A program made the translations under genes and the position numbers. DNA of 40,883 bases, taken from positions 1 to 40,883 of the IMG/VR virus record IMGVR_UViG_3300033141_001770; one strand, given 5' to 3'. How positions within the stretch are numbered: the stretch's first letter is position 1; each line of letters opens with the position of its first letter. Source of the stretch: a virus. Shown one piece after another: positions 1 to 40,883 of this stretch. The notes under the pieces are model-generated. The model was not told the origin of the DNA and ran no database searches. It worked only from the letters and a program-made list of their open reading frames with translations.

Positions 1-114
1 CTTTCCTTAGGGAAGTAATTATCTACCAGTAGTTCTTCACCCATGTCAACGACAGAACGAAATATGTCAGGAGGACAGCACTTTTTAACTTCAGATGTGT
101 CTATCAGTTCGTGT
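1..114. repeat. Terminal direct repeat, left copy (circular closure)
   Basis: These 114 bases are identical to 40770-40883 at the right end. The repeat lies inside one open reading frame that becomes complete when the ends are joined. It is therefore most simply the overlap left when a circular or circularly permuted phage genome was assembled. A genuine short physical terminal repeat cannot be excluded from sequence alone. Confidence 0.95.
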
Positions 115-458
115 CCTGTCTCATGTAGTGTTAGACCACACAGCACATCAAAGACTGCGTCTGGTAATGGATATTCATTAAGCATTTTAATAGGCTTAGG
201 ATTGATAAAGATTGACTTTGGTAGATGATAAGCTGGTCCCTCTCTCTCTTCTGGCATGTATCTAATGACTTCTATTTTGTCTGTATGATACTTCACCAGC
301 CGATTTAAACTGCGCAGGATTTCGGCATACTCCAGCTCTTTGATAGTGCTGCGGTTAACACGCCACTCTTCAGACAGAGGAGGAGAAGGCAGAGCGAGCA
401 TCTGTCTCTCTACCTTCTTCCTTACCTGTTCTACAGTTTCTTCTATAGTGTTGTCCAT
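1..458 (-). CDS. VWA-domain protein with zincin motif, N-terminal part (continues at 40769-39479)
   Basis: This is the first 152 codons of a 582-residue protein whose remainder lies at the right end of the window. The ATG at 458 overlaps the end of the MoxR gene by 16 bases, so the two are probably translationally coupled. The part encoded here carries HETGH at residues 112-116, the HExxH-like zinc site of zincin metallopeptidases. It is followed about 25 residues later by a GEELLVDNYF segment that may give the third ligand. A putative metallopeptidase domain followed by a VWA domain is known in bacterial proteins paired with MoxR ATPases, and phages carry CobS/CobT-like pairs of this kind. 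Peptidase activity is not proven. The frame runs through the junction without a stop. Confidence 0.85.
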   Translation of the reverse strand, partial: MDNTIEETVEQVRKKVERQMLALPSPPLSEEWRVNRSTIKELEYAEILRSLNRLVKYHTDKIEVIRYMPEEREGPAYHLPKSIFINPKPIKMLNEYPLPDAVFDVLCGLTLHETGHELIDTSEVKKCCPPDIFRSVVDMGEELLVDNYFPKE

Positions 459-1276
459 TCCATCTCCTCCCTGTGTGTCTCCTCCTCTGTGCCTAGATGT
501 ACAGAGACCAGAACTCTCTCAAGCTCATCCTTGTTGATGTTTAGTGTCAGGATGAATGCTTGGCGCAGGTCTAATCCATGTTTGATTAGTTCTGCGATGG
601 CTAAACCTCTTCGAGTGGACAGTTTAATGTCTGTTCTCCTGATAGAAGCATAGATGTTTACTAATCTCTCAGACTGTTCTTCATCCAATCCTGTTCTGGC
701 TGTGAGAAGTTTGGTTTCTATGTCCTCTGGCAGAGTGTCCATCTCTATGATGTATGGAAATCTATCTGCTAGAGCTGCATCCACTACGTCTGTGCCAGAG
801 AACTCTGCTCCTTCATTCAGGGTAGCAAAGAAAATTACTCCAGGTGCTACCTTGATATACTGATGAACTTCATCCAGCCAGACACCTCTGGACTCACCGA
901 GTACAGAGTACAGGTCATTAAGAGCTTTAGGATTCTGCGCTCTGTTGAATTCATCCAGAATGATAATAGCATTGGGTATCTGAATAGCATCAGTAAACAA
1001 AAATTGTTGGTATTCTACATTATTATTATGTAGGGTTTGTTGACCAAAGAGTTGTCCACTCTCTGAGAGTAAGCCAATCTGGAATGGCGGAGGACAAACA
1101 CGGTTCAGTCTGGCAGCAAGCTGCTCACCCAGCTCCGTCTTGCCACATCCCTGCATTCCTTTCACCAGCACATTCTGAGGACAGGTTTTACTCATCTTAA
1201 CAATAGTTATCAGAGCATCCTTTGTCTGCTGTGATACATAGAATTCTTTTTTCTCTGGAACTCTCATTCCGTCCAT
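443..1276 (-). CDS. MoxR/CobS-like AAA+ ATPase
   Basis: A 277-residue AAA+ ATPase of the MoxR/CobS type. The P-loop is GMQGCGKTEL (residues 40-49), the Walker B is IIILDEFNRA near residue 100, and a sensor-like FFATLNEG precedes DAALADRF. MoxR ATPases act as hexameric chaperone or chelatase motors that work on a VWA partner. Here the partner gene follows immediately with a 16-base overlap. The start has a GAGGAG site seven bases upstream. The pair is the third and fourth gene of the leftward operon that starts at the promoter at 1651-1679. In phages the role of such pairs is unknown; candidates are remodelling of a virion or host complex, or counter-defence. Confidence 0.85.
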   Translation of the reverse strand: MDGMRVPEKKEFYVSQQTKDALITIVKMSKTCPQNVLVKGMQGCGKTELGEQLAARLNRVCPPPFQIGLLSESGQLFGQQTLHNNNVEYQQFLFTDAIQIPNAIIILDEFNRAQNPKALNDLYSVLGESRGVWLDEVHQYIKVAPGVIFFATLNEGAEFSGTDVVDAALADRFPYIIEMDTLPEDIETKLLTARTGLDEEQSERLVNIYASIRRTDIKLSTRRGLAIAELIKHGLDLRQAFILTLNINKDELERVLVSVHLGTEEETHREEMEWTTL

Positions 1277-1290
1277 CTGTTAACTCCTCT

Positions 1291-1482
1291 TTACAGATTT
1301 AGTAAATCCTGTTTTGTAAGTGGATTGCCTCTGTTATCATACCAGCCCTGGTACTTCTGGTGATAAATCCTTTTGCTTGTGGCTGGATGTTCAAATACTG
1401 TGCAGTTCCACTTGCCAAAACAATCATACTGTTTTTCATATACTTTGTATCCCTTAATCTGTAAAATCTTTGTAGGTGTCAT
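1291..1482 (-). CDS. Hypothetical 63-residue protein
   Basis: I do not recognise this protein. It is rich in Tyr, Lys and Trp (for example KGYKVYEKQYDCFGKW) and has the look of a small beta-rich domain. I chose the ATG at 1482 because AGGAGGTG lies six bases upstream; a longer frame starting at 1536 has no such site and overlaps the microprotein gene before it. It lies between the membrane microprotein and the MoxR gene in the same operon. Confidence 0.7.
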   Translation of the reverse strand: MTPTKILQIKGYKVYEKQYDCFGKWNCTVFEHPATSKRIYHQKYQGWYDNRGNPLTKQDLLNL

Positions 1483-1519
1483 CTGTTCACCTCCTTCATA
1501 AACTTTGATTCCTTCCCGA

Positions 1520-1618
1520 CTAGCCCAGATTACCAATAAGATATGCCCAAACTATTATCCCCAAGACAACGAAGAAGCAAATGACTGCTCCCCACCAGGG
1601 TAACTTTGCTCTCTGCAT
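1520..1618 (-). CDS. 32-residue membrane microprotein
   Basis: The first gene after the leftward promoter. The start at 1618 is preceded by GGGAGG at good spacing. The peptide begins MQRAKLPWWG and then has one hydrophobic segment (residues 10-28, WGAVICFFVVLGIIVWAYLI). This predicts a single-pass membrane peptide with a basic N-terminus. Function unknown; such early membrane microproteins in phages often act on the host envelope or in superinfection exclusion, but nothing here shows that. Confidence 0.65.
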   Translation of the reverse strand: MQRAKLPWWGAVICFFVVLGIIVWAYLIGNLG

Positions 1619-1650
1619 ATCTTTGCCTCCCTTCTTTCTAATTATACTCT

Positions 1651-1679
1651 AGTATATCACACTCAAAACCTCTTGTCAA
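1651..1679 (-). promoter_or_regulatory. Sigma-70-type promoter, leftward (MoxR/VWA operon)
   Basis: On the minus strand a -35 TTGACA (1674-1679) and a -10 TATACT (1651-1656) are separated by exactly 17 bases. The first gene starts about 33 bases further on. It faces away from the promoter at 1762-1790, so 1619-1822 is a divergent control region. Between the two promoters I see only AT-rich sequence with no clear operator. Confidence 0.85.
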
Positions 1680-1761
1680 GCTACTTTGTCTATCTATATG
1701 AAATGGAATTGAGCCTAATTGAAAATGTTATGTTAAATTAAGTCGAGTGGGGCAAATTAAC

Positions 1762-1790
1762 TTGACAAAGTCTTTAAAATATGCTATGAT
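1762..1790 (+). promoter_or_regulatory. Sigma-70-type promoter, rightward early operon
   Basis: TTGACA (1762-1767), 17 bases, TATGAT (1785-1790), about 32 bases before the first early gene at 1823. The -35 context AACTTGACAAAG closely resembles the promoters at 3616 and 37671. It is the most upstream promoter of the plus-strand arm and probably drives the three small genes before the terminator at 2424. Confidence 0.88.
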
Positions 1791-1822
1791 GGAGATAATA
1801 GAAATAAAGAGGGAGGTAAAAG

Positions 1823-2017
1823 ATGTTCAGCAGAAGGCACTATAAGAAGATTGCTGCAGAGCTGAAGAAGTTTGGTGAATCTCCTGACCCCATTCAATTT
1901 GTAGATGTAGTTTCACTTTTCGCAGAAATCTTCAGGCTAGACAATCCTGCGTTTAATGAACAGAAGTTTGTAGAAGCCTGTGGTATGTCATGGGAAATAT
2001 ACTGTGAAGGAGGATAA
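1823..2017 (+). CDS. Hypothetical 64-residue early protein
   Basis: First gene of the rightward arm, with GGGAGG upstream of the ATG at good spacing. It starts with a basic segment (MFSRRHYKKIAAELKKFG) and is mostly predicted helix. No family recognised. Its place directly behind the strongest early promoter suggests an immediate-early host-takeover or regulatory role (inference only). Confidence 0.7.
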   Translation: MFSRRHYKKIAAELKKFGESPDPIQFVDVVSLFAEIFRLDNPAFNEQKFVEACGMSWEIYCEGG

Positions 2018-2042
2018 ACCTTTAATAAAAAGGAGGAGCAAA

Positions 2043-2234
2043 ATGAAAATGGGAGTATATGGACGATACATGACTGCAGACCAGATTAAGGCTTGGGCGA
2101 AGGAGCAGGAAGAAGGAAGCTACTACTGTGAACACTGCTTGACCAAGTTAGTTCAGACTGATGAAGGTAGCTGGTATTGTCCAAATGAAATGTGTCTGTG
2201 GGACGATGAGATTATCATTACAGAGGAGGAGTAA
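2043..2234 (+). CDS. Zinc-ribbon microprotein, 63 residues
   Basis: Contains CEHC followed 14 residues later by CPNEMC, a likely four-cysteine zinc knuckle, and an acidic C-terminus. The ATG at 2043 was chosen because AAAAAGGAGG precedes it; the longer frame from 1980 would overlap the previous gene. Likely a small nucleic-acid- or protein-binding factor. Function unknown. Confidence 0.7.
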   Translation: MKMGVYGRYMTADQIKAWAKEQEEGSYYCEHCLTKLVQTDEGSWYCPNEMCLWDDEIIITEEE

Positions 2235-2235
2235 A

Positions 2236-2421
2236 ATGGAAGAACCAAAACAACTGTGGATAGTCGTAGATGACGACAATAACTGGCTCTGGTATGGTAG
2301 AGGCAACCAGAAAGATGCTATAGCAGGAGCTAAGGAAGCTGATGCTTACACTCCTGAAGCTACTCTGTATCTGTATGCTGTCTCTGCGGAAATAGTAATA
2401 GAGCCAAAAGGAAAGGAGTAG
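2236..2421 (+). CDS. Hypothetical 61-residue protein
   Basis: Starts one base after the preceding stop codon, with GGAGGAG inside the end of the previous gene. The sequence pattern (MEEPKQLWIVVDDDNNWLW, then a helix, then LYLYAVSAEIVI) suggests a small alpha/beta fold. I do not recognise it. It is the last gene before the predicted terminator at 2424-2467. Confidence 0.7.
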   Translation: MEEPKQLWIVVDDDNNWLWYGRGNQKDAIAGAKEADAYTPEATLYLYAVSAEIVIEPKGKE

Positions 2422-2423
2422 TA

Positions 2424-2467
2424 GCCCGCAGTTTCTGTGGGACGGAGGTCTGCGGGCAGGTCTTTTT
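2424..2467 (+). terminator. Rho-independent terminator
   Basis: GCCCGCA (2424-2430) pairs perfectly with TGCGGGC (2451-2457), and a T-rich run TCTTTTT follows at 2461-2467. It sits just after the stop of the third early gene and would separate an immediate-early transcript from the rest of the arm. Confidence 0.65.
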
Positions 2468-2506
2468 CTCTCACACTTCCTGCTTAGCCTTCTTATGAGA
2501 GTTTTT
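2468..2506 (+). terminator. Possible second (tandem) terminator hairpin
   Basis: CTCTCA (2468-2473) can pair with TGAGAG (2496-2501), followed by five T (2502-2506). The loop is long (22 bases), so this is weaker than the hairpin before it. No clear promoter lies between here and the gene at 2551, so some readthrough or antitermination must occur if that gene is expressed from 1762. Confidence 0.4.
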
Positions 2507-2550
2507 CACCTGAGCTCCGCCTCTGTCCCGACTAAATTTGGAGGTGAATA

Positions 2551-2892
2551 ATGAACGAAATGAACGATAGGATTACGAACTTTGACAGCCCAGGAGCATT
2601 GGATGATATGGTAAAGCGTCTCATAGAAATGTTAAAGATGGTCGAAGAAGAAGTAATAGAACAGGTAAATGTTTGGTCTGAATACCAAGCTATCTGTTGT
2701 CAGAAGTATAGCAGAATAAACCCGATGGCAGCTTTAATGTCAGAAGCAACATCTCATTTTGCTACTACCTGTATGATGCTTGGTTATTTACTGGCTAAGA
2801 AACCACATGAGCTTGAAGGTCAGCTAATGGAACTTCGCTCTGTTCATGGGACTACAGCAGTAGAGGAACTAATGAGAGGAGATATTGAATAA
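2551..2892 (+). CDS. Hypothetical helical protein, 113 residues
   Basis: Good GGAGGTG site before the ATG. The protein is predicted to be largely helical, with acidic stretches (for example EMLKMVEEEVIEQVN) and several cysteines (ICCQK, TTCMM). No recognisable family. It begins the long run of overlapping early genes after the predicted terminators. Confidence 0.65.
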   Translation: MNEMNDRITNFDSPGALDDMVKRLIEMLKMVEEEVIEQVNVWSEYQAICCQKYSRINPMAALMSEATSHFATTCMMLGYLLAKKPHELEGQLMELRSVHGTTAVEELMRGDIE

Positions 2893-2911
2893 GCAGGAAA
2901 TGGAGTGAACC

Positions 2912-3079
2912 ATGAAGAGATTGACCAGGGACAGAAAAAAGAAACAGTATCTTGATAAATTTATCAGGTGCAGCAGATGTGGTCTGCCTGGTGGGACTCT
3001 GGTGAAGGAAGGAGACCATTACAGGCATCAAGATGCAGAGACCTGCAGATTGCTGCAGTTAAGGAGGAGAAATGAGTAA
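2912..3079 (+). CDS. Small zinc-finger-like protein, 55 residues
   Basis: The frame reads MKRLTRDRKKKQYLDK, then CSRCGLPGG, a HYRHQDAETC segment and a basic tail. The spacing C-x2-C ... H-x2-H-x5-C fits a small zinc-binding fold. The ribosome site is weak (GGAG, nine bases before the ATG). It overlaps the next gene by eight bases. Probably nucleic-acid binding, given the basic ends. Confidence 0.6.
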   Translation: MKRLTRDRKKKQYLDKFIRCSRCGLPGGTLVKEGDHYRHQDAETCRLLQLRRRNE

Positions 3080-3251
3080 ATCGGGACAGGCTTTCGTAGC
3101 TGCAACGCAGGGACATCAGTTTACTTTATATGCTATGTGTAAAGCTCTGGGTATCCCACTCACTAAAGAACAGGAGGAGTTTCAAGCATATCTGGAGAGG
3201 ACATATCCTGCTGTAGTTGTAGAGGAGAAAGAAAGGAAGGAAGCGAATTGA
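3072..3251 (+). CDS. Hypothetical 59-residue protein
   Basis: ATG at 3072 with AAGGAGG seven to eight bases upstream, inside the end of the preceding gene. It has a mixed N-terminus, a short hydrophobic middle (FTLYAMCKALGIPL) and a charged acidic/basic C-terminus. Not recognised. Its stop codon overlaps a TTG start for the next gene. Confidence 0.6.
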   Translation: MSKSGQAFVAATQGHQFTLYAMCKALGIPLTKEQEEFQAYLERTYPAVVVEEKERKEAN

Positions 3252-3391
3252 GGAACTACGGCTTCAGATTGTTGCTTGCTTCAACACGTTATCTTAACTC
3301 CCTGGGTTTCTCCAAATGGGAACGCAGACATCTGATATGGCATCTGGGTCGTCTTGGTTGGTTTCTCAAGGTGAAGTATGAGAAAACTTAA
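3248..3391 (+). CDS. Basic microprotein, 47 residues, TTG start
   Basis: Begins at a TTG whose last two bases are part of the preceding TGA stop (TTGA overlap), with AGGAAGG just upstream. The peptide is Arg/Trp-rich (FSKWERRHLIWHLGRLGW) and probably an amphipathic helix that binds nucleic acid or membrane. It overlaps the following gene by 14 bases. Accepted because the frame exactly fills the gap between two genes. Confidence 0.5.
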   Translation: MRNYGFRLLLASTRYLNSLGFSKWERRHLIWHLGRLGWFLKVKYEKT

Positions 3392-3638
3392 ATCAAAGCG
3401 ACTGAACAAGCCAAAAAAGATAATTGAGGCAGGACTTGAGCGTGCTGCTGATACCCTGCTATCTCGTATTCGACAAAAACCTGAACCTCGAATGAACTGG
3501 AATGAGATACGCAAGGCGAAGGTTGCGTTATGTCATAATTGTCTTAACTTTAATCCTCTTCTTGGTGGATGTAAATTGAATCTTATACCACACGAGAAGT
3601 GTGAGAAGAAGAGACTTGACAAAGAACTCCGACTATGA
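3378..3638 (+). CDS. Small zinc-binding basic protein, 86 residues
   Basis: AAGGTG precedes the ATG. The N-terminal half is strongly basic (MRKLKSKRLNKPKK). The C-terminal half has CHNC, then C about 13 residues later and C after a further 9, which resembles a four-cysteine zinc site. Probably DNA- or RNA-binding. The promoter for the next operon lies inside its last codons. Confidence 0.65.
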   Translation: MRKLKSKRLNKPKKIIEAGLERAADTLLSRIRQKPEPRMNWNEIRKAKVALCHNCLNFNPLLGGCKLNLIPHEKCEKKRLDKELRL

Positions 3639-3644
3639 TAAAAT
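3616..3644 (+). promoter_or_regulatory. Sigma-70-type promoter before the RepA-like gene
   Basis: TTGACA (3616-3621), 17 bases, TAAAAT (3639-3644), 22 bases before the ATG at 3667. The -35 context GACTTGACAAAG matches the early promoter at 1762. It overlaps the end of the preceding gene, giving the replication block its own start point. Confidence 0.78.
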
Positions 3645-3666
3645 GTAGTATAACTGGAAGAGGCAT

Positions 3667-4419
3667 ATGCAGGCAGAAAGTTTAGGACAGGCACTTGCCA
3701 GACCCTGGACACCTATTAGAGAAATCATCGGGTCTGGCGTATTAATTGAGGAAGGTAAAGCCGTGCTTTATGGCGTTTTTAAGTCTGGTAAATCTACCCT
3801 GATGTCTTATATCAGTCTCTGTTGTGCTACAGGTGTTCCTCTGTTCGGAGACAAACGCTTTCCTACGCAGAAATGTAAAGTTCTGTCTCTCCAGCTTGAA
3901 ATGTCTCACAGAGTTGCCCTCAAGAGATTCAAGGAATCTTCTCTCTCCCAGATTCAGGATGCTCAGGACAATTTATTCCCGTGGACTGAACCTTACCTGA
4001 AGCTGGATACAAATGATGGAAAGCTCAGACTTGAGGAGGAACTTAATCGAATTAAACCTAATCTTCTTTTAATTGACCCTCTATATAAATGTCTTTCTGG
4101 CTCGGAGAACAGTGTAGAGGACTTAACCAGAGTTTTTGATAATCTTGACTCACTAATATCTCAATATCATTTTGCTCTTGTCTTTACTGCACAGGGTCGT
4201 AAGACACAGATAATACAGGGTAAAGGAAAGATGGACTTGGGAGATGAAGAGCTAAGAGGCAGCACTGCTATCGGTGGTTGGGTTGACAGTATTATCGGAC
4301 TGAGATATGGAGGAGATACCAAGAGGGTGTTGTCCTTCAGTTTAAGACATGGAGACCCTTCTGCCCTTACAGAGACTATTGAGTATGATAAGAATACATG
4401 TCTGTACCATATAATATAA
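3667..4419 (+). CDS. RepA-like RecA-fold ATPase (replicative helicase/loader candidate)
   Basis: A 250-residue P-loop ATPase of the AAA_25/RepA type. Walker A is GVFKSGKST (residues about 36-44) and Walker B is LLLIDPLYKC near residues 133-142. A later TAQGR segment and an RGSTAIGGWVDSI segment are typical of this family's sensor region. Relatives include the hexameric RepA helicase of RSF1010 and DnaB-like proteins. As no other DnaB-type helicase is visible in this genome, this is the best candidate for the replicative helicase. It has its own promoter and is followed by a small SH3-like protein and a helix-turn-helix protein. Confidence 0.8.
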   Translation: MQAESLGQALARPWTPIREIIGSGVLIEEGKAVLYGVFKSGKSTLMSYISLCCATGVPLFGDKRFPTQKCKVLSLQLEMSHRVALKRFKESSLSQIQDAQDNLFPWTEPYLKLDTNDGKLRLEEELNRIKPNLLLIDPLYKCLSGSENSVEDLTRVFDNLDSLISQYHFALVFTAQGRKTQIIQGKGKMDLGDEELRGSTAIGGWVDSIIGLRYGGDTKRVLSFSLRHGDPSALTETIEYDKNTCLYHII

Positions 4420-4437
4420 TAGCATTAAGGGAGGTGA

Positions 4438-4635
4438 ATGATGAAATTCGAAGTAGGTGATAAGGTTAAGGTAAAGGAGAACAGTAAAGCATGTGGAAGA
4501 CGCTATGCAGGTAAGAAAGGCACTGTAGTAGAGATATGGGGAAGCTATCGATATCCTTACGAAGTTGAATTTGATGACGGCTCTATGGAGTGCTTTTGTG
4601 CCATAGAACTAGAAAAGGAGGTGAGTGAATTGTGA
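4438..4635 (+). CDS. Small SH3-like barrel protein, 65 residues
   Basis: The pattern VGDKVKVKENS..., GKKGTVVEIW..., PYEVEFDDGS is that of a small beta-barrel of the KOW/SH3-like type, known for binding nucleic acid or protein. Two adjacent ATG codons (4438 and 4441) follow GGGAGGTG; either may be used. Its end overlaps the GTG start of the next gene by four bases. Confidence 0.7.
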   Translation: MMKFEVGDKVKVKENSKACGRRYAGKKGTVVEIWGSYRYPYEVEFDDGSMECFCAIELEKEVSEL

Positions 4636-4868
4636 AAGTAGCAGAAGCAGCTAAGAAGCTGGGTATCTCTGAAAGAAGTCTTTACAGGTTAATAAAGGAA
4701 CGTCTGATTTCATATACTCTTGAAGTTGTGAACAGACCAACCTTGGCTTACTCTGTTGATGATGATTTCATTTACAGAGTACAACAGCTACTGGCTGCAG
4801 ACCCATCAAAAGGTGTTAGTCCAGCCAGAATTAGGACTATCTTACAGAATATGAAAGGAGATAAATGA
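4632..4868 (+). CDS. MerR/excisionase-type helix-turn-helix protein
   Basis: Starts at GTG 4632, overlapping the previous stop as GTGA, with AAGGAGGTG upstream. The N-terminal VAEAAKKLGISERSLYRLI is a typical DNA-recognition helix-turn-helix of the MerR/Xis kind, followed by a short wing. At 78 residues it is a stand-alone DNA-binding domain. It may act on replication or on transcription of its own arm. There is no integrase in the window, so a role as excisionase is unlikely. Confidence 0.75.
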   Translation: MKVAEAAKKLGISERSLYRLIKERLISYTLEVVNRPTLAYSVDDDFIYRVQQLLAADPSKGVSPARIRTILQNMKGDK

Positions 4869-5026
4869 TAGCTATTAGGATTGCAGGGAATGTAGAGACA
4901 ATGGATGCAGATTCATATGTTGAAGTTGTAGGAGACACAGAAGCAGGAGACACAGGAGTACGTGATGTTATAGACGCATATCTAAAGATTGTTAAAGAAA
5001 TAATTAAAAAGGAGGTAGACAAATGA
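4865..5026 (+). CDS. Acidic microprotein, 53 residues
   Basis: ATGA overlaps join this gene to both neighbours. The peptide is acidic in the middle (VVGDTEAGDTGVRDVIDAYL) with a short lysine-rich end. The ribosome site for the next gene (AAAAGGAGGT) lies inside its last codons. Not recognised. Confidence 0.6.
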   Translation: MIAIRIAGNVETMDADSYVEVVGDTEAGDTGVRDVIDAYLKIVKEIIKKEVDK

Positions 5027-5649
5027 GTCCATTAAAATCTAAGAGACAGGCAGGAGGTTTCTACAGCACACCATTAAAGAAGTTCAGAGCACACTTTGAC
5101 GGGTATGAGGTGCAGGAACGGAAGGGACAGTTTGCTAAGGAAGGACAACAGGATGTCCTGTGTTCATTCTCCAAGCTGACTGTCATGGACAGCGACTCTC
5201 CTTATCCCTATGAGGTTGCTCAGATACTTCTCAAGTTCTCCGACAGTGTTAACTCTGCATGGTGCGTCCTTGAAGACTCCATTGCCAATGTTCTCGGCAA
5301 GAGTGTAGATGATGTTGCTATTGATGATATTGTTGGAATGGATGTCACCTGGGAACGAGAGGATGACCATCTCTTCTTCACTGACCGAGATGGCAAGGAG
5401 AGCAGAGGAACTGTGTGGAGAGTAGTTGAAGCTGGTGGGAGAGCAGCAGGTGTGAAGCCTTTTGACCGTGCTCTGGAAATCCTCGAAGGAAAGACCAGAG
5501 GTGAGTTTATTGGAGCGTCAGTTGCAGACCCGATTGTCCAGAGTGACAAGACTCTCCAGAATACAATCCTTACTGGTAGTTTCTTCGATGATGCTCGTGT
5601 GACAGACCTCTATACAGTAGAGAACGATGTCTATGTTCGTAAGCAGTAG
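5023..5649 (+). CDS. Conserved-looking protein of unknown function, 208 residues (possible ssDNA-binding protein)
   Basis: A soluble protein with a basic start (MSPLKSKRQAGGFYSTPLKK) and a middle part of alternating strands and turns (WEREDDHLFFTDRDGKESRGTVW). I do not recognise a family. Its place between the RepA-like ATPase and the recombination genes, its moderate size and the basic N-terminus would fit a single-stranded DNA-binding OB-fold protein, but no aromatic OB motif is obvious. It is the last gene before the large RNA region, and its stop codon marks the left limit of that RNA. Confidence 0.6.
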   Translation: MSPLKSKRQAGGFYSTPLKKFRAHFDGYEVQERKGQFAKEGQQDVLCSFSKLTVMDSDSPYPYEVAQILLKFSDSVNSAWCVLEDSIANVLGKSVDDVAIDDIVGMDVTWEREDDHLFFTDRDGKESRGTVWRVVEAGGRAAGVKPFDRALEILEGKTRGEFIGASVADPIVQSDKTLQNTILTGSFFDDARVTDLYTVENDVYVRKQ

Positions 5650-6360
5650 CTTCGCAGGACAGGAGAGGAGGTGATGTCAATTGACTGGGACACCGCTCCC
5701 AGATGAACTCCAGCTAACGGGTGCAGGGAGGGTAAAGGATTAACAACTGAATAATGCTGGTGGCACTAAAACTAGACCGCCAGAGTGCTTAAATGTCAAG
5801 GCGTGAAATGACAGCCAGCAAAAAGAAAGCTTGCTGGTGTCTAAAGGACAAGGGTTCAGCCCTAGTTACAATAATGTGCTAGACGGACTGCCGTTCAGCC
5901 TGAAAGCGGTTGCCAGCAGAAAGAGCTTGCTGGTGTCCTTCTTTGAGATAATTTATCGGTGGTAGGAGGGGAAGCTAACCGAGCCAGCAAGCCTGCCAGC
6001 TACCTCGGAAGGGAGATAGCTACCTGAGTAGAGGGAATCTACCCGCAAAGATGGGTCGTAGCAATACAATCGGAGAGAGTGGCTACTAGCTGGCAAGGAA
6101 AGCCTGAGCCGAAATCGGAGACTATAGCTCTGAAAGACCATAATGACTAAGTTGGCAGTAGGCTCAGGCAGCCTGAGCAGGTGGACAGCTTGAAAAAGGT
6201 AGCTGTTTTTAAATCTAGGTAGTGTTGGCAGGCTCAGATAAACCTGTGGGGTGAAAGGACAGAGGGAGGCAGATTATAAGCGGTGAGCTGCCAAATCAGG
6301 GTGGTATAGGTCGGATTAGCCCCACAGGGGTGAATAAAAAGCAGGCTTCAGGAAGGTAGA
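5650..6360 (+). ncRNA. Large ornate structured RNA candidate (about 700 nt)
   Basis: No long gene fits here on either strand, yet the stretch is full of perfect complementary pairs with purine-rich loops on the plus strand. Helices seen: 5696-5700/5726-5730; 5757-5763/5777-5783; 5794-5798/5809-5813; 5815-5821/5831-5837; 5887-5891/5906-5910; 5913-5918/5928-5933; 5995-6002/6087-6094 (8 bp); 6028-6032/6038-6042; 6103-6110/6161-6168 (8 bp); 6173-6178/6232-6237; 6185-6190/6201-6206; 6243-6251/6320-6328 (9 bp); 6268-6272/6288-6292. Size, complexity and position in a phage early operon resemble the ROOL and GOLLD classes of giant phage RNAs, but I cannot assign it to either. Group I and group II intron core motifs were looked for and not found. 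The exact ends are uncertain. Confidence 0.75.
5681..5743 (+). CDS. Possible 20-residue leader peptide at the 5' side of the RNA region
   Basis: A perfect AGGAGGTG site lies nine bases before a TTG that opens a 20-codon frame ending in ...GAGRVKD. The composition looks coding-like, and it lies within the first 100 bases of the RNA candidate, over the 5696-5700/5726-5730 helix. It could be a leader peptide that couples translation to RNA folding, or the remnant start of a gene displaced by the RNA. A second frame from the ATG at 5674 is only 10 codons. Evidence is thin. Confidence 0.3.
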   Translation: MTGTPLPDELQLTGAGRVKD

Positions 6361-6363
6361 GTT

Positions 6364-6624
6364 ATGAACACAGAAGAACTTATTGAGAAGTGCAGGCTGA
6401 CGAGGGATGAGATATATCAAATTTATGACAAGTTACATAGGGAGAATCCCCATTGGAGCCAGATACATTCCCAGCGTGATGCTGATATAGAGATTGCTGA
6501 AGCCCAGCTCCGCAAAGCTATCCCCATTATTCAGAAGATAGAATCAAAGGCTAAGCGAGAGCCTGTAGAGTTTACCGCAAGAACAGACGCAGAAGAAGAT
6601 GATGATAGGAGGGATGATGATTGA
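6364..6624 (+). CDS. Hypothetical helical protein, 86 residues
   Basis: First gene after the RNA region, with AGGAAGG before the ATG. Predicted mostly helical and ending in a very acidic tail (TDAEEDDDRRDDD). Not recognised. Overlaps the next frame by about 26 bases. Confidence 0.6.
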   Translation: MNTEELIEKCRLTRDEIYQIYDKLHRENPHWSQIHSQRDADIEIAEAQLRKAIPIIQKIESKAKREPVEFTARTDAEEDDDRRDDD

Positions 6625-6964
6625 AAAGGTAGACGAACTGGTGGAGTGGGTAGCAAACGAGATATGGACAACGATACACCCATCAAGAGCCTGTACTTTA
6701 AGGCAAGCAGGGAAGGACACAATGTCTGTATATTATAAGGCTGCCAAGCAAATCATCTCTCACCCCGACCTTGCCCTGATTGATGGGGAGAAAATACAGA
6801 GAATGTATGCAATGCCAAGTTGGTTCTGGAAAAACTGTAAACAGCAACGAAAGAAACCAGCTAAGATATGCCTAGTATGTCCATTTATTGATTGTAAAAC
6901 GGGGATGGCTAAATGTTTGCCTGTAATCCCTCTAGCAGAAGCAATAAAGGAGGTTGAGGGATGA
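6599..6964 (+). CDS. Hypothetical protein with a cysteine cluster, about 115-121 residues
   Basis: The start is ambiguous: ATG codons at 6599, 6602, 6614 and 6617 are in frame. The GGAGGG at 6608-6613 is too close to 6614, so the true start is uncertain. A C-terminal cluster ICLVCPFIDCKTGMAKC could bind a metal, and WFWKNCKQQRKKPAK is basic. No family recognised. Confidence 0.55.
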   Translation: MMIGGMMIEKVDELVEWVANEIWTTIHPSRACTLRQAGKDTMSVYYKAAKQIISHPDLALIDGEKIQRMYAMPSWFWKNCKQQRKKPAKICLVCPFIDCKTGMAKCLPVIPLAEAIKEVEG

Positions 6965-7149
6965 ACAGAACTGAATTGATGATTAGAATCCTGCTCCAGA
7001 AGGGCTTAACTGTAGAACAGGTCTCTGAGGAATTATCTCTCGATATAGACATAGTACAGAAGATTGCAACTAGATATATCTTTAGCTTAAATCCATCATG
7101 GTTCAAAAAATTCGAGAAGGAGGCAGGATATGCACCAAAAACTAGATAA
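6961..7149 (+). CDS. Small helix-turn-helix-like protein, 62 residues
   Basis: ATGA overlap with the previous stop and GGAGG upstream. The segment LQKGLTVEQVSEELSLDIDIV has the layout of a helix-turn-helix (helix, SEELSL turn, second helix), so it may be a small DNA-binding protein or a host-factor adaptor. It overlaps the next gene by 20 bases. Confidence 0.6.
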   Translation: MNRTELMIRILLQKGLTVEQVSEELSLDIDIVQKIATRYIFSLNPSWFKKFEKEAGYAPKTR

Positions 7150-7456
7150 AAAGCTGACAGAGTGGGCAGACGCCAAGGAGTATTTCACAGATGAAGATGG
7201 TTGCCCGCATAGGAAGGTTATTCAGTTTACTCAATCCTTAGATGCGTGCTTTAGGTGGTTAGTGCCTAAACTAAGACAACAGGACATAAATCTGAGAATT
7301 GAATTTCAAGGTCTTGCTGTGGACATCAAAGGCAGTAATCCCAGGGACGATGATTTTCCTACATTACAAAAGTCCTTTGCCTACGCAGATACCCCAGCAC
7401 TAGCCCTTTGCTTGGCAATAGAGAAAATTATTGATAGAGGTGAGAAATGCAAGTAG
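7130..7456 (+). CDS. Phage ABA-sandwich-like domain protein
   Basis: 108 residues with AAGGAGG before the ATG. The core reads FTQSLDACFRWLVPKL..., then strands, and ends ADTPALALCLAIEKII. That ending matches the C-terminal pattern (A-x-TPALAxCLA) of the small phage ABA-sandwich domain found in many phage early regions. The biochemical role of that family is unknown. The next gene begins inside its last codons. Confidence 0.6.
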   Translation: MHQKLDKKLTEWADAKEYFTDEDGCPHRKVIQFTQSLDACFRWLVPKLRQQDINLRIEFQGLAVDIKGSNPRDDDFPTLQKSFAYADTPALALCLAIEKIIDRGEKCK

Positions 7457-8088
7457 AGAAAGCAAGACCACAGGTCATAGATGAGATACTAACTCAATTA
7501 ACTAAGAGCTATGGACTGGATATGGAACGAGAAGGTATCCATGCAACAGACTGTATCTACTGCCTGAGAAAGGCATTCTGGAACAAGACTGACCCACTTC
7601 CAGCTACCCCGCAGGAGACTTTGTATTATCTCTTTGGTTTAGGACTGCAGGATGTTCTTATCAGCACTGTTCCTCATGAGGTAAGAAAGGTAGATGGAAT
7701 CTGGATGTCTTCAGATTACTTCAAAGATGGTATTTTATTGGAACTCAAAACCACGATGATAGGAGAGAAGAGACTGGATGCTTATGACTTCCCAGAGGGG
7801 TGGATAAAGCAGATTAAAGCATACTGCTATGGTTATAAGGTAAACAGTGCTGTTCTTATGGTAGTAACTCTCATCAAGAGAGAGATATTCAGTTATATCT
7901 TATCGTTCACAGATGAGGAATTGGAAGAGAACTGGAAGTGGTTATCAGGGAGAGCAAACCAGCTAGATTGGGGTCTACAAAACAACACCATCCCAAGAGA
8001 GAAAGGTTTTGATTTCGAGTGTGATAACTGCAGATACCGTCTGAGATGTCAATTACTGGAAAAGGAGGATGGAGATGGAGATATTTAG
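7447..8088 (+). CDS. Cas4/RecB-like PD-(D/E)XK nuclease with Fe-S-type cysteines
   Basis: 213 residues. N-terminal HATDCIYCLRKAFW carries C36 and C39 plus the Arg-Lys pair typical of Cas4-like nucleases. The PD-(D/E)XK core is seen as a D in MSSDYFKDG followed by LLELKTT (E-x-K near residue 102). The C-terminal CDNCRYRLRC supplies three further cysteines, the layout used for a 4Fe-4S cluster in the Cas4/AddB group. Such phage proteins degrade DNA ends from 5' or 3' and supply single strands for annealing. Its neighbours, a Sak4-like ATPase and an XPF-type nuclease, support a recombination and repair role. There is no CRISPR array in the window. Confidence 0.82.
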   Translation: MQVEKARPQVIDEILTQLTKSYGLDMEREGIHATDCIYCLRKAFWNKTDPLPATPQETLYYLFGLGLQDVLISTVPHEVRKVDGIWMSSDYFKDGILLELKTTMIGEKRLDAYDFPEGWIKQIKAYCYGYKVNSAVLMVVTLIKREIFSYILSFTDEELEENWKWLSGRANQLDWGLQNNTIPREKGFDFECDNCRYRLRCQLLEKEDGDGDI

Positions 8089-8272
8089 TCGCTATGACGA
8101 CACAACACCAGTTTACTGTGAAGACTGTGGTTGGAAAGGACAGGTCAGAGACTGTGTCCATACCTACAGAGGAATACCAGGAACTGGTGGAGACGTAGAA
8201 CCTGTAGATGAGTGTCCGAAGTGTGGTAGTGATAATCTCATTGATATTGAATCAGAACTAGCATTTGTTTAA
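8075..8272 (+). CDS. Zinc-ribbon microprotein, 65 residues
   Basis: CEDCGWKG and, about 35 residues later, CPKCGS form a two-knuckle zinc ribbon. I chose the ATG at 8075 because AAGGAGG (8061-8067) is too close to the earlier ATG at 8069. It overlaps the nuclease gene by 14 bases. Function unknown; likely a nucleic-acid- or protein-interaction module. Confidence 0.7.
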   Translation: MEIFSRYDDTTPVYCEDCGWKGQVRDCVHTYRGIPGTGGDVEPVDECPKCGSDNLIDIESELAFV

Positions 8273-8289
8273 TAAGAAATTATCTTATT
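8271..8289 (+). other. AT-rich inverted repeat in the leader of the Sak4-like gene
   Basis: AATAAGA (8271-8277) and TCTTATT (8283-8289) are perfect complements around AATTA. It begins at the stop codon of the zinc-ribbon gene, in the 44-base gap before the ATPase gene. It may be an operator, an mRNA hairpin or a weak attenuator. No long T run follows. Confidence 0.4.
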
Positions 8290-8316
8290 ATATTGTTATT
8301 TAACAGGAGGTAAAAG

Positions 8317-9075
8317 ATGATACAAGCTATTTCAATCGTGGGTAAAATGAAAACAGGCAAGTCTACTTTAGCATTAACTGCACCTAAACCTATGGTAGTA
8401 TTTGACTTTGAGCAAGGGATAAGTCGAATAGAACCAAGATTTCTTAAAGATATGGACAAGGTGCGTATTGTCTCTTATGTTAGAGAGATGATGATACTTA
8501 GACAGAAAGAGATTGCAGCTACTAAAAAAGTAAAGAAGATTGCTGAAGTACAGCAGCAAGACAGGACACTATCAGCAAAAGCATTCTGGAACAAGATTCT
8601 TGTGGATTTTAATGCAGCTCTTGAGGACGAGAATGTAAAGTCCATCATGTATGACACGTTCTCATCTGTTTGGGAAGCAAGAAGATTAGCTTTCTTGGAG
8701 GAGATACAGGAGACAGAACCTGCAAGGAAGCAGCTTACTCCTACAGAGTATTTCATCCCCAATACGGATATGAAGATGCTCATAACTCAGTGCCTGATAC
8801 ATGATAAGATACTCATTGTAACTCATCATACCAGAAGTAAGTATGTAGAAGGTAAAGAGACTGCAGAAGAAGAACCAGATGGATTCAAATACACTGGAGA
8901 CTTGATAGATGTAGAAATCTGGATGTCTAAAAGAAAGAACCAGCAGGGAATAATGACTCCTTATGGTGTTATCAGAGCCTGTAGACCCTGCATGGCAGTT
9001 GAGGGAACAGAACTTGAAGCTCCTACCTACGAGATGATAAGCACTCTGATAGATGCTAGAAGGGGGACATTATGA
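8317..9075 (+). CDS. Sak4-like / AAA_24 RecA-fold ATPase
   Basis: 252 residues with the Walker A loop GKMKTGKST at residues 9-17 and a Walker-B-like strand KSIMYDTFSSVWE near residue 110. A THHTRSKY segment around residue 170 resembles the sensor of phage nucleotide-binding AAA_24 proteins. These include the Sak4 family of single-strand annealing/recombination ATPases. It is probably a recombinase that works with the Cas4-like nuclease upstream and the ERCC4 nuclease downstream. Strong ribosome site (AACAGGAGGT). Confidence 0.78.
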   Translation: MIQAISIVGKMKTGKSTLALTAPKPMVVFDFEQGISRIEPRFLKDMDKVRIVSYVREMMILRQKEIAATKKVKKIAEVQQQDRTLSAKAFWNKILVDFNAALEDENVKSIMYDTFSSVWEARRLAFLEEIQETEPARKQLTPTEYFIPNTDMKMLITQCLIHDKILIVTHHTRSKYVEGKETAEEEPDGFKYTGDLIDVEIWMSKRKNQQGIMTPYGVIRACRPCMAVEGTELEAPTYEMISTLIDARRGTL

Positions 9076-9164
9076 TTGCAGGAGAATTCTGGGCATTCTT
9101 CTGGGCATTCTGGGGAGTATTCCTCTTCTTGCTTTTACTATATCATGGAGGTAAAACATCTTGA
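9072..9164 (+). CDS. 30-residue membrane microprotein
   Basis: ATGA overlap with the ATPase stop. The peptide is one aromatic hydrophobic segment (EFWAFFWAFWGVFLFLLLLY) followed by a short polar tail, which predicts a single-pass membrane peptide. Its stop overlaps the TTG start of the next gene, and its last codons contain that gene's GGAGGT site, so it may act partly as a coupling peptide. Confidence 0.55.
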   Translation: MIAGEFWAFFWAFWGVFLFLLLLYHGGKTS

Positions 9165-9877
9165 GTCTTAACATAATTGTAGATACTTTTGAACCTCTAC
9201 AAATTCAAGAAGAACTTAAAAAGAGTCTCTCAACCACAGTCGCTACCTTAGCCAGAACTGGATTGGCAGATTACTTCTGGACTGCAGCAGATGGTCATTC
9301 CATCACCTTGGAGAGAAAAGAGGTGCATGATTTTGCTCATCGAGTCAACGACCTTGAAATACAGCTCAAGAATGCCATTCAAAAGGTAGGAGACAATGGT
9401 GAGGTTCTTCTGCTCATTGAAGGTATTATGGAACCAGTGAATGGCTCTACAGTTCTCTACAGGATAAAGAAAGATGGCAGTCTGTTCTTCAGAGAAAGAG
9501 TGGTTAACAGACCATACTCATACTATATGGGTTTTCTCTGGAGATTGGATAAATTAGGAATATCTACCTTCTGGACAGCCAGTCCAAAGGGAACTGCAGC
9601 AGCTCTGGTTGAGTTCGTTAAATCCAGTAATAAACCAGAGTTCACTACATTCAGGAGATACATTAAGCAGAAACCAGCTATACCCAACCTCAATCCACAA
9701 GTAGAGAAACTCATGAGTTTAAGTCATGATATAGGAGCAGTAAGAGCACAGGCACTTATAGAACACTTTGGTAATGTATGGAATGTTCTTTCTGCAGATG
9801 AATCTGAGCTAACTAAAGTAGAAGGAATAGGAAAGGCTATAGCGGAGAACTTATTAAAAGGGATAGGAAAGATATGA
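9161..9877 (+). CDS. XPF/ERCC4-type structure-specific nuclease with helix-hairpin-helix
   Basis: 238 residues. The N-terminal domain shows IIVDTFE, ADYF (Asp near residue 37) and SITLERKEVHDF, the D...ERK...D signature of the XPF/MUS81 nuclease family. The C-terminal 70 residues contain helix-hairpin-helix elements, of which VEGIGKAIAENLL is clear. Family members cut branched or flapped DNA such as replication forks and recombination intermediates. The start is TTG at 9161, well placed behind GGAGGT and overlapping the previous stop as TTGA. It belongs to the recombination block with the Sak4-like ATPase. Confidence 0.85.
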   Translation: MSLNIIVDTFEPLQIQEELKKSLSTTVATLARTGLADYFWTAADGHSITLERKEVHDFAHRVNDLEIQLKNAIQKVGDNGEVLLLIEGIMEPVNGSTVLYRIKKDGSLFFRERVVNRPYSYYMGFLWRLDKLGISTFWTASPKGTAAALVEFVKSSNKPEFTTFRRYIKQKPAIPNLNPQVEKLMSLSHDIGAVRAQALIEHFGNVWNVLSADESELTKVEGIGKAIAENLLKGIGKI

Positions 9878-10074
9878 GCCAAGAGGAGTATTTCTACAAA
9901 GGGAGACCTATAGAAGAACTCTCAAGGAAGGAGCTGCTCGAAGCTCTTGCCCTTTCTAATAGAATGCTCTTTGAACAGCATCGTAGGTTTGTTGAGTTTG
10001 AAAGAACTATCAGGCTTAAATACAGACCTAAATCCTTGTTGGGAAGATTTCTTTGTAGGATAGGTTTATTATGA
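9874..10074 (+). CDS. Hypothetical basic helical protein, 66 residues
   Basis: ATGA overlap with the nuclease stop and a GGA-type site upstream. Acidic at the start, then helical and basic (QHRRFVEFERTIRLKYRPK), ending FLCRIGLL. No family recognised. It may be an accessory factor of the recombination block. Confidence 0.6.
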   Translation: MSQEEYFYKGRPIEELSRKELLEALALSNRMLFEQHRRFVEFERTIRLKYRPKSLLGRFLCRIGLL

Positions 10075-10105
10075 AAAGAAATACTAACAGGAGAGGAGAT
10101 GATAG

Positions 10106-10276
10106 ATGACTGGTTATTTTCTTGGACTTATTGGATGCTGGTTATTCTGTGATGGCTGGATGTCTATCTCTATTTATATTAACAGAGAAGGACAGACTTG
10201 GAAGAAAGACCATAGCATCCGAATTATCAGAGCTTTACTTGGTGTAGCTCTAATGGTACTAGGAGGTGTTGAATGA
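10106..10276 (+). CDS. Two-segment membrane microprotein, 56 residues
   Basis: GAGGAG upstream of the ATG at 10106. Two hydrophobic stretches (FLGLIGCWLF and IIRALLGVALMVLGGV) flank a polar basic loop (NREGQTWKKDHS), which suggests a small hairpin membrane protein. It overlaps the peptidase gene start (ATGA) and may be coupled to it. Function unknown. Confidence 0.6.
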   Translation: MTGYFLGLIGCWLFCDGWMSISIYINREGQTWKKDHSIRIIRALLGVALMVLGGVE

Positions 10277-10878
10277 AACCTAATAAGATTATATGGGGAG
10301 AGATAGTAGAACAGCCATCTACTGCTGAGATATTCAAAGAACCCTCTTATGTAGAGACAGTAGATAATCATATCTACTTCTACTCCACTGTAGGTAAAAG
10401 TGAGGTGCTACAACTTAACAGGAGACTAAGGGAACTGAACAATGAGTTGCTTCGTTCAGCAGGACTACAGAGTAGAGAACCAGCTTCTATATTCCTTCAC
10501 ATCAACAGTTACGGTGGTTCTGTTTTTGATGGTATGGCAGCGATGGATATGGTGCTCAGTTGTCAAGTTCCTGTAGTAAGTATTGTTGATGGTTGTTGTG
10601 CCAGTGCCGCTACCTTTATGTCTGTGGTAGCTGGAAAGAGGCTTATTCCTAAGCATGGCTTCATGTTGATTCATCAGTTATCTGCCTTTACTTGGGGCAA
10701 GTTTAGAGAACTTGAAGATGACCATATCAACTTTAACAAACTAATGGAAACGATTAAAGCAATCTATACAGAATACACCAAGATACCCGAAGACAAGATA
10801 ACTGAGATATTAGACCATGACCTGTGGTTTGATGCAGAACAATGCCTTGGATACGGTCTTGTAGATGAGATAATATAA
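10273..10878 (+). CDS. ClpP-like serine peptidase
   Basis: 201 residues of the ClpP/crotonase fold. The nucleophile is S111 in VDGCCASAATFMS, the catalytic histidine H134 is in GFMLIHQ, and the acid is probably D187 in the HDLWFDAEQCLGYGLVDE segment, which parallels the end of bacterial ClpP. In tailed phages such enzymes are usually capsid maturation proteases located between portal and capsid genes. Here the gene is in the early arm, about 14 kb from the capsid gene. A role in processing early or host proteins is therefore as likely as capsid maturation. It is unfused, unlike many head proteases. Confidence 0.85.
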   Translation: MKPNKIIWGEIVEQPSTAEIFKEPSYVETVDNHIYFYSTVGKSEVLQLNRRLRELNNELLRSAGLQSREPASIFLHINSYGGSVFDGMAAMDMVLSCQVPVVSIVDGCCASAATFMSVVAGKRLIPKHGFMLIHQLSAFTWGKFRELEDDHINFNKLMETIKAIYTEYTKIPEDKITEILDHDLWFDAEQCLGYGLVDEII

Positions 10879-10889
10879 GGAGGTATTAC

Positions 10890-11042
10890 ATGAGGAGGAA
10901 ACGCTGTAGTGAATGTAAGACAGGAGAGGTTCAGTTCATGGCACGCAAGAGCGAGAACGCTGCAGTTCTCTATATCTGCACTGCATGTGTAGATAAATAC
11001 AGAAGACAGGGTTACTTGATAGTCTCTTATCACAGAGAATAA
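10890..11042 (+). CDS. Zinc-ribbon microprotein, 50 residues
   Basis: AAGGAGG before the ATG. CSEC and, 20 residues later, CTAC form a four-cysteine ribbon in a basic protein (MRRKRC..., KYRRQGY). Probably a nucleic-acid-binding factor. It lies between the peptidase and the phosphoesterase genes. Confidence 0.65.
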   Translation: MRRKRCSECKTGEVQFMARKSENAAVLYICTACVDKYRRQGYLIVSYHRE

Positions 11043-11056
11043 GAAAGGAGGGAATT

Positions 11057-11893
11057 ATGACAATTCGTACTGATGTAAAGATAATCAAAGCAGACCTGAC
11101 TCAACATGACTTCATTTATTTTGTACCTCTCTCAGATTTCCATTGGGATGAGCCACAATCTGACCATGAAGCTATTCAAGGTTATGTGGACTGGATAAAA
11201 GACCATGATAATGCTTATACCATGCTCAATGGAGACTTATTCACTTTGGTTGGTTTAAGCAGGGATTATGGTGATGTCTATGAGCGTGGTGAACCTGGAG
11301 AACTCATAGAACTAATGCCACCAGACCGTACACTGGATGAGTTAACAGACCTGCTCCAGCCCATAGCTGAGAGAATTCTGGCTAGTTGTTCAGGCGGTCA
11401 TGAGTTAAAGAATATGTTTAAGGCAGTAGGTGCTGATTATACCTATCGTTTAATGAAGAACTTAGGTAGGGAAAGGCTCTATGTCAGAGACGGTGGGCTG
11501 CTGTTGATGAAAACTAAACCATTAACATCAACAGATGATACATTCTTCTCTGCAATCTTTACTCATGGCTGGGGCAGTGCCAGAACCAGAGGAGCAAAGA
11601 TAAGGAAGTTAGAGTATCTTTCTCAGGGCTTTGATGTTGATATGGTTATCATGTCTCATGACCATACACAGAATCTAACCAGAGATAATGTTCTCTATGT
11701 TCCTTCTTGGGATGCTGAAAGGTTATCTGTTCGCAGGACAATGCTCATAGCCACTGGTGGTTTTAGAGGCTTTGGTGGTTATCCACTCAGAAGCGGTTAT
11801 CAGCCAGCAGACCTTGGGACTCCCAGAATAAGAATAGGTAAGAAGGTTGATGAGTGTGGAAGCATCAGAAAAGACATCCACGCCAGTATCTAA
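11057..11893 (+). CDS. Calcineurin-like metallophosphoesterase
   Basis: 278 residues. Metal-binding motifs in order: SDFHWD (residues about 26-31), NGDLF, SGGHE, THGWG and SHDHT. These match the Mre11/SbcD-type phosphoesterase fold (D-x-H, GD, GNHD/E, H, GHxH). The third motif has Gly where the family has the metal-bridging Asn. The enzyme may act as a nuclease or nucleotide phosphodiesterase in replication or repair. The changed residue could lower or alter activity. The next gene overlaps its 3' end by 44 bases. Confidence 0.8.
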   Translation: MTIRTDVKIIKADLTQHDFIYFVPLSDFHWDEPQSDHEAIQGYVDWIKDHDNAYTMLNGDLFTLVGLSRDYGDVYERGEPGELIELMPPDRTLDELTDLLQPIAERILASCSGGHELKNMFKAVGADYTYRLMKNLGRERLYVRDGGLLLMKTKPLTSTDDTFFSAIFTHGWGSARTRGAKIRKLEYLSQGFDVDMVIMSHDHTQNLTRDNVLYVPSWDAERLSVRRTMLIATGGFRGFGGYPLRSGYQPADLGTPRIRIGKKVDECGSIRKDIHASI

Positions 11894-12299
11894 GGCTGAG
11901 TATTATCGAAGGTGGAGACAGAAGAACCCAGGGAAATGTGTTGAGTACGCTCGAAGATGGAAAAGAAAACACCCAGAAAAGAATGCTGAGTATTGTCGGA
12001 GATGGAGATTAAAAAATCCAGAAAAGAGTGCCGAATACCAGCGAAAGAGAAGGAGGGAACATCCAGAGGAAGTAAGATTAAAGGACAGAATTAGACAATA
12101 TAAGTATAGAAACACAGAGGCAGGGAGAAGGTGCAGGGAGAGATTTCGTCTGAATCATCCAGGGTATTCAACAGAATATTCCAGGAAGTACCGTAGTAGA
12201 ATAAAAGAAGAGGCAAACTATTATCATAACTTGGAGAGCTTTTATCCTGGTTATCGGCTTCTTAAAGCCCTTCAGGATGCTCCTGTCGTGGAGGTGTAA
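11850..12299 (+). CDS. Arg/Tyr-rich repeat protein (DNA-binding repeat type), 149 residues
   Basis: The N-terminal half consists of tandem units of 14-15 residues of the form AEYYRRWRQKNPGK, AEYCRRWRLKNPEK and AEYQRKRRREHPEE, continuing in weaker copies to about residue 120. Such YxRRW...NP repeats occur in phage proteins, often alone or beside HNH nuclease domains, and probably bind DNA. No nuclease domain is present. The ATG at 11850 is preceded by AGAAGG; a TTG codon at 11847 is also in frame. Confidence 0.7.
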   Translation: MSVEASEKTSTPVSKAEYYRRWRQKNPGKCVEYARRWKRKHPEKNAEYCRRWRLKNPEKSAEYQRKRRREHPEEVRLKDRIRQYKYRNTEAGRRCRERFRLNHPGYSTEYSRKYRSRIKEEANYYHNLESFYPGYRLLKALQDAPVVEV

Positions 12300-13055
12300 A
12301 TGGAACTTGGAAGTAAACAAGATAAACTGTGGAAAAACTATCTGGTGGAAGAGAGTAAAACTCATGGTGCTCGTTACAACATGGAAATGCTCCTCCAGAT
12401 TATTGAATTATACTCTGAGGAAGGAGGTACACTACTTGACCCTATGGCTGGTGTGTTCAGTCTGGCTGCAGCTCTTACCCTGAAGAGAAATGTTTACGGT
12501 ATCGAGCTGGAGAAGAGGTTTGTAGATATTGCTTCTCTGAATATTAAGAACATACAGAGTAAGTATAGTATAGATAATACTGCAGTTATTATACAGGGAG
12601 ACTGCAGGAAGATACTTCCTCTTCCTGTTCACATTGACTGCATCATAACCTCTCCTCCCTATGGAACATCTGTACATCCAGTAGATAAATACGAACTAAA
12701 GTTAGCAGAGATATTCGGTTCAACTACTCAATCAGGGTATGGAATGCATCCTGATAACATTGGTAATCTTGACCACCAGCTCCAGAGGTTTGAACTGGCT
12801 AAGGTGTATCGAAAGTGTTACGAACAACTTGAACTTGGTGGGAGACTGATAACGGTTACTAAGGACTCAATTAAAGGTGGTAAGGTACAGGAACAAGGAT
12901 TAGCTACGATGAGAGCCTGCATAGAAGCTGGTTTCCTCTTGGAGGCACAGCATCACCGTCCCTGTGCTATAACAGCACGACAGAGGCTTCACCAAAAACA
13001 CACGGCTGGTTACAAACCTATTGATAAAGAAGACATTTTGGTGTTCAGAAAATGA
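12300..13055 (+). CDS. DNA methyltransferase (N6-adenine or N4-cytosine type)
   Basis: 251 residues. The SAM-binding motif LLDPMAGVFSLA (DPMAG at residues 47-51) comes before the catalytic TSPPYG (residues 117-122), the order seen in amino-methyltransferases whose motif IV is S/N/D-PPY. No restriction enzyme is nearby, so it is probably an orphan methylase that protects phage DNA or marks it. It starts directly at the previous stop (TAA-ATG) and overlaps the polymerase gene by four bases. The recognition site cannot be told from sequence. Confidence 0.85.
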   Translation: MELGSKQDKLWKNYLVEESKTHGARYNMEMLLQIIELYSEEGGTLLDPMAGVFSLAAALTLKRNVYGIELEKRFVDIASLNIKNIQSKYSIDNTAVIIQGDCRKILPLPVHIDCIITSPPYGTSVHPVDKYELKLAEIFGSTTQSGYGMHPDNIGNLDHQLQRFELAKVYRKCYEQLELGGRLITVTKDSIKGGKVQEQGLATMRACIEAGFLLEAQHHRPCAITARQRLHQKHTAGYKPIDKEDILVFRK

Positions 13056-14689
13056 TAGTTCTTAGTCAACAAAAGTTCAACAACAAACAGGAAGTTCTTA
13101 ACGAACTGCATCAGAAGTCTGTCCTTGCTTTTGATACAGAAAGCAGTGAGGACAGGTTGCTGGGTGTAGCTCTAGCTTGGTCTCCGCAGGACTCTGCATT
13201 CTTATCCGCAGATGAGATACCAAGTGTGCTTAATCTTCTCTCCCGTGGAAAGTTCATCGCTCACAATGTTCTCTACGATATTCCTCTACTTAACAGTAAA
13301 TATAATATAAATATACAGTACATCTTTGATACGATGCTGGCTGCACAATCTCTGGGTTATCCTGCAGCATTAGGAGACCTCTCCATTCCTTTCAATTTCA
13401 GTCATAGATATATAACAGATTTGTTATATGATGATGCAGGGATGAAGATGAAGAAGGAGATACCAGCGAAGACAAAAAAGGGAACAAGAAAGGTTGACAT
13501 TACACTTAGCGATGTCAAAATAGAAGATATAGCTACTATATGTTGTGGTCATGCTATGGCTACATACAAGATATGGGATGCTCTTAAAGATAAAGTTCCT
13601 GCAGCATACTCTCTGGATATGGAACTTATACCTCTTCTGATGTGGATGCACACAAATGGTATCCGAGTGAATACGGAACTTGCTCAGGAGCGTCACAGGA
13701 AATTAAATGAAGAGATTGAATATCTAAGAGGACTTTGTGAGGGAATGGGGTTTAATCCAGCATCTCCTAAACAGATAGGACTGGCTTTATCTCATGCTGG
13801 ATTTATGACCTATTTCAGCAGGACTGGTCAGATGGTAACTGATGAGGAAGCACTGCGTCCTCTGATGAATAAAACTTCAATAGTTCCTTTAGTTCTAAGG
13901 TACAGAGACAAGGTTAAGCTAAATTCTACTTACATCAAACCTCTTGTCAATATAGAGAGAGTATATCCAAAGTACCATATAGTTAGAACAGGTCGCTTTG
14001 CCAGTTCACCCAACATCCAGAATATACCAGAGGAACAGAGAGACCTCTACCTGCCAGACGAAGGAGATTTCTTCTGGGATGCAGATGCCCATCAGATTGA
14101 ACCAGTATTGATGGCATATTTCTCTGGAGATAAAAAGATGATAGAAGATATTGCTACAGGAGACATCTATCAACCCGTAGCAGACAGGTATAAGATAGCA
14201 AGATATACAGCTAAACAACTCGTCTTGGCAGGAAGCTATGAGGGTGGAGCAGAGACATTGGTGGAAACTGCACATAGAAAAGGAGATACTATTAGTCTTG
14301 AAGATGCTCAAATGCTCCTTAATCAATACTATCGTGACTATAGGAGGTTCAAACAATGGAAGGATGAAGTAAGAAAGGATGCTCAAAATAAGGGATATGT
14401 GCTCACTTTATTGGGTAGAAAAAGAACCTTGGAAAGTATGGCAGAGGGAGAAGAATTCGATTATGACCCTCTTCTCAAAGCTGTGAACACTGTAATTCAA
14501 GGTAGTGCTGCAGATATTCTTAAACTAGCTATGAAGAGACTGCAGCATAATAAAGTATCTGCTACTGTGCATGATGAGATTCTTCTTAGCACTGCAGAGA
14601 ACATATCTGCAGATATACTAAATAATCTCTGCAGCATCCCTGTAAGATGGGATGTAAAGACTGGTCAGAATTGGGGTGAGATGAAATGA
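13052..14689 (+). CDS. polA: Family A DNA polymerase with 3'-5' exonuclease domain
   Basis: 545 residues. Exonuclease motifs are complete: D28/E30 in AFDTES, N72/D76 in AHNVLYD, and D176 in ATYKIWD. Polymerase motif A is DAHQIEPVL (catalytic D345), motif B is R384-x3-K388...Y396, and motif C is VHDE near residue 513. There is no 5' nuclease domain. The residue equivalent to E. coli Phe762 is Leu392. In surveys of viral PolA this class is linked to slower, often temperate replication. Motif A is also unusual, with Ala-His in place of the usual Tyr-Ser. It is the replicative polymerase of this phage, coupled by ATGA overlaps on both sides. Confidence 0.92.
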   Translation: MIVLSQQKFNNKQEVLNELHQKSVLAFDTESSEDRLLGVALAWSPQDSAFLSADEIPSVLNLLSRGKFIAHNVLYDIPLLNSKYNINIQYIFDTMLAAQSLGYPAALGDLSIPFNFSHRYITDLLYDDAGMKMKKEIPAKTKKGTRKVDITLSDVKIEDIATICCGHAMATYKIWDALKDKVPAAYSLDMELIPLLMWMHTNGIRVNTELAQERHRKLNEEIEYLRGLCEGMGFNPASPKQIGLALSHAGFMTYFSRTGQMVTDEEALRPLMNKTSIVPLVLRYRDKVKLNSTYIKPLVNIERVYPKYHIVRTGRFASSPNIQNIPEEQRDLYLPDEGDFFWDADAHQIEPVLMAYFSGDKKMIEDIATGDIYQPVADRYKIARYTAKQLVLAGSYEGGAETLVETAHRKGDTISLEDAQMLLNQYYRDYRRFKQWKDEVRKDAQNKGYVLTLLGRKRTLESMAEGEEFDYDPLLKAVNTVIQGSAADILKLAMKRLQHNKVSATVHDEILLSTAENISADILNNLCSIPVRWDVKTGQNWGEMK

Positions 14690-15027
14690 CAGATGATAGT
14701 ATCTATTGTGTTCGTTGTGTTATAGATGACCTTGTCTTTGCTGAAGCTAAGACAAGCAATCTTATTGACATGACGAGACAAGAGATGACAGCAAGGTTAA
14801 ACGAGGCTCTGAAAAAGGAAGGGCGTATCCCTGTTCCTGGAACAACACCATCTGTCTCTGTATCCGAAGACCAAGATAGACGCTGCACCGTTATTGATAT
14901 GTCAGTGGATACAGTACCTTTGAATACAGTGCCTCACACTTCAGTTCCAAGCGTAGACCACGTTCTGAAATGGATGATGTCCAACAGGTTAGAATATCAC
15001 AGTTTAGAGGAGTTAGCAGAACCATGA
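14686..15027 (+). CDS. Hypothetical protein, 113 residues
   Basis: Overlaps the polymerase stop (ATGA). The N-terminus has YCVRC; the middle is Ser/Val/Pro-rich and looks disordered (residues about 50-90); the end is helical. Not recognised. Its position suggests a polymerase accessory role, but nothing in the sequence shows one. Confidence 0.55.
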   Translation: MTDDSIYCVRCVIDDLVFAEAKTSNLIDMTRQEMTARLNEALKKEGRIPVPGTTPSVSVSEDQDRRCTVIDMSVDTVPLNTVPHTSVPSVDHVLKWMMSNRLEYHSLEELAEP

Positions 15028-15224
15028 AAACAGGTGAGAATGAGATTAAGAACAATACTGTTACTAGAGAAAGTTTCTTCTATTGGGACGAACAGATGCG
15101 GATGAAAGCATTTAATTACTGTCCTTTGATTCCAAAGGAATGGTCTTTCTGTGAAACAAGTGGAAAGTGTATAGATAGAGAACTTATAAACTTTTTCTGG
15201 GAGAGGATGGTGGTACTAAATTGA
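15024..15224 (+). CDS. Hypothetical protein, 66 residues
   Basis: The ATG at 15024 overlaps the preceding TGA. Aromatic and cysteine-containing (FFYWDEQMRMKAFNYC, WSFCETSGKC). Not recognised. The stop overlaps a TTG start for the following gene (TTGA). Confidence 0.55.
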   Translation: MKTGENEIKNNTVTRESFFYWDEQMRMKAFNYCPLIPKEWSFCETSGKCIDRELINFFWERMVVLN

Positions 15225-15385
15225 AGTATCAGATAATGGAATGGTGTCCTAAGTGCCAATCAATTCAAGAAACCAGAAAAGAAACATATATCAGCGTTAA
15301 GGGACGATACTACCCTATCTTCTGTCAGAGATGCAACATGCTTCTTAGAATTGACTATCCGTCAAAGAAAAAGTCTGAAAAGTAA
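15221..15385 (+). CDS. Zinc-ribbon microprotein, 54 residues, TTG start
   Basis: Starts at TTG in a TTGA overlap with the previous stop. CPKC and, about 25 residues later, CQRC form a zinc ribbon; the tail is lysine-rich (YPSKKKSEK). This continuous frame fills the space behind the previous gene. Probably nucleic-acid binding. Confidence 0.6.
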   Translation: MKYQIMEWCPKCQSIQETRKETYISVKGRYYPIFCQRCNMLLRIDYPSKKKSEK

Positions 15386-15459
15386 TTTATAACCCAGCTA
15401 CGATTAGAACATTTGTCTCATAGACAGCAATTACATCTTTTGATAAAATAATAATAAGC

Positions 15460-15503
15460 CCTCATGACATATTACTACATGAGTCATGAGTCATGTCATG
15501 AGG
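15460..15503. repeat. 11-bp perfect inverted repeat with internal tandem ATGAGTC
   Basis: CCTCATGACAT (15460-15470) is the exact complement of ATGTCATGAGG (15493-15503). The 22-base loop contains two tandem copies of ATGAGTC (15479-15492). It lies in the 144-base gap before the last rightward gene and could be an operator, attenuator hairpin or protein binding site. A frame passes through it (ATG 15464), but its start lacks a ribosome site. Confidence 0.6.
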
Positions 15504-15529
15504 AAATTTCATTTAAGGAGTTAGTTGAG

Positions 15530-15736
15530 ATGTCAGCATGTGTATGTCAACGTTGTCACCAACCCGTTGATTGCGGGGAGACCTATTGTCCCAGATGTGA
15601 AGGAGTAATTGAATGTAGTTGTTCAGATGGAAAACATTGTGGGATAGATGAACTTATACAAGAAGTAAAGAAAGATGTCTTTCTGTTCAGAAAGAAAGAT
15701 GGTACATATTATTTGAAGTGGACTCCAGCTCAATAA
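15530..15736 (+). CDS. Double zinc-knuckle protein, 68 residues
   Basis: I chose the ATG at 15530 because AAGGAG lies nine bases upstream. CQRC...CPRC, 14 residues apart, is followed by CSCSDGKHC, so two metal sites are possible. The C-terminus reads as a short beta hairpin (VFLFRKKDGTYYLKW). It is the last gene of the rightward arm, and its stop codon overlaps the end of the convergent late gene. Confidence 0.65.
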   Translation: MSACVCQRCHQPVDCGETYCPRCEGVIECSCSDGKHCGIDELIQEVKKDVFLFRKKDGTYYLKWTPAQ

Positions 15737-15741
15737 GCTGG
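15725..15741. terminator. Hairpin over two overlapping convergent stop codons
   Basis: CCAGCT (15725-15730) pairs with AGCTGG (15736-15741) around CAATA. The TAA of the rightward gene (15734-15736) and the TGA of the leftward gene (15730-15732 on the other strand) lie in and next to the loop. No good T run follows on either strand, so terminator function is only suggested by position. Confidence 0.4.
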
Positions 15742-16992
15742 TTGTCTAGAAGATACAATAACTGGTTGGAGTTCTTGTTTCACCCCAATAGCTGTTAGAA
15801 ATTCATTTATCTTTGCCTGACCGCTGGCTAAGTATCTACCTGCTATTTCAAGATAACTCCTTACCTTCATCTCCTGCTCAGTAACTTCTGCTGTATATTT
15901 ATTTACCTGAGCAGTAAAGTTATTAACCTCAGCAACCTCTATATCTCTTTCAACTCGATACGCATTTATTTCATTCCCATAAGAAGACACTTCATTGGCA
16001 TATTTGGTTAGTGCATCTTCCTGTTCTCTTATGTAAGCTATGGCTTGGTTGATGTAGTTAGCAGCTATTCTCGCAGCTACATCTCCGTATGCTCCATATG
16101 TCTCCCCGACTCTATCTCCATAGGTAGATGCATTGATAAGAGGTTCTCCATCACTGAGATAACCCAGAGCAGTAACTAATGTCCCTGCTACTTCACTAAG
16201 AGCACTTTCTGCATCTGAAAAATCAAGAGTAGGAGCATCGGGAGCAGTAGGAGCTTCTGGTTTAGTAATAGTATAGTCATCTGGAGGAGTCAACTCACTT
16301 AAAGCATTAACAGCAGACTGGACATATTTTTCTGCCTTGAAGATAAGACACTGTCCTGCAGCACCTATAACTACAACATTACTCAGATGAGATGGATAAT
16401 CTCCATCGGCACTGGTTGTAGGTGCTGTCCACTTCCCCCAGTAAACAATACGAATATGTCTTCTATCAACGAATTTGATGTCCTCTTTGCCAGCTCTAAG
16501 AATAATAAGGTCTTGCATTACGTCAAAGGGTGGGTAGTTGGCTGGGACATCACCTGCAGGATACTCCAGTCTCTCTATTCTAATGTAATCTGGAAGTAGA
16601 GTGCTAATATCCAGCATTATTGGGTCTAACTCATAATCTACAGTATAATCACCATCTGGCAGGTTAGACCCCACTTCATCTATTTTACCAGTAAGATAGT
16701 TAATCGTGTAGTCTGTGTCTCTGGTTTTCTCATTACCACTACCATCCTTAATGGTCTCAGAGTTATATTTAACAGGTTTCTTAGCCAGTGTTCCCGTACT
16801 TGATGCTATAGTAAGGGTCTCATCATTTACATCCTTTCTCCATGTTGTTTCTACCATAGCTTTCTTTGGAATAAACCTACTCATCAGGGATATACACTTC
16901 ATTACTCCTCTATCTATCTCTTCTTCAGAGAAGAAATCGGTTGTGTCTGATAGCTCTACTTTTACTGCTTCTCTGTAATCAGTTAAATTCAT
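15730..16992 (-). CDS. Structural protein, probable head-tail adaptor/tail protein, 420 residues
   Basis: Last gene of the late arm, with GGAGG before the ATG. The N-terminal 45 residues (LTDYREAVKVELSDTTDFFS...) resemble the start of phage head-completion/adaptor proteins. A beta-rich middle (residues about 55-200) is followed by a Pro-rich hinge (TKPEAPTAPDAPT). The last 150 residues are long helices. This suits a connector or tail tube component of a short-tailed phage, but the assignment is by layout only. Confidence 0.55.
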   Translation of the reverse strand: MNLTDYREAVKVELSDTTDFFSEEEIDRGVMKCISLMSRFIPKKAMVETTWRKDVNDETLTIASSTGTLAKKPVKYNSETIKDGSGNEKTRDTDYTINYLTGKIDEVGSNLPDGDYTVDYELDPIMLDISTLLPDYIRIERLEYPAGDVPANYPPFDVMQDLIILRAGKEDIKFVDRRHIRIVYWGKWTAPTTSADGDYPSHLSNVVVIGAAGQCLIFKAEKYVQSAVNALSELTPPDDYTITKPEAPTAPDAPTLDFSDAESALSEVAGTLVTALGYLSDGEPLINASTYGDRVGETYGAYGDVAARIAANYINQAIAYIREQEDALTKYANEVSSYGNEINAYRVERDIEVAEVNNFTAQVNKYTAEVTEQEMKVRSYLEIAGRYLASGQAKINEFLTAIGVKQELQPVIVSSRQPAY

Positions 16993-17001
16993 GATAACCT
17001 C

Positions 17002-17292
17002 CTAAACAACCTTAAACGCTGCTGTTCCTACGGTGACTCTTGTTCCATCTGTAACATCTACAATAACACGATGTTTCCTTTTACTCTCTGTATTTGCTTC
17101 TTCTGGCACAGTATAATCATGTTCATATTTACCAGTAGCCTTCTTGGTCATGGCAACACCGTCTACAACCTTATTCCCTTCTCCGTCATAAATGGTTATA
17201 GTAATAGAGGTTGTAGGGTCAACGTAATTCCCAGCATCATCTTTAACTTCTACTTGAGTAATAGCAGTCTCACCAACATCAATACTTTTCAT
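17002..17292 (-). CDS. Small Ig-like beta-sandwich structural protein, 96 residues
   Basis: The whole protein reads as alternating strands (ITQVEVKDDAGNYVDPTTSI..., YEHDYTVPEEA, HRVIVDVTDGTRVTVGTAAF) in the manner of Ig-like domains often found as phage tail or capsid decoration. The start overlaps the end of the fibre gene by four bases. No direct family match claimed. Confidence 0.55.
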   Translation of the reverse strand: MKSIDVGETAITQVEVKDDAGNYVDPTTSITITIYDGEGNKVVDGVAMTKKATGKYEHDYTVPEEANTESKRKHRVIVDVTDGTRVTVGTAAFKVV

Positions 17293-18608
17293 TGTACTGT
17301 CACCTCAACATCCCTGTACGTTTCTATATTTACAGAGACCTCTCTATATTGTCTCACATTTATTGTTAATTGTCTATACTGCTTTAATTTTAGCATAAGT
17401 TCCAGTATCCTGACAATTATTACAGTAAGGCTGCCAGCAGCAGAAGCCACTCCAGCAGCTATACCAGCTATCCATCTGGAGATTTTGATTATTCCATCTA
17501 CTGAAGCTACACCAGCTACAGTACCTGCTATCTTCCTGAGGACTGAGGTAAAGCCAGAGACTGTCGAAGCTCCAGCACTTAGTCCTGCTAACCATACTTG
17601 ATTTATTAAACTACCAGTGACAGAAGCCACTCCAGTGGTAACTCCGCTCATCTTCTTGAGGACTTTGACTGCACCACTGACAGAAGCAATACCAGTGGCT
17701 ACCCCTGCCAGCAGAATTTCTGTCACTTTAGTTAATACTCCTGCTACAGAGGCTTCTCCAGAGACTGCCCCTGAAATCTTCTTCAGTATCTTAGTAGCAC
17801 CACTAATAGAGGCAACACCTGAAACTATCCCTGTTAACCATTTCTGGTTGATTAGTGCTCCAACTATGCTGGCTATACCATTGCTTGCTCCTGATATTGT
17901 TTTACTGATTTTGGTTGCACCTGAGACGGAAGCCACTCCAGCAGTTGATGTAGCAATTCCTCTTAGTGGCTTGATAAGACCTAATACTGAAGCTACTCCG
18001 TTAATTACACCTGCTAGTTCATGAGTAACACCAGGTGGCTCATACTCAATAGTTAAAATAACTTTATTTGCTCCGCTTCCATAGTCCCAGGCATAAGCAG
18101 TACGTCTAACATTTGAAGCGTGAGTGCTTCTATCCTCAAAGTCTTCCCAAAAGATAACTATAGCTTGTCCTGAAGCCCACCCTGGTCTATCTATAATTTC
18201 CTGTATAACCGACTTTATATCAGGGCTATTATAGCTTACACCCGCTGTCCAGGCTGGTATTGCATCCCAATCAACCCTGGCTGTAGTCCTGTTAGCCCAA
18301 CGAGCATCGAAAGCAGCAGCATCATCGGCAAAGGTTGGAGCATCATCTACCTTCTCGGCACTTATCCTGCTATTTACAGTATTAGCATCCCTACTGTAAG
18401 AACATTTTAATGTCAGGTATGCTGCGACAATGGTATTTCCCTGCGGAACTGTTACATTAGGAAAGCGGATACCACAACCTTGTGCATAATAGGTACTATT
18501 GGTATAACCAACTTCTAAAGCAGCTACCATACTCCAATAATCAGGAGGGGGTGAACGCTGAACATCATCGGAGCTTTGTCCAGGTGATTTCTGTATAATT
18601 GTACTCAT
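17289..18608 (-). CDS. Tail-fibre-like protein with ten 20-residue repeats, 439 residues
   Basis: Residues 1-190 form a beta-rich domain (CGIRFPNVTVPQGNTIVAAY, then SGANKVILTIEYEP) resembling the DNRLRE-type sugar-binding fold. Residues about 198-399 are ten tandem copies of a roughly 20-residue unit of the form (L/I)xGxxxGVASVxGxxKIxxx. The C-terminus is a short basic beta segment. Repeats of this kind are known from phage fibre and appendage proteins. Likely host recognition or a fibre shaft. Overlaps the Ig-like gene downstream by four bases. Confidence 0.7.
   Translation of the reverse strand: MSTIIQKSPGQSSDDVQRSPPPDYWSMVAALEVGYTNSTYYAQGCGIRFPNVTVPQGNTIVAAYLTLKCSYSRDANTVNSRISAEKVDDAPTFADDAAAFDARWANRTTARVDWDAIPAWTAGVSYNSPDIKSVIQEIIDRPGWASGQAIVIFWEDFEDRSTHASNVRRTAYAWDYGSGANKVILTIEYEPPGVTHELAGVINGVASVLGLIKPLRGIATSTAGVASVSGATKISKTISGASNGIASIVGALINQKWLTGIVSGVASISGATKILKKISGAVSGEASVAGVLTKVTEILLAGVATGIASVSGAVKVLKKMSGVTTGVASVTGSLINQVWLAGLSAGASTVSGFTSVLRKIAGTVAGVASVDGIIKISRWIAGIAAGVASAAGSLTVIIVRILELMLKLKQYRQLTINVRQYREVSVNIETYRDVEVTVQ
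17412..18017 (-). repeat. Coding tandem repeats (about 60 bp x 10)
   Basis: The DNA of the fibre-like gene repeats with a period near 60 bases, each unit encoding GVASVxG with variable flanks. The copies differ at many silent and some coding positions, so they are old duplications and not recent slippage. Unit number may still vary between related phages and change fibre length. Confidence 0.6.
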
Positions 18609-18619
18609 TTAACCCTCTT

Positions 18620-18904
18620 TTAGTCCTTAGTTATATCAAGGTCTCCGACAGCAAACTTAGCATCCAATTCCTTGATGAAGTCCTCTCTGAACTCTGGCAA
18701 CATAGCCTGAACCAACCGTTCCTTTATCTTGCTATAGGTGAAGTTCTTGGATGCCAGAGCTGCTTCAACAAACTCAACCACATTAAAGATTGCCTGTCTT
18801 TGCCTCAGCTCCAAGGTTATTAGGTCAAGTGGGAGTCCTTTAGTATCCATCAGCTTAAAGATATTTTTTCCACTGAGAACCACAGGATTAGTCTTCGGTA
18901 ACAT
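18620..18904 (-). CDS. Alanyl-tRNA-synthetase-fragment-like protein, 94 residues
   Basis: Residues 14-50 (IFKLMDTKGLPLDLITLELR and onward to FVEAAL) align by eye with the end of the alanyl-tRNA synthetase catalytic core, whose hallmark is FKLxDTxGxPxDL...R-x-R. All tRNA-binding and ATP-binding parts are absent, so it cannot charge tRNA. Its last 13 residues, AKFAVGDLDITKD, nearly repeat the last 13 of the gene before it. The start (GGAGATTTAG-ATG) overlaps that gene by 17 bases. Its location among tail genes suggests a structural or chaperone use of the fold. Confidence 0.65.
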   Translation of the reverse strand: MLPKTNPVVLSGKNIFKLMDTKGLPLDLITLELRQRQAIFNVVEFVEAALASKNFTYSKIKERLVQAMLPEFREDFIKELDAKFAVGDLDITKD

Positions 18905-18926
18905 CTAAATCTCCGACAGCAAACTT
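18642..18926. repeat. 17-base direct repeats bounding the synthetase-like gene
   Basis: TCTCCGACAGCAAACTT occurs at 18642-18658 and again, identical, at 18910-18926, 268 bases apart. Each copy encodes (on the minus strand) KFAVGD near the C-terminus of its own gene. The segment between them is almost exactly the synthetase-like gene. Recombination between the copies would remove that gene and leave the upstream gene intact. Confidence 0.8.
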
Positions 18927-19283
18927 GGCTGTATCACCGCTTTCAATGGTCTTATTGGTAGTCAGGTCAGCCCAATATAGCATGTTGCCACCAGTGTCAG
19001 CATCAAACAACGCAAAGGCAACTACTGTCCCCCAGCTTGCTGTGGCTTCTGGGAAGGTTATCTCATTGGCATTGCTTAGTGCTCCACTTGATGCTGCAGT
19101 CCAGTCACCTGCTGCTGTTTGCACACGAGCATAGCTGCCACCTGAAACCTCTGTGCCACCACCAGCATCAGTAGGAGCTGCGGTGAATAATGCCACATAG
19201 ATAGTAGGTGGTGTGTAACTCCCCTTACCGAAGATATGGTCTAGAATTTCATCCTCCAGATAATCACTCTTAGAACCTGCCAT
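18888..19283 (-). CDS. Tail/appendage protein, 131 residues
   Basis: Reads DYLEDEILDHIFGKGSYTPP then TIYVALFTAAPTDAGGGTEV, followed by strands typical of a small phage tail or fibre-associated protein family that commonly shows the YVALFTAAP...GG motif. Strong GGAGGTG site. It follows an extended -10 promoter. Its C-terminal peptide is duplicated in the next gene. Confidence 0.65.
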   Translation of the reverse strand: MAGSKSDYLEDEILDHIFGKGSYTPPTIYVALFTAAPTDAGGGTEVSGGSYARVQTAAGDWTAASSGALSNANEITFPEATASWGTVVAFALFDADTGGNMLYWADLTTNKTIESGDTAKFAVGDLDVTED

Positions 19284-19309
19284 AAGTGTTCACCTCCTTT
19301 TTATTATAT

Positions 19310-19318
19310 ATTATATCA
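19310..19318 (-). promoter_or_regulatory. Possible extended -10 promoter for the tail-appendage genes
   Basis: On the minus strand TGATATAAT gives a perfect -10 with the TG extension, about 27 bases before the start at 19283. No convincing -35 lies upstream. The surrounding 75 bases are AT-rich and non-coding. Confidence 0.45.
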
Positions 19319-19360
19319 TAACAGTACAGCACAATCTAATCCTTATTTCTCTGTTGTAAT

Positions 19361-19831
19361 CTATCCACATAATAAAATCAACTGCCAACCTGCTGGAACT
19401 GAATAGATATTATCGTTCTGAGGTTCTATTATCATTACAGTTCCATTGTTGGTATAGTAACTAATAACTGCATGAGCCTGTTTATCAGTTCTCACTACCC
19501 AAGTTATGAATATAGGCATAGCAGCAGTTCTAGTATCTTGATGAAATATTCCCATCAATTTGAACGTGAAATCATCACAATCAAAGTCCTCAGCTACATA
19601 TTGTTCACGGTTAGTCTTATCTGTTTCCAGTATCTGTTTAATAAGAGACTCATCTACTGGTCTGTAGTAATTATCTGCTAAATGAAAAGGACAGCCAGCC
19701 ACAGAAGCTGTCATCAATTTAATTAATATCTTTCTCCACCAGCTTACCTTCTGACCGAAAGCTCTCTGATAAGCCTCAATTATATCATTAGCTGATATTG
19801 TCCCTCTGTCTTTATTTCTTATCTTCAACAT
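19361..19831 (-). CDS. Papain-like cysteine peptidase-type protein, 156 residues
   Basis: DFDCDDFTFKLMGIF provides a candidate nucleophilic Cys inside an acidic D-x-x-DCDDF motif, HAVISYY the histidine, and IIEPQND the acidic/Asn part. This is the arrangement of the papain-like fold seen in the C-terminal domain of MOA-type lectins and in phage proteins near tail genes. It could open host cell wall or process virion proteins. I chose the ATG at 19831 because AAGGAGGAG precedes it. No other obvious endolysin is present. Confidence 0.6.
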   Translation of the reverse strand: MLKIRNKDRGTISANDIIEAYQRAFGQKVSWWRKILIKLMTASVAGCPFHLADNYYRPVDESLIKQILETDKTNREQYVAEDFDCDDFTFKLMGIFHQDTRTAAMPIFITWVVRTDKQAHAVISYYTNNGTVMIIEPQNDNIYSVPAGWQLILLCG

Positions 19832-19982
19832 TCTTCTCCTCCTTCTCCTTGGCTTTTCTGATTTCCTCAGCAACAACGAGTTGCTGAAGTATATGCAGAG
19901 CAGCTTGAGGCTTCACATTACCAGCAAAAGCTGCTTCCTGTGTCTCTGAATTGATTGTAAAAGTAAAGATTAGTTGTGGCAT
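19812..19982 (-). CDS. Small helical protein, 56 residues
   Basis: AGGAGGATATA-ATG start at 19982. It begins with a short strand (PQLIFTFTINSETQ), then a long charged helix ending in EEIRKAKEKEEKNVEDKK. It overlaps the peptidase gene by 20 bases and supplies that gene's ribosome site. Unknown function; probably tail-associated. Confidence 0.6.
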   Translation of the reverse strand: MPQLIFTFTINSETQEAAFAGNVKPQAALHILQQLVVAEEIRKAKEKEEKNVEDKK

Positions 19983-20021
19983 TATATCCTCCTCTGTACT
20001 ATACTATACTGCAGATAAATT

Positions 20022-22472
20022 CTAGCTGATGAGAGCATCTATTCTTGCCTCCAGAGTTTCTATCCTTGCTAGTAGTGCCTTCATTATGCCAAGACTTAAT
20101 CCGTGTAAGCCACCAAGGTTCACATAGTTTTGCCCTTGGTCATTCCTAATGACTAATTCTTGAGGCAATGAGAGAGCATCAAGGGTATCTCGCCCTTTTT
20201 TGTTCTTTTTGGTTTTAAGCCCCCTCAGCAGAGCAATATCATCATGTTTCTGATAAGAATAGATATTACCATCATCAGAATATACATATTCTCCTACTAC
20301 CTGTGACCAAGCCTTGTTACTGAAGCCACAGGCATGTATTTCATGTGCATTAGGATAAAGGTCATCAGCTATACCACCTTTAAGAGTTATGTTAGCTGCC
20401 TCAATCACAATATATGCATTTGACCCTGGAGCTTCAAGCCAGATATAGTCGTCACTTGGAACATCTATATACAGTACAGTTTCCGAATCATAGCCAATTC
20501 TTCCTCCAGAACCTCCAGAAGGAGTGTTAAGATAAATAGGTCTGCCTTTTACTGTAATACCGTCCTCGTCTAGGATAACATCACCACCACCACAATAGGC
20601 TCTGCCATCTGAAGCTCTAATATAGAATGTCTTAGTAGAACCCCTGTAACCTGCAATGTAATTAGAATCAATCTTTATCCTGTAAGTATCAGTGCTAGAG
20701 ACTATCTCTATTCCCTGCTCATCAAGGTTTTGGTCAACATAGAGCTTAATGTGTCCTGCACTAATATCTGTTCTTCTTACTTTTCCATAAGTGCTACCGT
20801 CATCTATATCATCAAGGTCATCCAAGTCTCCTATAACTTCGTCTAATACTATTCTACCAGCAGATAAACAAGTGGAGAGAACCTTACCATAAGTCCCATC
20901 TGGCAGTTTATCCAATAAACCAGTAAGATATATTACATCTGCAGTTATTAGTGGTTCTTTACCATAAGAAGGAATAACAGTAGCCTTGACAGTCTCATCA
21001 GAGCCTCTCTGTATCATACAAACAACACCAGTCTTCGTAGACATTACATTAAGATAGTTATCCGTCACCTTCAAAGTGCTTGGAGTTGCATCGTTAAGGT
21101 CAAAGTAAATGTATCTTACGACTCCATCTGGAATAGTATATGGACTACCAGTGCCAGTGATATTCTGAGTAGTTCCATCATAGAATTTAATAGTACCACC
21201 AGTTCCCCAGCTAACAGTATCCCAGCTATCAGCTACGAAGTGTATATCGTGCTGGAATCCTTGTATAGCTGCAGGTATTCTCCAAGGTTGAATAGGTATC
21301 TGGGGAGTCTGGAAGCCCAACTCTGTAACCATCGGTATAGGCTCTCCTTCTGAAGGAGTATGACCACTAACTACACCACCCAACTGTATTGTTATCTGGT
21401 ATATTCCTGCTTCGTATCTTCTCTGTATTCGATGAACAATACCAGTAATAGTCTTAGCAGGACTGTATCTATCATCCACTACAGATACTTTATCCAGTAA
21501 CTCCTGAGCACAGTGCATAGGAGCTACCAGACTACCTTGATTGCCCATTCCTTGTATCTGAGATAAGATGCCAGCAGCAACATTATCAAGTTTAGCTTCA
21601 GTAGTAGAGACACCAACAGGAGCATTAGGAGGATGAAAGAAAACAGAGGTAGGAATTATACCTACCTTACCTTGAGAGGTTGTATCATCAGCCTGTCCAG
21701 CTATCCAGTTATCATCACTATCTCTACCCCAGGCAAACACTCGGTTAGGGATGGTCACAGACACCTCATGAGTATTGTTATGGAACAGATTACCAACATT
21801 GTAGCTGTAGACTACACCTTCAAGGTCTGGTTGAATAAGATGAATAGTGCTTCCCTTTAGAACAGGAAAGAGCTTGGTCATCGCTAGAGCCTGTTGTATT
21901 CCAGTCCTAGCATTAGTAACAGCTAGAGCTGGTTTCTCTTCATTCACAATATCATCATCATGTCCTGCATCCACCTGAACTGATAAACCAAGTAAGGCTG
22001 CCAATTCTTGAACTATTGTGAGAATAGTTTTGTCCCATCCTGCTAATGCTTCTTCGGGGAGATTTTCCAGATAATCTTCGCTATTAGGATTCTGCCATGA
22101 CTGGTTATAATAAAGAGTTCCTATAGTAGTAACTCTCAGACTCAGCTCAGTTAATTTATCTATACAGTTAAGTCTTAGTCTTAGCTTCCCTGGGTCAGAT
22201 GATAATTCTTGACTCTGAACCAGAAGTGGAACTAAATCGGAACCAGCTTCAGAAGCAAAACCAAAGTTGAGAGTAAGGGTATCACCTTTATAATCCTTGC
22301 TGTTCAGAGCTTCATCAGAGTTGTCGAGTTCTATGAAGTATCGTCCTCCCCAGACTTGTTCATCTGTTATCACTCTGACCAGTCTGTCAGTGGTATCATA
22401 AGAATCAGCCCCAATGGTTACTGTTACCAGAGGGGTTGCTGTTGGGACTTTCTGAGTTGCACCTGTTCGCAT
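20022..22472 (-). CDS. Large tail/receptor-binding protein, 816 residues
   Basis: The N-terminal 350 residues resemble baseplate hub or tail-tip domains (LVTVTIGADSYDTTDRL, then helical and beta segments). The middle and later parts are beta-rich with repeated strand-turn units (TYGKVLSTCLSAGRIVLDE and TYGKVRRTDISAGHIKLY are two copies of one motif). The C-terminal 30 residues (GIMKALLARIETLEARIDAL) form a coiled coil of the kind that trimerises tail spikes. Likely the main host-binding spike or fibre. Whether the C-terminus is self-cleaved cannot be seen. Confidence 0.7.
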   Translation of the reverse strand: MRTGATQKVPTATPLVTVTIGADSYDTTDRLVRVITDEQVWGGRYFIELDNSDEALNSKDYKGDTLTLNFGFASEAGSDLVPLLVQSQELSSDPGKLRLRLNCIDKLTELSLRVTTIGTLYYNQSWQNPNSEDYLENLPEEALAGWDKTILTIVQELAALLGLSVQVDAGHDDDIVNEEKPALAVTNARTGIQQALAMTKLFPVLKGSTIHLIQPDLEGVVYSYNVGNLFHNNTHEVSVTIPNRVFAWGRDSDDNWIAGQADDTTSQGKVGIIPTSVFFHPPNAPVGVSTTEAKLDNVAAGILSQIQGMGNQGSLVAPMHCAQELLDKVSVVDDRYSPAKTITGIVHRIQRRYEAGIYQITIQLGGVVSGHTPSEGEPIPMVTELGFQTPQIPIQPWRIPAAIQGFQHDIHFVADSWDTVSWGTGGTIKFYDGTTQNITGTGSPYTIPDGVVRYIYFDLNDATPSTLKVTDNYLNVMSTKTGVVCMIQRGSDETVKATVIPSYGKEPLITADVIYLTGLLDKLPDGTYGKVLSTCLSAGRIVLDEVIGDLDDLDDIDDGSTYGKVRRTDISAGHIKLYVDQNLDEQGIEIVSSTDTYRIKIDSNYIAGYRGSTKTFYIRASDGRAYCGGGDVILDEDGITVKGRPIYLNTPSGGSGGRIGYDSETVLYIDVPSDDYIWLEAPGSNAYIVIEAANITLKGGIADDLYPNAHEIHACGFSNKAWSQVVGEYVYSDDGNIYSYQKHDDIALLRGLKTKKNKKGRDTLDALSLPQELVIRNDQGQNYVNLGGLHGLSLGIMKALLARIETLEARIDALIS

Positions 22473-22504
22473 ACATCACCTGTATATTATAGTTCATGTG
22501 TGGA

Positions 22505-22672
22505 TTACCAGAGCCTGATACCCACAAGACCTGCAACAATAAAAATAAGAGGCAGGATAACGAACTTAATAAGGATGACTGTAGTTTTTTGGCTTCCACA
22601 GAGTTCACCAAGTTCAAAGTTAATCTTCTCAAGTCTCTGTTCTATTACATCCAGACGTTCCGAGTTCTTCAT
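22505..22672 (-). CDS. XhlA-like holin/haemolysin-type membrane protein, 55 residues
   Basis: Amphipathic helix first (RLDVIEQRLEKINFELGEL), then a single hydrophobic segment (VILIKFVILPLIFIVAGLVG) and a short polar end. This is the layout of small phage XhlA-type proteins that act with or as holins. GAGGAG precedes the ATG at 22672. It is the only good holin candidate in the window and sits within the tail genes. Lysis function is inferred from topology only. Confidence 0.6.
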   Translation of the reverse strand: MKNSERLDVIEQRLEKINFELGELCGSQKTTVILIKFVILPLIFIVAGLVGIRLW

Positions 22673-22745
22673 CCTTAAATCTCCTCTTCTGGTTGTATTA
22701 CTGTAGTTCGTATATATTTATTGATGTTAGCATTTACTCAACCCT

Positions 22746-23291
22746 CTAAGTCTTTACCATTTGGTATGCTGTCCAAGACATGCTGAAACCCACGCAGGCA
22801 GGCTCGCTGAGAGCTGTTCCTGTTGGTGTTATCGCCATCAGCTCAAGAGCAATGCAATCCCCAGCTTGGAGAGCTGCCGCAGGTATTGTCAATGCGTCAG
22901 TACGATAAGCAATCTGTTGATTAACATCTGAGGACTCATAGGTATCCTCAATACTAAGAGTAGACTCACCAGAGTTAACGTTCTCACTTGTTCCATTCAC
23001 TGCCAGATACTTCACTTGCCATTTCACCGTTTTACCTGATTCATCACTACCGCTAGTGCTACGTGTCCAGTGAATGTATAACAGTATATCAGTTCCACTC
23101 ACCCAGTCATCAGCCACATGTATCTTATAGTATGCTTTGTCGGTACCCACAGTAAATTCAAGAGCCTGACAAATACCGTAGACATCTACAGCAGGAGGAC
23201 TCGTTGGGTTTTTACCTAGGGAATCTGCTGGAACAACCAAATGCTTTGTAACGATTCTGTTACGTCTTCCTAATCTTATATTCTTTATCAT
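22746..23291 (-). CDS. Beta-rich virion protein of unknown role, 181 residues
   Basis: GGAGGTTAGTTAG-ATG start. Alternating strands (YYKIHVADDWVSGTDILLYI, then VKWQVKYLAVNG) and a hydrophobic Ala-rich loop near the end. It belongs to the block of small genes after the capsid gene and resembles phage tail or decoration proteins in composition, with no specific match. Confidence 0.5.
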   Translation of the reverse strand: MIKNIRLGRRNRIVTKHLVVPADSLGKNPTSPPAVDVYGICQALEFTVGTDKAYYKIHVADDWVSGTDILLYIHWTRSTSGSDESGKTVKWQVKYLAVNGTSENVNSGESTLSIEDTYESSDVNQQIAYRTDALTIPAAALQAGDCIALELMAITPTGTALSEPACVGFSMSWTAYQMVKT

Positions 23292-23304
23292 CTAACTAAC
23301 CTCC

Positions 23305-23598
23305 TCATCCCTGACCCAGATAGGTTACTTCCACATTAGCATCGGAAGTTCCTTCTCTAATCATCTTAAAATCCTTACAGGCATCACTACCCCAGACTTC
23401 AAAGATGTCTTCTGGTTGGTATATCTCACCCACAGGAGTAGATGGATTGGGGTTAGTTCCATCCTCGGTAACTCTAATTGAAGCTACTTGGCATTGCACC
23501 CTAACATAAACAACATCGGTAGTTATTTTAGATGAAGTAAGCTGTTTGACTGAAGAACTAACTGTTATATTTTCTCTGTCCAATACTTTGTATATCAT
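23305..23598 (-). CDS. Small beta-rich virion protein, 97 residues
   Basis: GGAGGATATAAGGACT precedes the ATG. The strand pattern (VVYVRVQCQVASIRVTEDG..., DIFEVWG, ANVEVTYLGQG) fits a small beta-barrel head-tail or fibre-attachment protein. Unrecognised. Confidence 0.5.
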   Translation of the reverse strand: MIYKVLDRENITVSSSVKQLTSSKITTDVVYVRVQCQVASIRVTEDGTNPNPSTPVGEIYQPEDIFEVWGSDACKDFKMIREGTSDANVEVTYLGQG

Positions 23599-23623
23599 AG
23601 TCCTTATATCCTCCTCTATGATA

Positions 23624-23839
23624 TTATCTTGTTACTTTTTCTACTTTCTTTATTTTGACTCCTCTCGGTGCTGGAACTGTAGCACCTGAAGCTCTAGCCA
23701 TAGAGTAGCAAGCTGCTATTCTCCTTGCATTATCCCAGTCTGGATGCTCCTCAGCTAACTGGGATATGCAGGCAGAGATGGCTTCACTGACTTCTTCAGG
23801 AGAGCTATCTGGTGACAGTCTTTCCGCTGCTGTTGGCAT
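23624..23839 (-). CDS. Hypothetical 71-residue protein
   Basis: Start at 23839, chosen for AAGGAGG ten bases upstream. The SPEEVSEAISACISQLAEEH...ARRIAACYSMAR segment resembles the small helical proteins that accompany capsid genes and often show the H-P-x-x-x-x-x-RR-I-A-x-C-x pattern. The tail is basic. Function unknown; possibly an internal head protein. Confidence 0.6.
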   Translation of the reverse strand: MPTAAERLSPDSSPEEVSEAISACISQLAEEHPDWDNARRIAACYSMARASGATVPAPRGVKIKKVEKVTR

Positions 23840-23969
23840 GTTTCTTTGCCTCCTTATAAGACGGAACACATTGTAAAGCTACTGGTAACCGACAATAACA
23901 ATAAGTTCCATCGTTCTTATACTTAACCTGGTATTCCTTTCCACAGTTGGGACAAGTTAATTTATACAT
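23805..23969 (-). CDS. Zinc-ribbon microprotein, 54 residues
   Basis: Reads MYKLTCPNCGKEYQVKY, then TYCYCRLPVALQC. CPNC plus CYC give a likely zinc ribbon. GGAGG lies just before the ATG at 23969. The last 35 bases overlap the next gene and hold its ribosome site. Confidence 0.6.
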   Translation of the reverse strand: MYKLTCPNCGKEYQVKYKNDGTYCYCRLPVALQCVPSYKEAKKHANSSGKTVTR

Positions 23970-24083
23970 TGTCCTCCTTAACTGTACTATAAAATAAATC
24001 TGGATGGGAATTTGGCTGTCTGGAGCAATTCCTCATCCGTTAACGGACTTTTCTCCTTGCCGTCCCGACCTAGCTCTTAGCTA

Positions 24084-24482
24084 TCACTCAGAATCTGGAA
24101 CAACCCGCAGAATAACAACGAGCTGCCCCGTCTCGCTTCCGCCTTCTGCACCTGCAGTTACAACCTTAGCTATTACCGTAGTTCCTGCTGGGATGGAACG
24201 CTCAACTATCTTAGCTGACGGCACCACATCATAGGTATCTATCGCAGCATTATCTGATGGCTCGTACCCATCCACAAATGCATCGGGGTCACTGGATGTC
24301 CCAATGTCAACGACAGCTTGGGTAGTAGCACATTTGATTTCTTCTGCTACGAAGGCGAATACATCAACGATTCTGACTGCCCTTGGGAAGTAACCTACTG
24401 TCTGAACATCGTTCCCAGTAGGCAAATCTAAGGCACTGCCTTGAGCACTAACTTCAAAGATATTGTGATAATAAGCAGTCAT
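24084..24482 (-). CDS. Capsid decoration-type protein, 132 residues
   Basis: Directly follows the major capsid gene (12-base gap, GGAGG site). It is beta-rich with small residues (VVDIGTSSDPDAFVDGYEPS, AGTTVIAKVVTAGAEGGSE). This position and composition are usual for head decoration or capsid-stabilising proteins. Some similarity in tone to phage cement proteins; no firm family. Confidence 0.6.
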   Translation of the reverse strand: MTAYYHNIFEVSAQGSALDLPTGNDVQTVGYFPRAVRIVDVFAFVAEEIKCATTQAVVDIGTSSDPDAFVDGYEPSDNAAIDTYDVVPSAKIVERSIPAGTTVIAKVVTAGAEGGSETGQLVVILRVVPDSE

Positions 24483-24494
24483 CCTTTTCCTCCA

Positions 24495-25457
24495 TTAGGC
24501 AGTAACAGGAGCATCGGTGATGTTGCAGAGTTGACCCAGAGCCTTGGTGCTCCCCAGAGCCAATGCACAATAAGCTACGAGCCTAATTCCTGCAGCATCG
24601 TAATCCTCAAGTTCTTCAAGCCTTATGACCTTGAAGAAGTCCACACCACCAGTGTCTCCACCAGTAGCCAGACACAGACCACCATCTTGAATCTGACCGA
24701 GGTGAATAGCCCAGATAGAGCCATTGCTGCCTCCAGTCCTGGTTTTGTCTCCTTCAGTCATCTTCATATAGTCTGACCTGACGATTGGAATGCCTTGGAA
24801 GTAAGTAACTCGCTCACCTATTTGATTAACTGCCCAGGAAATCTGTCCTTTACCGAGGTCTCCCTCCTGCATTGCAGCGTCTATTCGACGGGCAATCTCG
24901 AAGGGCATCAGGAGCATGTGAATTGGCTTCAGTTTAACTGAGTCAATCAGCTCTCTGAGTTTAGCCAGAGATAATGCACCACCAGTAGCATGGTTCTCTA
25001 TCTGCATATTAGAATCTACTAGACCCCACAGACCATCAAACTCCTTGGGATAGGTAGTAGCATCACCATAGATGAGTTTCTGTTCTATGGTTCTCATTAC
25101 ACCCTTGCGGAGTTCGCTAACGATTATAGTCTCGTAGTCATTAGGGTCTTTGTAGGTCTTCAGCATGAAGTTGTCAAGAATATCTTGGCGGGCTATTCTC
25201 TTGAGCTCTACCTCAACCTGGGTAGCATAATCTACATCAGCGTTCCAGGGAATCTGTTCATGAGTGTCATAGAAATCACCAGAGGGTAGGGTCTTCTCCC
25301 TGTTATACTTCACAGATTTACCAGTGATGGTAAATACAGGAAGCTTAGGTAGAAGTTGACCTTCCTCGATAATTTCCTGAACTACACCCTGCAGCAGAAC
25401 ACTCTGGACTAGCTTTTGAGCCTCTGCTAGGCTTTTAAAGTGACCGACTATTGCCAC
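24495..25457 (-). CDS. Major capsid protein (HK97 fold type)
   Basis: 320 residues, following the scaffold gene and preceding a decoration gene. The N-terminal helix (SLAEAQKLVQSVLLQGVVQEI), an E-loop-like strand pair (FTITGKSVKYNREKTLPSGD) and the A-domain ending with FFKVIRLEELEDYDAAGIRL are typical of HK97-type major capsid proteins. The start is GTG at 25457, 11 bases after GGAGG. It is expected to be strongly expressed and shares the internal promoter at 26016-26044 with the scaffold gene. Confidence 0.82.
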   Translation of the reverse strand: MAIVGHFKSLAEAQKLVQSVLLQGVVQEIIEEGQLLPKLPVFTITGKSVKYNREKTLPSGDFYDTHEQIPWNADVDYATQVEVELKRIARQDILDNFMLKTYKDPNDYETIIVSELRKGVMRTIEQKLIYGDATTYPKEFDGLWGLVDSNMQIENHATGGALSLAKLRELIDSVKLKPIHMLLMPFEIARRIDAAMQEGDLGKGQISWAVNQIGERVTYFQGIPIVRSDYMKMTEGDKTRTGGSNGSIWAIHLGQIQDGGLCLATGGDTGGVDFFKVIRLEELEDYDAAGIRLVAYCALALGSTKALGQLCNITDAPVTA

Positions 25458-25476
25458 CTACTTACTTTCCTCCTAT

Positions 25477-25995
25477 TTAGCGTTGAGAGGTTTTCAGCTC
25501 TTGCAGACCAGTTTTTATCTTCTCTGTGGGTGATAGTGAATCACTTCCCATTCCACCACTACTAAGGTCTGCACCTGGTTTGCCTTGACCCTTACCTTTC
25601 TCCAAACCCTTTAAAAGAAGAGTAAGTTCTGCAGGTGATTTATCTTTCAGTTCATCCTCTGTAAAACCTGCTTTAGTTAAGCTGGTTTTCAGAGCAGTCA
25701 ACTCTTGTGTCCTCACCTGTTCCAGTTCAGTCTTGATTCGGTTGAACTCTTCAACAGACAAGTCTTTCTTCTGTTCAAGTTCTTCCTTAATCTTCTTGAA
25801 CTCTTCGGGGTCAACTTCTGATTTAGCCTTTAACTGCTCACCAAGGTTCTTCACTTCTGTCTCTAACTCATTAAGTCGGGCTTCTCTCTTGCTCAACATT
25901 TCCTTCACACCGACATATCTTGTTAGAGGCACATATCTCTCTTCTGGAATTACCTGAGAACCTTCAACAACGTCTTTCTCGGCTTCATCACTCAT
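25477..25995 (-). CDS. Scaffolding protein, 172 residues
   Basis: Start at 25995 after GGAGGTGAAATA. Residues about 30-115 are a continuous charged coiled coil (LNELETEVKNLGEQLKAKSE and onward), followed by a Gly/Ser-rich linker and a short C-terminal helix. Size, acidity and location immediately before the capsid gene are those of phage scaffolding proteins, where the C-terminal helix binds capsid protein. Confidence 0.78.
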   Translation of the reverse strand: MSDEAEKDVVEGSQVIPEERYVPLTRYVGVKEMLSKREARLNELETEVKNLGEQLKAKSEVDPEEFKKIKEELEQKKDLSVEEFNRIKTELEQVRTQELTALKTSLTKAGFTEDELKDKSPAELTLLLKGLEKGKGQGKPGADLSSGGMGSDSLSPTEKIKTGLQELKTSQR

Positions 25996-26015
25996 TATTT
26001 CACCTCCTAACAGAT

Positions 26016-26044
26016 ATATTAACATATAGTAACAGAGTTGTCAA
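26016..26044 (-). promoter_or_regulatory. Internal late promoter for scaffold and capsid genes
   Basis: Minus strand TTGACA (26039-26044), 17 bases, TAATAT (26016-26021), 21 bases before the scaffold start. The -35 has the same leading C (CTTGACA) as the other promoters in the genome. It would boost capsid and scaffold expression independently of the 6-kb gene upstream. Confidence 0.65.
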
Positions 26045-26048
26045 GTTC

Positions 26049-29000
26049 TTATTCTGGCAGAAGTTTAATATAATCTGGTATTTCAGGGAATCCAGTCCAG
26101 TGTGCTCTCTTTCTGTCTTCTATATGGAATACCTCAAACAGTGCTCTTAATTCATTCTTTGCTTCAGTTGACCTGAGACTTCTTGTCTGCTCCCAGAAGT
26201 TCAGAGTAGCATCAATGTATGGATGTTCCCTTCGATAATCTAAACGTTCGTCTGTTGGGAGCTTTTCATATTCTTCCCATGCAGCTTTACAATGAACAGC
26301 GAACATCGCAAGCTCTGGGTAGATAGGAAAATCCTCAAGTATCTGCCAAAGCTCAACACCAGGTCTGTCTGTCCTGACAAGTTCTAAAGCATCATTGAGA
26401 TAATTTCCAAGTGTATAGTATTCACCTTTAGGTGTTCCTCTGAAAGACTTGGTTAGACTGGTTCCCAGTAGTTCTTCAGCTTTCTCTACCTCTTTGATTA
26501 TACTCTTGGTAGTAGGAGATGCTCCTTCTCTGAATCTCTTTATCCATTCCTGTCCTGATTCAGTTTTCCACACACCAAGTGTTACTGCCTTTAACCACTC
26601 TCCCTCTTCCATTTCAAACATGACCTCACCAGCAACATCCTTCTGTGCTCCTTCTATTGATGCTATAATACCTTCCAATGTTCTCCTCACTTGAGAGCCT
26701 GCAGGGAAGTGCCACTGGGTTGCCCAGTAGATAATAGGTTTCCAGTTACCATATTCTATTATGGCATCAAAACCTTTCCAGAGCTCTGAACCGTAACGAA
26801 TTGGGAATGGCTGGTTCCAAGGATTCATCGGGTCAGCTCCATACATCATAACATTAGCAGCAGGTAGGAAGGAAGACCACTGCCAAGGTTTTCTCTTATT
26901 ATAGAGTTCTCCGAGGAGGTTGAACAGGAATATAGCAACCATAAACTTCAAGAAAAACGCAACTCTATTTCGAATTAAACCTCTTCCTTCAATGCTGTCG
27001 GCAGCTACCCATTCGTAAGCTCCAGCTCGGAACTTTTTAATGCCTGACATCTCACGCACACGTGTGATAGCTTCAAAGCAGAATGTCTGGAAGGGAACAA
27101 CCAGTCTTACCATAGGTGAGTATGCCCCTGGGAGATGGAATGGGTCATACATAGATTGACTTCCTGCAGCAGCATCAGAAGCGGCAGCTACCAAAGCATC
27201 GGGACTTGTTACACCTTTTCTCTTAGCCTCAAAGTATCCTGCAGCAGCAGAGACACCAGTAAGAGCATGTTCCATGTGTTTAGTAATAAACGTCATCCAC
27301 TCATCTGCTGTTTCCAGAGGAGACCTTTCAGCTCTTCTCGCTTCAGCCATTCTTCCTGTTAAATCTTGGTAAACAATAGAACCCCTACCTCCACGCTTGA
27401 TGATAGCAGCAGGTACATTACTTTCTATCCAAGTTCGTATCTTAGGATTCCAGAACCACTGCATTCCTTGGATACAACTCTTTATACTGATACCTTTGAG
27501 AGGCAACAAAGCTGATGAAGAAGTCTGAACAAATAAGTTCCAAGGAATGTTTATACCAAATACAGCAGGATTCAATCGTCTTCTCACAGCATATATAGGA
27601 TTGATAATCCAAGGAGGTATTGTCTCTGTTACCCACCTCGACAATGAATCTGGCATACCAGCCATAGTTTGAAGAAATCTATCCTCAACATATTTAGCTG
27701 GAACTTCCAGCCCCTTCTCTTTCCTTAGGTATCTGGCATGAGCTTTAGCATTACTGATAGCAGCGGAGTAGAACATATCCCTGCTGCTTACTGCAATGTA
27801 GTCAAACAGGAGTTTCGTAACATCCCTGACCTTTTCATAACCTGCCAATCCTCCCTTTCTCTCCAGTTCTCGTGGATTGAAAGGAGCTGAAGGTTTCATC
27901 CAGTCAGGAGACAAAGCTGATTCTGTAAGGTGCTCTGGTTTCAGCTTTATACCTAGGAATCTACCCCAGACATTAACCTTATAGACTTCTGGGAGGTAGT
28001 TCTTCCTGTATTCTATAGGTTTTCTTCCCATAATCTTTCTGACAACATTCACGTCTGAGATGATAGCATCAAAAACTGTTCTTATCTGCTTAGCATATTC
28101 AACAATAGTTAACTTTTGTTCATCTGTTAACGGATACTTCTTTGAATACTTATTGATTGGTTCAGAGATTTCCTTCCTTTTGAGAAGTACATCTGAATCT
28201 ATAACCACATCTTCACTTGCTATTTCATTAGATACAGCATAGAACATCTCATTCCATGCAGGCTTCCGTCTGAAGTTCCACCAATGCGGTTTGTCTATGC
28301 CCAGTTGATGCTCAATGTCAGAAATTCTCTTATGCCAGTTACCCTGATAAGAAAGTCCTGCTGTAATAGCTTGGTCTCCTATCTGATAAACTTTTCTTCT
28401 GAGAGCACCCCAGAATCTTCCCTTGTCGATGTAAGTCACAGCATCTATAAAGGGCATGGTGTTGAGATTCCACATAGAAGCATCCTGAAATTCCGCATCC
28501 TTAAAGTCCTGTGATACATGAGCATCCCAGTCAATTCCTGTTGGAGTTCCCTCTTCATCTAATTTCTGTGGGAGCTTCTCAAGATACCGTATGTATAATG
28601 GAACTCTGCCTGTTCTCGTTGTCATCACAAGAGCTTCACTAAGAGGATTGTCTCTATCTGCTCCATATAAATGTTCTTCTAAGAATTCCTCTACTTTCTC
28701 TTTGGTCTGCTCTAACTCCTCTATGTCAACTGTTCTCTCAAATGCTCCTGCTAAGTCTTTTGTTTGAGCTTCGGCTGCCTCTGTGTCTGTAGCCTGACCC
28801 TCAGCCAGTTCCTCAAGTGAAAGTTTCTTTACCTTCTCTTCGGTGATAGCTGGAACCTCTTTAACTGCTGTTGTGACTTTCTCTGGATGAAAAACAGCAA
28901 CCTGTGCTCCAACTTCAACAATACCAGGGGCAATCACTACTCCATCATAACCTTCAGCTTCTAATTCCTTTCTTAAAGTTTCCTGTACCCAGTCTTCAGA

Positions 29001-32000
29001 TTTGTTTTCTTCGGCAGCTCTCTCCCTTAATTCTCTCATCCTGCCAGAGAACTCATCCCATTCTGTTTGAGTATTTATAGCCAAAGGATTCTCAAGATTA
29101 ATCTGAACCTGCTGAACCTCGCCATAAGTTTCAGCATACTCAAGATTGGTTGTGTAATAAGTTGCCTTACCAACCAGTCCCTCATCAGTAGGGAATATTC
29201 CTTCAGGTTTAACACCTCTGTAGGCTACAGTTGTATAAGGTTTACCTGTGGTAGCTCTCTCAACTGCTGGGGGTTTGGTAGGTGTCGTTAACCCAGTTAT
29301 TTCACTGACTACAGCATCAATCCTATTCTGAATATCACTTATTTTCTTATCTACCTTGATTTTCTCTTCGCCTTTAAGTCCTTTAATTTCATCTATCAGT
29401 CTATTTTGTTCAGACTGCAACCCCTTCAGTTCCTTTTCCAGAACATCAATTCTATCAAATCTTTCTTTTACAGTCATAAACCAAGGTATCTTAACTTCCT
29501 CAACTGCTGGGGGTTTGACTTCTTTATATACCCTTATTAAGGCTCTTTTTTCCTCTGGAAATAGCTCTGTCCAGAAAGCACTCCTTCTTTCTGCTCCTAG
29601 TTTAGCTCTTGTCCCAAGCTCTTCTCTTTCTGCAGGAGTCATCCTGTTCCAAATATCTTCAGTGAGTTCCACAGCTTCAGGAACTGCTGGAACAGCCTGT
29701 AGTTCTGTTATTCTACTCTGTATTCTATCTCTCTCTGCAGCAAGTTCATCTAATTTGGTCTTCAGAGTTTTGGTTGTCTCCAGTGCCTCAGCTATCTCAT
29801 CTGGTAGTGCTCTTCCTTCTTTCAATCTGTTCAATCTCTCTACCGCAGTAGTATAAGAGGAATTGTAGACATCTATCTCAGGCTGCAGTGCTTTGAGTTC
29901 TCTCCTCAGAGCACGTACTTCAGGAGAGACCTTTCTCTTCTTTTTCACTTTAGGTAGTGTTTCTTCAACCAGCTCATCAACCCTATCTGTTTTAGCCTCG
30001 TAGGTATCAAGTGCAGGCTTCAATGCTTGCTCTACTTTAGAAACATCTGCCTCCGCAACTTCCTGCTCCTCTGCCATAACTTCTTCAACTGTCTCTGTTA
30101 TTATCTCCTCTCCCTCTGGAGTTAAAGCAAAGTTATTCATAGCTTTAGCTTTTGCTTCCTTATAGGACTTACCCTGTGACATGCCTTCCTGTATATCTGT
30201 ATTTATAGTATCTTTTTGAGCTTGAGTAAGTCTCTTCTCTAACCTGTTCTGGATTGTATTGTAGGCAGCACCAATACCTGCAAACATACCACCGCCAGCC
30301 AGACCAAGTTTGATTGACTGCCACATCTCCTCATCAAACTCTTGAACATCACCAAAAGCCTCTCTTATTATAGCTAGCTGGACTCCTTCCTCTAAGCCTT
30401 CCGAGGCAACATCAAAACCAAAGACGAGTGCTCGCACGAGCCATCTGGCAGCCATTCCACCAGGGAGGAAGAATGTTGAAGCAAACTGAGCAGTGTTAGT
30501 TGTTGAGAGCAATGCTACATTGTGTCTCAGCACTCTATCAAAGACGGCATCCTTCTCTTCTTGAGTAAACCCACGTCTTTCTGCTTCTTGATATGCATCT
30601 CCAGCCTCCAAAGCACCTTCTGACACCGAGGAGACAGCACCTGCGGTAATAACTCTTACTATTGTTTGAAGAAATCCTCCTCCACCTGCTGCAGATACAA
30701 CAGCACCTGCTCCTCCTGCCGTCAACAAGGTGGCATCAATAATAGCAAGCATCATCGGCATCATATTGATTAAATTTTGAGCATACCATTCTGGAGTGTC
30801 TGGTTCAGCCCTCTTCACTTCAGCCTTTATTAGCTGTCCCTCATAGCCTATTCTCTTGAGAGTATTTGCTATCCCAGAAGCACCCAGTCTGTCAAAGGTA
30901 GAACCAACCATAGATACCAAGTCTCCAACACCACCCCAGTAGAGTCTCCAGTAGTCCTCAAGAGCATCAGGAAGCCATCTACCTTTTACGAATCTGCCAG
31001 GAATATTATCCTGAAAGAAATCATCAATATATTCCTCATCTATCTGTTCCCCGTATACATTTCTCAATAGCTGCTCAGTTCTATCAGACCTTCCTTCTGT
31101 AAGAACTGCCTGACGGAAAGCATCTGGTTCGGAGCGTGCAAACTCCATTGAATAAGAAAGAGGATATTCTGAGATTGCATAAGACCCAAGCATTACTTCT
31201 GATAAGGGTCTTAGCTGGAGTAACTCACCAGTCTCTGGATTCCAGCGAGCAATTTTCTCTCCCATCATTGTAACATCATTCCCTCTGACTGAGAGTCTCA
31301 CTGTGTCTGGATTCTCTTCCTCCACAATTTTCTGAGTCCTAGTGTCAAAATAAACATCTTTTTCTTCTAAGGCAGCTCTATCTTTCATGGTTGCCTGACT
31401 CAATAGCTTTACATCTTCTTTCACATCACCAGTAGGTCTCATCCCTTTCTCTATCAATTCATTTTTTATTTTCTCCCACTGGGATTCTTTAACAGATTCA
31501 ATGACATCTTTCACCCGTGGAGGATAAGCCTCCTGAAGAGCTGTCTGTATCTCAACTAAGTCTGTAGAGAAAGCTACAGAACTGAGGATGAAGCGAGGGT
31601 CAATGGTGGGAGTTATCGTACGAATGCGATTAAGCATCTCTTCAACAGTCTCTGGTGACGGAAAAGTTGTGAAGGGTAAGACATCCTTTGGAGTCTTAGC
31701 TAACGTTTTGGCATATTCTAAGAACCATTCCCTCTCGGCTTCATCAAGTTCCAATCTTTCAAGCATTGGTGCTCTGGGATGAAGTTCAGGAATAAGCTCG
31801 TAAAGCTGTGCTTCCTCACCTGTTAAAAGTCCTGCATAGGCAAGAGCCAGAAGGTACTCTTTTATCTCAGGCAGTCTCTCAACAACCTTCTTCTTCCTCT
31901 TGAGTTCATACCATTCTGTTTCTGCCTCACGCTGGAAGGTTCGTGCCTGTTCAGGAGTAAAACCAGTTTCAACCCAAGGAGTAATTTCTCTGAACCACTT

Positions 32001-32228
32001 AGAAGAAGGATAGGCTGCCTCTGCCCATTTTCTTAACTCCTTTTCAATCCAAGATTTCTCCCTCCAAGCCTGTGGAGTGTAGTGAACACCATACACCTTC
32101 TGGAACTTTTTAGTTACATCCTCAAGATACTGCATTCTCTTGAGTTCTTCTTCTCCAAATGATGTAGGGAACTCTGGTAGTTCTGGGAACTTATAAGGAA
32201 TTACTTCTTCATTATTACCATTTGGCAT
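26049..32228 (-). CDS. Giant polyvalent-type protein with ADP-ribosyltransferase-like domain, 2059 residues
   Basis: The largest gene, between portal and scaffold, the usual place of internal head/ejection proteins in short-tailed phages. Residues about 480-655 hold Gly/Ala-rich hydrophobic segments (e.g. AGGAGAVVSAAGGGGF). Charged coiled coils lie at about 765-860 and 925-985. Residues about 1000-1117 resemble the ADP-ribosyltransferase domain of polyvalent proteins: VAYRG, ATYYTTNLEYAETYG, NPLAI, AEGYDGVVI, VAVFHPEKV. Residues about 1680-1780 include a region like the large polyvalent-protein-associated domains and a membrane segment (FFLKFMVAIFLFNLLGELY). Proteins of this type are thought to enter the host with the DNA and act on host targets or defences. 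It may also act as the DNA ejection channel, since no tape measure gene exists. Confidence 0.78.
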   Translation of the reverse strand: MPNGNNEEVIPYKFPELPEFPTSFGEEELKRMQYLEDVTKKFQKVYGVHYTPQAWREKSWIEKELRKWAEAAYPSSKWFREITPWVETGFTPEQARTFQREAETEWYELKRKKKVVERLPEIKEYLLALAYAGLLTGEEAQLYELIPELHPRAPMLERLELDEAEREWFLEYAKTLAKTPKDVLPFTTFPSPETVEEMLNRIRTITPTIDPRFILSSVAFSTDLVEIQTALQEAYPPRVKDVIESVKESQWEKIKNELIEKGMRPTGDVKEDVKLLSQATMKDRAALEEKDVYFDTRTQKIVEEENPDTVRLSVRGNDVTMMGEKIARWNPETGELLQLRPLSEVMLGSYAISEYPLSYSMEFARSEPDAFRQAVLTEGRSDRTEQLLRNVYGEQIDEEYIDDFFQDNIPGRFVKGRWLPDALEDYWRLYWGGVGDLVSMVGSTFDRLGASGIANTLKRIGYEGQLIKAEVKRAEPDTPEWYAQNLINMMPMMLAIIDATLLTAGGAGAVVSAAGGGGFLQTIVRVITAGAVSSVSEGALEAGDAYQEAERRGFTQEEKDAVFDRVLRHNVALLSTTNTAQFASTFFLPGGMAARWLVRALVFGFDVASEGLEEGVQLAIIREAFGDVQEFDEEMWQSIKLGLAGGGMFAGIGAAYNTIQNRLEKRLTQAQKDTINTDIQEGMSQGKSYKEAKAKAMNNFALTPEGEEIITETVEEVMAEEQEVAEADVSKVEQALKPALDTYEAKTDRVDELVEETLPKVKKKRKVSPEVRALRRELKALQPEIDVYNSSYTTAVERLNRLKEGRALPDEIAEALETTKTLKTKLDELAAERDRIQSRITELQAVPAVPEAVELTEDIWNRMTPAEREELGTRAKLGAERRSAFWTELFPEEKRALIRVYKEVKPPAVEEVKIPWFMTVKERFDRIDVLEKELKGLQSEQNRLIDEIKGLKGEEKIKVDKKISDIQNRIDAVVSEITGLTTPTKPPAVERATTGKPYTTVAYRGVKPEGIFPTDEGLVGKATYYTTNLEYAETYGEVQQVQINLENPLAINTQTEWDEFSGRMRELRERAAEENKSEDWVQETLRKELEAEGYDGVVIAPGIVEVGAQVAVFHPEKVTTAVKEVPAITEEKVKKLSLEELAEGQATDTEAAEAQTKDLAGAFERTVDIEELEQTKEKVEEFLEEHLYGADRDNPLSEALVMTTRTGRVPLYIRYLEKLPQKLDEEGTPTGIDWDAHVSQDFKDAEFQDASMWNLNTMPFIDAVTYIDKGRFWGALRRKVYQIGDQAITAGLSYQGNWHKRISDIEHQLGIDKPHWWNFRRKPAWNEMFYAVSNEIASEDVVIDSDVLLKRKEISEPINKYSKKYPLTDEQKLTIVEYAKQIRTVFDAIISDVNVVRKIMGRKPIEYRKNYLPEVYKVNVWGRFLGIKLKPEHLTESALSPDWMKPSAPFNPRELERKGGLAGYEKVRDVTKLLFDYIAVSSRDMFYSAAISNAKAHARYLRKEKGLEVPAKYVEDRFLQTMAGMPDSLSRWVTETIPPWIINPIYAVRRRLNPAVFGINIPWNLFVQTSSSALLPLKGISIKSCIQGMQWFWNPKIRTWIESNVPAAIIKRGGRGSIVYQDLTGRMAEARRAERSPLETADEWMTFITKHMEHALTGVSAAAGYFEAKRKGVTSPDALVAAASDAAAGSQSMYDPFHLPGAYSPMVRLVVPFQTFCFEAITRVREMSGIKKFRAGAYEWVAADSIEGRGLIRNRVAFFLKFMVAIFLFNLLGELYNKRKPWQWSSFLPAANVMMYGADPMNPWNQPFPIRYGSELWKGFDAIIEYGNWKPIIYWATQWHFPAGSQVRRTLEGIIASIEGAQKDVAGEVMFEMEEGEWLKAVTLGVWKTESGQEWIKRFREGASPTTKSIIKEVEKAEELLGTSLTKSFRGTPKGEYYTLGNYLNDALELVRTDRPGVELWQILEDFPIYPELAMFAVHCKAAWEEYEKLPTDERLDYRREHPYIDATLNFWEQTRSLRSTEAKNELRALFEVFHIEDRKRAHWTGFPEIPDYIKLLPE

Positions 32229-32269
32229 TATTCACCTCTCTGTCCTTTAATCCATCTCTTCCCCGATGG

Positions 32270-32908
32270 TTATTCATACGATTGCCTTTTCATTTTCTTT
32301 AACAATTCTCTTTCACTTTCCCGACGAGCAATTTCGCTCAAAGATAGCCGACTGCGTCCATGATTTTTGTTGCTTGCTTTGCGTTCTTGGAAGGCAATTG
32401 CAACCTCCGCCTGTGGCTTCTTTAACTTCAAATATGGGCATATAATTTTAAGAAAAGCAAGAGCGATATTATCCGATGCCTGCCAGCTCCAATATTCGTA
32501 TCCATCTTTTTTCTTTTTATCTTTCCTTATCGCACCACCAAAACGTGTATGGAAAAGCCTTGGCAGGGTTTCACCTGCTGTTTTAACTAACACTGCCATA
32601 GTCCAGCCATGTTTATTCTTTTCAATTCCGATATAACCCTCTCCATCAAAAACTCCTGCCAGATAACGTGCATCCTCTCTCTTTGTTCCCTGTCCTAATT
32701 TTATTCTGTCCGTCCAATGGAGATGTCCATTAACATAACCAAAAGTATAGATAGCCCAGCATACACCAAGAATCCTCCAGTCTCCTAGAAAGTAGAAAGC
32801 TAGAGCACCTATACAAAACCAGATTGTCTGTATTAACCATTCTGCTTCATGATAAATATCCCTTATGATGAATGTCCAGGGACGACCTCCAATTCTACTC
32901 CATATCCT
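32270..32908 (-). CDS. Membrane domain fused in frame to a LAGLIDADG homing endonuclease; no ordinary start codon
   Basis: One open frame of 212 codons from 32908. Its first 75 codons read as a conserved-looking small membrane protein (SRIGGRPWTFIIRDIYHEAE, then two hydrophobic segments). It then runs directly into YLAGVFDGEGYIGIE, a clear LAGLIDADG motif. A DNA-recognition core follows (KTAGETLPRLFHTRFGGAIR, then a lysine-rich part) and a charged tail. No ATG, GTG or TTG exists before the ATG at 32599, which lies after the LAGLIDADG motif; only ATA, ATT, ATC or one CTG are available. Options are a rare start, a frameshift from the upstream zinc-ribbon gene (which stops at 32895), an assembly indel, or a decayed gene. 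Single-motif endonucleases normally act as dimers. Confidence 0.65.
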   Translation of the reverse strand, partial: RIWSRIGGRPWTFIIRDIYHEAEWLIQTIWFCIGALAFYFLGDWRILGVCWAIYTFGYVNGHLHWTDRIKLGQGTKREDARYLAGVFDGEGYIGIEKNKHGWTMAVLVKTAGETLPRLFHTRFGGAIRKDKKKKDGYEYWSWQASDNIALAFLKIICPYLKLKKPQAEVAIAFQERKASNKNHGRSRLSLSEIARRESERELLKKMKRQSYE

Positions 32909-33032
32909 CTAAATACGGAGTTATATCGTTATAAAACGGGACAAGCAAATCCTCAAAGTCCTCAGTCTTACATTCTGGACACCGTTCTGTTCCGTCTGAG
33001 ACAATTCTTCCACATTCTAAACAAACTTTCAT
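32895..33032 (-). CDS. Zinc-ribbon microprotein, 45 residues
   Basis: Reads MKVCLECGRIVSDGTERC then PECKTEDFEDLL: a CLEC...CPEC ribbon and an acidic C-terminus. GGAGG upstream, overlapping the portal stop by four bases. It lies before the membrane/endonuclease frame and may be joined to it by a +1 shift at its own stop (GAG-TAG-A). Confidence 0.65.
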   Translation of the reverse strand: MKVCLECGRIVSDGTERCPECKTEDFEDLLVPFYNDITPYLEDME

Positions 33033-34738
33033 GATAGCCTCCCTCTTCCTATCATTTCTCTGAGTTCCTCAGGAGTAAACCCACGTTCCTCTGGTGGTAG
33101 AATTTCAGGTCTCACCCTTGGTCTCCTTGGAGGAGCACCTGCCTCACGTGCAGCTTCAGCCTCAAGATACTGAGGGGGAGCTGCTGCACCAGGTTCAGGA
33201 GCACCCATCTGCATTTCAAGAGCTTGAGCTGCCTTTCTGAACAGTTCAGCCTGTCTGCTATCTCCTGCAGCTTCAAGGAAATCAGCATGGTTCAACTGTT
33301 TGGTTAGGGGATGTTTATTGAAATCATCAAGGTTTAATCTTCTCTTAATAGTTGATGTATCGTTAAACTTATAGACCTCAGCAAGTAGAGTCTCTTCGTC
33401 AACATCCTGTCTCATCATATTAGCTATAGTAGCTCTTTCCAGCCAATCTTTCTGAGTAGCCATCTCACTTCGGACTCCAATGCTAACTTTATCTGGAATA
33501 TCTGTTGGTCTTAACTGTTCCTCTACTTCACCCTTAATGTTAAAAACCTTCTTCGAAGTCTTAACCCTGCTCAACCAGAACTTATCACATTCGGCAATGA
33601 TAAAGTCCTTAGCTTGCATATAAGGATGCATTATTTGATTAGCAGAGCTGCTAGCAAGTTGGGAGAGAGCATAACCTGCTGTTCCACGCTCAACCATACC
33701 ATATACTGCGTCACTGAAAGCACCTTTCTGGATTCTTTTCTCAAAATCCATCTGCAACGCTCTGGCTTCAATTGGAATAGGAGCAACAGGAACGGGCTGC
33801 AGTCCCTGTTCTCCTGGAGAATAATGGAATGTTGCTCCGTATTCTCTTAACTGTTCTGTTGTTGCCTGTGGAGAGGCAGAAAACTCCTGATATTTAAGCT
33901 GCACTGCATCCCTTAAAGCCTGCATTACCATACTTGTCCACTTATTAAAAGTTTCGATAGTCTTTGCATCTGTTTCAAGTATTCCCTGTCCGATGAATTG
34001 TTGCCAAGCAGTTCCCGTTCTGATTGAACCTTTGTCTTGGAAACCACCGACAGGAGCAACAAGAAGCAGTAAGTCTTCTCTATTGACTACTCCTGTTACA
34101 TCCTTATCATCTATAAGAATCATATTCTGCAGGACTCCATTATCATCAAGATAGAAGTAATCATCCAATGTGACGTAACCTACCTCTGTTCTTGGAGAGT
34201 AATTCCAACCCTTAATCCTTGCTTTTCTCTTTGCTGCTCTTACAGTAATTCTGTATTCATGAACACAGGCTGTAAGGGTATTATCTTCAAAACGAGGATA
34301 TACTTCCGCTGGAGACCAGAGCTGCGGGATGAGCTGATTGTTCTCATCAATACCTACAATTAAACTATACCAACCCAACAAAAGAAGATAGAAACCAAGT
34401 TCATTTACGAAAGGTGGACTCCCACCACGCTGCCTCACGGTATCTATCTCTTTCCACATATACCGACAGGCTCTTTCAACCCTAGCCTGTCTTTCACGCT
34501 CTGTCGGAGAGTCACTCGTCAATGGAATACGATGTTGAACCTCACCAGCAGTGAAGAGAAAATGAGCCATATTGAAAAAAGTCCTGGGGTCATTGCTGAC
34601 TGCACTCTCCATGTTCTTAGCTTTTAGTTTATCCACCTGACAGAGCATATCATACCATTCTGAAAACTTAGTGGCTCTTAATGTCCAATTTTTCTTTAGT
34701 TCAGCAATATCTGAGATTACATCTCTCTCTGTTAACAT
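33029..34738 (-). CDS. Portal protein, 569 residues
   Basis: Third gene upstream of the giant protein and downstream of the large terminase. The pattern matches phage portal proteins: a helical N-terminus, the VNELGFYLLLLGWYSLIVGI segment, beta wing (EVYPRFEDNTLTACVHEYRI), FIGQGILETD, a clip/stem helix and the GTAGYALSQLASSSANQIM region typical of large portals. It ends in a Pro/Ala/Arg-rich tail. It forms the dodecameric DNA gate of the head. Confidence 0.82.
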   Translation of the reverse strand: MLTERDVISDIAELKKNWTLRATKFSEWYDMLCQVDKLKAKNMESAVSNDPRTFFNMAHFLFTAGEVQHRIPLTSDSPTERERQARVERACRYMWKEIDTVRQRGGSPPFVNELGFYLLLLGWYSLIVGIDENNQLIPQLWSPAEVYPRFEDNTLTACVHEYRITVRAAKRKARIKGWNYSPRTEVGYVTLDDYFYLDDNGVLQNMILIDDKDVTGVVNREDLLLLVAPVGGFQDKGSIRTGTAWQQFIGQGILETDAKTIETFNKWTSMVMQALRDAVQLKYQEFSASPQATTEQLREYGATFHYSPGEQGLQPVPVAPIPIEARALQMDFEKRIQKGAFSDAVYGMVERGTAGYALSQLASSSANQIMHPYMQAKDFIIAECDKFWLSRVKTSKKVFNIKGEVEEQLRPTDIPDKVSIGVRSEMATQKDWLERATIANMMRQDVDEETLLAEVYKFNDTSTIKRRLNLDDFNKHPLTKQLNHADFLEAAGDSRQAELFRKAAQALEMQMGAPEPGAAAPPQYLEAEAAREAGAPPRRPRVRPEILPPEERGFTPEELREMIGRGRLS

Positions 34739-34956
34739 TTATCTTCCTCCTCTTCTTGGAATGCTAAGATGAATACTTCAGGGACTTTGGGATAATACAT
34801 ATCGTAGTATTCGGTCATACTGTCTATGAACTCCTTAAACCTGCTCCAGTCGGCAAAGACAAGAACAGGGAGGAATCCCAACACTGGATGTTTCATCCCT
34901 AAAGCGATGCCTTCATTATTTTGTGTTAATACAAGATTTCCTATCATCTTTCTCAC
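34732..34956 (-). CDS. Hypothetical 74-residue protein
   Basis: Starts at GTG 34956 in a GTGA overlap with the terminase stop and overlaps the portal start by seven bases. It has a strand-loop-strand first part (IGNLVLTQNNEGIALGM), then an aromatic helix, and an acidic end (FQEEEEDKC). Unknown. Its coupling between terminase and portal suggests a packaging accessory role. Confidence 0.6.
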   Translation of the reverse strand: MRKMIGNLVLTQNNEGIALGMKHPVLGFLPVLVFADWSRFKEFIDSMTEYYDMYYPKVPEVFILAFQEEEEDKC

Positions 34957-36479
34957 CAGTTCCAGCCAGGCACAGAACCTTGATAACCTTTTGCTGTTCC
35001 CAGCATCTTTCTAACTGCTACTGCCATCATTGCAGCCATCGCAAGGTCATCAGAGGCTTGTGCTGTTGGTATATATCTAACAAACCTGTATCCTCTAATC
35101 TGTCTAACCAAGTTCATATCCCAAGTTTTAAACTTCGGTAACATCTCTTTAAAAGAGTTTATCATAAAATCCTTTGTAACGCCACTCGTCCACCAGCCTG
35201 GTTTATTCATTATCTTACCTGTAGTAAAATCTCTCTGTAAATACACATTAGGATAATCTACGAGATGAGAAAGGATTGTATATCCTGGATTGTTCCTCTC
35301 TACGACTATCTCTGCCTTGTTATAAAGCTTACCCCACTCCTTCAACATATTAGCGAACTGAATCATCTCTGGCTTCCCCTGATAGGTAGCACATACACGG
35401 TAAAGACAATCAAGCACCACTGCTGCTGACTGTGAACCTCCTTCCACACCAGTAGCAGAATCTACTGCTAGAAGATATGTTTCTTTCTCTACTGGTGGTA
35501 TCCAAATTACGAGTCCTGATGGGTCTTTATCTCCATCATAACAACCCTTAGCAAGTTCACCTACAAGGTAAGAATCGAAGACTGGTTCTCCACTTTGCTG
35601 AAAACACATTACCTCATCTTCTGGAAAATCTTGATAGAACTGTCCTCCCTTTTCACTTATCTTCCATCTTCTCCAACGTATCTGGTCTTCGGTGAGATGA
35701 TGTCTGTCAACCAGTTCCTGTTCCTCAGAACTGTAATGTAACTCTCCTCTGTCTTCTTCAAGAGCAATAAGAGAATCTCTGGGAAGACTGTAGTCCTCAT
35801 CCAACCACCAGGGAAAGAAGAAAGCTCTATAAGGGGTTTTACCTTCTCTCGTTCTAGTCCATAATGGATAGAAACAATCATCCATCCCATTCGGTGTACA
35901 CTCTATCGTTATCTCTCCAGAGTAAGGAACTGCATCTTGAACACCAGCTAAGATACGCTCTGGGTCTTCATAGAAAGCCAACTCTGAGAGATGAGCTTTT
36001 CTCAACGTATCACCACGACCAAAGGCTCTACTTCCTGCAGTTCCTATATAAATAGAACTGTTCAGTCCTGGGAAGCTGATTTCTGACCTGCTCTCTGCTC
36101 CTATCTCTGGTCTTGGGTCGGGGAAGGTATTGTAGAAGAAATGAACTCTGTCAAGCAATCTCTGGGTAGCACGGGTCTCATGGGAGACTACAACACAAGG
36201 AGTATTCGGAACTGTGATACACTCTGCATAATGGTCAGCTAAAATTTCACTACTGATACCAAGCTGTCTTGACTTTAAGACAATGTTTCTGTTAGTTTTA
36301 TGTTCAGCAAAGTATCTTTGAACGGAATTACGAACAAAAGGAACAACCATTCCATCCTTGTTGACAATAGAAATTCTTTTTCTTACCAGTTCCTTCTTAT
36401 CCATATTATCCTTATCGTAGCTGGGAAGAATCGCACTAGCATCAAGCACTTCTGCCCTCTGCCGTGTCTTCTCTTCCAA
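34953..36479 (-). CDS. terL: Terminase large subunit
   Basis: 508 residues. ATPase: Walker-A-like KSRQLGISSE (residues 69-78, the deviant form common in terminases), Walker B region KAHLSELAFYED and coupling motif ITIECTPNG. Nuclease: LAVDSATGVEGG, IVVERNNPG and the final acidic DDLAMAAM, an RNase-H-like site. It packages phage DNA through the portal. The start is TTG at 36479 behind GCGGAGG. The 160 bases before it contain no gene. Confidence 0.9.
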   Translation of the reverse strand: MEEKTRQRAEVLDASAILPSYDKDNMDKKELVRKRISIVNKDGMVVPFVRNSVQRYFAEHKTNRNIVLKSRQLGISSEILADHYAECITVPNTPCVVVSHETRATQRLLDRVHFFYNTFPDPRPEIGAESRSEISFPGLNSSIYIGTAGSRAFGRGDTLRKAHLSELAFYEDPERILAGVQDAVPYSGEITIECTPNGMDDCFYPLWTRTREGKTPYRAFFFPWWLDEDYSLPRDSLIALEEDRGELHYSSEEQELVDRHHLTEDQIRWRRWKISEKGGQFYQDFPEDEVMCFQQSGEPVFDSYLVGELAKGCYDGDKDPSGLVIWIPPVEKETYLLAVDSATGVEGGSQSAAVVLDCLYRVCATYQGKPEMIQFANMLKEWGKLYNKAEIVVERNNPGYTILSHLVDYPNVYLQRDFTTGKIMNKPGWWTSGVTKDFMINSFKEMLPKFKTWDMNLVRQIRGYRFVRYIPTAQASDDLAMAAMMAVAVRKMLGTAKGYQGSVPGWNW

Positions 36480-36639
36480 GTGTTCCCGCCTCCGCAGTAG
36501 TTACAAACTCTTGTACATTATGGCGGCACAGCACTCCCGTTTGCCCTCACTGGATTAGCCTAGGCACTATACTCATCGCATAGCCGAGAGCCACCTTAGC
36601 CCTGCGTAGCAGCTTATTCAGTCACAGCTACCATCCTTA
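36480..36639 (-). other. 160-base non-coding gap before the terminase gene
   Basis: No frame above 16 codons with a usable start. On the minus strand GTAGC...GCTAC and other short complements suggest some folding, and composition is more GC-rich than its neighbours. I see no tRNA shape, promoter or terminator. It is a candidate leader RNA or packaging site (inference). Confidence 0.35.
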
Positions 36640-36849
36640 TTATATCCTCCGACTACTACGTTTAGGAAGTTTCCGCAGAGTTCGAGCTAATACAGCCTGC
36701 CTGAAGGTTCTGAGACCATAACGAGTATGATTACCAGCAATGACCTTACGAGCATAGGCACGGGTAGTCATACCAGCTTTCTTAGCTTTGGCTGTGAATG
36801 CTCCCTTTCGTTTTATTGCCCCTGCAATCCACCTTCTTTTCCTTGCCAC
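36640..36849 (-). CDS. Basic packaging-associated microprotein, 69 residues
   Basis: Highly basic (WIAGAIKRKGAFTAKAKKAG, then ARKVIAG...). The WI-x-AIK-R-x-GA...KA-K-x-AG core recurs in small phage proteins near terminase genes. Probably binds DNA. The 3' end is followed by the non-coding gap before the large terminase gene. Confidence 0.7.
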   Translation of the reverse strand: MARKRRWIAGAIKRKGAFTAKAKKAGMTTRAYARKVIAGNHTRYGLRTFRQAVLARTLRKLPKRSSRRI

Positions 36850-36970
36850 ACTCTACCTCCTTATCTGGTATAGTATAACCACAGAGACGACAACGCCAAA
36901 GATGACCATCTTTGACAAGAGGACAATTCCACCCTAATTCCTTCTTGCACCTCGGACATTCCACAGCCAT
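36782..36970 (-). CDS. Zinc-ribbon microprotein, 62 residues
   Basis: CPRCKKELGWNCP followed by CRLCG gives a double zinc knuckle; the tail is lysine-rich. GGAGG lies before the ATG at 36970. It overlaps the basic microprotein by 68 bases in another frame; both have good starts, so both are kept. Confidence 0.6.
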   Translation of the reverse strand: MAVECPRCKKELGWNCPLVKDGHLWRCRLCGYTIPDKEVECGKEKKVDCRGNKTKGSIHSQS

Positions 36971-36976
36971 CCTCCA

Positions 36977-37114
36977 TTATCTTGTTCGTCTCCTTTTTAT
37001 AGCCAACAGCCTTGCTGGATATACTTGTCTCATGAAGCTGTAAAGCCTTCCACGAGTTGTTCTAGCTAGATTAGCTTTCCTCAAGTTCTGGCGTCTTGCT
37101 TGTCTCTGCCTCAT
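36977..37114 (-). CDS. Arg-rich microprotein, 45 residues
   Basis: The frame reads MRQRQARRQNLRKANLARTT and ends AIKRRRTR, with about one third Arg/Lys. It overlaps the end of the small terminase gene by 44 bases. Its ribosome site is weak. It resembles virion-packaged DNA-condensing peptides, but that is inference. Confidence 0.45.
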   Translation of the reverse strand: MRQRQARRQNLRKANLARTTRGRLYSFMRQVYPARLLAIKRRRTR

Positions 37115-37571
37115 TGTAACTGGCATCTATTATCTCTCCCTCCTGCAGTTGAGGTCTGTTCCCTTCGTTCAAGATAAGTTGTTCCCAAGTTAGACTTCTT
37201 ATCTCAGGCTTGGTAGACATCTCATTTGCAAGACGACTATAAATTTCTCTGCCAAGATGAGTTCTAGCAAAGTTAGGTCTATCTTCCTTAATCTCCTTGA
37301 GTATCTTCTGGAGCATCTTATACTCCAGATTCACAACAAGGGCATAGTTTTTATCTCTGAGCATTAAGAGAGCATCATCTCGATATTCTGCACCCAGTTC
37401 ATCTATCTGCCTGTAGACTTTCTGAAATCTCTTCTGAGTTACCCATCTCTTATATGTTCCTTCGGGGATAGCAAGAGAGCCTAGAGCAGACTGCTTATCC
37501 AGCCCTATCATTCTTAGCAGAAGAAACTGTCTTGGACGCTCCTCTATTCCACTTAAAATTTCCTTTAACAT
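37071..37571 (-). CDS. terS: Terminase small subunit
   Basis: 166 residues from the ATG at 37571; a longer frame from 37655 crosses the promoter and is rejected. The N-terminal half holds a helix-turn-helix-like part (IGLDKQSALGSLAIPEGTYK), followed by long helices for ring assembly and an acidic C-terminus for contact with the large subunit. It is the first late gene. Its ATG coincides with the predicted transcription start, so the message is probably leaderless. Confidence 0.75.
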   Translation of the reverse strand: MLKEILSGIEERPRQFLLLRMIGLDKQSALGSLAIPEGTYKRWVTQKRFQKVYRQIDELGAEYRDDALLMLRDKNYALVVNLEYKMLQKILKEIKEDRPNFARTHLGREIYSRLANEMSTKPEIRSLTWEQLILNEGNRPQLQEGEIIDASYNEAETSKTPELEES

Positions 37572-37577
37572 ACTGTA

Positions 37578-37606
37578 ATTGTAACAGAACCTGTTATAGC
37601 TGTCAA
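37578..37606 (-). promoter_or_regulatory. Late promoter with operator in the spacer (leaderless terS)
   Basis: Minus strand TTGACA (37601-37606), 17 bases, TACAAT (37578-37583). The start point expected about seven bases past the -10 is the A of the terS ATG (37571). The spacer contains the perfect inverted repeat TAACAG-N3-CTGTTA (37582-37596 on the plus strand), where a bound repressor would block polymerase. Confidence 0.82.
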
Positions 37607-37670
37607 GTGGGTAACTTCCCAGATTATAAACATATATCACTAGCGAAAACGTCAAAAAACTGAGAAGGGC

Positions 37671-37699
37671 TTGACAAAACTTCTCAAAAATGCTATATT
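37671..37699 (+). promoter_or_regulatory. Rightward promoter, divergent from the late promoter
   Basis: TTGACA (37671-37676), 17 bases, TATATT (37694-37699). It drives the small plus-strand operon at 37748-38398 and faces away from the terS promoter 65 bases to the left. Confidence 0.85.
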
Positions 37700-37706
37700 A
37701 AATATA

Positions 37707-37720
37707 GAGTCTTTAGACTC
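37707..37720 (+). promoter_or_regulatory. Inverted repeat at the transcription start (operator or 5' hairpin)
   Basis: GAGTCT-TT-AGACTC begins about seven bases past the -10 box, so the expected +1 falls on its first bases. As DNA it could be an operator; as RNA it would cap the message with a six-pair hairpin. Confidence 0.6.
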
Positions 37721-37747
37721 TTATATATATAGAGAGAAGCGAGAAGG

Positions 37748-37831
37748 ATGAAGTTATCATATCGTGAGTACGAGGAGGTCTTGGAACTATTGAGAAGGAA
37801 CGAGGAGAGTCATGAGATTTTCTTGGGCTAA
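37748..37831 (+). CDS. 27-residue charged microprotein
   Basis: First frame after the promoter; GAGAAGG sits directly before the ATG at very short spacing. It reads KLSYREYEEVLELLRRNEES, a single acidic/basic helix. It overlaps the next gene by 20 bases and includes that gene's ribosome site. Could be a leader peptide or a real helix-only protein. Confidence 0.45.
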   Translation: MKLSYREYEEVLELLRRNEESHEIFLG

Positions 37832-38192
37832 AGGTAATAAGACTTGTAAACAATGTGGAGAAGTAATCGAAAGAGGAGAACATCAGATTCATATTACCTT
37901 TAAAGGTAGTCAGGGATACTGGATACATTATTATTATCATCAGAGTTGTTATCTGCAGTATCTTGACCTGTTCATAAGAAAGTGGTTCATTGAACATCCT
38001 AATCCACAGAAGAAGAGAGGTAGGAAACCTGTTACTACATATAATAGAGAGAGGAGAAGACAACTGCTGGCTCTGTACCGTTATCATAGGAAGAAAGGTA
38101 ATGTCAGAAGGATGGCTCAGGTTGAAGATGAGATAAGAGAACTGTCTTACGGTGAGTCTCCCTACCATGATATAATAACTGTGTACAGTTAA
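37812..38192 (+). CDS. Zinc-finger protein with basic C-terminus, 126 residues
   Basis: CKQC at residues 12-15, followed by HQIHITF and HQSC, gives a PARP/TRASH-like or HNH-like zinc site (C-x2-C...H...C). Residues 66-110 are very basic (NPQKKRGRKPVTTYNRERRR), a likely DNA-binding arm containing an AT-hook-like RGRKP. A regulator acting on the neighbouring operators is plausible. GAGGAG precedes the ATG. Confidence 0.65.
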   Translation: MRFSWAKGNKTCKQCGEVIERGEHQIHITFKGSQGYWIHYYYHQSCYLQYLDLFIRKWFIEHPNPQKKRGRKPVTTYNRERRRQLLALYRYHRKKGNVRRMAQVEDEIRELSYGESPYHDIITVYS

Positions 38193-38233
38193 TATACAGT
38201 ACAGTTACTGTACAGTACAGTTACTTTACTGTA
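38184..38233. repeat. Cluster of TACAGT repeats (operator or iteron array)
   Basis: Within 50 bases TACAGT occurs five times (38184, 38195, 38200, 38211, 38216) and its complement ACTGTA twice (38207, 38228). A 16-base unit is tandemly repeated at 38195-38210 and 38211-38226, differing in one base. TACAGT-T-ACTGTA (38200-38212) is a perfect palindrome. It lies directly after the zinc-finger gene and upstream of a microprotein gene. Confidence 0.75.
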
Positions 38234-38281
38234 GAGTAGAGGAAATGATGATGAAGAGTAAGCAGAACCAAGGAGTACGAT

Positions 38282-38398
38282 ATGAGAGAACTTGTTATAT
38301 TTCTGGACTGGTTTGATGACCAGATTCTCGGACACAGGTTTTACTGGTTCTGCAGATTCGTCTGCTGGATGTATTCAAGGTATGTACCCAGATTTTGA
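38282..38398 (+). CDS. Aromatic microprotein, 38 residues
   Basis: AAGGAG lies six bases before the ATG at 38282. The peptide is rich in Phe, Trp, Tyr and Cys (FLDWFDDQILGHRFYWFCRF) and probably associates with membranes. It is the last plus-strand gene before a non-coding convergence zone. Unknown function. Confidence 0.5.
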   Translation: MRELVIFLDWFDDQILGHRFYWFCRFVCWMYSRYVPRF

Positions 38399-38585
38399 GC
38401 TAAAATGGAATTTTTCTATATTTCGTCGCCAGGCGTTGCTGGCTCACGCTGGGGGGTAGGGTAGAGGGTATTCATCCGGCTGGAGCTCATGGCTGGTCCA
38501 TCCTGGAGGAAGCATAGGGAGGGATGGTTTTGGACAGTAGAGGACGGGACTGACTGCCTAGTATTGTCAATCCCGTCCAGTGTTG
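38399..38585. other. Non-coding convergence zone with GC-rich hairpins
   Basis: No convincing gene on either strand. GGACGGGA (38542-38549) pairs perfectly with TCCCGTCC (38571-38578), and GCCAG...CTGGC occurs near 38426-38441. The plus strand has G-rich runs (GGGGGGTAGGGTAGAGGG, about 38452-38469). It separates a rightward operon from a leftward one, so it may act as a two-way terminator, but no good T run is present. A small RNA is possible. Confidence 0.4.
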
Positions 38586-38660
38586 TTAGAGGTATTGGGT
38601 AAGTCCGCTGATAAGTAGTAAGGCGATGATGGCGATGGCTAACCATTCCAATGGGCTCAT
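38586..38660 (-). CDS. 24-residue membrane microprotein
   Basis: The ATG at 38660 overlaps the stop of the gene before it (ATGA). The peptide is one hydrophobic segment (WLAIAIIALLLISGL) with short polar ends. Coupled expression with the two genes upstream is likely. Very short, so moderate confidence. Confidence 0.45.
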   Translation of the reverse strand: MSPLEWLAIAIIALLLISGLTQYL

Positions 38661-39010
38661 GCTTCTACCTGTTGCCATTCTTTCAACCAGGCTAGCGACT
38701 CTATGTTCTTCTTCTGCAGTGATTCTATGGCTCTGTTTGGTGCTACATTGGCGGTGCCTTCTATCATGGCTACAACGTCTGGATTGCTAGCCTTAACCTT
38801 GCTCAGCAGAGCACTAGCTGTGAGCTTCTCGCCTGCCTTGTGTTGCCACATCTTAGCCTTACCATTGCCTTGACCTGTGCTTGACTTTGCCTTAACTTGC
38901 TTCTTACCAAACGCTGTAATGTTGTCGTTTATCTGGACGATAGGCTTAATTACCTTAACTCCGTCTTGGTCTAGCTCGGCTACCTCAAAGTATAGTCTCT
39001 TTATCTGCAC
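38657..39010 (-). CDS. Hypothetical protein, 117 residues
   Basis: The N-terminal strands (MQIKRLYFEVAELDQDGVKV) are followed by a Gly/Lys-rich basic loop (GQGNGKAKMWQHKAGEK) and helices ending EWQQVEA. Overlaps the upstream coiled-coil gene by ten bases. Not recognised. Confidence 0.6.
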   Translation of the reverse strand: MQIKRLYFEVAELDQDGVKVIKPIVQINDNITAFGKKQVKAKSSTGQGNGKAKMWQHKAGEKLTASALLSKVKASNPDVVAMIEGTANVAPNRAIESLQKKNIESLAWLKEWQQVEA

Positions 39011-39330
39011 CGTTGCTTCAACCTCTTTGATGATACTATCTTGCTCTCAAGTTCCTTTAACTCTTTCTCATACATCTGATAGTCAGCTACGGCGTCCAGC
39101 TTATCCTGGATAGTTCCAGCTTGCTCGATACTCTTGGCAAGTTCAGCCATTGTTCTTTGGATTTCCGCCTGTTGTGCTTCTAGCTGTTGAAGTATCGTTG
39201 GAGTCTCGCCTTGTTCTTCTGCAGCTATGACCTGGAGTTCGGCATCTGTCGGCTCAGCTAGGTCAATTAGGCTTGATGCGGTATCGGGTATTGTGGTCTG
39301 TGATTTGTTATGTTTGTTGTGTTTGCTCAT
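39001..39330 (-). CDS. Coiled-coil protein, 109 residues
   Basis: GGAGGG upstream of the ATG at 39330. Residues about 45-100 form an acidic coiled coil (LQQLEAQQAEIQRTMAELAK). No family. First gene of a three-gene leftward operon with its own promoter at 39406-39435. Confidence 0.6.
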   Translation of the reverse strand: MSKHNKHNKSQTTIPDTASSLIDLAEPTDAELQVIAAEEQGETPTILQQLEAQQAEIQRTMAELAKSIEQAGTIQDKLDAVADYQMYEKELKELESKIVSSKRLKQRCR

Positions 39331-39381
39331 TCTGTCCCTCCATTATTCTGTTGTTAAGGTGCTAACTAGGATAACACCTAG

Positions 39382-39448
39382 AGCTGGCGTTATACCAGCA
39401 TAGATAGTCTACCATAAGTCAAACTACCTTGTCAAGCTAACGCCAGCT
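39382..39448. repeat. 11-bp inverted repeat enclosing a promoter
   Basis: AGCTGGCGTTA (39382-39392) and TAACGCCAGCT (39438-39448) are perfect complements 45 bases apart. The promoter at 39406-39435 lies between them. Two half-sites bound by one regulator could loop the promoter; in RNA the same arms could form a long-range stem ending the VWA transcript. Confidence 0.65.
39406..39435 (-). promoter_or_regulatory. Leftward promoter for the 39330-38586 operon
   Basis: Minus strand TTGACA (39430-39435), 18 bases, TAGACT (39406-39411). The -35 context AGCTTGACAAGG closely matches the promoter at 1651-1679. The -10 is weaker than in the other promoters, in keeping with activator or repressor control. 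Confidence 0.6.
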
Positions 39449-39478
39449 ATAAGATATGAATTGAGTTACGAATTAAGC

Positions 39479-40883
39479 TCAAACAAGGTCATATAATTGA
39501 GCTACTGACTCTTTCAACATCTTGTTAAAGGTTTTATTATCTCGGATATCTACATTCTTTATCTTTCTATAATCGCTGGGCATCCATGAACCAGAGCGTG
39601 TGCCAGAATTAATTAACGCTACCTTCGGAGTTTCATGCTCCAGCACAGCGTATGTTTGTTCTACAGTGCTGCCGTGGTTAATCCCTCCGTCTGTAAAGTG
39701 AACCAGAATTCCACCACCCTCTCTTTGGAGCAGATGAGCTACATAGATAATAGCATCACCACTGGGAGTAAAATAACCTGTTTCAATCCTCTTCATTCCA
39801 TGTTTATCATCTACTCTGATGATGTGTGTCTGTCCATACTTCTCGTAATACAGGTATATCTGGCTTTCTGGGACAACGTGATGGACTGCTGCACAAGCTC
39901 TGAATATCTCATATTCTCTGTCCATGCTGCCTGAGGCATCCATAACCAATCGGATTCTTTTTTTCTGTTGTGGTTTTTGTTTCTCCTGCCTGAATATCAA
40001 TCCATCAATTGGTGCTCTGTAAAGTCTCCTCTTGTCAATCCTACCAGCTTTCATCTGTCTCTCTGTTATGGCTTCTCTGGATAGTTTGATGTTCCTTAAC
40101 CACTGCAGCTCTCTTACAAGTTCCTCATCTGGTTCCCAGTATCCGTTATATACTTTCGGAGCTTGTTTGACTAGAACAGGACAGACTGGTCTGTAAATCG
40201 GTTTATATTCATTCTTAATCTCACTTTCTTTCTGCATTGCATCCTTTACCAGCTTTCTCACTGTAGCGGTAATATCGCTTACCTCTTCATCTAATAGGTT
40301 TTGAACAGCTATTTGCTCTTCGTCTGTAAGATGAGACTCACTGTCGTTTGGGTCGGGTTCATCAAATGTTCTGGCTCCGTCCTGTTTTGCTTCTTCTTCA
40401 GCTTCTACTATCTTCTTATCAGAATATGCTTGGATGCTGGTTGCAGTGCGCAGTCTCTTGCCTCTGGGGTCAGATATACGCTTCTTAGCTACTTCTGTTG
40501 CTAGTATCTTTCTTATCTTCTCGGATATATTCCTATATATTCTCACTCTCTCCATAACGTCCATTCCATGCTTCAATTCTTTGAAGCCTGTTAACATTAT
40601 CAGAAGTATTTCCCTTCCCTTATCGCTTATGTCCTGCGGTTGCTTGTTATATAGCATTATCATAGAATAGGCGTTACAGGCATCATTCAATGGATTGTCT
40701 GTATTACAATTGCATGTTACGCCTGCACCAAAGAACTTCCTGGCTCTGCGTATGTATTCGGATTGTTTACTTTCCTTAGGGAAGTAATTATCTACCAGTA
40801 GTTCTTCACCCATGTCAACGACAGAACGAAATATGTCAGGAGGACAGCACTTTTTAACTTCAGATGTGTCTATCAGTTCGTGT
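39479..40883 (-). CDS. VWA-domain protein with zincin motif, main part (N-terminus at 458-1)
   Basis: Runs off the right edge in frame. Joined across the circle it starts at 458 and totals 582 residues. This part carries the VWA domain, with MIDAS motif VMDASGSMD (D-x-S-x-S) near residue 422, the Thr of TPSGD and the Asp of FTDGG downstream, so metal-dependent ligand binding is likely retained. A basic helical linker lies between the zincin-like N-terminus and the VWA domain. With the MoxR ATPase it forms a pair like CobS/CobT: the ATPase drives and the VWA protein binds the client. Client and role are unknown. Confidence 0.85.
   Translation of the reverse strand, partial: HELIDTSEVKKCCPPDIFRSVVDMGEELLVDNYFPKESKQSEYIRRARKFFGAGVTCNCNTDNPLNDACNAYSMIMLYNKQPQDISDKGREILLIMLTGFKELKHGMDVMERVRIYRNISEKIRKILATEVAKKRISDPRGKRLRTATSIQAYSDKKIVEAEEEAKQDGARTFDEPDPNDSESHLTDEEQIAVQNLLDEEVSDITATVRKLVKDAMQKESEIKNEYKPIYRPVCPVLVKQAPKVYNGYWEPDEELVRELQWLRNIKLSREAITERQMKAGRIDKRRLYRAPIDGLIFRQEKQKPQQKKRIRLVMDASGSMDREYEIFRACAAVHHVVPESQIYLYYEKYGQTHIIRVDDKHGMKRIETGYFTPSGDAIIYVAHLLQREGGGILVHFTDGGINHGSTVEQTYAVLEHETPKVALINSGTRSGSWMPSDYRKIKNVDIRDNKTFNKMLKESVAQLYDLV
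40770..40883. repeat. Terminal direct repeat, right copy
   Basis: Exact copy of bases 1-114. Removing one copy gives a closed circle of about 40,769 bp and restores the VWA gene. Confidence 0.95.

Follow-up and report, generated by a model that had tools for sequence, protein, structure and literature searches.

A modular, pseudoknotted RNA behind a boxA in a phage early operon probably represents a new class of large phage RNA

The window analyzed here, a 40,883-nucleotide (40.9-kb) IMG/VR virus record, contains within a phage early operon a stretch of about 700 nucleotides that, on balance, probably encodes an untranslated phage RNA, folded into several domains and outside Rfam, one that would be antiterminated from a boxA and probably acts as RNA. 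A first-pass annotation, made from the letters alone, had described an ornate noncoding RNA of about 700 nucleotides in the early operon, and covariation of its closing helices in homologues supports that description. The structured RNA held up, and its outline was refined to a boxA followed by a series of domains, each closed on its own, with shorter versions elsewhere. The observation stands far above chance because of conservation and covariation in other phages, not because of thermodynamics.

The gap runs from 5650 to 6363, between a 208-amino-acid gene that stops at 5649 and an 86-amino-acid gene that starts at 6364, which bears out the boundaries first given for the RNA. As had also been claimed, it holds no credible protein gene: the sole open reading frame of at least 50 amino acids is an antisense 62-amino-acid frame, for which a Pfam search returned no match. 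The GC content of the gap is 0.50, compared with 0.39 to 0.45 in most flanking windows (about 0.41 for the region), and its plus strand is rich in G and A (GC and AT skews both positive, about +0.2 each), in agreement with the A/G richness noted at first. Three helices that had been named are present in the letters, namely, GCCAGCTA (5995 to 6002) with TAGCTGGC (6087 to 6094), CCTGTGGGG (6243 to 6251) with CCCCACAGG (6320 to 6328), and GGCAG (6268 to 6272) with CTGCC (6288 to 6292). Compared with shuffled sequences, the fold energy of the whole gap gave z scores of -2.1 for the plus strand and -2.4 for the minus strand; with values this similar on both strands, fold energy alone is weak evidence for a structured RNA. 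When modules were folded individually, only the hairpins at 6102 to 6171 (z, -3.9) and 6239 to 6332 (z, -3.1) stood out.

Within the first ~90 nucleotides (5650 to 5739), for which no conserved counterpart has been found so far in relatives, a strong ribosome-binding site precedes a ten-codon frame, MSIDWDTAPR* (5674 to 5706). The frame looks like the beginning of small proteins that are common in phages, and it may encode a leader peptide or be what is left of a gene. A short frame with so good a ribosome-binding site might also be the first exon of a gene split by a group I or group II intron, but we find this scarcely credible: searches with RF00028 and RF00029 gave nothing at E ≤ 10 though their controls were positive, a second exon was not found downstream, and the homologues described below are intergenic and follow complete genes. 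Elsewhere in the window, a Clp-protease-like gene (10273 to 10878; best PHROG, head maturation protease) sits among early replication genes, with the structural genes far off on the other strand.

Rfam searches of the window, at gathering and at relaxed thresholds, gave no RNA match, and among the homologues only an adjacent tRNA was matched. The first-pass annotation had suggested either a diverged GOLLD or ROOL RNA or a new class, and had proposed a scan with the covariance models for these two RNAs and for group I and II introns. Run singly, these models returned no match at E ≤ 10; GOLLD (RF02032), for which the conserved 3' half is the expected matching part, was searched for across the whole record. 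The size of the window RNA, its phage setting, its pseudoknots, and the tRNA-like neighbors seen in some relatives are all shared with GOLLD and ROOL, but both models were also empty for the homologues, and we consider a diverged member of either class very improbable. The search for ROOL (RF03087) is a weak test on its own, as the control genomes gave no match either and its sensitivity is unproven. It is the other half of the suggestion, a new class, that the lack of any Rfam match favors.

Close relatives of the flanking 208-amino-acid protein and of the DNA polymerase were not found in IMG/VR, and blastn with the region as query and 50,697 phage records as database gave matches of chance length only. 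Since the flanking proteins lacked close relatives, the terminase was taken as the entry point. Its alignment contained one 59%-identical relative first and then eight sequences, and a clade of fragments was recruited at 50 to 63% identity. One record of this kind, L010, was considered as another RNA insertion in the clade and rejected; its terminase large-subunit gene (L010:1511-2535) carries an in-frame, intein-like (LAGLIDADG-like) insertion of about 1 kb. Comparison of the window RNA with the terminase-clade records yielded short matches to several records, and these grouped around 5966 to 5992, which led to the core motif, and around 5740 to 5760, which led to the boxA. Loci L007 (= L181), L104, L116, and L182 share UGGUGUC...AUCGG...ACCGAGCCA, and the sequence of the closing helix differs by phage.

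A tight initial version of the core pattern matched only the sister phage L007. A gapped pattern of three conserved blocks was scanned over IMG/VR and 85,000 bacterial and archaeal genomes, and in 28 of about 58 matches the closing helix was lengthened by at least 3 pairs past the fixed blocks, whereas random flanks predict about 5% (three). A second pattern, in which the next helix position was freed, added seven more loci with wholly different closing helices. Bases fixed by the pattern (GG/CC and UCGG/CCGA) were excluded as evidence. The homologue search and compensating-change test that had been proposed for this RNA thus produced a total of 38 core loci, with covariation in helix P1 and in domains D, E, and F. 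These loci fall into at least 18 phage groups, defined as sharing fewer than two proteins with each other, and span GC contents of 0.32 to 0.64; one locus per group was kept for independent tests.

Several candidates were set aside. In L208, L212, L213, L230, L240, L280 to L286, and L297, the closing helix was not extended, and these pattern matches are probably coding or chance, as are those in Caballeronia, Malikia, Acidobacteria, Gemmatimonadetes, and Rhodospirillales genomes. L195 and L199, which have the closing helix and lack the inner core, were left out of the core statistics. One further core, in contig 26 of a Dehalococcoidia metagenome-assembled genome (MAG) (G046), came solely from covariance model R1 (E = 9.7e-7); it lies between a ubiquitin-like gene and its neighbor, as in L182. 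A model match in G221 was rejected, as its inner sequence and context resemble coding DNA. In a survey of the host class, 2 of 393 genomes had a match and G046 alone was credible; therefore, the core is not a chromosomal host RNA. No core match was obtained among sequenced phage isolates and plasmids with blastn, which is insensitive to so short a motif.

The core, domain B (5925 to 5992, plus strand), has the consensus GGUGUCC..ACUAUCGGU..GGCGAAA..ACCGAGCC together with a closing helix and a pseudoknot, and it is defined by the 38 loci, by covariation in P1, by a permutation test of P3, and by covariance model R1. In the window, the closing helix P1 pairs GCUUGCUGG (5925 to 5933) with CCAGCAAGC (5984 to 5992), helix P2 pairs UCGGU (5956 to 5960) with ACCGA (5978 to 5982), and the pseudoknot P3 pairs CCUUC (5937 to 5941) with GGAGG (5965 to 5969), all on the plus strand. 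Across 18 independent groups, 93.5% of the six variable pairs of P1 form, compared with 51% for permuted 3' strands (reached in 0 of 20,000 shuffles); loci were kept partly for pairing, which inflates the first figure, though too little to explain the gap to the second. All freely varying positions of P1 covary. P1 appears, for example, as AAAUAUG/CAUAUUU, GCGGG/CCCGC, and UUCUCA/UGAGAA besides the GCUUGCUGG/CCAGCAAGC of the window, and the alignment of 30 loci (A3) contains 46 two-sided compensatory changes, compared with 18.9 ± 3.3 after shuffling. In P3, the CC.. that follows GGUGU pairs with the ..GG that precedes CGAAA. Because MAFFT misaligned the pseudoknot strand in A3, P3 was judged by permutation instead; its pairing exceeds that of permuted strands clearly over all loci (equaled in 2 of 20,000 permutations) and moderately over the independent groups (560 of 20,000).

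The core occurs once per phage record. In 34 of 37 loci, the core shares its strand with the longest open reading frame just upstream, and in 13 cases the core begins no more than 15 nucleotides past the stop codon of that frame; no consistent downstream gene follows. In L207, L228, L238, and L233, an intergenic gap of 120 to 140 nucleotides holds the core alone, with or without a GC-rich hairpin. As a separate observation on gene content, L007 (1393 to 4249, minus strand), L182, and L278 have a row of genes resembling ubiquitin-like, E2-like, E1/ThiF-like, and JAB proteins, and in L182 and L278 the core falls between the ubiquitin-like gene and the next gene. With about 25 nearly invariant nucleotides, a compact pseudoknot, a freely varying closing helix, and an intergenic position, the core could be an RNA-processing, ligand-sensing, or self-cleaving element that acts on the polycistronic message between two genes. 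We consider this improbable, as Rfam holds no ribozyme or riboswitch that matches, the downstream gene is inconsistent, and several of the invariant bases were set by the search pattern itself.

Around the core, the window RNA contains further domains, each on the plus strand and each with its own closing helix. Domain 0 (5755 to 5820; z, -1.6) is closed by UGCUGG/CCAGCA. At the same place, L263 has a tRNA-like domain, which ARAGORN reports as "tRNA-???" with a two-base anticodon and a defective anticodon loop; the window shares only its position and closing helix. In the window itself, ARAGORN found no tRNA, and no cloverleaf with a 7-nucleotide anticodon loop is present. By eye, related elements interrupted by large insertions can be recognized in L245, L226, L227, and L252, with partial support from relaxed ARAGORN settings, and L226 has a tRNA-Met after the core. 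Domain 1 (5832 to 5918), recognized by direct repeats D2 and D4 and by a UGCUGG/CCAGCA closing helix that is a tandem copy of that of domain 0, begins, as the core does, with GCUUGCUGGUGUC; for its interior, no homologue was found. Domains 0 and 1 are closed by the same UGCUGG/CCAGCA helix as B, with three tandem pairs between 5755 and 5989. These pairs could also form a mutually exclusive, shifted register of short CCAGCA..UGCUGG hairpins, and the alternative registers may possibly serve as a switch or for intermolecular pairing.

Downstream of the core, domain D (5994 to 6095) is closed by UGCCAGCUA (5994 to 6002) and UAGCUGGCA (6087 to 6095), a helix also present in homologues: the hairpin directly follows B in 10 other loci, with 5 compensatory cells and 96% of pairs formed. 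Domain E1 (6102 to 6169; z, -3.9), closed by GCCUGAGCC (6102 to 6110) and GGCUCAGGC (6161 to 6169), has counterparts with compensatory changes in 6 other loci. Domain E2 (6171 to 6237), seen in the window letters as GCCUGAGC (6171 to 6178) with GGCUCAG (6231 to 6237), is a probable tandem copy of E1. Domain F (6243 to 6328; z, -3.1), closed by CCUGUGGGGU (6243 to 6252) and GCCCCACAGG (6319 to 6328) with the form ..GGGGU/GCCCC.., ends just before the ribosome-binding site of the next gene. It also forms the 3' end of 9 other loci, where 97% of positions are paired, with 24 compensatory cells across the ten loci and a U-G pair at the top of the helix in 9 of 10. Compensations in D and E are fewer than in F yet consistent, and the permutation values for D, E, and F are lenient (optimistic), as these helices were chosen because they pair. 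Collectively, the comparative evidence shows B (its closing helix and P2), D, E, and F to be conserved as plus-strand RNA structure and the pseudoknot of B less strongly so.

The order of domains in the window is boxA-0-1-B-D-E1-E2-F. Corresponding orders are boxA-tRNA-like-B-D-E-F in L263, boxA-B-D-F in L236, boxA-B-E-F in L248, and B-F in L214 and L252, while L238, L207, and L228 have essentially B alone. As read from these alignments, the order boxA-(tRNA-like/extra)-B-D-E-F-next gene is shown to be kept, with some phages missing domains.

The element that heads this order, TTAACAACTGAATA (5740 to 5753, plus strand), is the exact 14-mer of a boxA, the expected binding site of NusB-S10, and departs from the consensus in having AGGA in place of pyrimidines. 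In sister phages, promoter-like sequences are followed, at a distance of some tens of nucleotides, by (C)TTTAACAACTGAATA, which in several cases stands directly before the core; some sister phages have a boxA near promoters without a core. For the window RNA itself, no promoter could be placed. Upstream of the core, TTAACA was found within 38 nucleotides in 9 of 39 loci, compared with 0.37 expected. The 16-mer CTTTAACAACTGAATA, the sister-phage form, occurs in 6 of 294 genomes of the Dehalococcoidia class, the class to which the MAG with two cores belongs, and its reversed control in none. It is located in the leader of a 16S rRNA (L303) and of a CRISPR array (L300), and we therefore take the motif to be the boxA of the host. 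Identity with the host rRNA and CRISPR leaders shows, at the level of sequence, that 5740 to 5753 is a boxA, and the same sequence as in the host rrn leader stands here upstream of an untranslated RNA. The match also suggests that the host belongs to the Chloroflexota (Dehalococcoidia-like). In rRNA, boxA is a binding site for NusB/S10 and keeps Rho from terminating transcription (PMC5725501, PMC10250234), and it has been proposed to prevent Rho-dependent termination in CRISPR arrays too (PMC7862264). Two side observations concern this motif. In L299 and L301, an antisense CTTTAACAACTGAATA lies just 3' of the 16S rRNA and would pair with the leader copy, an arrangement suggestive of a leader-trailer helix that includes boxA in these bacteria. 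In addition, the window has a second boxA-like site, TTAACAACAGAATA (39344 to 39357, minus strand), in the gap before the minus-strand gene 39330-39001, where it is probably the leader of the other operon.

The boxA also raises the possibility that the element is purely cis acting, controlling antitermination or polarity in the manner of lambda nut (boxA plus boxB) or HK022 put, with domains that have no role as free RNA. Its boxA and structured domains would then act on RNA polymerase as it passes and so secure transcription of the genes that lie beyond an early gene. This is the strongest rival explanation because some phages keep little beyond the core between two genes. It would account for the quarter of loci in which a boxA closely precedes the core, for cores placed directly past a stop codon and ahead of the next start in the same operon, and for minimal versions of 120 to 140 nucleotides at one copy per genome. 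We nevertheless consider it unlikely: the size and variety of D, E, F, and the tRNA-like domain in the long forms exceed those of known antitermination RNAs, boxA is missing at many cores, and sister phages have a promoter-near boxA without a core.

The reading that we prefer is an antiterminated RNA that acts as RNA. According to this model, RNA polymerase would leave the translated gene ending at 5649, and boxA would load NusB-S10, so that Rho would not stop it. The protected polymerase would cross the 700 untranslated nucleotides, with the downstream genes still expressed, while the domains would fold cotranscriptionally. The antitermination step draws on established Nus-factor biology, and the need to transcribe a long untranslated RNA is the same here as in rRNA operons and CRISPR arrays. 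Less certain is that the product would work as RNA through its nearly invariant core, the probable binding site of a factor that many hosts share, and that the remaining domains would be interchangeable add-ons. A broader reading, plausible although we hold it a little short of probable, is that of a widespread modular phage RNA class. Here, a universal pseudoknot core, either by itself or at the head of a series of closed domains that can be exchanged (tRNA-like, D, E, and F), would form a boxA-antiterminated noncoding RNA of the early operon. This RNA would act in trans on a host machine that many bacteria have in common, or its core would be catalytic.

To our knowledge, few large phage RNA classes exist, and none has an established function. 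The present results support a new class within the large phage RNAs; a published genome-wide compilation of RNA motifs from phages could already include it as a numbered entry. The class has strong covariation and natural versions of ~60 to ~700 nucleotides, its minimal core is short enough to synthesize and assay, and the host boxA is a built-in hint at its mode of transcription. Should the RNA act in trans, it would offer a counterpart to GOLLD and ROOL whose domains can be studied one at a time; should it act in cis, it would be an antitermination RNA of unusual complexity.

Among known systems, GOLLD and ROOL are large, ornate phage RNAs of 400 to 800 nucleotides with a tRNA association in some members (PMC12286853). 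Like them, the window RNA is phage encoded, multi-domain, pseudoknotted, and devoid of a protein frame, with a tRNA link in some members. However, it consists of separately closed domains that come and go, it lies in an operon behind a boxA, its minimal versions are about 60 nucleotides, and it matches neither Rfam model. With the boxA leaders of rrn operons and CRISPR arrays it shares an identical boxA 14-mer ahead of a long untranslated RNA, but here the operon is that of a phage and the structured RNA downstream is unrelated. Small pseudoknotted ribozymes and riboswitches likewise combine a compact pseudoknot and conserved loops with a closing helix that is free to vary, although none of their Rfam families matches the present core. 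Lambda nut and HK022 put are likewise phage RNAs of an early operon in which a boxA precedes a hairpin element; the core described here, however, is a pseudoknot of 50 to 110 nucleotides rather than a 15-nucleotide boxB, and it is accompanied by extra large domains.
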